Of a DNA stretch of 64,000 nucleotides, positions 1 to 64,000 are shown piece by piece. The notes below the pieces were generated by a model, which was given only the letters and a program-made list of their open reading frames with translations, was not told the DNA's origin and searched no databases. This DNA comes from Patiria pectinifera (taxonomy: Eukaryota > Echinodermata > Asteroidea > Valvatida > Asterinidae), in assembly GCA_029964075.1 (NCBI GenBank), contig CM057136.1, forward strand, positions 8,184,001-8,248,000, read 5' to 3'. Both the position numbers and the translations under genes were made by a program. Within the stretch, counting starts at the first letter, position 1. Each line of letters starts with the position of its first letter.

Positions 1-461
1 CAGTCATACCCTATATGGGATTCATACCTGTACTCGCCAAACCTTTTAAGATAGCTTTTGAATAATGATGCGAGCAGCCTTCATGTACATAATGGCGCAG
101 TCTGGTTTTTCATGCGAAACAAACTCATAACATTAATGATTACTTCTGTGCCCCATTAGGTGAAAAGCACCCCCATTCAATTAGTCAAACAGGCGGTTTA
201 CAGGCAGGCCTGGTCTACAATGCAATTTTTGTGCGTTCCACAAAGACACCGACAGAACCTTTACTACCTGATGACCTCGATAACGAGCAACGTGATAGTT
301 GTCTTGGACTTGGAGGACAGTATCATTTAGTTTTGGTTCGTGAGCGGCCGGCAGTACCACGCGCCTCAACTAGCTCTGTCGTTATTCATTTAGCGCTGGT
401 TATTCTGTGCAACTTTGGATACTGATCAAGCTGTTGGAGCAAAAAGCATGTCAGCTTACCA
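1..461. other. Upstream region of discoidin-domain gene
   Basis: No coding exon or repeat is recognised here. It precedes the first coding exon and should contain the promoter and 5' UTR of the secreted discoidin gene, but no clear TATA box is visible. A tiny upstream reading frame (ATG at 448, stop at 462-465) overlaps the chosen start codon, which could damp translation if the transcript begins upstream of it. Confidence 0.3.
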
Positions 462-519
462 ATGACAGCCATGTTGTCTACGTATTTGGCCCTTGCAACC
501 CTTCTGGCTGCAGCTTACG
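462..519 (+). CDS. Discoidin gene exon 1 (signal peptide)
   Basis: The exon encodes MTAMLSTYLALATLLAAAY and ends in phase 1 at a strong donor (GTGAGT at 520). The ATG at 462 is chosen because it gives an uninterrupted signal peptide; a second ATG at 471 would shorten it by three residues and is also possible. The reading frame and phase fit exon 2 exactly. The link across a 6.6-kb intron is inferred from phase and from the need for a secretion signal. Confidence 0.7.
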
Positions 520-3500
520 GTGAGTTCCTACATGTATTACTTTATTTTATACATGATAGCTTAGCTTACTAAAGCGAATGAATCAGAGGGGTTTTGAATG
601 GAAATTTTGAAAAGCTGAGTATGTACTGCTTCGTGGTTAATGAAACTTTGGATGATTGGTAACATGGTCGCACTTAATAATCGGTATCAATTTTCAAGAA
701 AATGGTCTGGTAGACGGTGTGTGATTGATACAAGGTTGGGGTGGGGGGGATTCCATCCCAGTTAATCGTGCTGATGACAGATCTCATACAGCTAAAACAG
801 AAATGACTGTTTATTCCAAGATGCCGAAAAAAGCATTTGGTCCTCAAACGTCATTTGCACACATATAGTTCCCATTCCGGTCCTTATTTTTTAAACACAT
901 ACTTGAGGTTATTTTACGGTCTTCATTGAAGGCAGTAAGTTCAGGGGTGAATGGATTCTACAAAATAAGTCTGACAGGTTCTCGCAGGTTTTTTTTTTTC
1001 ATGTGCAGTGGAAACAGCATCCTGTGCTGTTTATTTTGAAATGTCGCTCTGTTTGACATTGTTGTATGCAGATAATTACCAGGAATTGTTTTTTTCGAGT
1101 ATTCTTTTTCATTGTGAAGGATATTTAAAAAAAACACACATAAGGCCAAAAAAAAAAGTCTCCGGTTTCTGGTATGGAGCTTGTCCAAAAAGTGGTGCGG
1201 CGACGCGGCTTTGTTTTTTTTTTTTACCTGATTTTTTTTGCTTCAAATGTCGGCTGATGATTGCAAATGGTACCCGACTAAACTTAGTGCAAATATATGG
1301 GAGTCCAGAGAGGCCACATAAAGCTTATTCTCGACCATAACCCAATCCAAAAACACGTTAAAATTGTGCAGCAGCAGGATTCCAGTCAAACCAGTGAGTT
1401 TGGCGGTTTTGAGACATCATCTTTCATTGAAAAAAAAACGTTTTCATTTTGCCGACGCGCATGGCTACGGCGACGTGCGCGCATACCAGAAACCGGAGAC
1501 CTTTTTTTTTTGGCCTAAATAACAATAACAATAACAACGGATTCGCGTTTGTTTTTGTTACAAACGCAGTGTGATCGGGCAAGGAAATATTTCATTGTAC
1601 ATCGCCCAGTTAATTGTAAATATTTACATGACAGAAGAGAAAAAGAGTTACGATGTTCAACATTTTCTAGCGGCACCAATGGTTTTAATTGAAAACAAAC
1701 CATGCATCCTTTCTGTCACAGTCAGGGATGTAAATTCCACATTTCTAGGTCGGGCCAGCCGGTGAAGGATTATCAGCTTAATCCGCGGGGCCCAACTCCC
1801 CAAAACATTTCATTTGTATTACAGCTTTGCATAATGAGTGAACAAGTAAAATGTGCTGGCCCACGTAAATTGGGAAGCCACTCCCATGCCGATTCCTCTA
1901 TTAGCCCACGGATCCTGCACATGGATTTGCGACTCGCCAAACTCATGGTAAGACCGTGATAACGGCCCGTACTGGTGGGAATACCACGAATACCTGTCAA
2001 CAAAAACCCCTGCGCGCGGCGGCTTTCAGATTTGCAGGGCTCTGCGCCCGATCTGGTGTCGACGTCTGTTAAGCCAGCTAATTATATTTTTGAATATTCA
2101 TGATCCTACGTTTTTGGCTTTTATTATTGAACTCTGATAAAAGATAACTACATAACCATATTAGCACCGAGCACAACATCCTTAGCTTTTACATGAACTA
2201 TGACATGTCGCATTTGTTTTATCGGTCGGGACCACATCTCTCTAAAACTGTTTAATGCAAGCCTACTTAAAAACGAGATTTGGGTAAACGGTGTTCTCCT
2301 CGGAAAAGGTGTCACATTTGACGTTTATTTCCAGGGTAAATACTTCATCTATGACGACGAAAAACTGCTCCATAATAAATATGGAGATGAACACTGTTTA
2401 CTTGATATTTCTTCAAATTTTAAAATGTCTTATTGAAAGATGTGTAAATATAACTTAAAACACATGTGGCAATTCAAAGACCCTTTATTTGTACTTTTTA
2501 TCGACTTATCTTTCGGTGATACGATGTAAATAATATTTGCTACACACATAAACCAAACTCTTTTTTATCAAAACTCTGTCAAAGTTAGCCGAAAAGCGGC
2601 TGAGACAGTCACCATGCTCGCACGAGCCTGATATCACCGCAGAAAATGGCTGCCGCCGGATTTGTCTATACCTTAAAATTAAAAGAAAAACCTTAAAAAT
2701 AACATTAAAATACGCAAATTGTTGGTAATATCTTTTGAAAAAAAAGTCCAATGCATTGCCAGTCGTTCAAGTGAATCGGTAATCATTGACAATAGGCTAT
2801 TCAGCCGACGAAGCTTTTATCATCTTTTGCCTAACGAGCATGGCTATGCCGCTTAATTGATTCGCCAATCAATTAAGCATGACAGTCATTGTTTGGTTCA
2901 ATTAGACTGAGAGCTGGATAGTGTTTAAGCAAAATGTCGGGAACAAATCCCCTGATTGTCTTAAAGCATAGTATTATCAACCCTGATCACAGAATGGCCA
3001 TTCTTAAGTTTCGCTAGATCAGACTAAGGCCCATTGGCGGCATGCTAAATGGGGCCAATTTTACATTTAATCAAAATTTTGAGAACAAGAACGAAACATG
3101 ACTAATTGCCTTAAGTGCGGCGGGAAAAGCGAAGACGGGGGCGGGGCCTATCCCTCCCCCCATGTACATTTTGGCTCCTATTGTCGCAAAGCATTTGTTA
3201 AATCCTGCCAAGTTTCTTTGATAGTTGTTCTGATATCTTGCGGTTATTTTGACAACGAGTTTATAAAAAAAGCATAACTTTGTCACGAAATGTCCATTTA
3301 CCAACACAGGTGGGCCTAAATATTAACTTTTCCCATTGAAAAGTGCATGCGCATGAAAGCGTGCATGACAGAGCCGACTAACAGATCGAATTGAAACTGT
3401 TCAAATGTACTACAAAATTTAAATTGGGAAAATGAAACCAATTTTTATTGATGCCTTGGCACTAGTGGAAAATGAAAATATGACTTAAGAGTTCCTTTTG

Positions 3501-6500
3501 GTCAGACTAATTAACTTGAGAGCGGCGTAAACAGTGCGGAGGGGGCGGGGCCGCAACCCCCCTCCGTATACATTTTGGCTCCTATCGTCGCAATGCATTC
3601 ATTAAATTCTGCCAAGTTTCTCTGACAGTTGTTCTGATGTCTTGCGGTTATTTTGGCACCCAGTTTATGAAAATAGGGCATACCTTCGTAAATTTTTTTT
3701 TCAAATACCAAAACAAGTACAGGCTTAAATGTTAACTTTTGCATTACATGGTGCATGTATGACGTACATCGAAAGGCGCATGAGAGTGCCGACTCTAGAT
3801 AACTATGACAACAAAACATTTTAACAGGTTGAAATTTGAATTGAAACTTTACAGATGTTGATAGATGTTCCGGAGTCGTTTCATTAGAGATATCAGCTTC
3901 TGCTTAAAATAATGGGTAATTACGCGAAAGCACAGGTAGTAGGAGCTGGCGAATGAACGAAAATTATAAAGAAGACATCAGTTTTTCGGTTTGAAACTAA
4001 AGATTTAATTGAATCTGATGGGGCAGTGGGTGGGCTGACAGAGCTGTTTAGGTCAAAAATCGTAAAAAGTTGTGCACTAAAGCATAAAACTTCGTACGTT
4101 GGTTTTTCATACAATGAATGTAATGATCGGATGTGAGAAAATGTTTCATATTTGCCCTCTGGTGACTTACGAGAGGTCAATTAACGTTGCACACCCTGTT
4201 TATTGATATTTAAAGATGTATTATTCAAACTCTACTTTTCCAGAACCAATATCTAATCTTACGATATGAATTCTTACCAGGGAAAGTTCATAGCTGGTGA
4301 AGTTATGGGCGTCGCCAGGATTTTTTTCTAGAGGGTACAAGGCACATTCTCCCCCCCCCCCAAAAAATCCCTGTACTCTTCCAGCGTATTTTCGATTTAT
4401 CATTTTGAAGGTGGACAGGGACATTTGCCCCCCCCCCCCCTTACCAAGCCATTAAATTACCAGTAATGACTTCGCACCTTGAATTTTCTTTCCCTTTTCC
4501 CTTTTTTCCCTCTCCTTTTTTGGGGGGTTGCTTTTCCAGAGGGGGGGGGAGCAAGCGCCCCTAGCCCCTCCTCGTGACGCCCATGTGAGAGGTCAGCGGT
4601 CTTTGTATACCCGTTTTCCACCATTAATTTAAAGTGCCAAATTTACATGCCCCGAGTCTAAATAATGAAACAAATTAATTTTGACTATCGTTCTACAGGA
4701 TCTCATGAATTCAAACATAAAGACGATTTTTGTCATTTAGAGCGCAATTAAACAAATTAAGAAAAACCCATACAGGTTGGTTGAGAATCTAAAAAATAAA
4801 ATATTAGTACATTGCACATACCTGTAGATTTGTCTGCCTCAAATCTTTGAAAAAATTTAAAAAGCTGCTCACAGAGAATACTTATTTAGATAACTGGTAA
4901 AAGTTAACACGGGCTGTTTTGTTTTTAATCAAAATGCGAGTAATAATCTTGCACAGATTTGTGGTGGTTCCAATTATAAAAGGATTATTAAAAAGCTGTT
5001 CACAGAGCAAAAGATTCTACTTGTTCAGCAAGCTGATGAAATAGGGTATTGGGCTGTTTTGGAATCGTGATGTCCTGGTGCGTAAGTGGGGAAAATGATG
5101 TGCATTACGCAGGTTGCGGTCGTGAGACTCCCGTCTGGTAGGAGGGAGAAGATCATTTGTACGTTTTGAATTGGCAAGTCCTTCGGCAAAGCTGAGACAA
5201 TGATTCTCCCTCCTATCAGCAACAGATTCAAGCCCGCAGAACTGCATTGCATCCGCATTCGAAGTATAGCGCTGTGCCAAAATGGTTCTGCATGCACGTT
5301 TTTGTAGGTGCTCCAGAGTCATCTTCTGGGCAGCAGTAATTGAGGAAGACCAAGTAACATCAGCATATTCAACAGCAGGCCTCACATAACTTGTATAAAT
5401 TGATATGAGCTCATCATCATTAAATCCAAACCTCAAGCAGGCGGAGCATATACAGTTTTTGATTGGCTTTCCTAGAAATTTCATTGATATTTTTCTCCCA
5501 TCGGAGGTCACTCTGTAGCCAGACTCCTCGGACCTTTGCCTCAGATACAAAGTTCAGAGAGACTCCCGCAATGCTCAACTCGGCATGTGGTGGGGGTTTA
5601 GTTTTGTAACATGTTTGGATGGCTTGACACTTGGAGGGATTCACGCTGAGTTTGTTGGAGTTGGTCCATTCAGTAAATTCATCAAGAACTACCTGCAGCC
5701 CACTAGGTTGGAAACAGGAACGATTTTCAGCAAGTGTCAAGTCATCCACATATTTCCAGCACTTAATCTTTTCACCCAGATCATGAGCAGCGTCGTTAAT
5801 AACGACCTGGAAACCAATGGGGCCGAGTTTAGTTCCTTGAGGGAGAGCTCCACTGAGAACCTCGTACTCTGAGAGTGCTTGGTTGTATCGTACACATCGG
5901 GCGCGGTTGCTGACAAAGTCACACAACCAAGGGACGATGGATCTACGGACTCTCAAGCGGATACATTTCTCAATGAGGATGGTATGATCAATCATATCGA
6001 ACGCTTTGGAGAAATCCGTCAGAACCACCGTCCCAATGTTGCCGACCTTGTCAGCACCTTGATGGAGTGAATGGAGGAGACTAACTAAATAATGGGAGGT
6101 CGAAATGCCTTTGACATTGCCAAATTGCTGAGGGTCAATTTTGTCTTGAATATCATCCAAAACTCAGTTTGTTACAAAACCCTCCCCTATCTTTGCAAAG
6201 CAGTCAGTCAAAGAAACTGGCCTGAGTTTATCAGCCGTGGGGGGCTTCGTTTCCGGTATTGGCACTACTATGACCTTTTTCATTGCTTAGGCACCACGCC
6301 CTCTTTGTACGAGCAATTCAACACATCAGTTAAAGGTGAACTCAACTCATAGGCAAATTCTTTAACAAGCTTGGGAGAAATTCCATCGGGACCAGTTGTA
6401 TAACAGCTGTTATAAAGCTCAACTTGGTGTTTTGTCGAAGTGTATTAAACATTGATTTTCTTGGAATGTTTCATGCAATACAGACAAATATAAACACACA

Positions 6501-9500
6501 CAATATTACGACATACGAAAAGTTTTTACAAACGGTCCTCTTTCTTTCAGCTTTTGAAAATGATATATGCCTTGTTCGTCTGTTCGAAAAGTTTCTTGCT
6601 GTACTTCTTGCATTAGTAACGGGGGCGGGGGGGGGGGGCATGGGGGATGAGGGTCACTACGTACCCCAATCCTACAGCAAATGAGTGTCTGGTTTTTCTG
6701 TTCCCCCGGCTGTGAGATGGTCAAAATAACCCGGCCCCTTTCGGGTTAAGGACCCCGATTTGGGGGCATTCTAGATGTTCTGTGGTGCGATCTGAGAAAT
6801 TGTTTGACCACTTTGACCATCTTTTTTTGAGGAGAAGGTGGTGGTGTACGCAGTGCCTGTCTTTTTTGCGACGTCACTTAAACAATCACAAACATGTTTT
6901 TTTTGCGGGGGGGGGGGAGGGGGTGCCCCCCCCCTGGATCCACCCTTGGACAGAGGTCTCTGATCGTTTTTTTTTTATCCATGTCTTGACGCGACAAACA
7001 TGAATTACCAAAGACCCGACAGAGAGAGCACCCACTGATTGGTCAAAGTCTAGAGGTGAAGGTGCGCTTGTCTTGACTAATTAATCAGCGAATCTGTTCA
7101 TATGTAATAGACCATATAGACTACCCCTCCGTTGTACAGTTTTGTATTTATGGTCCATTCTCAGTGTACCTAGGTAACGCAGACGGCGAGGTTAGGTCGT
7201 GTAATTATTACGGGCGTCCACCCAAGCCTGTGCCAGGTGAGCGCTGGATGAAGACGGCACTGCGAGAGGCGTACCATCGATGCAATCAGCAGAATTACAT
7301 TGGCCCTACAGGTAAATCATGATAGACTCTGTGCATGAAAAGTAGGTGGCGTTTCGTCACCACACACACCACAAGGTGACTGACTTACTTAGTAACTGAC
7401 TGACTGACTGACTCCCCGAGTGAGTGACTGATGACAGATTGGGTGACTGACTGAGTGAGTGAGTGACTGACAGACTGGATGACTGAGTGAGTGAGTGAGT
7501 GAGTGAGTGACTGACTGACAGACGTGGTGACTGACTGAGTAACTGACTGAGTGAGTGAGTAACTGGCATTCTGGGTGGGTGAGTGAGTGGCTGACAGACT
7601 GGGTGGCTGACTGAGTGAGTGAGTGGCTGGCTGACTGACTGACTGACATACTGGGTGACAGACTGTGTGACTGACTGGGTGACAGACTGGGTGGCTGACT
7701 GGGTGACAGACTGGGTGGCTGACTGAGAGACTGTCTAACTGAGTGAGTGGCTGAGAGACTGGGTGACAGACTGTGTGACTGACTCGGTGACTAGCTGGGT
7801 AACTGGCGAAGAGAGTGAGCATAAACTGAGCGACTGCCAATTACTGACCGACCGACTCCCCGACTGACTGAATGACTCCCCGACTGACTGACTCCCCAGA
7901 CTGAATGAATGAATGAATGAATGAATGAACGATCGAGTGACGGACCGACCGACTGATGGACTGACTGACTGACCTGTGATTTTCTTTTTTTAACCTCCAT
8001 GACTTTGTAACAGGTTGCTGCAATGGGAAGCCACTCGGTATGAAGGATGGCTCTATCCCAGTTAGTAGCATCACGGAATTGAGGCATCGCAACAATAATT
8101 GGAATTGGAAGGCAGCCTACGCGCGACTAGGTATGGCATTTTCTTAAGGAGTTGAACATTGGTTTAATGGACCACCTGCATAGAGCCACTTATTGAGGCT
8201 TAATATGGAAATCTATGCAATGGAATGGAAGTACAAGCTCTCATCTCTCTCTTACCACACACATTCCCCAATTTATTTATCCTATTATTATAATCGGGTA
8301 ATAGCACATTTGTAAGGGTTTCATCGTCGCCCTACAACTTGAAAAAACAATCACTCTTTTTAGTTCTCACGCAACGAAAGAGAACCCCACAGTAAAATGC
8401 AAGTTTTCTTATTGTCTATGAAGCCGATTTTCTCACACCTTAAATGGACATGCAAATGGTACAAGAGCTGTGAACATATCGAACACTCACTTGCAAAATT
8501 AAGCCCTTTTCCAAATGTATCATTTGTGTTATTTTTGTTGTTCATAGCTGCATCACTTCAAATCTGAGGTACTAGGTAAACCATTGGTGGATTCCGATTG
8601 AATGGGCCTACAAACAATATAACGACCATTAAAACTCCTTGATACGATCATGCTTTTATATGTTTTGAAATATCAGTCTTGTTTTTTAAGTACAGGTATA
8701 TTATTCAAAGGTATTTGTATAAACAAATAAACAAAATAAATTGATCCTTTATTCAGATGGAAGCAGCTGCTGGGGGTTTAAGCCGTCCAATGGGTACAGC
8801 TGGATACAGGTCGACCTCGGTGCCATGTACAGTGTTTCCAGTCTGATCACTAAAGGTCATTGGGGTCACTGGGTGCTTGAATATCAAGTCTCATACAGCT
8901 TCGATGGGGATAATTGGCGTAATGTGACCGAGGCAAGCGGGACAACCAAGACATCGCCTGAACAGGTGGAAGCCCCTAAGAAGGTATTTCAGAGCTAGTT
9001 TTTATTTCACAATGTCACAGCTGAGAACCGTTGCGGTGGGGTAGTCCTCAACGTTTGCATGTATGTTCTTTACAAGGACCAGATTCGAACCAGCCAATCG
9101 ATCCCGTTAGCTCGGTGGTCGAGTGGTAAGACATCTGCACTAGAAGGCAGGAGGTCGTGGGTTCGAGTCCAACCCGAGTGATTTTTTTCCCAAACATTCA
9201 CTCGGGAGGTAACACAATGAGTATACAGTGTTTATACGTCGGTGACGGGCAAAACCTAATTTGCTTTACAAAGTTGTTCTGTCAATCTTGAAAAGCGCAT
9301 TCCTATCGGTTCACAAAAAAGTTGAACATTTATTCGAGACCTTAAATATTCAGCGGGAGAGACACCCCCTGCCTAAAAACATATGTCTTTGAAATTATAA
9401 TTCCTTGTTATCGTCGACAGGCTACATTTACAAATGTCCATTTAATATTTGTTTGCAGTTCGCAGGAAACATCAACGGGAGGTCCCATGTAACCACTCAG

Positions 9501-9602
9501 TTCCCGATAGCCGTACGCACCCGATTCCTGCGGATTCAACCCACACGGTGCAACAGTTTCTGCTGCCTTCAGTTTGAAGTGCTGGGTTGCTCTGATATAT
9601 AA
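462..9602 (+). CDS. Secreted F5/8 type C (discoidin) domain protein, 5 coding exons
   Basis: Five exons (462-519, 7165-7311, 8014-8130, 8757-8983, 9459-9602) join into a 693-nt open frame encoding 230 residues. All introns are GT-AG and the phases match (1,1,1,0). Residues 1-19 form a signal peptide with a leucine/alanine core. Residues 20-68 are a short segment with two cysteines that I do not recognise. Residues about 70-228 form one discoidin domain: opening motif KPLGMKDGSI, core WIQVDLG, strand YQVSYSFDGDNW, and closing QFEVLGC. The first and last domain cysteines probably form the usual disulfide. Known members bind carbohydrate or phospholipid on cells; a secreted single-domain protein of this size could be a lectin or opsonin, which is inference. 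Intron 1 is 6.6 kb and full of transposon remains. No polyadenylation site was assigned with confidence. Confidence 0.85.
1141..1518. mobile_element. MITE with GGCC termini, TAA target duplication
   Basis: Inverted ends of about 37 bp run from GGCCAAAAAAAAAAGTCTCC at 1144 to its complement ending at 1515, and both continue through the shared segment CCGGTTTCTGGTATG. TAA flanks both sides (1141-1143 and 1516-1518). A 3-bp TAA duplication with GG-starting ends fits PIF/Harbinger-type non-autonomous elements. The 372-bp interior has no coding capacity. Confidence 0.65.
3020..3820. repeat. Degenerate tandem duplication (~400-bp unit)
   Basis: The segments about 3020-3400 and 3490-3820 align in direct orientation. 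They share the blocks ACATTTTGGCTCCTAT, TGCCAAGTTTCT and CTTGCGGTTATTTTG in the same order. I estimate roughly 75-80% identity by eye. Both contain a GGGGGCGGGGCC stretch. The origin is not recognised. Confidence 0.6.
4304..4585. mobile_element. Degenerate hAT-like MITE (ATGGGCGTC ends)
   Basis: The left end TATGGGCGTCGCCAGGA and the right end, read in reverse as CATGGGCGTCACGAGGA, form an imperfect inverted repeat of about 17 bp. The interior is rich in C and G homopolymers. The flanking 8-mers match at only about 5 of 8 positions, so the target duplication is decayed and the hAT assignment rests on the termini. Confidence 0.45.
5017..6420 (-). mobile_element. CR1/L2-like non-LTR retrotransposon fragment, decayed reverse transcriptase
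   Basis: Read on the minus strand, this is the palm and C-terminal part of a LINE reverse transcriptase. Visible in order are GPDGISPKLVKEFA (about 6400), a block ending LRPVSLTDCFAKI, then LTDFSKAFDMIDH, LPQGTKLGP, the catalytic KYVDDLTL (YVDD) and the thumb stretch SIYTSYVRPAVEYA. The piece 5' of about 6160 has in-frame stops, and a frameshift near 5420-5550 splits the C-terminal part into another frame. The N-terminal endonuclease is missing. It lies antisense inside intron 1 of the discoidin gene. The PQGTKLGP form of that motif is typical of CR1/L2/Jockey-group elements. It is inactive. Confidence 0.9.
6725..6948 (+). mobile_element. Truncated hAT-type MITE, same family as 14152-14466
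   Basis: It contains the family core TTCTGTGGTGCGATCTGAG followed by TGACCACTTTGACCAT, and ends in CTGGATCCACCCTTG at 6948, the terminus seen in the complete copy at 14152-14466. No matching left end is present, so the copy is truncated. It carries long G and C runs near the right end. Confidence 0.6.
7010..7115. repeat. Dispersed repeat E (copy 1)
   Basis: The segment around CTGATTGGTCAAAGTCTAGAG followed by AATCTGTTCATATG is shared with 12296-12400, where it reads CTGATTGGTCAGTTTCTCGAG and AATCTGTTTACGTATG. A neighbouring part of the family is at 11547-11700 and about 19700-19790. The family is not named. Confidence 0.4.
7165..7311 (+). CDS. Discoidin gene exon 2 (N-terminal Cys segment)
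   Basis: A phase-1 exon of 147 nt bounded by a TCTCAG acceptor and a GTAAAT donor. It encodes residues 20-68, with the cysteine motifs RSCNYYGRPP and HRCNQQ. This segment precedes the discoidin fold and I cannot assign it to a named domain. Confidence 0.75.
7375..7980. repeat. TGAC/TGAG microsatellite array in intron 2
   Basis: About 600 bp of interspersed 4-bp units (TGAC, TGAG, TGGG) and imperfect higher-order blocks such as GGGTGACAGACTG, ending in a run of GAAT units near 7905-7925. It generates long serine/histidine-rich shadow reading frames on the minus strand, which are not genes. Confidence 0.95.
8014..8130 (+). CDS. Discoidin gene exon 3 (start of F5/8C domain)
   Basis: A 117-nt phase-1 exon with acceptor TTTGTAACAG and donor GTATGG. 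It encodes residues 69-107, including the paired cysteines and the opening KPLGMKDGSI of the discoidin fold. The next part, WNWKAAYARL, ends the exon. Confidence 0.85.
8757..8983 (+). CDS. Discoidin gene exon 4 (F5/8C core)
   Basis: A 227-nt exon with acceptor TTTATTCAG and donor GTATTT. It encodes residues 108-183, containing GYSWIQVDLG, the SLITKG strand and the YSFDGDNW strand. It changes the frame from phase 1 to phase 0. Reading through the donor would stop after four codons. Confidence 0.88.
9070..9195 (+). repeat. tRNA-derived SINE or tRNA pseudogene in intron 4
   Basis: The A-box-like TGGTCGAGTGG (9116-9126) and the perfect B box GGTTCGAGTCC (9160-9170) lie at tRNA spacing. Acceptor GCTCGG pairs with CCGAGT. 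The anticodon stem TCTGC/GCAGG closes an 8-nt loop rather than 7, so this is unlikely to be a working tRNA. A T run follows at 9182-9188, as expected of a Pol III terminator. Confidence 0.6.
9459..9602 (+). CDS. Discoidin gene exon 5 (end of F5/8C domain, stop)
   Basis: A phase-0 terminal exon after acceptor TTTGTTTGCAG. It encodes residues 184-230, with TRFLRIQPTRC, the CC pair and the closing FEVLGC, then TAA at 9600-9602. A-rich sequence follows immediately. Confidence 0.88.
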   Translation, partial: FAGNINGRSHVTTQFPIAVRTRFLRIQPTRCNSFCCLQFEVLGCSDI

Positions 9603-9813
9603 AAAAAAGAAAAGAAAAAGAATGAACAGTTTCGTGCCACTTTCATTTTCTCAAACCCATGGGGACACAGCTCGTCAAACAAAAATTAAGTATCGTCGCC
9701 ATCATGCAAAACTATTACGGCCGGCTTGACGAGAGTGTAATTCATAGAACGTTCGAAAGATTAATAGTCGTGTACTATTTGTTGCGCGATTATCTGTTTG
9801 TTCAGCAGGTGGG

Positions 9814-10269
9814 CTAGCGGCGTAGCCAGGGTTCTTATCCTGGGGGACAAGGGTGGGGGTGTGGGGGAGGGGGCTTGCGGTTACAATAAAGGGGCGCTCA
9901 AAATGTTCACCTGTGCTGAAGAGTAGACAGGTTGTTTTCACCGGACACCCGAATTCCGTAAAGTCAAATAGTTTAGGAGAGGGGAAGGGGGGGTTGCTAG
10001 ACATTATCTTCCCTTGGGGGCGCTGTTCAAAGCCTATATCATGGTTGACGTGAGGCAATAACTACCGCTATTCGCTTTCCACGGACAGTAAAATAAACAG
10101 CCACTTGCGAAAAGAAAGGGTTTTGGTGAAAAATACGCACAAAATCGCGAAAAGATGGACTCCAGCTAATCATGGTAACTCATGCGGCAGTTCTTTTCTC
10201 CGGATGCTAAATTTCTGGGGGGGGGGCGAACTTTATCCGGGGTGCGCCTGCCCCCTAGCTACACCGCTG
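9814..10269. mobile_element. hAT-like MITE (AGCGGCGTAGC ends)
   Basis: The left end TAGCGGCGTAGCCAGG and the right end, in reverse CAGCGGTGTAGCTAGG, form a 16-bp imperfect inverted repeat. GC-rich homopolymers fill the interior. The 8-bp flanks do not match well, so the copy is old. It lies just 3' of the discoidin stop codon and could supply its 3' end. Confidence 0.5.
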
Positions 10270-11546
10270 ATGTGCAGGCTTCAAATTGTAGCAAAACGTA
10301 AACCAACAACAGTCTTAAACTTCATCTTTTATTAAACTATATGTGTAGGCCTAGACATAGTTATAGGTCAATGTCAAGGACAAATTTTAGTGTTCATGTT
10401 TAAAGAGGATGCTCTTAAGAAAACTGTTCTATTTTTTTCTCCACGAATTTTCATTTTTTTTTATATTTTTTTTAACGAAAAAAAATCCTACTTTAATCTC
10501 ATTTTAAGAGCTACAACCCTCCGAAAACGGGCTTTCATTTTGCGCACAAATGAACCGCGCTGTAAAGCAAAATCACTGCCTAGCAGCCAATAATTCGAAT
10601 TTTGTTTAAAAAATAATTCAATAACTTAACGTTGGTGGTTTCATTCTGTTCCATGTCTTATTCAGAAGTGAATATTTTTGTTTATTTCTAGGAAAACAGA
10701 CATTGCAAAAACAAATCTGTTTACGAGATGTAACTCGAAATAGCACAAGGAGCATATCTTTAATTTTACATTGCACATTGGTATTTAAGTAGTTAATTAA
10801 ATGCACCAGCGTTGGTATTTTTTTCCTGTTAGTGATTGCTTATTTACAGAAATTAATGAATAAATGTATATTATTAGCGACTTAGGACAGTGTGGACAAA
10901 AACATATGAACAAAAACATGTCGAAATATTTGATTCGAGACAATACCTTTCCGGAAAATGTTACGTTTCTCGCGTTCATTGACCTTTTCCTGGAAACCGC
11001 CTCTCTTGAATTAATTTGGTGGCCACGCGATGTCTTCTCGGGAAAACATTGCCATTGTCCTGTGTTAGCAAGCTTTAGATCGCTGACACCATCTGAACAC
11101 GAGGGCGCTGTTCAAAGCGGATGATATCAGACACTATTGGAGAATAGGTGGCGCTTTACGTTGTGCCTTATGCTGGAAATGTTTTGGACTTCGAAAATTA
11201 TTTTGGAATGTAACTGTCCGGTGGTGATTGTCACTATATTAAATATACAAGTATAGGCCGAGGTTCTCACTTCATCATGACAAATATCAAACTCGGTTAA
11301 ACAAAAACAGCTTCGACTGAAATTGGATGTCTTTTATAATGTTTTTTTGTTGTTGTCATTGGGCCATGACGTTGATTTAATTCCTAAATTTAGCAAAGCG
11401 TAAATGCTAAAAATGGGCAAGTTACCAGGGAGGAGGCAAGAGTTGCCGATTAGCCCCCCCCCCCCCCTTCCTCCAACACCAATATTCGTATTGCACCAAC
11501 ATATTTACCTGTTAGGTGAACGAAATTAGTGAAGAATCTATCTATG
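10270..11546. other. No gene recognised
   Basis: AT-rich sequence with poly-T stretches and a C run at 11451-11467. No coding exon, structural RNA or repeat boundary could be supported. Confidence 0.5.
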
Positions 11547-12400
11547 CATGCGTGACGTCATTTCATTCCGAAATCAGAACTAAGATTGTGATTGGTCAAT
11601 TTTGCTGCCACGTTTTTGGAATGCAACAACCTGTACAAAAATGCTACTCATAGTCGGCGTGATGTTTACGCACGCGGGGAGTTCGAATTACGCGCGTATA
11701 CAGGGTGTTTCAATAAAAAGGAAACCCAACTTTGAAGAACTAGTATGGACAGACTAAATATTTACTGGCTATAAATTGGTATCATCTGAAAGCGTAATCC
11801 CTATGCTTTTCAATGATACCTTGTTTACATTTCCAGGGTCATGCATCACTGAGTGCCAGTGTCATGAGATTTTGATGCAAAATTGCAGTTGGTTCACTTT
11901 CATGTCAAACACAATAGGCAAATTAGGCATGGTATGCATGAGAATAACTGGAGTTTATTGTTTTTCATGAATTTCTCGTTTTGACCAAGCCAAGTTCAAA
12001 ACAATGTACCATTTTTCCGAGGATTAACATTCAAGCCATTTCACAGACATTTCCGTAACAATGGGCACACCGTGCCCAGTGGTGTTTTTGTTTTTTTATG
12101 AAAGTGAACCAACTGCATTTTTGCATCCAGTTTTCAAAACAATGATGCTCAGTGATGCATGACTCAGAAAACCTAAACACTGTATCATTGAAAAGCATAG
12201 AGATTGCGCTTTCAGATGATACCAGTTTTATAGACAGTAAACATACTCATTCTTTGAAGTTGGGTTTCCTTTTTTCTTTGAAACACCCTGTAGAAGGCAC
12301 CTGCTGATTGGTCAGTTTCTCGAGGTCATACGCAGTCTAGTTGCATAATTGATCGCCGAATCTGTTTACGTATGATAGACCGCGGTCGGCTTCGCCAGGG
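11547..12400. repeat. Dispersed repeat E (copy 2), split by a MITE
   Basis: The parts 11547-11700 (with GATTGGTCAATTTTGCTGCC) and 12291-12400 (with CTGATTGGTCAGTTTCTCG) match the family copies at about 19700-19790 and 7010-7115. They are separated by the 590-bp element at 11701-12290, which inserted into a TA within the repeat. Confidence 0.45.
11701..12290. mobile_element. TA-flanked MITE with ~230-bp inverted repeats
   Basis: It begins CAGGGTGTTTCAATAAAAAG at 11701 and ends with the complement of CAGGGTGTTTCAAAGAAAAA at 12290, with TA on each side. The arms stay alignable for roughly 230 bp, including GGTATCATCTGAAAGCG and CAGTTGGTTCACTTTCAT. A TA duplication suggests a Tc1/mariner-mobilised element. 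No transposase is encoded. Confidence 0.8.
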
Positions 12401-13006
12401 CCAGGATATATTACATAAACTACAGCGATGGGAGATGGTCTTAAGAATGTCAGATATTATTATTATAAATAAAATATGCACTTTACAGATACAAACTTAC
12501 ACGCTAAAACATCAATAGTGGCGAATAGTATTTTTTATTCTCTGATACAAAAGTAAATAAGCAGGAATTTATTTTAATCCATCATGACGCAGACTGTTCG
12601 TTTGAACATAATGCTCCGACTTCGTGTATACTTTAATCGCAAGCTCGCTCAACTACGTCGTTTTAATGCACGGGCAGTTCCTGTCGCTTGTATAAAAGAC
12701 AAAAGAAAGGAGAATTGTTCCATTTGCAGATGTCCTGCAATTTTATCTCTCAGACAATAAGTGGCAAATCCTTTTAAAAACCTTTTTGAGACCCTGGATG
12801 GAATTAATCTTACAGCATAGATGGTTTTTTTCACCGGTTAATAAATAAAATTATATGAGAAAAAAATGTTTATGGTCTTGCTGCGTAGGCCTAACTGTTG
12901 AAAAATTGTTCTAGCATTGAAAAGGTGATTCTACTTTGCGTGACTGCAGTGTAGAAATTAAATATTGTGAAAAAGTAAATTTGTAAAATTGAATTCTTTC
13001 TTTTTA

Positions 13007-13285
13007 AAGTGATGTCAATAAACTTGGATTCACGTCTGTTTGGACCTCCAATATTGTGTCGTTATGGCGCCCTCATTCGGTCATAATGGCCTATTTATAG
13101 TAATGAAGGCTTATATTATTCTTAGGCCAAATAAAAAAATAGAGTACTAAAATTGTATTTTTCTCTGAAAGTGATGTCAATAAACCTGGATTCGAGTCTG
13201 TTTGGACCGCCAACATTTTGTCGTTATGGCGCCCTCATTCGTCCAGAATGGCCTATTTATAGTAATGAGAGCTTGTATTATTTTT
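13007..13285. repeat. Two-copy tandem repeat (~160-bp unit)
   Basis: 13007-13110 and 13166-13280 match in direct orientation, sharing AAGTGATGTCAATAAAC, TCGTTATGGCGCCCTCATTC and AATGGCCTATTTATAGTAAT. The family is not recognised. Confidence 0.8.
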
Positions 13286-13440
13286 ATGCCCCCCCCCCAA
13301 AAAAAAAACATTCTCGTCTGATCTTTTTGAAAAGAGGAGGATGCGGATGGCCATTTTTCACCGCTTTCGTGATTTTTTTTTTTTTTCCGAGGTGGCAGAT
13401 GCTGTTTTTCTCAAAATTGCCACTTCTTTTCTAAGACTAG

Positions 13441-13815
13441 CCTTTCAATAACAATAATAGTGACAATAGTGGGTATTTAAAGCGCACATATCCACCAGGA
13501 CTGGTGCTCAAGGCGTTACATCATTATAACCACTGCTTATTGGGCCCTTGAAGCATTCCTAACACCATTTCAGCTCCCTGGGGAGTATATAGATCGACGC
13601 TGCCATTTCGGCGCAAATCAGCTCAATCAACCACACTAACCACCTCTGCCCTCACAGGTATCCATTTTCTCCTGGGTGGAGAGAAGCAATGAGTGACCAA
13701 GTGCCTTGCCCAAGGGCAAATACACCATAACCCCAGGCTGGACTCGAACCCACAACCTGCAGAATTACCCACAGCACGAATCCAATCCCCTAAACACGAG
13801 GCCACGGCACTCCAA
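13441..13815 (-). mobile_element. tRNA-derived SINE with conserved body
   Basis: On the minus strand a tRNA-like head has the B box GGTTCGAGTCC (about 13739-13749). It is followed by the body motif TTGGGCAAGGCACTTGG, then CATTGCTTCTCTCCACCCAGG, and an end rich in ATTATTGTTATT. This head-plus-body layout is that of a deuterostome SINE. The copy appears complete. Copies may still produce Pol III transcripts, but activity cannot be judged. Confidence 0.75.
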
Positions 13816-13842
13816 ATTAACCTTAAAATAGCATCTAATTCA

Positions 13843-14920
13843 TCATGGAAACTAGACTTGATGACAATTCGTTAGATAATTGTATTTTATCAGTGAACTT
13901 CAGTCGAACTCCATCGGCGCGGCTGGTAATAAGACTAGTACGTAATCGGGTTGTGACAAATCTAACGACTTGACGATTATGCAACGGTTATGCGTTATGC
14001 AAGCAGCGCAATACATATATGGGAATTTTTTGCGGTGATATCCAATCGCGCACCGCTATGCAGATGAGGACTCATTCATTCCGTTACATGGGGGGGGGGG
14101 GTTACTTCTCAATGCATCAGGGACATGTTCGCAGATCTGGCGACGTTTTAACAAGGGCGGATCCAGGGGGGGGGGGCCAAAGGGGGCCATGGCCCCCCCA
14201 AAAAAACGAAACCAATTTTTTTTTTTTTTTATGTGACATCGCAATAAAGGCAGGCAATGAGTACACCACCATCTTTTCCTCAAAAAACATTGGTTAAAGT
14301 GGTCAGAAATTGCCTCAGATCGCACCACAGAGCATCTAGAATCCAAAAAAAAGGGGCCCTTAAGCGGGCCCCGAACCCCACGCCGTAATTTTTTTGACCC
14401 ACTTTTTGGGGGAACCAAAATTTTTTTTGGCCCTCCCCCCAAAATTGTGTTCTGGATCCGCCCTTGCGTTTTAACGACCAATACACTGAGCTTCGACAAT
14501 TGTGTATGGAAATAAAATGTATCAATGTGATAAATTTGATTTATATAAGTCGTGTATGCCCTATTATGAATTTTGTAATGTTACACAACACAAAGCAAAA
14601 ACCCTCGAAGTAATGAGAACGATCTTCCGCGGAGGCCTAGAATACGCTCTGGAATCTGAACCAATCAGAGTGCTCGCATAAAATTCGCTAGCGATTCAAA
14701 ATACTCCTATTATTATGTTGTGTACACAATTGAAAGCATATTCGCCAAGTCGGTAATTTTATCAGAAATAGTCAGCATCATTTGGTCTGGGAACCAGACT
14801 ACGCGCATTGCAGCGATATTTTGCATGCGTGGAGCCAGCAATCGGTACCGTACGCAAAACAATTACCGACTTGGCACCATGTCTACTTTGAAACAAACAT
14901 TAAGACGCAAAATATTTCTG
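13843..14920. repeat. Dispersed repeat D, near-complete copy carrying a nested hAT MITE
   Basis: The left end CTAGACTTGATGACAATTCG and the right end, in reverse TAGACATGGTGCCAAGTCGG, resemble imperfect inverted termini. The right part (14467-14920) matches 41181-41601 closely in direct orientation, and the left part (13843-14118) matches 41890-42147 in reverse. The element at 14152-14466 is inserted within it. Confidence 0.6.
14144..14474. mobile_element. hAT-type MITE with exact 8-bp target duplication
   Basis: The 315-bp body (14152-14466) has perfect 15-bp ends, CAAGGGCGGATCCAG at the left and its complement at the right. CGTTTTAA occurs directly on both sides (14144-14151 and 14467-14474). 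An 8-bp duplication with CA-starting ends is the hAT signature. The uninterrupted version of the target is at 41181-41190 in the other copy of repeat D. There is no coding capacity. Confidence 0.9.
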
Positions 14921-14989
14921 ATGGGTGAAAAAAACTCAGAAAACAACGGCTGATCTTTCCGCTTAACACAGTGAATATTTATTTTCAAA

Positions 14990-17900
14990 AGAAATAAATG
15001 CAATTGATGCAGTAGGAAGAAAGGATGCCGGCGGGACCATACAAGATTGGCTTTTTTTTTTGTAACATGGTAAATGCTTTACGGTTTTCCAAACATGCCG
15101 ATATTTAAAAAGTGAGTAAATAAATAAATATAACTAACAAAAAACTGCAAATTTACACCAAAGTACGGTATAACCATCCAATAATAGATAGCTAACCAAT
15201 GCATCGACAAGAAAAATCCAGAATGTGTTCCAGAATACATTCAGTTAAATCAGCTGCCAGACTAGTCCGAGCTACAAAACTATTCAACTGAAAAGAGTTT
15301 GTCCCGGGGCGACATACGCTCTGTCAGAATGGATAACATCTTTCCAAAGGTTTAAACCGGCCACCCTACCCACCCCAATGCAATCATGGATGTCGCCTCC
15401 GTCCATCGCCCTACTCTTGTTCGTTGGTGACAAAATTATCGGTGTTATCTACCGTGCTTATATCAATTCTCCAGTACTATATTTCATAACAATGCCCCCG
15501 GATATGAATGCATACATCGGGTAAATGGAATTTCGTAGAGCGGGTTTAGTTTGGAGTACAGTGAGTTTTACTCTCAGGGGTACTAGAAACTGGGACAAGA
15601 GATATTGGTAGAAGACAGAAATAATCACAAATCCTTAAACAAATATTCAGCTATACATGTGTAGGTGGCGATATAATGGAATCCCAACAGGGTTTCTGAA
15701 AGACGCAAACAGTGTACGATGGTAGAGATAAGAAGTATGTTTTGCCACATGGAAATTAGAAACCTCTCAATATGAAAGGTGAATCGTCATATCCTTAGGT
15801 ATCGTATTAAATTTTTCTAAAGCTAATGGTTTTTATGTCTTCATATTTTGTTATTCTATGCGTAGGCCTACGGCTTTACAAGTGCACTTTTACGTATATG
15901 TAAATATTTATGACCAATCTCTTGAGCAAAATAAGTTACTTTTGAAGCGCAAAGCTTTGGTATTGAAATTCGGATGTCGGAAGTTTTCATGGCATACACT
16001 AACAAAATCGAATAACTATTGCTTATGTGAGCGCGGACATCCGGGGGCTTCTTTACACTGCCTTGTCTAGTTCCCAGACCCATTTACCCAAGACTCGACT
16101 GCAGTGGTTCTTGAGAGTGGAGCGTTGAATCGGAACTCATCGCAACCGCTGAACAAAAGGTGCACAATTAAAAGAATAGATGTTTTTACGGGTTGACGTT
16201 AACCCGCCAAAGCTGTGTTTCTTTTCGTCACCGAATGTACGTTTATTATTAATTTGTTTGGACAGGGCGCCTTGGGTAAACTGCCTAGGTATTGCGAGAA
16301 ATATGGACACACATTTAAACCCAACTTTGCTGGATTGAAGAAAATACAATCTCCACGATTTCAATATTAATTTTTGGAGACATCAATTGAAGACATAACC
16401 ACGTTCTGACGACAAACACACATAAGAGATGAAATGATATCATTGAACCCAAGCATATGGCTGATTTCCTCTTCACGAGAATCCGGTTTCATATGATATT
16501 TTGACTCCTATTAAATTTGGTCTATTTTACCTCATATGGACTCTAATGGCCCTCGCACGTGACCTGTCACCGTCCAAATTACTTACGCATGTGCAATACC
16601 ATCAGCGCGTCCGTATTTCATCGCGTCTGAGTTTCGTACCATACCGGTCGTTCCATTTACCTACATTCACAGTGATCAATTAAAAGACCTGAGGGCTTTC
16701 CCCAATCCACCTTTCCAACTAACCCGAAAAATCCTATGAATGGTAAACATGGGCCGCTCAGCGCTTCATCCCAACATGGTATCAGGTGCTGACGTGCCGA
16801 TAGGCTAAAATATGTAGCAATTTGCATTCTGATTAATAAAAGGGTGTTGATGGATCGTAGAAAGGCAACTGAAGATTGCGAAAAACATGAAAGGGAAAGA
16901 CAGCGTTTACATCAAAGGAGACCGTTGGGACGGCGTGGATAGAATAAGTTCTTTCATGTTTCGGAGTGGGCAGACTGTTTGTTGCAGGTCGATGTTGGTC
17001 GTGAGTGACGTCCGATGTCTGTGTTAATGTTCTTTTTCCTTTCATTTTGTTTTTCAGGTGTGTGACAGAATTGTGTTTAAAGTGGAGCGTGGGAGTTGAG
17101 TCAGATGTGTAAATAAAGAAGTGAATCAGTGAATGGATGTATTTAATTATCTTCTTTTTAAAATTTAGGCCTAGACAGAGGAGTCCCATTCGTTTTTAAT
17201 GACGTCATCTCTCTGGGGGACGTGAACAAGTTGAAAAGAGGTTTTTAGATTTAGCAGAAATTATTTGTTGGCCGAGGCGATAATTTGTCAATGAGAATTG
17301 TTAACATGATTGTAGGGTGCACTAAATTGTAAGGTTTGCAGGTACACTATGACATTTATAGACGCCATTTAAAATGATACGAGTATGTGAGTCTCATGCA
17401 GCTCACAAGTTTTTTTTCTGAAACGCGGTTTGTATTTCATCGGACACACTATTAAAAATAATTGTATCTCACATCAAAGTGTTGACAAGTAGATAGGTTG
17501 GTCTGGTATACAAACACAATTTGGATGTAATCGGCTTTTGTAACTGAGCTGCATACCTAAACCGCCCGTACGTCTTTTGGAATGGTCCAAATTATCGTCC
17601 GTCATGGGTCTGAAAAGAAGCCATTGAAAGAACTGTTCTCGACGTTTCTGAAGAGAATACTTCCCACAGCTAATGCTTTTTATATCCACACTTGTTCAAA
17701 GAAGATAGGCCTACGAGTGCCATTGTGTAACCTCAACTTAACATTAAACACTGTCTTGTGCCACTCGATGATGAAGAGCTTCTCAAATCACACTATGGTT
17801 GTATGGTAAAAAGTCGAATCCGCTACGAGTAATTCCAATGAGGAGATTCTTGGTTGCATTGTTATGTTGGCGTTACGATAGGTTATTAGCTGATTTACTT

Positions 17901-18530
17901 GAAACAAGACACTGGTGAATGGGGTGAGCTTTCTCTTTATATAGAGCGTGCAAGTTGACCTATAATAAGCCTACGGGATTCCACAAGAATACAGCACGTC
18001 TGGGCAACATGGATCTGCAACGTGTGTAACGTCCTTTTTGGGGGCATTTATTTTATGTCCAGACTGGGCCCATCCAAACGCCGGCAACAAAATGGGTACA
18101 TGTATTTCGAAAGAAAAGGTAGCATTAACCAATTTACAACAAATTGAAAGTATTGGGAATTGATGACTTTTAAAATTGAACTTGTTGATCTCAACTGCAG
18201 CCTTTCAATCGATCACGCAGATAACCGTGAATTGGGTATTAATTCAAACACGGGAGTCTGTGACTAGACTAGTCAGTGTTTGGTACCAAGACGTCCACAA
18301 TAAAAGTGAATGTGGACTGGCGAGACGTGCACGCTTAAAAAAAAAACCCATTCGCAATAAGGTGTTTTCGGGAGAAAGATTACAAGAACCACACCAAAGC
18401 AGATTCTCAGGAGAACTTACATTTGTCACATGAAGACAGTTACTAACAGAGCAAGACAAGCACCGACATGCAACCCACAGAGGAGTTGAAGAGAGCAAGA
18501 TGACGACCTGAAGGAGTGCAGTCATCAATG
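14990..18530. other. No gene recognised
   Basis: About 3.5 kb of AT-rich single-copy-looking sequence. Open frames are all short, overlap on both strands and show no known domain. Exons shorter than about 60 codons could be missed. Confidence 0.4.
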
Positions 18531-18539
18531 CCTTTGCTC

Positions 18540-18740
18540 CTTAAAGGGAATATACATCATTTGCTTTTGCTGTAATTTTCAGAAATGGATGGAATTGGGG
18601 GGTTGGAAATATATAGCAAATATAGTAACACTGACTTTTTGAGGTTTTGGGTTCGAAAATGGCTACGGTTGGATTGCTATTGCGACGCTCGTAACAATGC
18701 AGCATAATTGAGTTATTTTGACCGTTAGCAGTTTTCAAAA
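18540..18740 (+). repeat. Dispersed repeat G (copy 1)
   Basis: It begins CCTTAAAGGGAATATACATC and contains GCTGTAATTTTC and AAATGGATGGAATTGGGGGG. The same order of blocks appears in reverse at 28235-28395. The TTAAAGGG start resembles that of family B in this window. No name can be given. Confidence 0.55.
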
Positions 18741-21479
18741 GAAAAAGACTTCTTCTAACACAATAACTTCAGCCTGTCATTGTATGTTACTGCAATCTAC
18801 AGGTAGACTCCGTTCCTAATACGGGACGTGCCCCATACATATGCCCACTAACTTCATTTCAGTTCATTAAAATGCCAACAATAGCAAACGTTCTGAACGA
18901 GCTTTCTAAATGTAACATAACGCGTTCTTATTAAAGAAAATGTAGCGCGGAAATTACAGTGGACATAACTTCATAATGGCTTCAGTGCCATGCGCCGGTT
19001 ATTCAACGTTTAATTCAGCGCGCCGTAATTGCCGCAGATACTGACCTTTTCAGAAATGCATTTATTCTTGCGACCTACTTCGGTATTAGTTCACAATCAC
19101 CGCAAGATTGCAGGTGGTTTGTGGCGAGGAAGATGTTCCTAAAACAGTATCTATGTATAGCTGATATACATTGTAGAATGTATTTTTGGAATTGCAGCGT
19201 TTTGAGTGTTCTGTTGTGTCGCCCGTTATTCTTGGTATGAAACACTGTCAGATTATCTCTAGGGGTATTCCGTTTCGAGGAGTAATGTTCGGTTTCATGT
19301 ACCGGTATGTTGCGGAGACTGAGTGCTTCGATTCGGGCTGTCTTTTAAGAGCATGTTTCCTCGTCTGGCCATTTCCAGGGAACACACACCCACAATTACG
19401 GATGAGTGTGTGGGCTGCTGAGCTGCTCACGTGCGCTACGACTACTAACTCTCTATAATTTCCCCAGCGTGAAACCAATTTGGAAGAGTCACTTCAGTCG
19501 AAGCTTTGGTGAAAACGCGATCTATTTGAATGAATGTATTTACCTGTAAATTGTCGTGTTATGTTCAAAATTTCATTTAGTCTGAGTATCAGCCGTTGTT
19601 TAACGAAGCCCGCTCCGCATTCAACGTCTGATGTAATGTGAGCTTGCAACTATTGTATATAGTCGGAGTCGACTTTAGAAACTGTGCCGTCGTTTCAGTC
19701 AGAAATGTGGTCTGAGCTGTTGATTGGTCAATTTAGCCGCAATGTTTTTGGAATACAACAACGGGTTTCAGCCGGATGGAGTGACTTTTCACTTGAATGG
19801 AGGTAGAGAGAGAATGTTTAGTATTTGGCAATAAGAAGTATTTATTCAACCCAGTGTAGTATCCTACCACCCATTTTACACTGAATTATAGGCTTATGTT
19901 TTTTTTGCCCAACTCTTACCTCTCGCGACGCCCATATGGCAGTAATATTGCCTGGACAAAATCTGTGTGCAAAGGCCCATGTAATTTGCAATGTAATTTC
20001 CTAAATGCGGACCTTAAAAAATGGACCTTTGTGTCCCATTTAGCCTCATTGCCAGTTTCAAAGGTATTTGGGTGCTTTTTGATTTGCATGCTGACGCGAA
20101 TTTCCATATTCATGAGCAAAAATGTGATGTCATTTCAGGCAGAAACATCAACGTTACAACTATTCTGCACCAAAAGTTGCCAGAAGTTTGGATATCGTTG
20201 TTGTGTCAGTATATGGCAGTCAGCCAGTGAGCAAACTTTTCCCACAATTGTTAACAATGAGCAAATATTTGGGTTCACAATATTAACAGAAACCCCCTAA
20301 AACTGAATAGTGTCTTCCTGAAACGACATCACAGCAACAGCGCCCTCATTTCCTAGGAAAAATACGTGGCACTTTAAAAAAGAAATGTTTAAAGAATTGC
20401 ATTTTTTTAATAAAACTAACACAAAAGGGATATCAAAATACTTTTCATTCATTTAAGAGGAGTAGAAAGTTGCACGGTTTCAGACGGGGGAGGGGAAGGC
20501 ACCCCCTGCAGTGTCCCTATACCCCGTATATAAGTACACTCTTTGGACTTCTGTTACCTAACACATTCCTCTGAATATCTCAAAGGGATTCCTGAGATTT
20601 CACGAACACAATGACCAACACACGGACCATGCGTCGCATATCTTGCTTCAGCTGATAAATCCGTTTCAACGCGACCAGTGCATGCATACATCTCAACTGA
20701 ATACAAAAAAAACTTTGCTTTAATCCATTCCAATTGACAAACAGAACAAAGAAAAGAGAATGTAACCAAAATTCACCATAATTACTACCGGCATGAGTTC
20801 GTGGCTATGACAAGTATATTTTATATGTCCAGGTCCCCTTAGGCAGACTTCACAAACGAAAAAACGACGGCCAAAATTGAGCTAGCAATCTTCCTTTAGA
20901 ACGGTAATAACATTCCTCCTGAGAAAGTACACAGTACACCGAGACGACTCCCTCAGGGTCGACTCGTTTCCCTTCCAATCGAGATAATTGAAATCTGAAA
21001 TATGCTGTTCTTGGAAAGCTTAAGAGCAGCACGATCACGTCCGCATTTTCAAATACAGATACGGCATATTGTTCAGCTGTACTGCTCGTGTAATTTAAGA
21101 GTCACTAGCGCGGTGTGGAGTCATATACTTATGTTTACTTCGACCTCAATTTGCATGTTGAAACCAAGTGGGCGTGGTAAACCGTGGGGAAGCAATTTTG
21201 CACATTTTTCATTATCAACGTTATGTTTTGCGTAATAGTGATACGTCTTGGAGTTTTCATAGTGATAATGTTTTAATATTTAACTATTCAAAGTTTGAAA
21301 GAAACAAATTTACCAAAAACGCAAACAACAAAACAAATAAATAATTGTTGTCAGGTGCCAACCGTGGTTTCAGGGGACAATAAAATCGTAGGACCTGTAT
21401 ACACTGGTTACTTCTCCATTAACCCTTTCATTTTCCGCATACTAGACCTTTTACAAAAACAAAAAACCCTGACCCACAT
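18741..21479. other. No gene recognised; relic of repeat E
   Basis: The only assignable piece is 19700-19790, which shares GATTGGTCAATTTAGCCGC and TTTTTGGAATACAACAAC with the repeat at 11580-11635. The rest shows no exon, RNA gene or transposon boundary. Confidence 0.4.
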
Positions 21480-21700
21480 ACATCAGACAGGCATCAGACA
21501 GACAGAAAGACATCGTAGGATCTTTCAGTAAATTTACATTTGAATGGTTATATTTCCAAAACGCGCTAAACGCCATTATGTAACCCTTTTTTTAATCCCA
21601 CCCTCCACTGGCCGCCCAAAATCAGTTTTGACAGGTTTAATATAGTTAAATACAACATAATAAATAAAAAAAACCGAAAAGTGAATTAAAAAAAAACATC
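21480..21700. repeat. Left part of tandemly duplicated insertion target
   Basis: This 221-bp segment (starting CATCAGACAGGCATCAGACA, ending AACATC) is repeated at 26706-26932. It is the left half of a roughly 306-bp unit interrupted by the palindromic element; the right half is at 26622-26705. Confidence 0.9.
21695..21700. other. Target site duplication, left (AACATC)
   Basis: AACATC immediately precedes the AG-starting terminus at 21701. It is repeated directly after the right terminus at 26622-26627. It occurs once in the uninterrupted duplicate at 26927-26932, confirming a 6-bp target duplication. Confidence 0.9.
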
Positions 21701-22175
21701 AGTAGTGATGCCCGTATGTATAGTCGGTTTTACGTCATCACGACCACCCTCTCGGCCAATCAGAACGCTGCATTTAGCCTCATTAGCATAAACCATGGCA
21801 AGTTTGAGGAGCCAGCTGGACTGATCGATATGTGTAGGAGAGGTGTTTATTTGCGTAAGCGAATTTAAAACCAGCGATAACAATAGACAATTTTTATGAA
21901 ATCGTATAATAAAATTATTTGTTCGTTTAATGAAATATACGAAACTATTTTATTGCCTAATTGAAGAATTTAATCTTTCAGTTAAATTTTAGCAACATAT
22001 TACCGAGCACAGCGAAAATCGTTCAGAATGGAACAACCCGTAAGATTTGTTGTGAATGACTCATCCCGGTAGTCTTTTGTGCAATCGGAAGGACAGTTTG
22101 TACGCGTACAGACATGCAAGAGTTTCTTCCGGTTGAGTTTTATCGCTGTATTCGAAGTTGTGGTAAACAAACACT

Positions 22176-22565
22176 CACCGTTGAACAGCGTACATGCATA
22201 GGGACAAAATACATAACATAAATTTACGTATAGTACAGTAAAAAGTCAAATTTACATCTGAATTGAAGAGATTTCTCAAGCCGCATATCATACTCGTGCC
22301 TGTTTCCACTCTATCATAATAGCCTTTGTACTCGAATGGGGAATCCAGTTACGTCATAGTTCTGACTCATCGAATGATGACAAACAACCGGACAAGTCCG
22401 GTCATGTGCATTGTCCGCGGTGTTTTTAAAAATCTCCCCGTATGGAATCGTTGTTTGTGGCGCTGGCCGCATTGGCATTAAGAGAACGTTAGATACATGT
22501 ATATACCGCGCTGTACGTCCATGCTGAGCTTGAGATTTAGCGTTACCGAGGAACAATTTGAGCAT
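22176..22565 (-). pseudogene. Frameshifted copy of the right-arm 129-residue ORF
   Basis: The mirror image of 25758-26147. An extra G in the run at about 22337-22340 shifts the frame, so the open frame ends at 22314 after 83 codons. The rest of the sequence still matches the right arm. Confidence 0.35.
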
Positions 22566-22861
22566 GGTATTGAATTATGAAGAATCTGACGTTGACGACT
22601 CAGTCATGGGAAGCTGATAAACGGATTATCGTCACCGTTATATAATCGCTTCAATAACAACCTGCATTGTGAACATATCCAAGCCATGAATGGATTCAGG
22701 GGCCATCACACCATTATAATGTCATTGGACTTAATTGCTGGTCAGTTTTGTGCACGTGGAGCGCTGTACTGTTGATGAGGGATGACGTACGGGGCCAGGG
22801 TAGTCAACAGATAAAGCAAATAATAAGTAATTGGGATTAAGATAAATAAAAGGAAGACAAT

Positions 22862-23071
22862 TCACACTGTATTTTCAAGGATTATTTGAATTTTTTTTAT
22901 TATCATTATCATGCATACAACTTTATTTACGTGCACTAATATTATGCAGTCATCATAAATTGCCCGTTTTATAATTTCAGACCTGAATCTAATAATATTG
23001 TTTTTTGTACCTGACATATACCGGTTTACAATACACTGTCTTTTTAAAGCCACATCGTATATAGAACCCAC
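22862..23071 (-). CDS. Small 69-residue ORF, left arm (doubtful)
   Basis: An ATG-started frame of 69 codons whose translation is identical to the mirror copy at 25252-25461. Identity follows from the near-identity of the arms and is not evidence of selection. The end is rich in isoleucine and lysine. It is not recognised and may be non-coding. Confidence 0.15.
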   Translation of the reverse strand: MGSIYDVALKRQCIVNRYMSGTKNNIIRFRSEIIKRAIYDDCIILVHVNKVVCMIMIIKKIQIILENTV

Positions 23072-23314
23072 ACAAGTTTAAATCTCCATGCATATGGGCA
23101 TGCTCTTCTTCTAAGTTCAAGCGTCAGCGGACCCAATGTAACATATTTTTAATACTAGTATGAACTTATTCGTCCATGGTAAAAAAAAAAAATAGCCATA
23201 AGGAATTACTGTATAAGAGTGATAAGGGGCGACTATTTCAAATATTATTTTTTTCCTATTAGACACTGCTAGATTATTTTTTAAAATGAGTAATCTTTTT
23301 TAAACTACTAGTCT

Positions 23315-23998
23315 TTAATCATCACTGTCTTCATCGTTTTCTTCATCCTCATCTTGTTGGAACAGTCCGTCAAAAGTGTTACGGTATCTAGGCATAATTC
23401 TGTTCAGAGCTGTGTTCAATTTCATGCCCGTAATCAATTTTCGTTCGATATCTTCCACAATTTCTTGATGAGTGCCACTATCTTTCAGATATAGGTAACT
23501 TGACAAAAAATCCTTGTATTTGTTGAAAAAGATTCGCTTGACTGCCCAAAGGGTCTTCCTGTTGGCCTTTTCCTTGGCCTGATCTTTACTCATATCCTCG
23601 TTAATGTACTTTTCATATTTGTCACTCCACATCTCCTGGGTGGCTTCTATGGACTCTTTCAACCAGTCTCGATATGCGGTGTTGTCTTCCAAATCAGAAC
23701 TAGACTCGTCTTCATCAGATAATTCGTCATCTTCCACCTCCGTCACGGACTCCGAATCATCGTCTTCAAGATCTTCGTCTTCATCATACGTAGATACAGT
23801 TTCATAGTTTTCCATATCAGGATCTTCAAATCTACGGCTTATAGAATCAGGTTCAGAATGATCCTCCTCAACTTCATCTGTTTCGGAATCATCAACAACA
23901 TGTACATTTTCTGTATGCCTCTGTAGGTTATATCTCCGTCCGAAGCTTTTGTCACAAATGTGACAAGCATAAGGTTTGACTGCAGAAATGACATTCAT
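23315..23998 (-). CDS. C2H2 zinc-finger/acidic protein of the palindromic element
   Basis: A 227-residue intact ORF on the minus strand. Residues 10-33 form a single C2H2 zinc finger (C12, C15, H28, H33; core YACHICDKSFGRRYNLQRH). Residues about 36-105 are extremely acidic and serine-rich. Residues about 106-213 look helical and charged, with WSDKYEKYINEDMSKDQAKEK and a later block with LNRIMPRYRNTFDGLF. The C terminus is again acidic (DEDEENDEDSDD). I do not recognise a named family. A single finger with acidic and helical parts suggests a nucleic-acid-associated protein, which is inference. The 5' side lies in the AP-1-motif-rich repeat spacer, a possible promoter. It is the only apparently intact larger gene of the element. 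Confidence 0.75.
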   Translation of the reverse strand: MNVISAVKPYACHICDKSFGRRYNLQRHTENVHVVDDSETDEVEEDHSEPDSISRRFEDPDMENYETVSTYDEDEDLEDDDSESVTEVEDDELSDEDESSSDLEDNTAYRDWLKESIEATQEMWSDKYEKYINEDMSKDQAKEKANRKTLWAVKRIFFNKYKDFLSSYLYLKDSGTHQEIVEDIERKLITGMKLNTALNRIMPRYRNTFDGLFQQDEDEENDEDSDD

Positions 23999-24396
23999 GT
24001 TGCAGCTTTGAAGGTTAAGCTCCGAATGACTTATGAGTCATTGCTCATCTGCTCAATTCATTGCTCATTTACTCGTGAGTAACTGCTTTCTGCTCATCTA
24101 CTCATTTCCATTGCTCATCTGCTCAATTCATTGCTCACTTACTCGTGAGTCACTGCTCATCTACTCATGAGTCACTGCTCATCTGCTCATCTACTCAGTT
24201 TCACTGCTCATTGACTCGTGAGTCACTGCTCATCTACTCATGAGTCACTGCTCATCTGCTCATCTACTCAGTTTCACTGCTCATCGACTCATGAGTAGAT
24301 GAGCAGTGACTCATGAGTAAGTGAGCAATGAAACTGAGTAGATGAGCAGATGAGCAGTGACTCATGAGTAGATGAGCAGTGACTCACGAGTCAATG
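23999..24396. repeat. Central palindromic short-repeat spacer with AP-1-type motifs
   Basis: Built from units such as ACTGCTCATCTACTCATGAG in one orientation up to about 24291 and in the opposite orientation afterwards; the inner symmetry point is the ACTCATGAGT at 24287-24296. TGAGTCA or TGACTCA occurs eight times (24034, 24146, 24168, 24219, 24241, 24307, 24358, 24380). At 24396/24397 the array joins directly to the truncated right-arm ORF. Confidence 0.9.
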
Positions 24397-25009
24397 AGGC
24401 ATACAGAAAATGTACATGTTGTTGATGATTCTGAAACAGATGAAGTTGAGGAGGATCATTCTGAACCTGATTCTAAAAGCCGTAGATTTGAAGATCCTGA
24501 TATGGAAAACTATGAAACTGTATCTACGTATGATGAAGACGAAGATCTTGAAGACGATGATTCGGAGTCCGTGACGGAGGTGGAAGATGACGAATTATCT
24601 GATGAAGACGAGTCTAGTTCTGATTTGGAAGACAACACCGCATATCGAGACTGGTTGAAAGAGTCCATAGAAGCCACCCAGGAGATCATAGATGTGGAGT
24701 GACAAATATGAAAAGTACATTAACGAGGATATGAGTAAAGATCAGGCCAAGGAAAAGGCCAACAGGAAGACCCTTTGGGCAGTCAAGCGAATCTTTTTCA
24801 ACAAATACAAGGATTTTTTGTCAAGTTACCTATATCTGAAAGATAGTGGCACTCATCAAGAAATTGTGGAAGATATCGAACGAAAATTGATTACGGGCAT
24901 GAAATTGAACACAGCTCTGAACAGAATTATGCCTAGATACCGTAACACTTTTGACGGACTGTTCCAACAAGATGAGGATGAAGAAAACGATGAAGACAGT
25001 GATGATTAA
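24379..25009 (+). pseudogene. Truncated, frameshifted right-arm copy of the zinc-finger/acidic gene
   Basis: The copy starts at the residue equivalent to R27 of the left protein: the array sequence supplies an ATG and five codons, then RHTENVH. Both zinc-binding cysteines are lost. At about 24686 a 7-bp insertion (CATAGAT, next to a similar GAGAT) breaks the frame, giving open pieces 24379-24702 and 24692-25009. Downstream the sequence matches the left copy almost exactly. It cannot make a functional zinc finger. Confidence 0.9.
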
Positions 25010-25251
25010 AGACTAGTAGTTTAAAAACGATTAATCATTTTAAAAAATAATCTAGAAGTTTATAACAGCAAAGGAATAATATTTGAAATAGTCGCCCCTT
25101 ATCACTCTTATACAGTAATTCCTTATGGCTATTTTTTTTTTTACCATGGACGAATAAGTTCATACTAGTATTAAAAATATGTTACATTGGGTCCGCTGAC
25201 GCTTGAACTTAGAAGAAGAGCATGCCCATATGCATGGAGATTTAAACTTGT

Positions 25252-25461
25252 GTGGGTTCTATATACGATGTGGCTTTAAAAAGACAGTGTATTGTAAACC
25301 GGTATATGTCAGGTACAAAAAACAATATTATTAGATTCAGGTCTGAAATTATAAAACGGGCAATTTATGATGACTGCATAATATTAGTGCACGTAAATAA
25401 AGTTGTATGCATGATAATGATAATAAAAAAAATTCAAATAATCCTTGAAAATACAGTGTGA
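25252..25461 (+). CDS. Small 69-residue ORF, right arm (doubtful)
   Basis: The mirror copy of 22862-23071 with identical translation. No domain is recognised, and it may be chance open sequence in an AT-rich arm. Confidence 0.15.
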   Translation: MGSIYDVALKRQCIVNRYMSGTKNNIIRFRSEIIKRAIYDDCIILVHVNKVVCMIMIIKKIQIILENTV

Positions 25462-25757
25462 ATTGTCTTCCTTTTATTTATCTTAATCCCAATTACTTAT
25501 TATTTGCTTTATCTGTTGACTACCCTGGCCCCGTACGTCATCCCTCATCAACAGTACAGCGCTCCACGTGCACAAAACTGACCAGCAATTAAGTCCAATG
25601 ACATTATAATGGTGTGATGGCCCCTGAATCCATTCATGGCTTGGATATGTTCACAATGCAGGTTGTTATTGAAGCGATTATATAACGGTGACGATAATCC
25701 GTTTATCAGCTTCCCATGACTGAGTCGTCAACGTCAGATTCTTCATAATTCAATACA

Positions 25758-26147
25758 ATGCTCAAATTGTTCCTCGGTAACGCTAAATCTCAAGCTCAGC
25801 ATGGACGTACAGCGCGGTATATACATGTATCTAACGTTCTCTTAATGCCAATGCGGCCAGCGCCACAAACAACGATTCCATACGGGGAGATTTTTAAAAA
25901 CACCGCGGACAATGCACATGACCGGACTTGTCCGGTTGTTTGTCATCATTCGATGAGTCAGAACTATGACGTAACTGGATTCCCATTCGAGTACAAAGGC
26001 TATTATGATAGAGTGGAAACAGGCACGAGTATGATATGCGGCTTGAGAAATCTCTTCAATTCAGATGTAAATTTGACTTTTTACTGTACTATACGTAAAT
26101 TTATGTTATGTATTTTGTCCCTATGCATGTACGCTGTTCAACGGTGA
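25758..26147 (+). CDS. 129-residue ORF in right arm, unknown function
   Basis: An open frame of 129 codons reading outward, with motifs such as PQTTIPYGEIFKN and VCHHSMSQNYDVTGFP. The left-arm copy is broken by a single-base insertion. A donor-like GGTGAGT lies at 26144-26150, so it could be an exon. No family is recognised and no homolog was checked. Confidence 0.3.
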   Translation: MLKLFLGNAKSQAQHGRTARYIHVSNVLLMPMRPAPQTTIPYGEIFKNTADNAHDRTCPVVCHHSMSQNYDVTGFPFEYKGYYDRVETGTSMICGLRNLFNSDVNLTFYCTIRKFMLCILSLCMYAVQR

Positions 26148-26621
26148 GTGTTTGTTTACCACAACTTCGAATACAGCGATAAAACTCAACCGGAAGAAAC
26201 TCTTGCATGTCTGTACGCGTACAAACTGTCCTTCCGATTGCACAAAAGACTTCCGGGATGAGTCATTCACAACAAATCTTACGGGTTGTTCCATTCTGAA
26301 CGATTTTCGCTGTGCTCGGTAATATGTTGCTAAAATTTAACTGAAAGATTAAATTCTTCAATTAGGCAATAAAATAGTTTCGTATATTTCATTAAACGAA
26401 CAAATAATTTTATTATACGATTTCATAAAAATTGTCTATTGTTATCGCTGGTTTTAAATTCGCTTACGCAAATAAACACCTCTCCTACACATATCGATCA
26501 GTCCAGCTGGCTCCTCAAACTTGCCATGGTTTATGCTAATGAGGCTAAATGCAGCGTTCTGATTGGCCGAGAGGGTGGTCGTGATGACGTAAAACCGACT
26601 ATACAGACGGGCATCACTACT

Positions 26622-26627
26622 AACATC
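26622..26627. other. Target site duplication, right (AACATC)
   Basis: The exact duplicate of 21695-21700, adjoining the right terminus of the palindromic element. Confidence 0.9.
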
Positions 26628-27012
26628 ATGATGTTTATTCTTTAAAGTTACATAATGGTAGTCATTTGTCACGTTTTTCATACGGATATATCTCGTCTTA
26701 GAAAAACATCAGACAGGCATCAGACAGACAGAAAGACATCGTAGGATCTTTCAGTAAATTTACATTTGAATGGTTATATTTCCAAAACGCGCTAAACGCC
26801 ATTATGTAACCCTTTTTTTAATCCCACCCTCCACTGGCCGCCCAAAATCAGTTTTGACAGGTTTAATATAGTTAAATACAACATAATAAATAAAAAAAAA
26901 AACCCGAAAAGTGAATTTAAAAAACAAACATCATGATGTTTATTCTTTAAAGTTACATAATGGTTGTCATTTGTCACGTTTTTCATACGGATATATCTCG
27001 TCTTAGAAAAAC
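26622..27012. repeat. Tandem duplicate of the insertion target, including intact empty site
   Basis: 26622-26705 and 26927-27012 are direct copies (sharing GTTTATTCTTTAAAGTTACA and TTTTTCATACGGATATATC). 26706-26926 repeats 21480-21694. The order is therefore left half, element, right half, then a complete second unit with single AACATC at 26927-26932. Confidence 0.9.
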
Positions 27013-27372
27013 TCTTAGTTTATTATATATTTCTTTTTTAAATTGCTAAATTTCTACATCGTGCAGCCGTAGACTTAGCCTCGTTGCTTTCTTCACAACA
27101 CATTTTTGGCAATTATTTCCAGGAATACACAAGTTATTCCTGTTTGAATGAGACGTTGGAAAAGGGAAACAAATCAGCCAAAATCTTATTGTGGAATATT
27201 TAGTAAATTTGAATTGTTTGCAGTCCTATAACGAAAGGTTCTTCCAGGATAGACTGGCTCCCACCTCCCTTTCAGAATCGATAGTGTAGGTACATGCACC
27301 GAGAATCAGTCTATTTTCAGGGAGGATCTGTTCGTACTTAAAAGGAATACACAACATTTTGCAAACATCAAA

Positions 27373-27904
27373 AACAAAACCAGGGGCGGCGGAACCGGGG
27401 GTGGGGGGTGCTGGGGGGCGTTTGCCCCCCCCCCCAGATTTTCCCAAGTGCCCCTTTTGCGGCCATAAATGTGCCCCCTCGAGCATTAAAGTGTCCCCTC
27501 GAGTTAAACAACAATACCATTAAAGTATCTTACTATTTCTTAGAAGTAACCATTTCCCAATAATGGTATAGATATTTTTGATATAAACGAGGAATATGAA
27601 AACCAAGTCCCAAAACCCATACAATACGCCCTGAAAATGGGCACATAATGCATATTTAGCATATAATCATTGGTTTTGAAGAGCGCCCCCTATGTTGGAA
27701 GATGGTACCAGCCCCCCCCCATCCCCCAACACACACACACACACACACACACCCACACACACCCGGTCTGTGGGATTTTACGGAGGCCAAGTGTCCGGTG
27801 AAAAAAACGTGTCGACATTTCAGCACGGGTTTGCAAGTGCCCCTTTTTGGTGATCCCCCCCCCCCCCACAGTTTAAAACCCGTTCCGCCGCCGCTGAACA
27901 AAAC
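27373..27904. mobile_element. hAT-type MITE with exact 8-bp target duplication
   Basis: The body 27381-27896 (516 bp) has ends CAGGGGCGGCGGAAC and, in reverse, CAGCGGCGGCGGAAC (14 of 15 match). AACAAAAC flanks both sides (27373-27380, 27897-27904). The interior contains C runs and an AC microsatellite (27728-27760). No transposase is present. Confidence 0.88.
27728..27765. repeat. (AC)n microsatellite
   Basis: An uninterrupted ACACAC run with a short CCACACACAC extension, inside the hAT MITE. Confidence 0.95.
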
Positions 27905-28234
27905 TAACAAATTGTTATGAAATACTGTTAGTGAATGACAGTCTAAAGCATCTTGTAAAATCATGGCACCTGGCGTACCGATATTTTCAAGGAAAAGGTA
28001 TGTTTGTATCCATTTCCATTGCTGGTCGGCCGACCAGCATTGAAAAAACCCCTGGTTTTTTTCACAAATACTGCCCAAATGCTATTTACCATATTTAGTC
28101 AATCTGCAATTTGTTTGCAATCGATTACCGACCTATGAACGGGTACAAGCCAACTAGACTGGTTCCCCGACCTTACAATTCCCCGACGTATATAAATTGC
28201 TCCGTTTCATCTTAAGGTGAATCAGGTAAGCAGA

Positions 28235-28395
28235 CTATAAGAAAATGATTGTTTTTCTTGGTTTTTCCCGGCATCTACGAACACAACACTTCAAGTCAGT
28301 GAAACAATATTTGCCATAAAATACTAGCCCCCAAATCCATCCATTTGTGGAAATTACAGCAAAAAAAAATGTTGTGTACTGTATTCCCTTTAGAA
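28235..28395 (-). repeat. Dispersed repeat G (copy 2)
   Basis: In reverse it reads CTAAAGGGAATACAGTAC, then GCTGTAATTTCC and AAATGGATGGATTTGGGGGC, colinear with 18540-18640. Confidence 0.5.
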
Positions 28396-29127
28396 GCATC
28401 CTTAAACAGCCTTTTTGAGATGAATACTGACGCTCAAAATAGAGAGTGCAGTCTCGTCAGGAGAGAAAAAAATCGAAATCGTTGAAGAGCACAGACATTC
28501 CATCTTTAAGTCTTCTCTGTTTGTCTATCTCCTAATCTACACCTCTTTTTCTATTGCCTCTTTCGACGTCGCAACTGCGCCACCTCCGACCCCGCTGGCT
28601 CCATCTCTTAAAATCTCATCTTAAAAAAAAACACCCCAGTCATCCTTAAGAACAAAAAGAGGCAGAGTACGGATCATTAACCCTTACAATGATGATCAAG
28701 GTGCGAGCAGGAAATACACAACGTCCCTCGGGTGTCCATTACTGTCTATTGATATCCGATGTCCGGGCCTTTTTTTATGAAGTACGGCGTGCGGATGGGC
28801 CGTGGAGACTCTCACATCTAGGAGTGCTCCCTGACGCCGAGTGGTGTTATTATAGTCACCTTTGACTCTTCCGTGGTGTGGTTGACAAGCCAATCATGAA
28901 GCAAGGGGTGTTAAGGGCCGGCACGGCGGCGCTAGATGGCGAGCGAAAAAACAACAACCTGGAAATTCAACACGGGGAATCTGTCGCAATCAACCCGCTC
29001 TCGTAAGGAGCGTCCTATTGCTGTATGTAGCTACCTTATGTAGCTAAACATACGGTCATGTAAAGGTCAGTAATTTCAAAGGCTTTAACAGGAATCCTAG
29101 ATGATTCTCCTGGGATCTACGCTGCTT
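28396..29127. other. No gene recognised; low-copy-looking sequence
   Basis: No exon, repeat or RNA feature could be supported. The stretch 28680-28920 is compositionally even and not obviously repetitive within the window. Confidence 0.3.
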
Positions 29128-29522
29128 CACCCTGAAAGTACCCGGGTCACATTTGATAAGGAATCCGGTGTTCTATATGGCACGGCACTTTTTCCGGGTG
29201 AAAAGGACGCTTTTCCGGGTTCATATCACACTTTTCCGCGTTGATATGACACTTTTCCTTGTCAACATGACACTTCTCTGACTAATTTTCCGGGTCACTT
29301 GGACCCGGAAAAGTGTCATTTTGACCCAGAAAAATGTCGCCTTGTCCCCGGAAAAGTGTCATTCTGACCCGGACAAGTGTCACCTTTTACCCGGAAAAGT
29401 GTCAGTTTGACCCGGAAAAATGTCAGCTTGACCCCGGAAAAGTGTAATTTTGACCCGGGAATTTGTCACGCCCTATAGAAACTAGATTCCGGGACAAAAT
29501 TGACTCGGTACTTTTTAGAGTG
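29128..29522. repeat. Inverted minisatellite with TIRs (GACCCGGAAAAGTGTCA units)
   Basis: The left half carries units like GACACTTTTCCGGGT and the right half their complement (GACCCGGAAAAGTGTCA), switching near 29285. The ends are an imperfect inverted repeat, CACCCTGAAAGTACC at the left and, in reverse, CACTCTAAAAAGTACC at the right, and both continue through GGAATC and CTATA blocks. The unit spacing is about 23-25 bp. This looks like a foldback-type element. Confidence 0.8.
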
Positions 29523-30546
29523 TATATTCCTGTAAGCCTGTTGTCTTTATACGACACAGAATAGTGTTTCCTATATTACACAGGACAGAGTTTCCTATAG
29601 ACTTTGGCGAAAACGCATACGGAATCTATAGGACCTCAAAAGATATTCATGAGGTAATTATTACATTTATTAAGATATTTATAAGAAATCAGTAATAACG
29701 ACGATATATATTTATCTAATTTTATCCTTTGTTTTTACCAATAGATTTAGGCCTAACTAAAATACCCCTTTGTGTAGAATACGATTATCAGTAGATCTTC
29801 AACTTATTCAGGAAAACCGTCTCCCTAAAAATAAACATTTTTGTTTAGGGAGCTCGGAGGAAGACTTCGCTAAATAAGTGTTTAAAGTCAGCAATGCAAT
29901 GGTTAAAAAGTGATATTTGTTTTAATAATAGGCAGAACCTGTCAATCGTGTGTAAACACAGGAGAGGCATGATGGTTAATTAATTAAAGCGTATGCCACA
30001 GCAGACAGATTGATTAAAATGTTCCAATCGATTGTCTTGACATGACTGTTCATAACCACGTCAAGCCTATGTCAAAATCACATCATAACTAGGTCGCCGA
30101 CACAGTCGAACATTCGGGTTTTTCCTTCCTTCATTCGTGTACGTCACGATCAATATACATGGCATTTGAGTTCCGTAAGTGTAGCGTCAGTGTAGCGTGC
30201 AAACGGGCCAGCCTTTGCGCCGGGGGCCGGGATCTCTTCCCCGGGGGAAGGAATGGGGAGATCCGTGCTCCTGACGCGGACGACGGTAATTAACCTCAAT
30301 GCAATCGTTCTTAATCTCGATCACTAGTCAGGGTTTATGAGTACTATCCAGGATTAAGTGCATAATTATTTAACCGGCTATGACAGGCCACATATTAATT
30401 TCTGGTGCGAACGAGCTGCCTGGTATAGACCGCCCATAGATTTGTCCGCCGCAATTTGTCACCAACGGACGGTTCAAGTAAGGCGAATTATCTACGAAAA
30501 ATGTTAAAATGGTTTTCCACGAGAAAGTCCACAATTGCAAGTGTTG
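29523..30546. other. Low-copy sequence with TAATTA-type motifs, no gene
   Basis: It contains TTAATTAATTAAAGCG (about 29975) and GGTAATTAACCTC (about 30284), plus a GC-rich core at 30200-30260. It is possibly a regulatory element, but no conservation was tested. Confidence 0.25.
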
Positions 30547-30890
30547 TACAGGGTGAGTAAAAAAATGTCACTTTGGATAATTCCTTGTCTCCTACAAAAA
30601 CGGGAAAGTTTAACAAGTTTCGATCTGGGTATTGATGGCATTCAGTACAAATTTCATGCATGCATGCAAAGGATACATGCCTTTCTTTGTGACTACCCAA
30701 AACGCTATACCAACACAACCTTTACTTATATTTCTAAGGGGGTATTTTAACGTTGTTTATTGGCGCAAACAAGAACATGAACAAAGATCTCCAGATTGAA
30801 TGTTGGTTGAAGGGAAAAACTTGTAACCTTTCCCGTTTTTGTGGGAGATAAGGAATTATCCAAAGGAAAATTTGTTTTACTCACCCTGCA
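30547..30890. mobile_element. TA-flanked MITE (CAGGGTGAGTAAAA ends)
   Basis: The left end CAGGGTGAGTAAAAAAATGT (30549) and right end, in reverse CAGGGTGAGTAAAACAAATT (ending 30888), share CTTTGGATAATTCCTT and ACAAAAACGGGAAAG for about 70 bp. The left flank is TA and the right flank CA, a mutated TA. It is non-coding. Confidence 0.7.
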
Positions 30891-30939
30891 CAAGTGTTTT
30901 TGTCGACCGAAAATATTCACCAATTTCGCTTAAAAAATG

Positions 30940-31110
30940 ACTTCACAGTTACCTTTTGCAGTTTCAGGTGCAGAAAGGTACATAAGTGATTTGAATGATT
31001 CTTGTACTCAAAGAAAGCTCGTGAATTGGGCTTTTATATCCTAGATTTTGAAAGTGCTACTTGCAGAACTTCAATAAAACAATAGTCCCGACATATATGC
31101 TGATGAGTGC
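30940..31110 (+). repeat. Dispersed repeat H (copy 1)
   Basis: It shares the colinear blocks GTACTCAAAGAAAGCTC and TATATCCTAGATTTTG with 34090-34200, the 3' part of the MITE at 33676-34251. It is probably a truncated relative. Confidence 0.5.
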
Positions 31111-31186
31111 CTTATGGTACGAAACAGTCTGACCAGAAGAGAGATATGCCAAAGTTTGTTTAACTCATATTCTGAATTTATTGCAT

Positions 31187-31201
31187 ATATATATATATAT
31201 T
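31187..31201. repeat. (AT)n run
   Basis: A short ATATAT microsatellite followed by poly-T. Confidence 0.9.
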
Positions 31202-32636
31202 TTTTTACTAGCCACCCCGTATGTTAAAGTGCACGGGTTTCTCGGTAGAGTAATCGACCGGGCTGTGGCATTTCCCATTGGAATCGCGATGAGTAAGAAT
31301 GCATGGGTTGGAAGGCTAATAATCTGCCAGTAAGTTAGAAAAACACACTGGAAGCCCTCTAGTATAATGGGTAATCTGCTTTTGACCGATGTGATGTATC
31401 TAAATTGGTTGCAATGAGCGGCGAGCTATTCGCGGACCACGGGAGATTTACTTCGAATCATGTAATTCAAAACCTCAGGATATATAGCTTGTTAGTCGAG
31501 AGTCATTTATGGCTAGGAAATGTATGCTAGGTAATTTACAACATGATAGTTCGACATTTGGCTGTCGACCGATTATTTTTGCCAAGCACATCTTTTCTGT
31601 ATATGCTATTAAGGTTCCTAATGTATCCCAATGAACCGATTCGTAAAGCCCTCCCCGGAGGTAGGTTTGGAGCAATCACAAAAGCAAACGTCCAACAATT
31701 TATAGACTGTTTTGCGGCCCCCCTAAAAATATGAGGACCGGTAGCTAGCTCCCATTAAAGCCATTGATTGGATCAACTCTGCGCGCGCGCAGCATGATTG
31801 TTTATTTTTGAATCACTATTCAGCTTTGTGCATGGACAATGAATGAACACATGGATATAAAAAAACTGACTCTGGTCGTACCACAAAAAGTACGCACAAT
31901 CACCGGTGTCTCCATGAAGGCAACTTTCAAGCGTTTCAACCTCGCAGGTTTTAAAATACTGAACAATAATGCCCCTCTCTTTATTGATATTTGCCAGAGA
32001 CACTTCCGAATTCAGCAAATTTCGAAGCTCATCACCTTTGAAATTGCACATTCGTGGCCTATTGCCATTTTGCAATAAGCTGGTTGCGCGCACATATAAT
32101 CGTTGTGATTTTGAATTCAGGAGGCGAAATTCAGACCTATGCACGTCCTGCATATAATTTGCATACATTAGAAGGAAAGCCTGGCAATATATTCGTGACC
32201 CCATATTTGAAGCCCGATGGCAGTAATTTAAACATCTTGAACGAGGATGGTAACAGCTTTAACTGCTTTTTTGGTACGATTTCATATCTGACATCTTCGC
32301 CCGCCATGTTGAAAATAGTTTTGTCCGGCTTAGAATGTTTACAAAATGAAAAATGAGAATTAAGCAACTTTGCCATTTTGCGCCAATCCCACGCAAATAT
32401 TGTTGAGTATCTAGTAACAATTTAGCTCAATTAAAGCTAATTAAACATATGGAAAGCTGTAAGAACGTCGTATGTTGTATTTTAATTGCATTAATTTAAT
32501 GTGATTATTACGTGTGTCCTCGTGCTTCTGACAATACTTTACAATTTAAAACTTCAATGTATGTAGACAACTCTGATTTTTTTTAAAGGCAATATACCCA
32601 ATAGTGCATTAAACATGTGACAGAACATCATGATTA
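31202..32636. other. No confirmed gene; weak minus-strand candidate exon
   Basis: On the minus strand an ATG in the context CAACATGGCGG at about 32310 opens a frame with MAGEDVRYEIVPKKQ and a repeated LLPSxFK motif, followed by a possible donor (GTATGC). No family is recognised. Overlapping frames on both strands make this weak. Confidence 0.15.
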
Positions 32637-32685
32637 TTTATTTTTATTTTGTTTATTTTGTTTATTTTGTTTATTTGTGTATTAG
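32637..32685. repeat. (TTTATTTTG)n-type microsatellite
   Basis: Repeats of TTTTGTTTAT spanning about 45 bp. Confidence 0.9.
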
Positions 32686-32699
32686 GCTGACCCACAAAG

Positions 32700-33673
32700 T
32701 ATCACGCCTCCGACGTGTGTACACGCCTCGGATTCAATTCACACGCTAGCACCTGTAATCCACGCCTCAAGGAAATATTCAATTGGGGGGGGGGGGGGTC
32801 GTGTTTTGGTTGAGCGTTTTGGCGACTTCGGTTCAGCGCAAAGATCGTCTAGCACCGCGCAGCGTGGTTCTGCGTGAATGACAGTGGTGGCTCAATCAAA
32901 CCTGTTTCTGGTCATGGTCGCAAAAAGTACTACTCCCAACGCCTCGACCAAAAGAGAGGACCTCGTCCCCAGGGCCAGCCCATAGATAACATTATGATGA
33001 CCTTTGCCGATCGCACTGTCACACACTCAGATGTTGTGTGATCCTGACATCGCTGGATAAGGTTGTCGAATATCATAAACTTGAATTGCAAATCATGCAG
33101 AAACAACTCCAAGTCTGTTGAGATCATGTTATTTTTATTCATAACAATACTACAGGAGGTCCAGCAAGAGTATAAAATCTCAAGTGACGTTAGTTTGTTT
33201 GTAAGCAGTTAATCTCAAATTAAGGGTAGCTTAGGCTTTAACCTCGTACTCCTAAGTACAACCCACGCAGTAATACCACATGCATCCTTAATTGAGTCCA
33301 CAATCGTCTGCCGACTGATCAGTTTCCCCGTTTTCCTCAGAAAGGCTGTAATTATTAAATTTGATATTCATTTCCTGTTCTATGAAAAAAAGTGATCGTC
33401 GAATACGACCTGTGGGAGCGCTACCCATTTGTATTAAATAATACCCTTCAGATAGCTTTCTTCCTATCCTTTAGTAATTCCACCATAATTACTTTTGATC
33501 AGTTTCATTGACCTCGCGTGGGCTTGAGACCAGCAAAGGGATTTTCCAAAAAAAAAGAGTAATTCTTTTTTTGCTACTTTTGCTGGTCATAAAAAGCAGA
33601 CGCGCCGTTTGTATTATACGTAGGCCCGACCTAAACACGTTCGTTCTGTGGTGTTTTGAATCGACCGTGTCCA
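32700..33673. other. No gene recognised
   Basis: A G run at 32786-32799 is the only simple repeat. No domain-bearing reading frame was found. Confidence 0.4.
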
Positions 33674-34253
33674 TACACGGTGAGTAAAAAAAAACCGAAA
33701 CCCAAATGGAAAAGAATGATGCAACCTGACGCCACTTTTTCCTTTCTATATTATCTCAATAAAGATCAGTCATTGAAAAAAAAATGTTGAACAGACATGA
33801 ATCTGGGACTGAGAAACATTTCCACTTTTGTTAAGAAATATACTGAGACAATTTTCTTGACTCTCCATTGACTTTGAACACAACTGCTGAAGTAGTGTCA
33901 AGATGCAACATTCTTTCCCCCAAATGGCAGGACCAATTTTTGAAGGACCGAAGTAGCCTAAGTGTTCTTTCAGCTAAACGAAAACAATTCTCATAGGGAT
34001 GCAGGTGGATTTTTTTCGTTTTGCTGAAAGAACACTTGCCTTTTTTGGCGATCCGTGGACAGAAGTTTAAAACGGTGTTTGTGTTCAAAACTTGAAAAGT
34101 ACATTACTGATTTGAGTGATTTTTGTACTGAAAGAAAGCTCACTGATACTGCTTTCATATCCTAGATTTTGCAAGTGCTACAGGAAAACTTCATTCAAAT
34201 TTTTTTCCCGCCCTTTGTTTTTCGTTTTTTGTTTTTTTTTGACTCACCCTGTA
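33674..34253. mobile_element. TA-flanked MITE (CAGGGTGAGT ends)
   Basis: The left end CACGGTGAGTAAAAAAAAAC (33676) and right end, in reverse CAGGGTGAGTCAAAAAAAAA (ending 34251), are flanked by TA (33674-33675 and 34252-34253). The internal segment 33715-33830 is also found in reverse at 62270-62390. Length is 576 bp. No intact transposase is present. Confidence 0.7.
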
Positions 34254-35159
34254 GTATAGGCTTTACCAAGTCAGATGTCGCGACTGAATACAGAAGGTGA
34301 TTGAGTTTTGGACCTGAACAATCAGCATTCATTATAAAGTTCCTTTTGATCACGAAACACGACTTCGTCAATAGCACTCTATATTATTTCTAATACATTT
34401 TTTTTTTGGTCAATTGACTAATCGTGGCAAATCACCTACATATTTCGATTTCTTTTTGAGCCAGATGGCATAATTTCACAGGGTGTTTAGTACCAGTGCG
34501 ATCTATAATCCAATACACTTTTTGATGATAATTCGGTAGGTTACTTTTGGGATGAATGCTAATGATCCTGTATGCCAAACAAGCGGGGAAAAAACACAAC
34601 GTTGCAGTGATACCTTCGATTTCGAACCAATTGTAGGCCAATAACCTTATCTGTATCAAATACCTCCATTGGGTTTAATATGTCCCTTGTGGAATGGTAT
34701 AATGTTTCAACAAACCTGAACCGTGGAATCAGTTCCTAGGATAACGATCAAAGCCAGGCCTAGTGTTAGGCGATATGTTGTCTACGATTACAACGATCAT
34801 TTCTTTTTATTTATAACTTTTTGTGTCCATTATATTATTCCTTTTTTTCATACCCCTTGGCTTTTTATATCTGTTAGAATGATTTTTGGATATCATATTT
34901 ATTTCTTCAAATTGTTGTTAGGAGTACCAATTGCAAAATGTGCCAAAAAGAAGCTTCAAATTTTGAAAGGATAATAAGGTTACCGCTTGTCAGTTTTAAG
35001 TAACAATTCATGTGGTCGGCCTGTGTATTTGTGTAAATTGTTATATGTTGCATATTTTTGTCTTACTTGGAAATATGAAATGCAAAGCAAATAAATGAAG
35101 ATATCGAGCTTAAAACAAACCTCTTGTTTAAATAGTGCCAGCTCGATTCCCCAAATAAT
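34254..35159. other. No gene recognised
   Basis: AT-rich with short frames only. Confidence 0.4.
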
Positions 35160-35915
35160 TTAGTCCGGAGGTTCGTTAGTCCGAAGGTTCGATGGGCCTT
35201 ATTCACGAGTCGGCCATATTGAATTGAAAGTTAAGTAAAACCTTAAATGTTGGAACATGCGAAGAGAAGTGAAACCAAGTTAATGTATAATAAATTCCAG
35301 TCTGCTTCAATGAATATTTTAAAATTAAACATTGCCTAATGTTTAAAGCCATATTAAAAAAAAAATGGCATTAAAATAAGGCTGCATTGTGCCAGCATAA
35401 ATAGTCCGGCGCCATCCCATCGAACAGTGAACAATTAATGAAATACATTCAGGGAACTCGACAAAAATGGCAAACTCGTGAATAAGACCAATAGTCCCAG
35501 GGTTCGATATTCCACAGGTTCGTTAGAAGGTTCGATCAGTCCGAAGGGGGAAGGTTCGTTAGTCCGAAGGTTCGATAGTCCGAAGGTTCGTTAGTAAAAA
35601 AAAAATAGGTTAAATAATCCGAAAGCTCGATAGTCCGAATCGACAATAAGGTTCAACTGTCCGAATTGACAGTATTGAACATTATTGTCAATTCGGACTG
35701 TGGAACCTTGTGTTTTCGGAATAATAAACCTTCGGACTATTGAACCCTGTTTTCGTTTGGAACTATGAAACCTTCGGACTAATTAACCTTATTCTAAATT
35801 CGGACTTCGGATAAATGAACCATCGGATTATTTCATTTTCCGACTAATGAACCCCTGGTTACGGGAAATGTGTGTGTTCAGATTGTCAAACCTTCGGATC
35901 GACAAACCTTCAGAC
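35160..35915. repeat. Inverted minisatellite (GTTCGATAGTCCGAAG units) with nested MITE
   Basis: Units such as GTCCGAAGGTTCGATA predominate up to about 35660, and the complement (AACCTTCGGACTATTG) from about 35690 to 35915. The symmetry point lies near 35675, where CCGAATTGACA and TGTCAATTCGG face each other. The left half is interrupted by the element at 35194-35490. Confidence 0.8.
35194..35490. mobile_element. MITE nested in the minisatellite (GGCCTTATTCACGAG ends)
   Basis: The left end GGGCCTTATTCACGAGT and right end, in reverse TGGTCTTATTCACGAGT, form an inverted repeat of about 23 bp that continues to GCCAT on both sides. The interior is AT-rich and non-coding. GGCC-like termini resemble the elements at 1144-1515 and 60746-61069. 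Confidence 0.65.
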
Positions 35916-36084
35916 TAATGCGACTTGGACTATCGGGTGGGCTGCGAATTTTTTTTCCCAAACGAAATCGGACAATATCAAAAGAGGGCGCTCTCACTGC
36001 AATATGCATATGCATGATGTCCAGGGCTTTAGAGAACAATTTATAATAACAAGAAATAATGGTGTTTAAATCACCAACGATTGG

Positions 36085-36165
36085 CAGACGATTTGTGGAC
36101 TGGTTGGAAGTAGTCCTGACTTCTAATCAGGTGATCCGAGTTCGTATGGCTGTGAGCGTTTTTCA
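36085..36165 (+). repeat. Degenerate tRNA-like sequence
   Basis: GGACTGGTTGGAAG resembles an A-box/D-arm, CCTGACTTCTAATCAGG an anticodon arm, and GAGTTCGTATGG a decayed B box. It is probably an old tRNA-derived SINE rather than a tRNA gene. Confidence 0.4.
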
Positions 36166-37064
36166 CTTCTTCTCATTTTACCTTTTGAATAACTAAGGTG
36201 AGGAAGGAACATTTCTCACAAGACGTAAAGCCTATCTTGGGTTTGTGCTTTAGATATGCATGTAATGGACCAATCAGAAGATGGGAACGGATCTCGTTTG
36301 GGAAAAAAAGATTCGCTGGCGGGCCCCGTTTTAATACCTGTAATTTCAATTTGATGTGCGCATCAATTTTTTTTCAGTTTGGCGGGGTCATTAGGTTACT
36401 CAAGTGTTCTTTCCACCAACGCGGAAAATGCCAGGCAGGCAATATGCGGTTTATTGCCCGCAATATAGCTATATCCCCTTGCATAGTTACTCCGGGGTAT
36501 AGAACGGCACATCGATATTTAATGCCTAATTAAAGGAAACACCAGCCTGAGCAATTGACTCCAGTGAGGCGGGGATATATGCTGATCTACGCTAGTTGTT
36601 TAATATCGAGTTTTATACTCGTTCATAAAGTAACCTGATATACGTAACGATGGACGAAGGCATTTAATGTACTTAACTCTTCATTCGGAAGACTCCAAGC
36701 GTGACCTTTTCGCCTGACAAGAGACCTTGTATTAAAGATGGCACTTTATTTGCCGGAGATCATAAAATAATGACCTCAAAGACTGGGATTTATTGAGTAA
36801 AGTGAGGGGGATTTGATCAGGGAGCTGTGGGCTATTTAAAGTCCCTCATAATTAACGATTGTGGAGTTGGGACTTGGACAATTAATGATTTATGTTTTAG
36901 TTAACTAACATCCAACGAGCCGAACTGTCTGGTGGTCATGTTTAATCGCCCTATAATTGAGTCTCGAAAGTTACAGGCTGTAAAGAGATCATTTTTATTA
37001 TTGCCAAAATTCTAGTCATTGCATTTGTTTTTCAGAACGAATTCATTAATACCTAAGAGAGTCT
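36166..37064. other. Low-copy sequence, possible regulatory region
   Basis: 36530-36960 is rich in motifs such as CCTAATTAAAGG, ATAATTAACG, ACAATTAATG and CTATAATTGAG, without repeat features. Conservation cannot be tested here. No exon was found. Confidence 0.25.
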
Positions 37065-37074
37065 ACTTATTCAT

Positions 37075-37400
37075 ATTCGTCAAGAGCCCGTGGTTTCAAA
37101 CGGTTGATAACACCGACTGGTTTTCACACTTTCTTCCGGCACCGCTGCGTTCTGCGTCACATCGCAAGCTACGCGCGCGGAAATCTCCATAAAAGGAGAT
37201 TTTAAGTACTACTATAGCGCGAGGCACATGTTCAACAAAAATGTTGGAGGTTTACAATTTTTGAGTTGTTTGACTTTTGGACGGAAAAGTATTTATCCGT
37301 TATCAGCGTCCAGTCCGCGCCTAGCCGGTTTAAACGCTTGTTTGAAACCGGCCCAGCACATTTTATTCCCTTATTTGTAAATGTAACTGTATACGCTGGA
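37075..37400 (+). repeat. Dispersed repeat A (copy 1)
   Basis: Shares, in order, AAGAGCCCGTGG, GGTTGATAA, CCGGCACCGCTGCGTTCTGC and a later CCGGTTTAAACGC block with 47292-47700 and 54205-54760, all on the same strand. Lies 75 bp upstream of a family B copy. Confidence 0.65.
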
Positions 37401-37474
37401 ATGAAACAACCGGAGAAATTCGTCAGTAGCTGTTCCTTCGATATTCTGTAACTTTGATCAACTCTCAGTTCAAG

Positions 37475-37974
37475 TTTAAATGGACATTACGGCCTGGAAT
37501 ATGGCCAATTGGGCTACAAAATGCGTTTTAAACGAAATTTATTTGAATGGAAAGAACATTTAAAGGAAAATATAAACGTCCACGCAACCATCCTTTAAAA
37601 ACTGAACGTTTTTTGTTGTTATTCTTGCGAAAACCACGCGAGAACGAATTTCAGGAGTCACAATTTTGTCCCGACAAATTGAACTGTTCGTTGCTAGTTG
37701 TGATTCCAGCCGACATTTGTAACCTTCTGTAAGAAACGTCTAAGAAACACCGTGTGTACTTAAAGTGAATCGTATACATCGAATGAAAACGACAGGAAAA
37801 AAGTATGCGTACTTCGTCGTGTCCGATGTAAAGAATTTTTTTTTTTGTCTTTTCTCGGAAACAGTAAGACATTAGGTTAGTGTCTTTTCAACTAGACCTT
37901 TAAAATGGTATAGGCCTAAGTAAGCAATCCAAAAACATGGAATTTCCGCAAATTGCAGGCCGTATTGCCCCTTT
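37475..37974 (+). mobile_element. Family B element, TTTAA-flanked, CATTACGGCCTG ends
   Basis: The left end ATGGACATTACGGCCTG and right end, in reverse AGGGGCAATACGGCCTG, are imperfect inverted repeats, with TTTAA next to both. Internal blocks CCAATTGGGCTACAAAA and AACGTCCACGCAACCATCC recur at 50928-51453 (reverse) and 57541-58170. The TTAA flank suggests a TTAA-targeting family, not proven. Confidence 0.6.
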
Positions 37975-40366
37975 AAGTATAGAAATGACTAAAAAAGTAA
38001 ATCTTACCATATTGCTAGAACTAGACTTTAGGACAAGTCGCCAGACAGTCGTGTTTTGTCTGTCGGCGCCCGCAATATTTGCTAGCACTACGCTGTGTGT
38101 CGTGTTTATCATTTAACGGACGGATATTCATTTATGCGCGCAGCGAATTGCAGGTGTATTACATTTCCATAGAGAGTGCCAATGATAGCTAACCCGCACC
38201 GCTGAGAAAGTATTCATTATTAGAGTGGGGATATCTCTCTCTTGATCAGTGTACGTTTTTCATTTTTCGTACGATTGTCATTACCATTACAGCATTGAAC
38301 TCAGTGCTATAAATAAAATACATTAGACAATACAATATGCCAAATTATTGTATAAGAAAATGATTCATGATTCAATACCAAACGGCCCAGGAAGAATTAA
38401 GCTTTTGACTCCTAGAGGGAATTTGATTCGCTCCATGCTGTACTGCATTCCCCACACACAGAACACATCGTGCACGTGCAAATACGCAGCAACTGTGGTG
38501 TAATATGAATATTCAAATGTTCCTGATTCTTAACCAATCAGACTGCTCCGTCCATATCTGGTGGCGATTGTCATACATTGAGTACAAAGCTAAGAACAGA
38601 TTATGCAAGTCGGTCATAAGTGTCAACCTGCATGCATATTGGTGCAGAGGATGCACAAAGCGTCCCCGCAAGTTAGTGTCATACCGCACGCTATTCCGGG
38701 ACGGCATGCTGCATCTGTGCACGCTGGTGCGCGTTGGGTCAACAAAACCCGGCCAATTACCGACTTGACTCCAAGTCTGTGCAAAAACAAGCCCCAAACA
38801 AAAACCACAACAAGAACTGGAAAACTGTGTACTTATCGATCCAGATTGGTGGATGTTTTGAGAAAAAGCGACTGTTACTGTCGGTTGCAATGTTTGGTTT
38901 AGCCAAGACTGAATTAGACCTACCGCTGTCTCGTAAATGTAGTTGTGATAACCTTCCTGTAGAACATTTGCGGCAAAGAATGTGGACACTGCTCTGAGTC
39001 AAAGTGTTGCTCCTGCTTTTCTTATAAAAAAAAAAGAGAGAAAAGGGAGTGAAAAACCTCCCATGGTTTTCAGATAAAGCCGTTGAAATTCAGCAGGTGT
39101 TTTTACTGCGCGTTCTGAATACACAAATCAGATAATTCCCTCCTGAATTAGCAACCCTTCTTCAAATTTATTCCGGAGGATGATTGTATCGCAGCTATCT
39201 ATCAAAGATAGCAGTGGTTTTTTTTTCCTTCTCGGGCCGGTTTCGAAAACAATATTTCCCCCGTAGGTTTGCCGAACGCACTCGCATATCCTGGAGATTT
39301 CTAAGGTTAGTTGGGGAAGAAAATAAAGCAAACAAGCCTTTTTTTTCTGTCACTGAAATTGGGTTATTCGGGGTCCCAGCGTCTCTTTAAGAAAAAAATC
39401 TGCATTTGGAAAGCGGGAACACGCCTGGAAGATTAGAACGAGGGCGGAGGAGCAGTCCGTGCCTTCCCTTCAAATCCAAACACAATCCACGTCTTGAGGC
39501 GCTCCTCTCCGATCGCGCGTATTTTGGTCACCTCCCTGTTTTATTTTGGTCCTCTTCTTTGCTTTTTTAATAACGGGCCACCACGTGTGTTTTAATTGGG
39601 GCTCCAGGGATGTCATTAATGGGAGATCTCTGACGGGAAGTGGGGGATGTGTTTTAGATGCGGTGATGAAGTGCGGTAACGAAAACAAACTTGGTCATGA
39701 AACGATCTGGCCGGATTTTACCAGAGGTGTGCATACCGGCCGAATTCCTGTGTCAAGTGGAGATCATGCAGAGAATTCAAGTTCATGATTTTCGAAGGAG
39801 CGCACACCAATGTCTGACTCGAAAACTCGATTTGGGTTAAAGGCATATAGGATCGGTTGCATTTCATGCATTTTGTTCGTTTCCTAATAACACTCCAAAT
39901 CCAAAGAAGAATGTTCAAAACTTAACCAGTTGAAGTTTCAACTGAGTGGATATTACACTTTGCGGGAAAACAGTGAAAAAAACCAAGCACAAATTTGATC
40001 ACGAAACGCGATTTCGTCTATTTAACTCTTTATTCCAAAGATCAGTCAATTGACGGATCGTGGGGAATCACCTACATTTTCTTGATTTCGTCTCAATGAC
40101 AGCAAGCTATAGACGGAATAATTTCACGGGGTGTTAAGTATACCGGTACGATCTTTAATCCCAGTAAGTTTTTGGTAATATTTCACTTTTGGGACAAATT
40201 TAAATGATCCTATATGCCTCTAAAGTACCAAACAGATTAACTCCTTCAGAAATATACTGCCAACCATCACAAATTTCTCTAACCAATTTCATAATAAAAC
40301 ATCGAAGTTGATATTAAATCTCTTTAAATAATTGATAACTGTAGCTTTACTTTTTGTTGTAATATT
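37975..40366. other. No gene recognised
   Basis: 38505-39000 is open in several frames on both strands (the longest 158 codons on the minus strand), without any recognisable domain. 39470-39720 looks low-copy. No transposon boundary was found. Confidence 0.35.
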
Positions 40367-41014
40367 CAGTGTGTCCCAGAAAAAGCAGGCCCGGACAAAT
40401 CAGCGGCCATATCTAAACAAATATTCATGTGAGGCTAAATTTTGGTTGTGTTTATCCATGCTGTTGACGTTGTTTATTGCCTATGAAAACTAAACTGAAT
40501 TGATTGAAAACTTAGAAAGCCATGACCAGAAACGTAGGAGCTCCATAAAATCGAAATTGACACTCTTCGCGGCATTAGCTTGTGCTGGTAAATTAGTGGA
40601 GAGAGGGGGAGACCACGAACCTGTATCACAAACGAACACATTTCACATGCAAACAAGAAGAGACTATGTCTTTATTTCATAACACATTTATTTGTAAAGT
40701 TCAAAAATAAAATATGATTCTGATAAAATTAAATATTGCCCCTTGAATTCATGTCATCACTTCTTATTTGCATGTGAAATGTGTTCGTGTGTGATGTAGG
40801 TTCGTGGTCTCCCTCTCTTGCAGCACAAAGCTGCTAATGCCAATTGTATGGAGCTGTTACGTTTGTTGCAAGGCTTAAACAGTTTTCAATCAATTCCGTT
40901 CATTTTTCCACAAGCAGTAAACAACGTCATCACCTTAAAATTTAGTCTTACATGAATATTTGTTTAGATCTGGCCGCTGATTTGTTTGGGTCCGTTTTTC
41001 TAGGACACACTGTA
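40367..41014. mobile_element. MITE with very long inverted repeats (CAGTGTGTCC ends)
   Basis: The left end CAGTGTGTCCCAGAAAAAGC and right end, in reverse CAGTGTGTCCTAGAAAAACG, continue as an inverted repeat for roughly 270 bp (shared blocks CGGCCAGATCTAAACAAATA in variant forms and ACACATTTCACATGCAAA). The right flank is TA, the left TT. Nearly the whole 646-bp element is a palindrome. Confidence 0.75.
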
Positions 41015-41144
41015 CATAGGTCCCTATACAAAATACAAGAGATCTGATTGGTGGGTCGTTGATCACGTGTCACACAATAATAGTCCCCGCCCACGACCCG
41101 CTCGCACCGCAAAAATACAAATTCGATTCCATGGAAAATATGAC

Positions 41145-41605
41145 CTTTCATACGTCGGGGACATGTTTGCAGATCTGGCGGCGTTTTAACGACCAATACA
41201 CTCAGCTAGGCCAATCGTGTATTGAAACATAATGTATCATTGTGATATTTGATGTATTTGAGTCGTGTGTGCCCTATAAATATCTTCGTAATGTTACACA
41301 ACACAAAGTACAAACCCTCGAAGTAATGAGAATGATCTTCAGTGGCGGCCTAGAATACACTCTGGAATCTGAACCATTCAGAGTGCTCGCATAAAATTCG
41401 CTAGCGATTCAAGAAAATACTCCCATATGTTGTGTACAAAATTGAAAACGTATTCGCCAAGTCGGTACTTTTATCAGAAATAGTCAGCATAATTTGGTCT
41501 GGTAACCAAACTACGCGCATTGCATCGATATTTTGCGTGCGTGTAGCCAGTAACCGGTACCGTACGCAAAACAATTACCGACTTGGCACCGAGTCTAGTA
41601 TACTC
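41145..41605 (+). repeat. Dispersed repeat D, right part, with empty hAT site
   Basis: Colinear with 14120-14143 joined to 14467-14920. Across the insertion point it reads CTGGCGGCGTTTTAACGACC with a single CGTTTTAA (41182-41189), the uninserted state of the target. It ends at GGCACCGAGTCTAG. Confidence 0.85.
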
Positions 41606-41889
41606 CTGGAGTGCGAACGTTTTTTTTTTCTCAGGCGGTATGGAGTGGTGAGGTGTGCGCAAGCTATAAAGGTTTTATACAATATAATGAATGTTTTATG
41701 AGTGCAATGGTAAGAAGAATTTCAAGAAGTGACAGATGGAATGTTTGCCGAGTGAAATGGAACATTCCATTTGACACCGAATGAAATTAGTCTTTCCATT
41801 GCACGAATGTGAAACATTCATTATTGGATTTATACAACACCTGAATAAATCCTAATCATATCTGATTGGTCAGAGCCACCAAACGTGTG

Positions 41890-42147
41890 TGACCCTGCAA
41901 TGGAAGAACTCCCCATGTAACGGAATGAATGAGTCTCATTTGCATAGCGATGCGCGATTGGATCTCATCGTAAAATTGCACTGCATGTGTATTGCGCTAG
42001 CTGTAATCGTCAAGTTGTTAGATTTGTCGCAACCCGGCGAGGCCGATAACGTACTAGTTTTATACCAGCCGCAACGGGTGAGTTCGACTGAAGTTCACGG
42101 ACAAAATACGACTATCTAACGACTTTTCATCAAGTCTAGGAGTATAC
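41890..42147 (-). repeat. Dispersed repeat D, left part, inverted
   Basis: The reverse complement of 13843-14118, sharing CATTCATTCCGTTACATGG, GAACTTCAGTCGAACTC and the terminus CTAGACTTGATGA. In this copy the left part follows the right part in opposite orientation, so two fragments or a rearranged copy are present. Confidence 0.75.
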
Positions 42148-43379
42148 TGGTTCAGTTTCATCCTCTCCACGTGTTTTTGGCAACATACAAAACATCTTTC
42201 TAATGTAAACACCGATAATATATTTTCAAAAGGGCATTGTTAGTCCTCACAAAGCCAGCACCAATTCTGTCACCCGATATCTCTTTTCATAATTTCCGTG
42301 AATTTTACATGAGCCTCTTTTCGCATCGATTTCACACATTCAATGGCTATAGATGTAATATTATGCCCACAATTTCTTTACGCCATTGCGGTATTCTTCG
42401 TTAAAAATGCCACATTGGAATAATAATTTTGTGATCAGCAAGTTGACTGCTTGCTTTTAAGCTCTTTTGTTATTTTTAAATCTTTTAGATAACTCTCTGA
42501 AGAGGATTCCGGTGATCGGCGAGAGCTCTCATAAGTTCCACTTGATATTCTCGAGAGAAACAAACTACGCATATTAATGCATCCGAGAGGTGTTTTTTTT
42601 TTGCAGCCGAGAATAGTTTCTAAAAAATATCGCGAATGCAAGGAAATGCTTTTCAGACCTAATTACCCTTAACAAAAAATCAACCTGAGCCATGAATCAT
42701 GCCAACAAAAAAAGTGCTCCTCTAATAATATAACAGCAACCAAAATGCAAATACGGTCAACAAAGTATTAAGAAACAAGAGAGGAAGGTCGTGGTTCAAA
42801 TTAAATGATAATTTAAAATTCAAACCTTACAGGTTAGTTTCTTTTCTCCCAATTATCGTCCGAAGATGAATTTACCGGATAGGCCTACAGCCACTCCGCT
42901 CTTTTTACAATCTTGTATGGGCACGTATGCCGTTAGCAAGAAGCGCTGTCAACAACATCTAGATGTATTGAAATGATCATTCAGTATTTACAATTTTTGG
43001 GGAATCGAAATTGTTTTGATCTGATCCTTTTCTGTGTTCTGGCCCAAGGGGAAAAATAGTCCGTACTTTTTTTTTATTTTCAGCATTATCTGCTTCGCCG
43101 TATTCGCGGTACGATTCACCAACCGTCGCTGGGGAAGGTTCGATATGTCAAAGAGCAAACAAATGGCAAGAATATAAATTACTGAAAGAGGAAGAATGTA
43201 CAGAATAGTACTTGACGCAGCGAGCTCGAAATGACGCGCCGAGGTCGAAACAAAGTATTGCCTTCAAATTAACACGATCGAGTGACTCCCGCGCCCGTGC
43301 GCATGCCTGTAAGAAGAATGGAACCTCCCGTTCGCTCCGTTAACAAACACGCTTCATGATCCCCGCCAGATCGCGGCTG
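42148..43379. other. No gene recognised
   Basis: AT-rich to 43200, then becoming GC-richer towards the promoter-like segment. No coding exon can be supported. Confidence 0.4.
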
Positions 43380-43872
43380 GGCTACTTATATAAAACAGCT
43401 TCCTCCGTCTCATCATCAAGTGCGCAAGTCACCACCGCCGGATCTTAAACACTGGAGTTTTCTCGAGGAGTTTTCCACGGGACAAATTTTCGCGGGATCT
43501 TGACTTTCAATTGTAGATTTTCGTTTCTCACATAGCATTCAGTGCAATCTGGCAAGGGCTGTATTAGCCTAATTTGAAAGTATTTTGTCGTCTGGAAAGC
43601 CGACGCCGGATTCGATTTTTTCTAAATCGGGATTGGAAAAGTGTTGAGGGATCGGGGCCTATTTTTTTTCTCCATCGGCAAGGCCGTAGAACATCGAAAC
43701 AATACACTCGTGGCTTGGATAGCGCCGATGTGCGGAGGCTCGCCCGAGAGGAACTTATCCGGCCGGCTTCTTCGATTGTCTGTCGGATGTAACCTCGATA
43801 GAGGGGAAGATTTTCTCGTGCTCTAATCGCTGGAAGGACTAAGTGTGCAAGTAGGTTGAATTGATTTTTTAG
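43380..43872 (+). promoter_or_regulatory. CpG-rich TATA promoter-like segment with possible noncoding first exon
   Basis: TATATAAAA at 43387-43395 is followed about 20-25 bp later by a TCATCATCAAG initiator-like stretch. The downstream 450 bp is CpG-rich, unlike the neighbourhood, and ends at a strong donor (AGG then GTAAGT at 43873). No downstream coding exon could be linked. It may be the 5' end of a gene beyond this window or on the other side of a long intron. Confidence 0.3.
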
Positions 43873-44501
43873 GGTAAGTTGAAGTAAAAATCGTTGCATG
43901 TTTTCAAAGCTACAGCGTGTTATGGCAGCATTTATGTAATGCATCCAGAAAGCACTTCTCTGCTTTAGTTTGGGGTTGTCACTGGCTATGTTAAATAGTG
44001 GGTGACAGATGCATATCATCAAAATATCTAAAACAAATCCATCAATTTGTGTTACTGTTCGATAAATAAATAAATATTCGCCATTTGACATAAAAATATC
44101 AACACAATGGGAGTTTGTTGATATCGCTTACTCTTGCAAGGTTGTTTTGCATCTTTACCCGGCATTATCGGACTTTAACGCTTTATATCGAAAACTTTGA
44201 CTTTGAAGATTGCCGTTTCCTTAAGAGCAAGTTACCTTCGGGAAAAAATATCCTTTTAAATTTGCGGGAAACAAGTGGTAGAAGATAACGGATATTTCAT
44301 TACAGCTAAAAGGCCATATGTGTCAATTAACCAAAATGAGGTAAAATAACTACTAGTTCAGTTTCACCGTAAGGAAAGTTTCTTGTTTTCAAATGTGGTG
44401 ATCATTGTCAAGACTCCAACTGTAAGTGAATAAGGATAAAATACACATACGCAATTAGTCTTACGTCACTGATATCGAGACATTTTAAAATTATTTCATA
44501 G

Positions 44502-44684
44502 GTGGAGATAAATTTGACCCCGGTGAATGAAGCTTTTCTTCGAAATTCTTCTTCCGCTTTTCCGCAAAAAAACGTCAACACTTCACCCGATGAAAGTCAG
44601 TTGAACGCTGGTGTTTCTTTTATAGACTTATACAGTTCAGCCAGCCGGCTCAGCTCTATCGACAAAAAGTTCTTATTACCCTGA
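44502..44684 (+). other. Possible small exon, unassigned
   Basis: An open stretch after an acceptor-like TTTCATAG, encoding 60 residues with VNEAFLRNSSSAFPQ and SASRLSSIDKKF before a stop. There is no in-frame ATG at the start, and no upstream coding exon joins in phase. It may be chance. Confidence 0.12.
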
Positions 44685-45011
44685 CGAAAAGGATGTGATA
44701 TAGGCGCGCCGTGTTAATTACATTCCTGTCGGTTTAAATTAACTTAAAATGGGACCTGATCAAACATCGCGTGTGCCGGTCCGTGTTTTCGTGGCCGAAT
44801 ATAAAACAAACTTGTGGCGCCACTTTAGTTTGATTAAGCCCCGGTTATTTAGTACTCTGAGGGAGGTTTTTCCATTCGGTAGAATTAAACGGACAAAATC
44901 AACACGTAGGTGTGGAAGTTTTATTGGCAATGCTAGCACATTAAAGATGCCTTAAAGTATTGGTCAGTCGTCGTAAGCAAACTGGACTTTGTGCTGAAAG
45001 ATGAATTGTGC

Positions 45012-45282
45012 CGTATCACCAACCGATAATGTCACACAAATCGACCGATACTGTATCACTAACCGATAATGTAGCAACATTTGACCGATAGTGTAGTAAA
45101 ATGTACTACACTAGCAGTCAGTTGTTGTTACGTTGTCGTACAAAGCCGATAATGTAACAAAAATTGACCGCTGGTGCAGTGACATCGGTCAGTTTTTGTT
45201 ACATTAGGCCTATCGGTTAGAGATACAGTATCTGTCAATTTGTGTGAAATTATCGGTTAGTGATACGTTATCCGTTGGTTAT
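45012..45282. repeat. Inverted minisatellite (ACCGATAATGTAAC units), left block
   Basis: Units containing CCGATAATGTAAC or CCGATAGTGTAGTA in the left half switch to the complement (TTGTTACAT, TATCGGTTAG) in the right half. A second block with the same unit is at 45704-45950. Confidence 0.8.
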
Positions 45283-45703
45283 ATGGATGAAATAAAGGGT
45301 GAATCTTGTTTAAATTTAGGGGACGTGATGCCAAACAGTGTTATTCAATGTGGCAATCGTGCATTTGATGCCCAGATTCGTTTACAACTATACGAGAATA
45401 TTAAAGGTAGCACAAACAACGCCTAAGTGGGACCTTAAGTTCAGAGTTTTTGATCGAAAAGGTTTTATGTTTCGGAGTAGACTGCACAATCGCGGATGTA
45501 GACCTGTATCTTGATTGGGAGTGGAATCGTCCAATAATCTAATAATAATGTTAAGGTATAATAATGTTCTTTAGGGAAAACAGTGCCCACCCAGTACTCT
45601 AATCGAGAACACAAATTAGAAACGATGCGATAAAGGCAAAATAGCTGAAAAATGCATAAAACAGAACACTTTGTTACAACAGATAATGCATTAACCACCA
45701 CAT

Positions 45704-45950
45704 AACGTATCACCAACCGATAATGTCACACAAATTGACCGATACTGTATCAGTGACCGGTAATGTAACAGACATTGACTGAGAGTGTAGTAAATGTTAT
45801 AACACTATCAGTCAATTTTTGCTACATTATTGGTAAGGGCCGATAATGTAACAACAATGGACTGATATTAGTTCATTATACTACACTATCGGTACATGTT
45901 TGATACGTTATCAGTTAGTAATACAGTTAGTTACTCATTATCAGTTGTAA
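45704..45950. repeat. Inverted minisatellite (ACCGATAATGTAAC units), right block
   Basis: It begins GTATCACCAACCGATAATGT, as does the left block at 45013, and shows the same switch in unit orientation. The two blocks are direct repeats of a palindromic array and bracket 420 bp of unique sequence. Confidence 0.8.
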
Positions 45951-46949
45951 CACACTTTCTTCAATTTAGAATGCCGTTCTTCCCTTTGTTTTGCAATGCC
46001 AAATTCTTTTGTCATGAATACACATTGCAAATTGATGCATTCTGCGATGAAATCTATTCTTCAGGCATTGTGTTTTCTGCAAGTTTAAGCGATGAATGTC
46101 AGATGTGTGTGGACGTTCGATCGTGATTGATGTAGACAAAAAGAAACGGCTATAACCCGGGACAACCACACGCCGTTCTTCAAACAATACCTGGCAATTT
46201 TCGTTTCCTCCTAGAACCTCCGGTGTCTCCTCAAACATCCAAGCCTGCTTCTCCCCTACAATGCGAGTCAACACACGTGTGCTTGCATGCCCTCGGCAGA
46301 ACGCTACTAAACGAATTTTATCAATTGCACACGCCGCGTGTTTGGTCACCGCCTTCAGCTCGTCTACGGTAGATAGCTAGCTCCGATTCGGAGTTCGGCC
46401 AAACAAACCCGTCCCACCAAAGGTTGCGAATAACGGCGCTGTTCAAACGCTCAGCGCGGCTCTTGCTGTCGACTTCAAAACGAAATCTCCAAACGACTGA
46501 AGGTCTGTGTAAATATTTGTTGCCGAGGAACTTCGCTTTACCAATCAAATTGTCTCTATTAGCTTTTAACTCATCTTATCTGATTTGGAAAACGGCACTC
46601 TCCTTTTTACCCATTTCGCAATTACGTTTTCTCCCACTTACAGGGTACGACTTCTAGGCAGAAAGGGAATAATTCTAACAATATGTGTGTGTTGAATCAG
46701 GGCGGCCTTAATGTACAATTAGATTTATCGGTTTTGGGGAAGTATAGGAGAACTCGCCCGTCGTACAAACCCGAACCTGGCAGTGAGAAATGGTTGCCAC
46801 TTCAGCTGAATTTAAAGGGACTTTGCGAATATATCATCGCGATTCATTTCAAACGGGTCATTTTAAAGTTAGGTCTTTTTGGTTTCTTTCTTAGTTTCTG
46901 TATCTCATATCGTATTATAAAAAAAACCTTGAAGTTGAATAATAAACTC

Positions 46950-47065
46950 CAAGTTGAATAAAGAAATTGACTGAAGCTGGGTTTGAACCTGCGACATCGG
47001 GATTGCTTTTCCGATGCTCTACCAACTGAGCAATCCAGCCCTGTGTTGGTGGTTCCCCGTTTGTG
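46950..47065 (-). repeat. tRNA-derived SINE, minus strand (head-to-head pair, member 1)
   Basis: In reverse: A-box region TTGCTCAGTTGGTAGAGC and B box GGTTCAAACC, with GCTGG pairing CCAGC at the acceptor. The anticodon loop is too long for a functional tRNA. The 3' tail reads ATTTCTTTATTCAACTTGG, matching member 2. Confidence 0.6.
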
Positions 47066-47149
47066 TCAGTGTCTTTGTTCAAGGGTGTCAGTCGGAGGCC
47101 CTCCTAAAGTCACGATGCGAGCAACATTAGAAATGCTGCAAACCTGGAA

Positions 47150-47270
47150 ATAACAAACGGGGATCACTCAGAAAGGATACGACTGTTTAGTACAAATTGC
47201 CGGAACTTCAATCCGGAGGTCGCTAGTTTAAAACCCTCTCCTATCGATTTCTTTGTTCAACTTAAAAAAA
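47150..47270 (+). repeat. tRNA-derived SINE, plus strand (head-to-head pair, member 2)
   Basis: A decayed tRNA-like head with CCGGAACTTCAATCCGGAGG (anticodon arm) and CTAGTTTAAAACCC (B-box relic), then the tail ATTTCTTTGTTCAACTT. Both members begin near AACGGGGA, so they form an inverted pair with about 85 bp between. Confidence 0.5.
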
Positions 47271-47291
47271 GATATTCATAAATACCTAATA

Positions 47292-47700
47292 CTATTTTCT
47301 CATTCCTATTGGTCGAGAGCCCGTCACGGATTTAAACGGTTGATAAAGACCGGCTGGCTGGTCTTTAACACTTTTCCAATGTCACATGAAATTTTGACTC
47401 CTACGAAATCCGTTGCCAGTACCGTTTTATTGGTTGAACGTTCACAATCCTCACGTAGGTATGCGCATTACTACCAGTGATTCAGTATTTCAAATTCACA
47501 GCACACCGCGGCACAGCTGCGTTCTGGGCCACGTCACGCAGTACGCGCGCCGCGCGCGCCAATCTCCATATAAGAAGTTGTTTACGACTACTCGCGAGAG
47601 GGCCATACCATATAGCTAGAGGCGTGTATCGAAAAGCATGAAGTAAAATTGATGAGCAAAATTTTTGGAAATTGTTTTTCCAAATTTTGTTTTGTTTTGA
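47292..47700 (+). repeat. Dispersed repeat A (copy 2)
   Basis: Shares ATTCCTATTGGTCGAGAGCCC, GGTTGATAAAGACC, GGCACAGCTGCGTTCTG and CTACTCGCGAGAGGGCCATACC with 54205-54560. GC-rich around 47545-47560. Confidence 0.65.
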
Positions 47701-48329
47701 CCGAAACGTTTTGATATTTTGATCAAAGAGGTTTTGATAAAGTAGAATAAATATATGCGTGGCCGGTATTAAAGTTTTTCTGGGTGATATCTTGAACTAC
47801 GTATTCAAATTGTGCAGTCTTGCCTTTTTGCAAGATTTTTAGGTCGATATCAAAAGCAGCTGTCCATTATAGAGATTTTCTGGAAAGAAGAGAAACTCAG
47901 CCCGCATAATCGTGAGCCTATTTCGCGATTATTTCTGACAACTTGATCCATCTCATCAAGCTGCGTGGATTTATGGCGAGGATTGATGGTCGAAGGAAAA
48001 GGATATTACCGTTTATGTCATCATCTGATGCTAGCATGTCATTGACCTTTCGCTCATTTTTTCCCCATTCAAATGAACTTTCAATCTTTATCTCCATTAT
48101 TATTCTTTGACATTTAAACAAAATATCAGTGTTTACTTGATGTCTTAAGCCAAAAGTTAGGAATACACTTAAAAAAATTCAATGTCCTTATATTTTTCAA
48201 AAGTACAGGCTGGATAAAATAAAACGAAACCGAGATATTATTGCCAATTGAAACAGAAGTCGGGCACATGTGAGTCAAAGGGACATATCATCTGTTAGGG
48301 TTGAATCCCCTCTTTAAAATGACACCCTG

Positions 48330-48575
48330 ATCATGTCATTACAATCACGGTTGACTGAGTAGTGACCAATTTTATGAAAGGGTCTATTTAGAGAGTTGCG
48401 TCACTTTTCAATTATGGTTTTTTGGTGTCATTTGTCACAGAGTGAAAGGTTGCCAATCAAGGCAGGTGGGAAAAAAAGAGCTTTCGCCATGAAAAGTGGC
48501 GCAATTCTCTAAAAAGACCCTTTGATGAAATTGGTCATTGCTCAGTCAACCGTAAATGCAATGAAATATAAACGT
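48330..48575. repeat. Imperfect palindrome (~80-bp arms)
   Basis: The left arm with GGTTGACTGAG and AAGGGTCTATTTAGAGA is repeated in reverse at 48480-48560 (CTCTAAAAAGACCCTTTGAT and CTCAGTCAACCG). The termini are not clear. Confidence 0.6.
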
Positions 48576-49423
48576 TTGTGTATTAGATAAATTCACGAAC
48601 CATTCTATCCATGTGGCCGATCACTATCTGTTTGATTTGGTTTGAAAAAAAGTCCAAATTTCAAATGTCATATACATTTTTTTGTCTGATTTGAAATGTT
48701 ACTGGAATATAGAAGTAGTGAAGGAAGTCCTTTTAATGAGGTCGTTGTGTAAATGCAGCCTGTCCAAATAGGCTTAACATCACAAGCAGTGGACTTAATT
48801 ACCCGTTATGGTGTGATTTAATTGGGAAAATGACACCTTTAATATTAATGTATTTCTCCAAAAAAACTCCTGCAAACCCCACAACACAAGTCTTGTTTTT
48901 TTGTTCATACGAAGGATGGATTGTTTTAATGTTCGGCAAGGGTTGTCGTTGCTAATGATCCCTGTGTTAGACAGCCGACCATTACCGATGAGAAATGAGC
49001 TGCTGGTTCTCTCAGTACATTCAATACCCATACACAATCCCCTTGGCAACACCCCGAACAGACACAGAGCGGCACGATACAGGGGAAAGTGATTTTGAAA
49101 ACTTGACAGCTCTCGCCCCGCGTGGACGCAAAACAATAACATATCTGGAATAGCCTCAAGCCTTACTCTATCACCCGGGAAATTATTAACAGTTCACCAA
49201 CTGTCAATCTCCATACTTTTATTATTTCAATCCGGGTTGTTCTTTTGTGTATAATGGGGTTTTATCTTACGGAACCCGCTGGCAATTGTTTGTATTCTTT
49301 CGAATGAAGTTGCGGTGGCTGGTCATATAGGCGAAACAGAATAGTCGGGATGTTTTAGGAAAACAGGGCAAGGCGTAAGTTGAGCGTTAGGAATAACAAC
49401 ATGGAATTTCATATCTAGGCCTA

Positions 49424-49790
49424 CACTCTAAAAACTGAAGTGTTAAATCCAACTGTATAAATGATAAGCTCAACACTTGCTATGAGTTCGGTCAGTGACC
49501 ACACTTTAAAAGTGATTCAACACTTTCCAAAGTGTTACGAATTCCAACACTTTTAGAAAGTTACAAAAGTGTCGGTCCCTTTTGCGACACTTTTCCAAGT
49601 GTTAAAACAGTGTTGGGATCCAGCTCTTTGAAAATGTTTTAAAAATGTAGAAAGGTGTTGGATCTGACCCTTTAAAATGTTAAAACAACTATTCAGTTAC
49701 CTCTTTATCCATTGCCTAGTGTTAAGAAAGTGTTCATATCCAACCCTTTGAAACTGTTGAAACAACTGTTTGTTCCCCTTTAAATGTGTT
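49424..49790. repeat. Inverted minisatellite (AACACTTT/AAAGTGTT units)
   Basis: It starts TACACTCTAAAAACTG, the same terminus as the right end of 29128-29522. Inside, AACACTTT and AAAGTGTT units alternate, including AGTGTTACG and CAACACTTTTAGAAAG. No clear right terminus was found. Confidence 0.65.
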
Positions 49791-50927
49791 ACTTTGAGCT
49801 ATTGTAATGTCAAAAAATCATCCTTGAAATGCACGCAAAAAGACCAATAAAAACAGAGAATGTCATTGGTAGTAAGGGCTCCAATATAGCGTTGCGTTCT
49901 TCATAACTTTTCGTCCTACATCGACCAACATCGCCGTCCATCCCGTTATAACCAGTTGAGTAAAGGTGAGTTTTATTATACTGAGATATTATCGTAGGAA
50001 CACTGCATATTTTTATGTTAATACAGCTTTTATATCGAACGAAATTGACAGATAATTTTAGACCCTACACCTAACAGATAAGTGTCGCTATACATACGTA
50101 CATTCTATGTGCATATGATTTGCGTGATGTATCGATACATGGCCCTTATCAGTGGCGTAGCACGGTTTTTTTTATTGGGGGGGGGGGGGGGAAAACAATT
50201 TTAAAAAGGCACTCGCTCATCCGTGGTGAAATGTAGACACGGTTTTTTTCTCGGGACACGGGAGGGGGTTGGTACCCTCTGCCGATGGGGGCGTTGTACA
50301 AAACCGACGATTATGCACAATATATGGGGATTTTAATGACTTGCATTCGAAAAAGGCACCTTTAACGGCCGATGAAAGCAAAAATACTACTCGAAAACAG
50401 GCCACATTCATATCAGCAAGGCCAAATCGTGGGACTAAACACAAACATACAAAAATAAATAAATAAATAAATATTGACAACCTCTGGGGGGAGGGGCCTC
50501 AAGCCCCCCGAGCGCCCCCACCTCCCTGGTTATACTGAAGGTATAATGTTTTGCCTGGAAATTGTATCGGTACGAAAATCGCAACATATCGATATCCTAG
50601 CGAGACAGCAAAACAGTGCCATATTGTACCCTTTTGATCTGAGCACTGGAATTAATGTGATATCACAAGTTGACATTTGGTATCATCATTTCTGAATGCT
50701 AGATTTTCTACAACAAAACACTGGTCCAGGTAAAATGCCTTCTTTTATGAAATTTTTCTTTTATCACGATAAGGGTTTTAACTGCTTATTCTAAAACTTG
50801 TATCATAAATATTATACAGTTTATACCTTTGCAGAACATACTTCAACTTCAAAATTATTTCAAATTTGCAGCTTAGAGTTCATTTTTTCAGTGTAATTCA
50901 CAAATTTAGATTTCTTTGTCGTTGTAG
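49791..50927. other. No gene recognised; hAT-like end fragment
   Basis: CAGTGGCGTAGCACGG at 50151 resembles a hAT end and is followed by a G run, but no right end was found. The rest is AT-rich. Confidence 0.35.
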
Positions 50928-51453
50928 ATCTCGGCCTAAAATCCCCGAAATTTCAGGTATTGGTTTGTTTACTTAAACTATTTCAAAGGTCTTGTTGAAA
51001 GAAAACAAACCTTTTTGTCTTACCGTTCCCAGGAAAAGACTAAAAAAATCGGTTGTTTACATCGGACGCGACGGACATTTTGTTGCATACCCATACGTTT
51101 ATCAAGTCATGTCTAATCAATGCAGCGTACACGTTGTGTGTGTGGTACATAATACACACATTACAAATACACAATGTTGTTTCTAACACGTCCGCAAAGT
51201 GCGAATCAACTGTGCGGCTGGATCAAAAATAGCAGTGAACAAATCGATTTTTCGGGTACAAAATTGTGACCCCCGAAATACGTTCTTGCATGGTTCTGGC
51301 AAGAATAGCACAAAAACGCCCAGTTTTATTTAAATGATCGTTATGTGGACGTTAATATTCTACTTTAAAATGCTCTTTCTATTTAATATCACTTCGTTTC
51401 AAACGCGTTTTGTAGCCCAATTGGGTGCATTATAGGCCGTAGTATCCCTTTAA
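50928..51453 (-). mobile_element. Family B element (copy 2, inverted)
   Basis: In reverse it begins TTAAAGGGATACTACGGCC and contains CCAATTGGGCTACAAAACGCG, then AACGTCCACATAACG, colinear with 37475-37974 and 57541-58170. The far terminus is decayed. Confidence 0.65.
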
Positions 51454-52885
51454 TACACTGAGGTATAAAATTCACCATTTTGTGTCTATGTTTTCATGCC
51501 ATTTTTCAACAAAGGCACACTAAGTGTTAATTCTATGCTATAGGTTTTGAAGTGGCGAACGGCATCCGATAAGGCAATGTTATTATTGGATCCCCATTTT
51601 GCCGGCAGACTCAAAGATTTTTTTTGTTGCTCCTGGCCTTCCAGTACATTAAAATGAAGGCTTTCTGATCATATTTGTAAATATAATGGAGACAAGGGTA
51701 CAGAAAAAACACACTCCTGATTCAAAGGGCCGACGGGCTGAAAAGTCTCGGCAGACGAAAGTGATAAATGACGGGGTGAGAGCCTTCAAGCGGATGTCTT
51801 GTACACTTCACTCGTAATCGAAAGTAAGAAGAAATGGGCCAGCCTTAATGCACTAAATAAATATTACAATACGACAGGTCCCTCGACCTTAAAATTGCAA
51901 AGTCCCAAGTGAAGATGTTCCGCGAGAGACAACTGTACATTACACCAGGACTCTCTAGTTATTGCCGTTGGGTTTTTAATAATGGAATTATGCAGTGAAG
52001 ATGGCGGTAACGCTTATCTGGTTTACCAATTCGCTGCGGCCCCGCTGTAAAAATATACCAATCTTTCGAGTTAATACAGTCAAGTTGATGGACAGTTCAC
52101 GAAGTTCAGCTTTGTCTGCAGGAGGACTGATGTTAATTTAATAGATACGCCACTGTGAGTCTAACTAACTCAAGCTTTTTGCTTTTACCAAGGGAATATT
52201 ACAATGATTGTATAAAAGGATGAGTTTTCCCACTGGGCTTAGCCTATCATACTTTGAAATTGATTTTGTTGTTAGTTTTTCCCTTGTTAACCTCAAGCAG
52301 AAGAGGTAAATATCATAAAGAAAACTAACTGTTCCCTTTAAACTTCTCTCGGCCCAGGCTCATTTTCGCGCTCTAGACAAACAGCCTCCGGGATGTCACC
52401 CGGACGAGGCTGGGGTCAGGTCATCAACTCATCCTCGTCCGGGAATCATTGCGATGGTTAAACAATACAAATGGGCCAGTATTTGCACGGTTCTTGATAA
52501 ACTGAGCGGTTTGTGATCGTGAATATATTGACTGCTGATTCAGGACAGGCTAGAGGAAGTAGGGTCCATCTTTTAATTGGAACTGCTGTGTTTACTGAAA
52601 GGGGGAACATGAGCGGCAACTCCCGGCTATAATCTACCTAGCTATGCCGGCTCGATCGAGCCTTGCAGGCGAGTCGGATAATTATTTTGGCGCCTGTCTG
52701 TATATCAGAAGTCAAACAGTAGTTTGTTGAAGTCTGTCAAATTGTGATGGAATCAGGATCCCGTGGACGAAATCGATGGCAAATATAAAATGGCACTTGA
52801 GTTATAAAATATACCCCAGAAAACTACTTACTGTTTAAAATCAGTATCTGAGTTTGAAATGTCATGCAATATGTTGTTCATGCCG
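51454..52885. other. Low-copy sequence, no gene recognised
   Basis: No repeats or coding exons were identified. A perfect 11-bp stem, CCCGGACGAGG (52399-52409) with CCTCGTCCGGG (52433-52443), encloses a 23-nt loop. The region may contain regulatory sequence, but this is untested. Confidence 0.3.
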
Positions 52886-53115
52886 TTTATTACCTCTGCC
52901 AAAGGAGGTTATGTATTCATCGGCGTTGGTTTGTGTGTGTGTGTGTTGGTAGGTTGGTTAGTGTGTTTTTCTGTCAACAGGATAACTTCAAAAGTTCTGG
53001 ACGGATTTTCATGATTTTTTTTTAAGCGCTGGTCCTTGGTACAAGTACAAATCGATTAGATTTTGGAAGTGATCGGGATCTGCGTGTGGATGCATGTACA
53101 ACTTTCAGCAGATCG
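52886..53115 (+). repeat. Widespread marine-invertebrate repeat (GGATAACTTCAAAAGTTCTG core)
   Basis: CCTCTGCCAAAGGAGGTTATG, a GTGTGT run, CAGGATAACTTCAAAAG, GGACGGATTTTCATGA and GATTAGATTTTGGAAGTGAT occur in this order. From general knowledge, this layout is found repeatedly in marine invertebrate genomes. No family name is assigned. Confidence 0.6.
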
Positions 53116-53884
53116 CTCTGTGCACAAGTTCCTGTGCGTGGTATTGACCCGGTGACCCTGTATGCCTTGCAACCCACCTAATCTAACCACACAGGTCAAT
53201 GGATTATACCATTTTATACAATGGGGGAGTTGGAGTAGACCATGACAGGCATATACATACAGCATGTTTAAGTGTAAAGATGTTTTAAATGTGCAATAAA
53301 ATGTGGAAGTCCAATTGATATGCAAGGCTGTATGGGTATGGGCCTATAACAATGTGGCAAGGAATTGTTCAGCCCTTCTGAGTGCTTTCTAGTTATGTTA
53401 CAACAATGCGTCAAAAAATGGGTTTTCTTCGTCGGTGTAAACTTAAATTACAGTAAAATCACGGGCTTTGCCAGACCAAATTGAATGTGGGTGTGTGAAA
53501 ACACCCATACTAGAATGTTTATCCTTGTGGAGTAATTTCTTTGTTCTCGTGTAATAAAGTTTTCGATTTTGAAAGGGTAGTTTCAAAATGCTCGAATTTT
53601 TACTAGAACTAATTTCCTGGGCTGAAATTCGGACTTAATATTCCTTACATGAAATACTTTGTGACGCATCAACCCACCTTGGAAATACATAGTTTTTAGG
53701 TGAAATCCATATATCTATTTCGTGATAACCTTGTGGAGAAAGCCGGCTCCGGCTTTGCCGTTAAGTAGCACCTGTTCTTTCGATTCTAATTGACAAATTA
53801 ATTTGACTCGTTCTACCTGTCTTAAGCACCATGAGCTTCAATATGAACGATTGATAATAATGGTGTAACTTTTAAAACGTTGGC

Positions 53885-54120
53885 AACCCCATGGTACTAG
53901 CAGTGCCTTATAGCTTAAATTGATAAGCAGGAACGCACAATCGTACATTTCTATACGCCCGAGGACAATGCTTTGTGTTTCCCTTTGCCCCTGCAATAAA
54001 ACTCTCCCATAGACTAAGTACATAATCGCACGATTGAGGACCATTTATAACAAAAGACCCAATGCATGAGGACTGAAAGGATATTTTGTTCTCTCTTTGT
54101 GTGTCTGTCCTCTATCTTAA
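53885..54120 (-). repeat. Dispersed repeat F (copy 1)
   Basis: In reverse it shares ATCCTTTCAGTCCTC, GCGATTATGTACTTAGTCTAT and CACAAAGCATTGTCCTCGGG with 56995-57215. The two copies are about 3 kb apart in opposite orientation. Confidence 0.75.
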
Positions 54121-54204
54121 AGTGCACACTAAGTTGCTTTTGATAGTGACAGTGAGGTCATACGTACATAATTACATCAACTAATCTGCATTTAAAAATA
54201 CCTG

Positions 54205-54760
54205 AAACAGTTCACCCATTCCTATAGGTCGAGAGCCCACCACGTCGGTGGTTTAAACGCTTGATAAAACACCAACTGGTTTGGGACATTTTTTTGCGGT
54301 GTCACCTGAATTCGGACACCAACGAAACATGGTCCCTTTACCATATTATTGGTTAAACGTTCACAATACTTCCACTGAGTCCGTATTTTATATTGTCCTA
54401 GATTCACAATACACCGGCACCGCCGCGTTCTGCTGCACTCCTGCAATCCATAAGGAAAACTTTGAGTACTTTACTCGCGAGAGGCACATACCGTAAACAT
54501 AGCTAGGGGGTGTTCCACAAAACATGAAGTAACATTTTTGAACAAAATCGTTGGATTTTTTGTTGGAAATCGTTGGACTTTCTGACCGAAAGGTATTTAT
54601 GAATGGAGATAAATAATATTTAAACAAGTACATGTACGTTTAAAACCGGCTTGGGGCCCGGTCACCGATAAATAATCCGCGTCCAGTTCCTAACCGGTTC
54701 AAAACGTACTTGTTTAAAACAGGCCAAACACATACTTAATGCCCTTTGTATTTCCCTGGA
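54205..54760 (+). repeat. Dispersed repeat A (copy 3)
   Basis: It contains GGTCGAGAGCCCACCACG, ATTATTGGTTAAACGTTCAC, CCGGCACCGCCGCGTTCTGC and ACTCGCGAGAGGCACATACC, matching copies 1 and 2. It lies downstream of repeat F and upstream of family B. Confidence 0.7.
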
Positions 54761-56784
54761 GGTATGGTAATATTTTACTTGGAACACTGATAATGGTTTA
54801 AAAAAAGCTGAAACCAAATAGAACAGAGCCCATCAATTAAGGCGTTAATAGGCTAAAGCGATTAAACAACATTCTGTTTCCGGTAATCGGAATAAAAAAA
54901 GTGCAGTTGCATCGCGTTGACGTGGGGCTCTGTTTTATCAAGAAATTGCTCGGCGTGGTTTTCGGTGGAAGCACTCAGGCCTTTGGGACTAGATCCACGA
55001 GGATATGTACGGCATGGTTGGTTGGACAAACACGTTCCAGTCCCCTCCAATTCACAAGGGAACTTTCGGAAACGGGGTCGAGCCAGACACTTATACGTGA
55101 CATACTTTTCGTCCAAACAACACAAAACCAAAAGCTATATTAGAGGACATGGTGTGGAAGTGGATATCTTTTCCTCGGATTGTGTGCACATTCGTGTTTG
55201 CTCGAGGGTCTACCTGCACTGAGTCGATTTTTCTTTATCTAAGGCAGTAGCTAATAGCCAGACTAGAATGACTAACATGTAATACATTCTCAGAATGCTG
55301 GTCATGAGCACTTTGGCAAATCAATGGAAGGAACAAAAAAGAAAAAGAAATGGAGGTGTAATTAATAGCTTTTCTCTTGTGTCTGCTTGAATGGTAGTTC
55401 AGACTGAATTACTGCTTCGGAAAATAACAGCGAAGTGTTTTATACGCTCATCTTTCTGGTAAGAGGTTTTTCATTTCTGGTTAAGGCAGTTGGATTATTG
55501 TTTAGACACAATGGAATAGATGTTTCTCAGATCAGCCGCATAAAAAACAAGCAACATTGCTCATTCTGGGAAAACGGGATAGCTGTTTTATGAGCTCAGG
55601 AATCTGGTCAAAGGCAACCTCGTCCCCAGTGTTTACTTTATTTCCAACCGCGTTTCCAATAGTAAACCCTGGATAGGAAACTTTCTTCCAGTATCCTGAT
55701 TGGATACCGCAATTGGCTAGTAATGGATTTTTATCGTGTACTTGGTGCTATTATTCACAACGTGCAGTACGTGTTTTCGCGATCATTCGTCCACGCCTTC
55801 TCGAAAATACTAATTTCCTTTCCAATTTGCTCATATTAATATGAAATATGATACTGCATGTTGTCTCGATAAGATCGTAACAGTTTGATTTCAAAAATCG
55901 TGTTTTCGTAACTCACGCCGTGCTCGCGCTGCTACGAATTGACTCTGTTTTTACCCCAGACACCGCATACAAAAACAAACGCTAATGTGTAATGCATATC
56001 CAGGCACCAGACTGTTCCTCATTTGCATACGTGTTCAAAAATCTTGCACATGCAAATGATCCAATACCAGGGTGAGAGAGCAGGTAGTGGTGGGCGCGTA
56101 CTGCTCGACATTCTGGGGACTAGGTGGGGTAAAAGGGTTATCGTTTCTGGTTTGAGAATTGTTTTGGCAACATGTAATAAGTGTTTTGGAGCGTAGCGAC
56201 ATAAAACAACACACATTAGACGAATGGAAACATGTCGCAATGGATTTACTGCTTGAGGGTTATCAAAATGGATGGTATAAAACTGCAAACTATACGACAA
56301 TTTATGCAGATGGAAAACACCACATATGCATATTAATTCAATCTGCCTTCCCAAGTGTTTCGATGTTTTCTGAGAAAGAATGTATAACTCCTTCCCCTCC
56401 ATAATTAAAGTTGTATTAGTTTTTGAAATGAATCATCGTTGTCGCTTTATTGCGTCGTTTTGGTAGGAACGGCAATAGGTCCACCATAATTATTTTGACT
56501 ATTCACAGCGAGGTGACAATTTCAATTATAAAGGAACAGACAATTTGATAACATATTCTCACTGATTCAAATTAAATTACAGTGAAATGATTGTTTTGCA
56601 CGAAACAAAATTGAAAGGATTTATATCTCGTTTAAACGTAGTCTAAAATATCAATGCCTCGTATAATAATTAATATTATATGAAAACAATAGTCATCATA
56701 TTTTCATTAATTAATTTGATTGTAATGTGGCTTATTGTCCTATTCACAGTGACCTTACAGTTTTCATTAGACGCCATGATGTCA
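54761..56784. other. No gene recognised
   Basis: Short frames only on both strands. No repeat shared within the window was noticed. Confidence 0.35.
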
Positions 56785-56920
56785 ATTAGAGGGGCATTAT
56801 GTTCTGTGAAGCGCCCAATTGGGCTATAGAACTGGTTTTGTTTTCCCACGAATTGATATAAGTTGGAAAGAGCATTTAAAAAAGAATTTAGGCGTCCACA
56901 CTCCCTTACCAATTCAAAAT
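56785..56920 (+). repeat. Family B fragment
   Basis: GCGCCCAATTGGGCTATAGAAC and TTTAGGCGTCCACACTCCC match the left third of family B. Both ends are missing. Confidence 0.5.
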
Positions 56921-56994
56921 TTGACTTCCATAATTCGAGCGGTTTGAGTGCTAGTCATAATTCCAGTCGCCTACTTGCTTTAAAAACGCGTGTA

Positions 56995-57215
56995 CATGCA
57001 TGGCAAGCTTTACGCTAGAGAACAGACACGCACAGGGAGAACACAAAATCCTTTCAGTCCTCGAGCGTTGGATCTTTTGTTGAAAACGGTTCTCGATAGT
57101 ACGGTTATGCGCTTAGTCTATGGTAGAGTGTTGTATTACAGGGACAAAGAAAAACACAAAGCATTGTCCTCGGGCGTATAGAAATCCACGACTGTGTGTT
57201 AATTGCTTGCTGGAT
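56995..57215 (+). repeat. Dispersed repeat F (copy 2)
   Basis: The reverse of 53885-54120, with ATCCTTTCAGTCCTCGAGCG and CACAAAGCATTGTCCTCGGG. Confidence 0.75.
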
Positions 57216-57540
57216 AGATGGACTAAGTTGTATCTACAAAATCAAATTACGGCTGGGAGCTTACTAGCGAGCAAATGCGAGCATAGCGTATGCTTCACTG
57301 CCCGGGTCGCGCTGTCAGATGCATGCCAAGTACGGTCTCGGTGAACGCGGTCAGCTACGTGGTCGTGGGGAAGTGCGCGAAACAGTGTATTACCCAACAC
57401 TCGTTAATGTGATAGTGCACGTACACACTTGTGTACTGAACACGAGGATGTTGGGTTAAAAAACTTGAGAACGGCAAGTAGCCAAGACGATGCTCGATTC
57501 GTAAAACTGTTCTTAGCAAGTGAAGAATGTTGCCAAACAT

Positions 57541-58170
57541 TAAAGGAATATTACGGCCTGGAATGCGCCCAATTGGGCTTCAAAACGCGTTTTAAACGAA
57601 ACGATATTAAATAGAAAGACAAGTAAAGAATGTTTCCAAACATTAAAGGAATATTACGGCCCGGAATGCGCCCAATTGGGCTACAAAACGGATTTGAAAC
57701 GAGTTGATATGAAATAGAAAGAACATTTAAAATTAGAATATAAACGTCCACACAACCATCCTTTAACAACTGGGCGATTTTGTTTTGTTCTTGCGAGAAC
57801 CATGCGAGAATGACTTTCGGGGTCATATAATTATTCCAGAAAAATCTAGCTGTGTAGTTTTAGTTTTGTTCCAGCCGCACAGTTTTTCGCATTCTGCGGA
57901 CGTTTAAGAAACAACAATTATGTATTGCTGCTGTGTGTATTGTACCACACACAACGTGAAGCGTTCATTCAAAAGACGCGGATACTGATACGTATGGGCA
58001 TGCCACCGAATGCCATCGCGTCCGATGTATAAAACCACCGGGTTTTTTTTGGGGGGGGGGGTCTTTTTTTCGTGAAAGGTAAAACATTAGGTTTGTTTCC
58101 TTTGAACCAGTATAAGTAATCAATCCAAAACATAAAATTTTCGGGGATTTCAGGCTGAAATGCCTCTTCA
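57541..58170 (+). mobile_element. Family B element (copy 3) with duplicated left end
   Basis: The left ~100 bp occurs twice in direct orientation (CATTAAAGGAATATTACGGC at 57539 and 57641). It then continues through AACGTCCACACAACCATCC and CGCGTCCGATGTATAAAACC to a decayed right end. It is colinear with 37475-37974. Confidence 0.65.
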
Positions 58171-58299
58171 ATGGTCTGCGGAGTTGCTGTATACAGATCT
58201 GGATAGGTTTATTGATCACCACAATTGACAGGAATGGGGGGGGGGGGACGACATATACCTAGATCAGAATTAATGCGAGCGCGAAGCGCAAAGCCCTTA

Positions 58300-59070
58300 C
58301 GACGTGGGGTTCTGGGCCCGCTTAAGGGGGCCCGAAAAAAAATGGATTCCAGATGCTCTGTGGTGTGATCTGAGGCAATTTTTTTACCACTTTCCTCCAT
58401 GCTTTAACTAATATTTTCTTGGCAAAAGATAATTATTTGAACATCGTTTTCGAGGTTAGAGTCGTTGAATCAGCTACCGGTATTCTGAGCTATAGGCGTG
58501 TGGTTAGGAGCCCGCTTAAGGGTCCCGAAAAAAAAAATGATTTTAGATGCTCTGTGGTGCGATCTGAGGCACTTTCTGACTACTTTCACCGATATATTTT
58601 TTAGCAAAAGATAATAACTGAAACATAATTTTCGAGGTTTTCTCAGCTAAAAGCATAGAGCTCGGGGCCCGCTGAAGGGCTTCAAAAATATTGGATTCTC
58701 AATGCTCTGTGGTGCAATCTGAGGCAATTTATGACCACTTTAACCAATAACTTTCTGAGCAAAAGATAACAATTAAAAATAATTGTTGAGGTTTTCTCAG
58801 CTAAAGGCGTAGGGTTCGGGGCCCGCTTAAGGGCCAAAAAATATTGGATTCTAAATGCTCTGTGGAGCAATCTGAGGCAATTTCTGACCACTTTAACCAA
58901 TAATTTTCTTAGCAAAAGATAACAATTAAAAAAAAATGTTGAGGTTTTCTCAGCTAAAGGCATAGGGTTAGGGGCCCGCTTAAGGGCCCCGAAAGTTTTT
59001 TGGTTCTAAATGCTCTGTGGTGCAATCTGAGGAAATTTCTGACCACTTTTATTTTCTAAGCAAACGATAC
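58300..59070 (+). repeat. ~155-bp tandem array derived from a hAT MITE
   Basis: Five copies of a unit marked by GGGCCCGCTTAAGGG and ATGCTCTGTGGTGCAATCTG begin at about 58356, 58550, 58705, 58858 and 59013 (spacings 194, 155, 153, 155). The same unit occurs once in the MITEs at 14152-14466 and 6725-6948, so an internal MITE segment has been amplified here. Confidence 0.85.
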
Positions 59071-59604
59071 ATTGTAGTACATAATATGGCCCTTTCAATG
59101 AGACACGAGTTAATAAATCGTGGGGGGAGGACATTTGATATTGTGTCTTCCACCCTTGAAAAGTGGGGGACATGTCCCCCTGTCCCCCTCAGGATTGGCG
59201 CTCATGCTTCCTTCCAATCAGTCCTCAGAAATATGATAAGCAAAGAGGCTAGCACCTGAACATTTTCAGCGATTTCAGGACGGGGTGTCTCTTTAAGGCA
59301 CTCACTCTTCGGTTCATGACTACCGTCGATCTTAAAAAATTAATCAAACCTTTTTTGAATTGTTGAAACATATGAAAAAAAACTCCCAGGAACTGACTTC
59401 CCATCACTGAAAAAAACGGGGAAGCTTAAGCTTTACCGATTTTCAATTTATCCTAGGAATCCTTGTCATTACTTTAGCACAGCTCTCCCTCAGGTCTCAG
59501 CGTCTTGGGAGCATGCAAAAGAAAGAGAAAATTGAGGAGGATCAGGAAACTCCGGAAATACCGTAAACCATTCAATCAGGTTGGGATTCCAAACCCTTCC
59601 AATC
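59071..59604. other. No gene recognised
   Basis: No coding or repeat feature could be supported. Confidence 0.35.
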
Positions 59605-59697
59605 TACCTAATCGCCCTGCCGGGAATCGAACCCGGGGTCATGCGAGGTGATACTAGCGCTGACTGTAAGAATCACTTCGCCATCCTGGCTCGAAAA
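59605..59697 (-). repeat. tRNA-derived SINE or tRNA pseudogene
   Basis: In reverse, a perfect B box GGTTCGATTCC sits in the T arm CCGGGTTCGATTCCCGG, with an A-box-like GGCGAAGTGATTCTTACAG about 45 bp upstream. The acceptor stem is poor, so this is probably SINE-derived. Confidence 0.5.
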
Positions 59698-60741
59698 ATA
59701 TCCGGCAATTTCCAGTCGATCTCATTCCGTGATCTGGCCGATCGCAGATCATCGTTTGTCTGGATTCGTGTTTGTTGTACTTGGCGTTGTTGTTCTGAGG
59801 TCTTCTTTCCGTTTGGAGAATAATTGTTCACGACGTTTCTTCTGAACGGTACGCAGCACTGAATTGAAACTTTTGAAATGCCAAATCTACACCTATGACA
59901 ACTTGAAAACAATTAACAGACATTTGCTTATAATGACTTTGTCTTATTGTTGTTCCATTTCTGTTTGATATAGAAAGAACGATAAATTCTTACTGTGGGG
60001 GGTCTGGGGATTTCCCAGCCAGGTAACCTTTGATCTTTACCTTTTGATCCACGTGGTGAATTACAAGGATGCACCTCTGTATTAAAATTCCCATAGACAC
60101 CAGTGCTAAATGCCCATACTTCAATTTTTTTTTTTAAACCCTCACAGATATTTAAGCTGCACAGCAAAATGATGATCAACATGTCATCTTTCATTTTTTT
60201 TTCAATCTTTGGTGGGTTGACCATTGACTTTTCGAGAAATTCGCACCCCGAAAAGATGACCCCTGTTTTTCCCAAAGCGGAAAAGTAACCATCTTGAAAA
60301 GCGATCCCTCCACAACATGGCAAAATAGCGCTAAATTTGAGCCCAATTGCATCCAAAATGCTCAGAATTGGAAGGCCCAAGTCGAGGCCAGAGGTTCATT
60401 GCCATATCTCTTCAATTCCCCAATTGTATGGCTCTCAGAACGCTCTAATATAGAATAGTTTAAGAGTAATACTTTTATTCATGAGCTCGGCGGATGGGTT
60501 AAGGCCTATTGTGCACCCACAAAGCATTTTCTCGACCATACTCTCTCATTGTATACATTTGTATACATTACATTTGCAAAGTCTTGCGCGTTTATACGGA
60601 GACAGTTCGCACGCTTGACTCCTGCAGCTTGGAAGCAAAGCCTGTTTGCTGCGATGGTTCCTTGTGGAATAACCTAGCTATCCGACATTTGTGATATATC
60701 TGAGCCAACTTTAAGACGTCATGGTAAGACTAAACCAGAAA
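59698..60741. other. No gene recognised
   Basis: Short frames and poly-T runs only. Confidence 0.35.
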
Positions 60742-61073
60742 TTAAGGCCACATAAAAAAAACACGTTTAGCGTCCTGCCTTTAAATAAAAAGGAAGCGGG
60801 AGGCCCTTTTTTCCCTTCCAAAATGGCCGCCCGATTGGGCTATTTTTTATGATAACCGCCAGTTCTTTTTAAATGAACGCCATTGGACTCAGGAAATGAC
60901 ATACCAGCTTTATATGGGCCAGATGCAACAGACAACGAGGCCAAAATGATGTCACTGCTTAAAATGTATCATTCTTTTTTTCGGATAAAAAAATAAATAA
61001 ATAAAAAAAGGAGGCGGCCTCCAAAAAAGGAGCGGGCGGGGACGCTAAACATGTTTTTTTTATTTGGCCTTAA
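60742..61073. mobile_element. TTAA-flanked MITE with GGCC termini
   Basis: The left end GGCCACATAAAAAAAACACG and right end, in reverse GGCCAAATAAAAAAAACATG, continue through TTTAGCGTCC. TTAA occurs exactly on both sides (60742-60745, 61070-61073). The body is 324 bp and non-coding. Confidence 0.75.
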
Positions 61074-62559
61074 ACAAATGTGTGGCTCGATCATAACTCG
61101 CTGGCTAGCAACTGTGAAAATAATTAATTAAGCATAGGCCTACTTGTCTTCCCAAGTAACGTCCATTTTGATACGAAGGTCACAACATTCAGCTGTCCAC
61201 CACTGATCATTTACCGACCAACTGATGAATACAATGAAACATGGCCGTTCTCCCACCTCGATGAATGAACGAGAACGTGCAAAGGAGAGCACACCAACAC
61301 CGCCATTAATATTTCAGGAAAAAAAAAAAGAGGACTCATTCTTCATATTCAAAATACAAAATCTGAAAGTAAAAATAATGTTTCAAATGATTAAAATCCC
61401 ATTTGTATTTGAATGCTTGTGTGTTATCTGTAATTCTCACTTAGCTCAATAGCTTCCAATGGCATTCCATGGACAGCTATAAAATGGGTTCTTTTAGTAA
61501 AACGTGGATATCTTCCTATTTATAGCATTGATCGATTTCAGTAATTCCTTTATTTCAGATGAGCAGTGCAGAACATGCTCTTTTAAGAGGTACTTTATTG
61601 GTGTATCACATTTGATTGCTTTTTTATAAATAAAAATTACTAATTCGGGTCACTTTCTTCTTGACTCGCCCTGTAAGTTAAGCAGAATGTATTTTGCCAC
61701 TAACTTAAAAGAAAAATTGCACTTGGATCCGAGCCAACTCAATCTGGCGGCATTCTAAATAGGGCGTCTCGGCCTTTTAAAAGCAAGTCATATATTACGC
61801 CTAGTGAAGTGTTAATAACCGAGCATCTTTCGGCGCGAAAATGCCGCTCTTTGATTGCCATAATAAAAAAAATAACGCGTGCATTAAAACTGTAGTTTGA
61901 TAGCACCGCGTTTATATTTTTTTCAATATGAAACGGATTACGGGTACATGTGAGAGGTACGACGTAAAGGCGAACGCGGAAAGGATTTTCAGTGTATTTA
62001 TAGTGCACCGTAATTAATTCATGGTAAATTGTTCGGGTGTTGAGATTATCTCATAACTCGAAGACACAGCGTGCTGGCAAGGAGATTTATCATCGACCAC
62101 GCGCTGTTGTTTTCTCCTCGCGCGCCTCTGCTTTAAATTTTGGGTAAAGGGAACTGTTATTTTTTTTGGCAGGGGGAAGGGGAAGAACAAGTGTAACTTC
62201 AAGCTTAGGGGAAGAATGTACCAAGACTGTGGAGAGTTGAGTGCGTTTTCAAAGTATTTTCTAACAAAATTGGAAATGATTTTCAGTCCCAGATTCATGT
62301 CTTTCCAACATTTTTGCAATGACTGCTCTTCATTGAGATAATATATGATGACAAAAGTGGCGTCAGGATGCAATGTTCTTTCCAAGCCTAGTACAGGTGG
62401 GAAGTCGTTTCATTCATTTGGTCTGAACAATGGCCGGATTCAGCTTATTCATTGGCGTTATGGTAATCCTATACGATAGCACTGCCCGACTCTCTTCACT
62501 AGCCTACAGCCAGTCAAAGTCACCAGTGTCAGTCAGACTGTCAGTCTGTCTGTCTGTCT
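61074..62559. other. No gene; fragment of MITE-related repeat H
   Basis: 62270-62390 in reverse matches 33715-33830 (sharing ACATGAATCTGGGACTGA), and TTGACTCGCCCTGTAAG at 61661-61677 resembles that MITE's terminus. The rest is unassigned. Confidence 0.4.
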
Positions 62560-62632
62560 CAGCGGCGGCGGAAGGGTTTTCAAACGGGGGGCAAGTGCCC
62601 CTGTCCCCGGTTCCGCCGCCCCTGGCCTGTCT
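62552..62632. mobile_element. Minimal 65-bp hAT-type element in a GTCT microsatellite
   Basis: The body 62560-62624 starts CAGCGGCGGCGGAAGGG and ends, in reverse, CAGGGGCGGCGGAACCGG, the same termini as 27381-27896. The flanking 8-mers are GTCTGTCT and GCCTGTCT (7 of 8). Only 65 bp separate the outer ends. Confidence 0.65.
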
Positions 62633-63702
62633 GTCAGTCTGTCAGTCTGTCTGTGGGATGGGTACAAAACAAAAAGATTAGCCTGGCCCTCGGGGGCCAG
62701 CAAAAATGTCTTCGCAATTATGTGCCAAAGTACCATCACTCGGAACACGCACTTGGAGAAAAAAATAAGATTATGTTGGCGTCCCAATAGTACTACGTGC
62801 GCCGACTTGCATTATGTTCTGCTGACGTAGGGATTTTTACCCGGTGGTTTTTTCCCTCCTAATATTCATCCCAAACTGCGAGGAAAAAAATGCGAGAAAA
62901 AAAGAAAAGCAATTACAACCACGCTATTTTTTTTTATCGTCTTTAAAAAAAAACCTTTGCCATATGAGGGGCCACAATCGTAAAAGAAACTTGAGAAATT
63001 GATATGCGGAGACGACCTGCCTACTGTCAGAGCCAGGTTTGAGGCTGCCGACGTTTTGTAGCAATTCACCGGGTGTGTTCGGTAGAGAAACGACTCATCA
63101 GCTAAAGCACGTGAATATACTTAAATATCAGAGCTTCCGGAAACAAAATACACTTGATGATACAGTTAGGCTCCTGAAAAGGTATGTGGCATATGCACTG
63201 CTGAACAGATTATCTATATCGTTAGTTATGTTGGAGAGAAACCGACTTCACGGAGTATTTTTCTCGAAGTGTCCTTGAGAAAGATTCTCTTGTTTTTGGA
63301 TCGGCAAAGGCATCGTCCCTTCGGAAATGTATTTAAAGTAAAAAGGAAATGATAAATACAAGTGCGTTTTTGTGTCGGAGAATCGTCTTCAAGAACTGGC
63401 ATTGCCTGAAGCTAAGGATAATTGCATTGATTTTCTGTAGGCTTTAATATCTAAACTGAAGGCTTGTTATTTATTTATGTATTTTTTTGGTTTTGCCTTG
63501 TCAACCACTTTTGATGTCTTGCCATGCCCTCGGGTTTTCCACTTTGTCGCTGTCGATAGCTTATTGTGAATGCGTGTGCATGGTTGCGTTAATTGCTTTT
63601 GATGAAAAAGCAATTAATACACCCCCCCAAAAAAGAAAAAAATGAAAAATACGCGTCACCTGACATTTTCTGCAGACGTGACGTCACACATCGACTATCT
63701 AT
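62633..63702. other. No gene recognised
   Basis: No coding exon or repeat boundary could be supported. Confidence 0.35.
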
Positions 63703-64000
63703 CTATCGGGTCCTACTCAGTCCTGTTCTCGACCAATGTTGAGCGCAGAGCTGTGCCGTGATGTTGTTGTTGGCTAAATCTTCGGTGGTGCAAGGCTGTG
63801 TCAACAGCGGACATCGCAGTAGATGATCCATTGTCTTTGATACTGTTCCACATTAGCATGTCGTTGCACCTGTGGCGTATCCCCACTTGTTGAATGACTC
63901 CTTACACCAGCCAACACTGATGCGAAGACGAAAGTGCCTTCCAAACAGGCAAGTTTTTATTTCTTCTTTGCGCCTGGAGGTAGACTTTCAGCAGCTGGGA
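63703..64000 (-). mobile_element. LINE C-terminal fragment, running off the window
   Basis: Read in reverse: GRHFRLRISVGWCK, NKWGYATG, a cysteine pair interrupted by a stop, then SKTMDHLLRCPLL and AQHWSRTG. This matches the C-terminal zinc-knuckle-like tail of Jockey-group non-LTR reverse transcriptases, in which a CxCG..TMDHLLxCP pattern is typical. One in-frame stop and upstream frameshifts show that it is dead. The rest lies beyond 64000. Confidence 0.7.

What the first reader, a model, noticed from the sequence alone, without database searches (positions are those of the whole stretch)
21701..26621. A 4.9-kb near-perfect palindromic transposable element with AG...CT ends and a 6-bp target duplication
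Seen: two ~2.2-kb arms in inverted orientation, termini AGTAGTGATGCCCG, and exact AACATC on both sides. Known: Polintons/Mavericks have AG/TC-type ends and 6-bp duplications but are normally 15-20 kb with many genes. Inferred: this is a mobilised head-to-head fusion of one Polinton end, a foldback non-autonomous form that I do not know to be described. A precise duplication means it was integrated as a palindrome or became one after integration.
Basis: partly seen in the sequence, partly recalled or inferred. Interest (0 to 1): 0.88.

Follow-up and report, generated by a model that had tools for sequence, protein, structure and literature searches.

The report
Palindromic satellite of a Polinton transposon
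This is a real jumping DNA element that reads the same from both ends, and it belongs to a large family in this animal genome that carries the end sequences of virus-like Polinton transposons but not their known genes, so it probably lives as a parasite of them.

Summary
Confirmed: window 21701-26621 (4,921 bp) is a palindrome with ~2.2-kb arms (98.97% identical), AGTAGTGATGCCCG ends and a 6-bp AACATC duplication; a tandem copy of the flank is the empty site. It is no one-off. The arm's gene (C2H2 finger, acidic stretch, conserved tail) has 155 matches in the host genome; of 30 neighbouring pairs closer than 6 kb, 28 are divergent. Ten such pairs lie between matching AGTAGT...ACTACT ends, nine centred within 6 bp. 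One read whole (7,353 bp) has arms 99.3% alike, two identical genes and its own 6-bp duplication. Seven elements with these ends contain a family-B DNA polymerase gene; three are 16.4-16.5 kb, Polinton/Maverick size. Each of three end types has both a palindrome and a polymerase element. I read it as a non-autonomous, satellite-like Polinton derivative, integrated as a palindrome, replicated and inserted in trans. Its gene is under purifying selection (dN/dS 0.36) and was not seen in co-terminal polymerase elements, so "fusion of one Polinton end" is too simple. Integrase was not found (the 16-kb elements could not be read); snap-back replication is inferred. New variant of a known kind.

The parts
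21695..21700 (.). left 6-bp target site duplication AACATC
21701..23921 (+). left arm of the palindrome; end AGTAGTGATGCCCG
   Evidence: 98.97% to right arm
21701..22198 (+). terminal ~498 bp shared with PolB-bearing elements at C7 and C17
   Evidence: C7: 97.2% of aligned bases, 93.6% with gaps counted; C17: 78%
22051..22198 (+). subterminal block shared with the C12 palindrome (75%); the first 69 bp of the C12 block also match C1, C14, C19, C20 and C5b, and C17a matches from its fourth base
23315..23998 (-). ORF of 227 aa from ATG (open stop to stop to 24037): one C2H2 finger, acidic stretch, conserved C-terminal tail
   Evidence: Pfam PF00096 E 7e-6; 155 genome matches; dN/dS 0.36 versus C12
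23922..24395 (.). centre; inverted minisatellite (22/73-bp units) at about 24038-24395
24396..26621 (-). right arm of the palindrome; end CGGGCATCACTACT
24396..25009 (+). right-arm copy of the ORF: most of the finger missing, and frameshifted by a 7-bp insertion at 24687-24693
26622..26627 (.). right 6-bp target site duplication AACATC
21480..21700 (+). host flank, first part of the 305-bp tandem unit split by the element (continues 26622-26707)
26706..27012 (+). second tandem copy of the flank = empty target site (AACATC once, 26927-26932)

Best explanation
The element is a non-autonomous, palindromic, satellite-like derivative of Polinton/Maverick-type transposons and belongs to a multi-copy family with that architecture. 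Shown: (AGT)2/(ACT)2 ends, 6-bp duplication, ends shared with PolB elements, a conserved finger/acidic gene placed symmetrically in both arms in many copies, and palindromes at many separate loci. Inferred: it exists transiently as a linear palindromic DNA copied from its two identical ends by a Polinton protein-primed PolB (jumping back on the AGT repeats) and inserted by a Polinton integrase, both in trans. The palindrome first arose when a strand folded back at the central minisatellite and primed on itself. It is kept because the displaced single strand snaps back, so one arm can be copied onto the other. The gene product probably binds element DNA and regulates replication or expression.
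For: Ends and TSD: 11 of 14 elements whose two ends were read have a 6-bp TSD, with 7 distinct sequences, CACGTG being shared by five c-type copies. The published Maverick signature is (AGT)2//(ACT)2 with 6 bp (PMC8097293). Elements with these ends that contain PolB: C17 11,422 bp with TSD GCGGTT and DNA_pol_B_2 E 2.9e-44; by coordinates C16 16,484, C7 16,450, C7 21,550, C1 12,893, C21 16,420 and C7 12,832 (ends, PolB). The C7:14.9-Mb PolB element shares the window's terminal ~500 bp at 97.2% of aligned bases, but only one of its ends was found. Palindrome as family trait: 28 of 30 neighbour ORF pairs under 6 kb are divergent; end pairs and ORF pairs share midpoints within 5.5 bp in 6 of 7. 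The C12 element, 7,353 bp, has arms 99.3% alike, two identical ORFs and TSD AATGCT. Selection: dN/dS 0.36. Empty site present in the window.
Against: No integrase was found. In the PolB elements read (C17 whole, C7 and C1 in part) none was seen by eye or by Pfam in the frames scanned (not all small frames were scanned). The genome search with PF00665 was saturated (1,962 candidates, 150 scored), with none listed inside the C16, C21 or 16-kb C7 elements. ATPase-like hits (150 scored of 306) were not in these PolB elements, and the two adenoviral-protease hits above cut-off lie beside PolB copies around which the end patterns found no pair. The finger gene was not seen in a co-terminal PolB element, so the origin of most of the arm is unknown. 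The window's arms are not simple copies: a 7-bp insertion is shared by the right arm and the C5 element but not the left arm. Replication mode is not observed. Three of 14 elements read at both ends show no TSD.
Confidence: 0.75

Rival explanations
1. Assembly artefact: a one-armed element turned into a palindrome by a missed adapter or a collapsed repeat.
For: Palindromes are a known artefact of long-read chemistry (recalled). Reads were not available.
Against: The flanks differ on the two sides, the TSD is exact and an empty site lies next to it. The arms differ by substitutions and indels. The same architecture recurs at many loci, and C12, the other one whose flanks were read, has a different TSD.
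Confidence: 0.04
2. The element inserted as an ordinary one-ended or long-TIR element and became a palindrome afterwards, by inverted duplication or gene conversion in the chromosome.
For: The right arm has features of a different copy (7-bp insertion shared with C5). C13 carries left arm plus centre without a right end, which could be a precursor.
Against: The same palindromic layout at many loci, with end midpoints and gene midpoints coinciding, needs the same accident many times. Central minisatellites lie at the same place in window, C13 and C12.
Confidence: 0.1
3. A cut-and-paste foldback transposon of another superfamily (Galileo/P, Ginger, IS-type) that merely resembles Polintons at its ends.
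For: Long internally repetitive TIRs are typical of foldback elements such as Galileo (PMC3573991, start of abstract in listings).
Against: Ginger has TGTNR ends and 4-bp TSDs, 5 bp in TDD-4 and TDD-5 (PMC2836005, passages). Ends and 6-bp TSD fit Mavericks, and PolB elements share these ends.
Confidence: 0.06
4. Two independent copies inserted head to head and fused by recombination between their inner ends.
For: The inner part of the right arm has a different history from the left.
Against: Only one TSD pair surrounds the whole; there are no AGTAGTGATGCCCG ends at the centre, and the layout recurs at many loci.
Confidence: 0.05

Closest known systems
Polinton/Maverick transposons (vertebrate Mavericks, PMC8097293; passages read)
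   Same: (AGT)2//(ACT)2 end motif, 6-bp TSD, TIRs; co-terminal relatives in this genome contain PolB, three of them 16.4-16.5 kb against a published mean of 16,862 bp
   Different: 4.9 kb, with no PolB, integrase, capsid, ATPase or protease recognised; almost wholly palindromic; own finger/acidic gene in both arms
Snap-back defective genomes of adeno-associated virus (PMC8235507; passages read)
   Same: self-complementary subgenomes built from one end, head-to-head as dimers, replicating with factors supplied in trans
   Different: parvovirus, Rep-driven, packaged subgenomic molecules; here chromosomally integrated copies that spread as a family with its own conserved gene
Palindromic and hairpin derivatives of protein-primed linear DNAs: yeast pGKL1 deletion forms, adenovirus symmetric recombinants (recalled, no call)
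   Same: one end of a protein-primed linear DNA duplicated head to head so that both ends are origins
   Different: laboratory or passage by-products, not integrated families
Foldback transposons such as Galileo and Tetris (starts of abstracts in listings)
   Same: very long TIRs with internal repeats
   Different: Galileo belongs to the P-element superfamily; no link with PolB elements is known to me (recalled)

Membership tests
Polinton/Maverick | (AGT)2//(ACT)2 or similar short repeated end motif | tested here: met
   window ends AGTAGTG/CACTACT; signature in PMC8097293
Polinton/Maverick | 6-bp target site duplication | tested here: met
   AACATC plus empty site; 11 of 14 elements read at both ends, the window's included
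Polinton/Maverick | terminal inverted repeats | tested here: met
   2.2-kb arms, longer than the 46-1,447 bp of intact vertebrate Mavericks
Polinton/Maverick | encodes protein-primed PolB | tested here: not met
   the element's two frames of 110 aa or more gave a finger and no match; PolB is present in co-terminal elements
Polinton/Maverick | encodes retroviral-type integrase | tested here: not met
   none recognised in the element; in co-terminal partners inconclusive, the PF00665 search was saturated
Polinton/Maverick | capsid, ATPase and protease genes; 12.7-24.6 kb | tested here: not met
   4.9 kb with one recognised gene; two adenoviral-protease hits above cut-off exist elsewhere in the genome beside PolB
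Non-autonomous derivative of Polintons | shares ends with PolB-bearing elements in the same genome | tested here: met
   C7 PolB element, 97.2% of aligned bases over ~500 bp; seven PolB elements with both ends in three end types
Non-autonomous derivative of Polintons | mobilised by Polinton enzymes in trans | not testable with these tools
   no functional data
Ginger | TGTNR termini and 4- or 5-bp TSD | tested here: not met
   definition from PMC2836005 (passages)
Foldback/Galileo (P superfamily) | P-type transposase partner | not tested
   PolB is what was found in elements sharing the ends; a P-type transposase was not searched for

The most novel reading that the evidence does not exclude
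A stable class of Polinton satellites with obligatorily palindromic genomes: each carries two back-to-back copies of a single DNA-binding gene of its own, propagates with the polymerase and integrase of full Polintons, and keeps its arms alike by snap-back copying. It would be to Polintons what defective interfering or satellite genomes are to viruses, fixed as a transposon family with at least three end types that each match a PolB partner.
Probability: 0.45. Interest if true: 0.85.

Novelty: new variant of a known kind. Interest (0 to 1): 0.74.

Why it matters
Polintons are thought to replicate like adenoviruses and may form virions, but I know of no replication intermediate observed in animals (recalled). 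A family of integrated palindromes with Polinton ends is what template switching in a protein-primed linear replicon would leave behind, so it offers a genomic record of that replication. It also suggests a layer of satellites exploiting Polintons, carrying a selected gene of unknown function, and it shows that multi-kilobase near-perfect palindromes, normally unstable (recalled), can spread and persist in an animal genome.

Tried and rejected
Viral contigs (IMG/VR): five protein scans (finger protein, its tail, its alignment, PolB, a PolB alignment) and one scan with the 18-base end pattern gave no relatives. Phage tblastn with PolB gave only distant polymerases (best E 1e-11, 24.9%, an annotated protein-primed PolB). 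PHROGs gave only weak families of unknown function (best E 0.005), PDB sequence search only C2H2 fingers among the 60 shown of 122, Rfam nothing in 21000-27500. Integrase by PF00665 was swamped, judging by the long frames, by retroelements. Pox_A32-type ATPase gave 306 candidates (150 scored) outside the PolB elements: read as a separate family. A 132-aa open frame in the right arm (25749-26147) has no Pfam match. Considered and rejected: assembly artefact, post-insertion palindrome, other superfamily, two fused insertions (see rivals). A splice-acceptor-like TTTCTGCAG before the finger codons suggested a spliced host gene; dropped as an explanation because the C12 copies are open from ATG for 245 aa. 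A possible link between the finger's helix residues, those of the second PolB finger and the CTC/GAG-rich minisatellite was seen by eye; the script line meant to list them failed, and the finger resemblance is weak (26 aa, 46%, E 0.001), so it is only an idea.
Full report
Observation. The window holds a 4,921-bp palindrome at 21701-26621. BLAST of one arm against the other covers 1-2221 versus 1-2226 at 98.97%; one search shows the same as four long ungapped inverted-repeat blocks. Both ends read AGTAGTGATGCCCG inward, and the motif occurs nowhere else in the window at up to 2 mismatches. AACATC flanks both ends. The flank is a 305-bp tandem duplication with nearly identical units; the element sits in one unit and the other (26706-27012) shows the undisturbed site with AACATC once. 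That fixes the duplication at 6 bp and implies that the insertion came after the tandem duplication. The centre (23922-24395) is mostly a minisatellite present in both orientations; as a single DNA strand 24030-24400 folds to -133 kcal/mol against a shuffle mean of -52.

Content. The arms carry one recognisable gene: an ORF of 227 aa from ATG (240 aa stop to stop) running outward, with one C2H2 finger (PF00096, E 7e-6), an acidic stretch and a C-terminal tail without a family match above cut-off. The left copy is open; the right copy lacks most of the finger and has a 7-bp frameshift. The only other frame of 110 aa or more in the element, 25749-26147, has no Pfam match.

Genome context. The window is C8:8184001-8248000 of a 613.5-Mb assembly; the species was not identified. 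The outer 300 bp match 37 places. The longest matches are C13 (left arm and centre, 99.4% of aligned bases, no right end), C5 (3,034 bp, ~553-bp TIR, TSD GTGGCC), C7:14.91 Mb (97.2% of aligned bases, 93.6% with gaps) and C3.

Polymerase partners. The C7 locus has, inward of the shared end, an 872-aa frame matching DNA_pol_B_2 (E 1.8e-46) with a two-finger frame upstream; its other end was not found. C17:10981063-10992484 has the related end AGTAGTGCACATCG, 2.0-kb TIRs at 98.55%, TSD GCGGTT, and a 981-aa PolB frame (E 2.9e-44). No integrase was seen in the stretches read of C17, C7 or C1. PolB has 59 matches genome-wide, from 47 scored of 519 candidates.

The palindrome is a family trait. The finger/acidic protein has 155 matches from 150 scored of 555 candidates, of which 150 were listed. 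Merging fragments gives 142 copies; neighbours closer than 6 kb form 28 divergent pairs (the window's included), one convergent and one tandem. For comparison, reading by eye the 150 scored hits of an ATPase family, no two lie within 6 kb. I fetched one such locus in pieces: C12:8515050-8522402, 7,353 bp, arms 99.3% alike from end to end, ends AGTAGTGGTAGTGG, TSD AATGCT, and two 245-aa ORFs identical at the nucleotide level.

Ends. Searching that end at up to 3 mismatches gave 34 sites (17 per strand; control 0). A third end type, AGTAGTGAAGCCCGTCTAACCAGG, gave 41 sites at up to 2 mismatches (control 0), and the window's own type 9 (control 0). These make 31 closed pairs under 25 kb with 22 sites unpaired: 8 hold a divergent ORF pair, 4 hold one listed ORF and 5 hold PolB. 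A looser pattern (54 sites; control 11) added six more pairs read by eye: C19:26274224-26281754 and C233:30764-38019 with divergent ORF pairs, C17:6231477-6239214 and C19:23928759-23933121 with one ORF, and C21:39705669-39722088 (16,420 bp) and C7:21267803-21280634 (12,832 bp) around PolB copies. Seven two-ORF elements, the window's included, were tested for symmetry: end midpoints and gene midpoints agree within 5.5 bp in 6 and differ by 43.5 bp in C15; by hand the other three (C22:22502266, C19, C233) agree within 5 bp. The b-type palindromes share ends with the 16,484-bp C16 and 16,450-bp C7 PolB elements, the c-type palindrome at C22:22502266-22508778 with the 12,893-bp C1 PolB element, and the window's a-type with the C7 and C17 PolB elements. 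For the elements known only by coordinates, neither the palindrome itself nor the TSD was read.

Target duplications. Of 14 elements with both ends read, 11 have a 6-bp TSD, with seven distinct sequences. Five c-type copies share CACGTG and the same flank; three of them (C1, C14, C19) lie at the centre of a larger inverted repeat, so they are probably one insertion copied along. In C5b the left end has a third AGT, so its TSD (GTCAGT) can be framed in more than one way. The three misses are the C22 458-bp element, C20 (flanked by an outer inverted repeat and carrying a retroelement) and C17a (left end altered).

Comparison with Mavericks. PMC8097293 (passages) reports for vertebrate Mavericks the end motif (AGT)2//(ACT)2, 6-bp TSDs, intact sizes of 12,723-24,620 bp (mean 16,862) and TIRs of 46-1,447 bp, and links the end repeats to jumping back in protein-primed replication. 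The ends, TSD and the 16.4-16.5-kb PolB elements here fit. Two adenoviral-type protease hits (PF00770, E about 0.005, above the curated cut-off; 4 matches in all) lie about 3 kb from PolB copies at C22:14.89 Mb and C6:1.51 Mb, so Polintons with a protease probably occur in this genome, though these two loci showed none of the ends searched for.

Selection and history. Window versus C12 ORF: dN 0.157, dS 0.437, ratio 0.36; between these two elements the arm sequence outside the ORF region and the subterminal block does not align. So a functional protein has been kept while the element spread. The two arms of the window share four to six changes absent from C13 and C5 (22790-23141), but the right arm shares a 7-bp insertion with C5 and has a cluster of nine changes at 23250-23296. 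Over the aligned arm the left arm is as close to C13 (99.4%) as to its own right arm (98.9%, the latter count including columns at the centre). The arms therefore have partly different histories: exchange with other copies, or conversion, has occurred. This speaks against simple, constant arm-to-arm copying in this particular copy; C12 is the better case for it.

Is the gene a Polinton gene? In the PolB elements read, the protein matches only the fingers beside PolB, weakly (best 26 aa, 46%, E 0.001 in C17). One listed gene copy, C14:13504013, lies 1.9 kb from a PolB fragment at C14:13506268; no ends were found there, and it was not followed.

Mechanism. Steps shown: shared ends, TSD, palindromic family, selected gene, PolB partners. 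Steps inferred: replication as a linear molecule by a partner's PolB, insertion by a partner's integrase, origin by fold-back at the minisatellite centre, and arm-to-arm copying by snap-back. Snap-back subgenomes that replicate with help in trans are documented for a parvovirus (PMC8235507, passages); similar one-end palindromes of protein-primed linear DNAs in yeast and adenovirus are recalled, not looked up. C13, ending at the hairpin-like centre with no right terminus, may be a precursor, a failed integration or a deletion.

Novelty. Full-text searches of open-access papers for Polinton/Maverick with palindrome, non-autonomous or inverted-repeat terms (18 of 18, 25 of 28, 15 of 21 and 13 of 13 listed) and for foldback or palindromic transposons (25 of 264 listed) showed no title or abstract start describing palindromic Polintons; the review PMC6431247 has no occurrence of 'palindrom'. 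Repbase and subscription papers could not be searched. I rate it a new variant of a known kind.

Noticed in passing
G000 C1:15804050, C14:12055602, C14:37768682, C14:37878991, C19:27968461 (L044, L049, L021, L020, L048): Five c-type elements without a listed copy of the gene sit at the same CACGTG site; in three of them this is the centre of a larger inverted repeat (actctgtgCACGTGcacagagt), so a composite of an outer palindrome with an inner Polinton-type insertion seems to have multiplied.
   Followed up: partly
genome-wide, 306 candidates, 150 scored: A Pox_A32-type ATPase frame, mostly about 203 aa and open, recurs in 150 scored copies away from the PolB elements: perhaps another single-gene family of mobile elements.
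   Followed up: no
C13:18416519 (L031:1001-~3686): A copy with left arm and hairpin centre but no right end, inserted in a repeat array with no evident target loss; could be a one-ended integration of a hairpin-ended molecule.
   Followed up: partly
C4:1171863 (L046) and C4:1440526 (L045): Two copies with matching flanks in opposite orientation about 267 kb apart (24 bases compared): an inverted segmental duplication or duplicated assembly.
   Followed up: no
window 23250-23296 versus 25028-25074: Nine of the arm differences are clustered in 47 bp and are specific to the right arm; a patch of unknown source.
   Followed up: partly
C22:3041315-3041799 (L041): A 485-bp miniature inverted-repeat relative with AGTAGTGCC ends and TSD TAGATC.
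   Followed up: yes
C14:13504013 and C14:13506268: A partial copy of the finger/acidic gene 1.9 kb from a PolB fragment, facing it; possibly a Polinton that carries the gene.
   Followed up: no
window 5017-6163 (minus): Two overlapping frames that look like a non-LTR reverse transcriptase fragment, by eye.
   Followed up: no
window 7377-7973 and 58479-59049: Large tandem arrays: a TGAC-based minisatellite and a 153-bp unit repeated 3.7 times.
   Followed up: no
window 26622-26635: The insertion target AACATCATGATGTT is itself a 14-bp palindrome; with CACGTG in the c-type copies this hints at a preference for palindromic targets.
   Followed up: no
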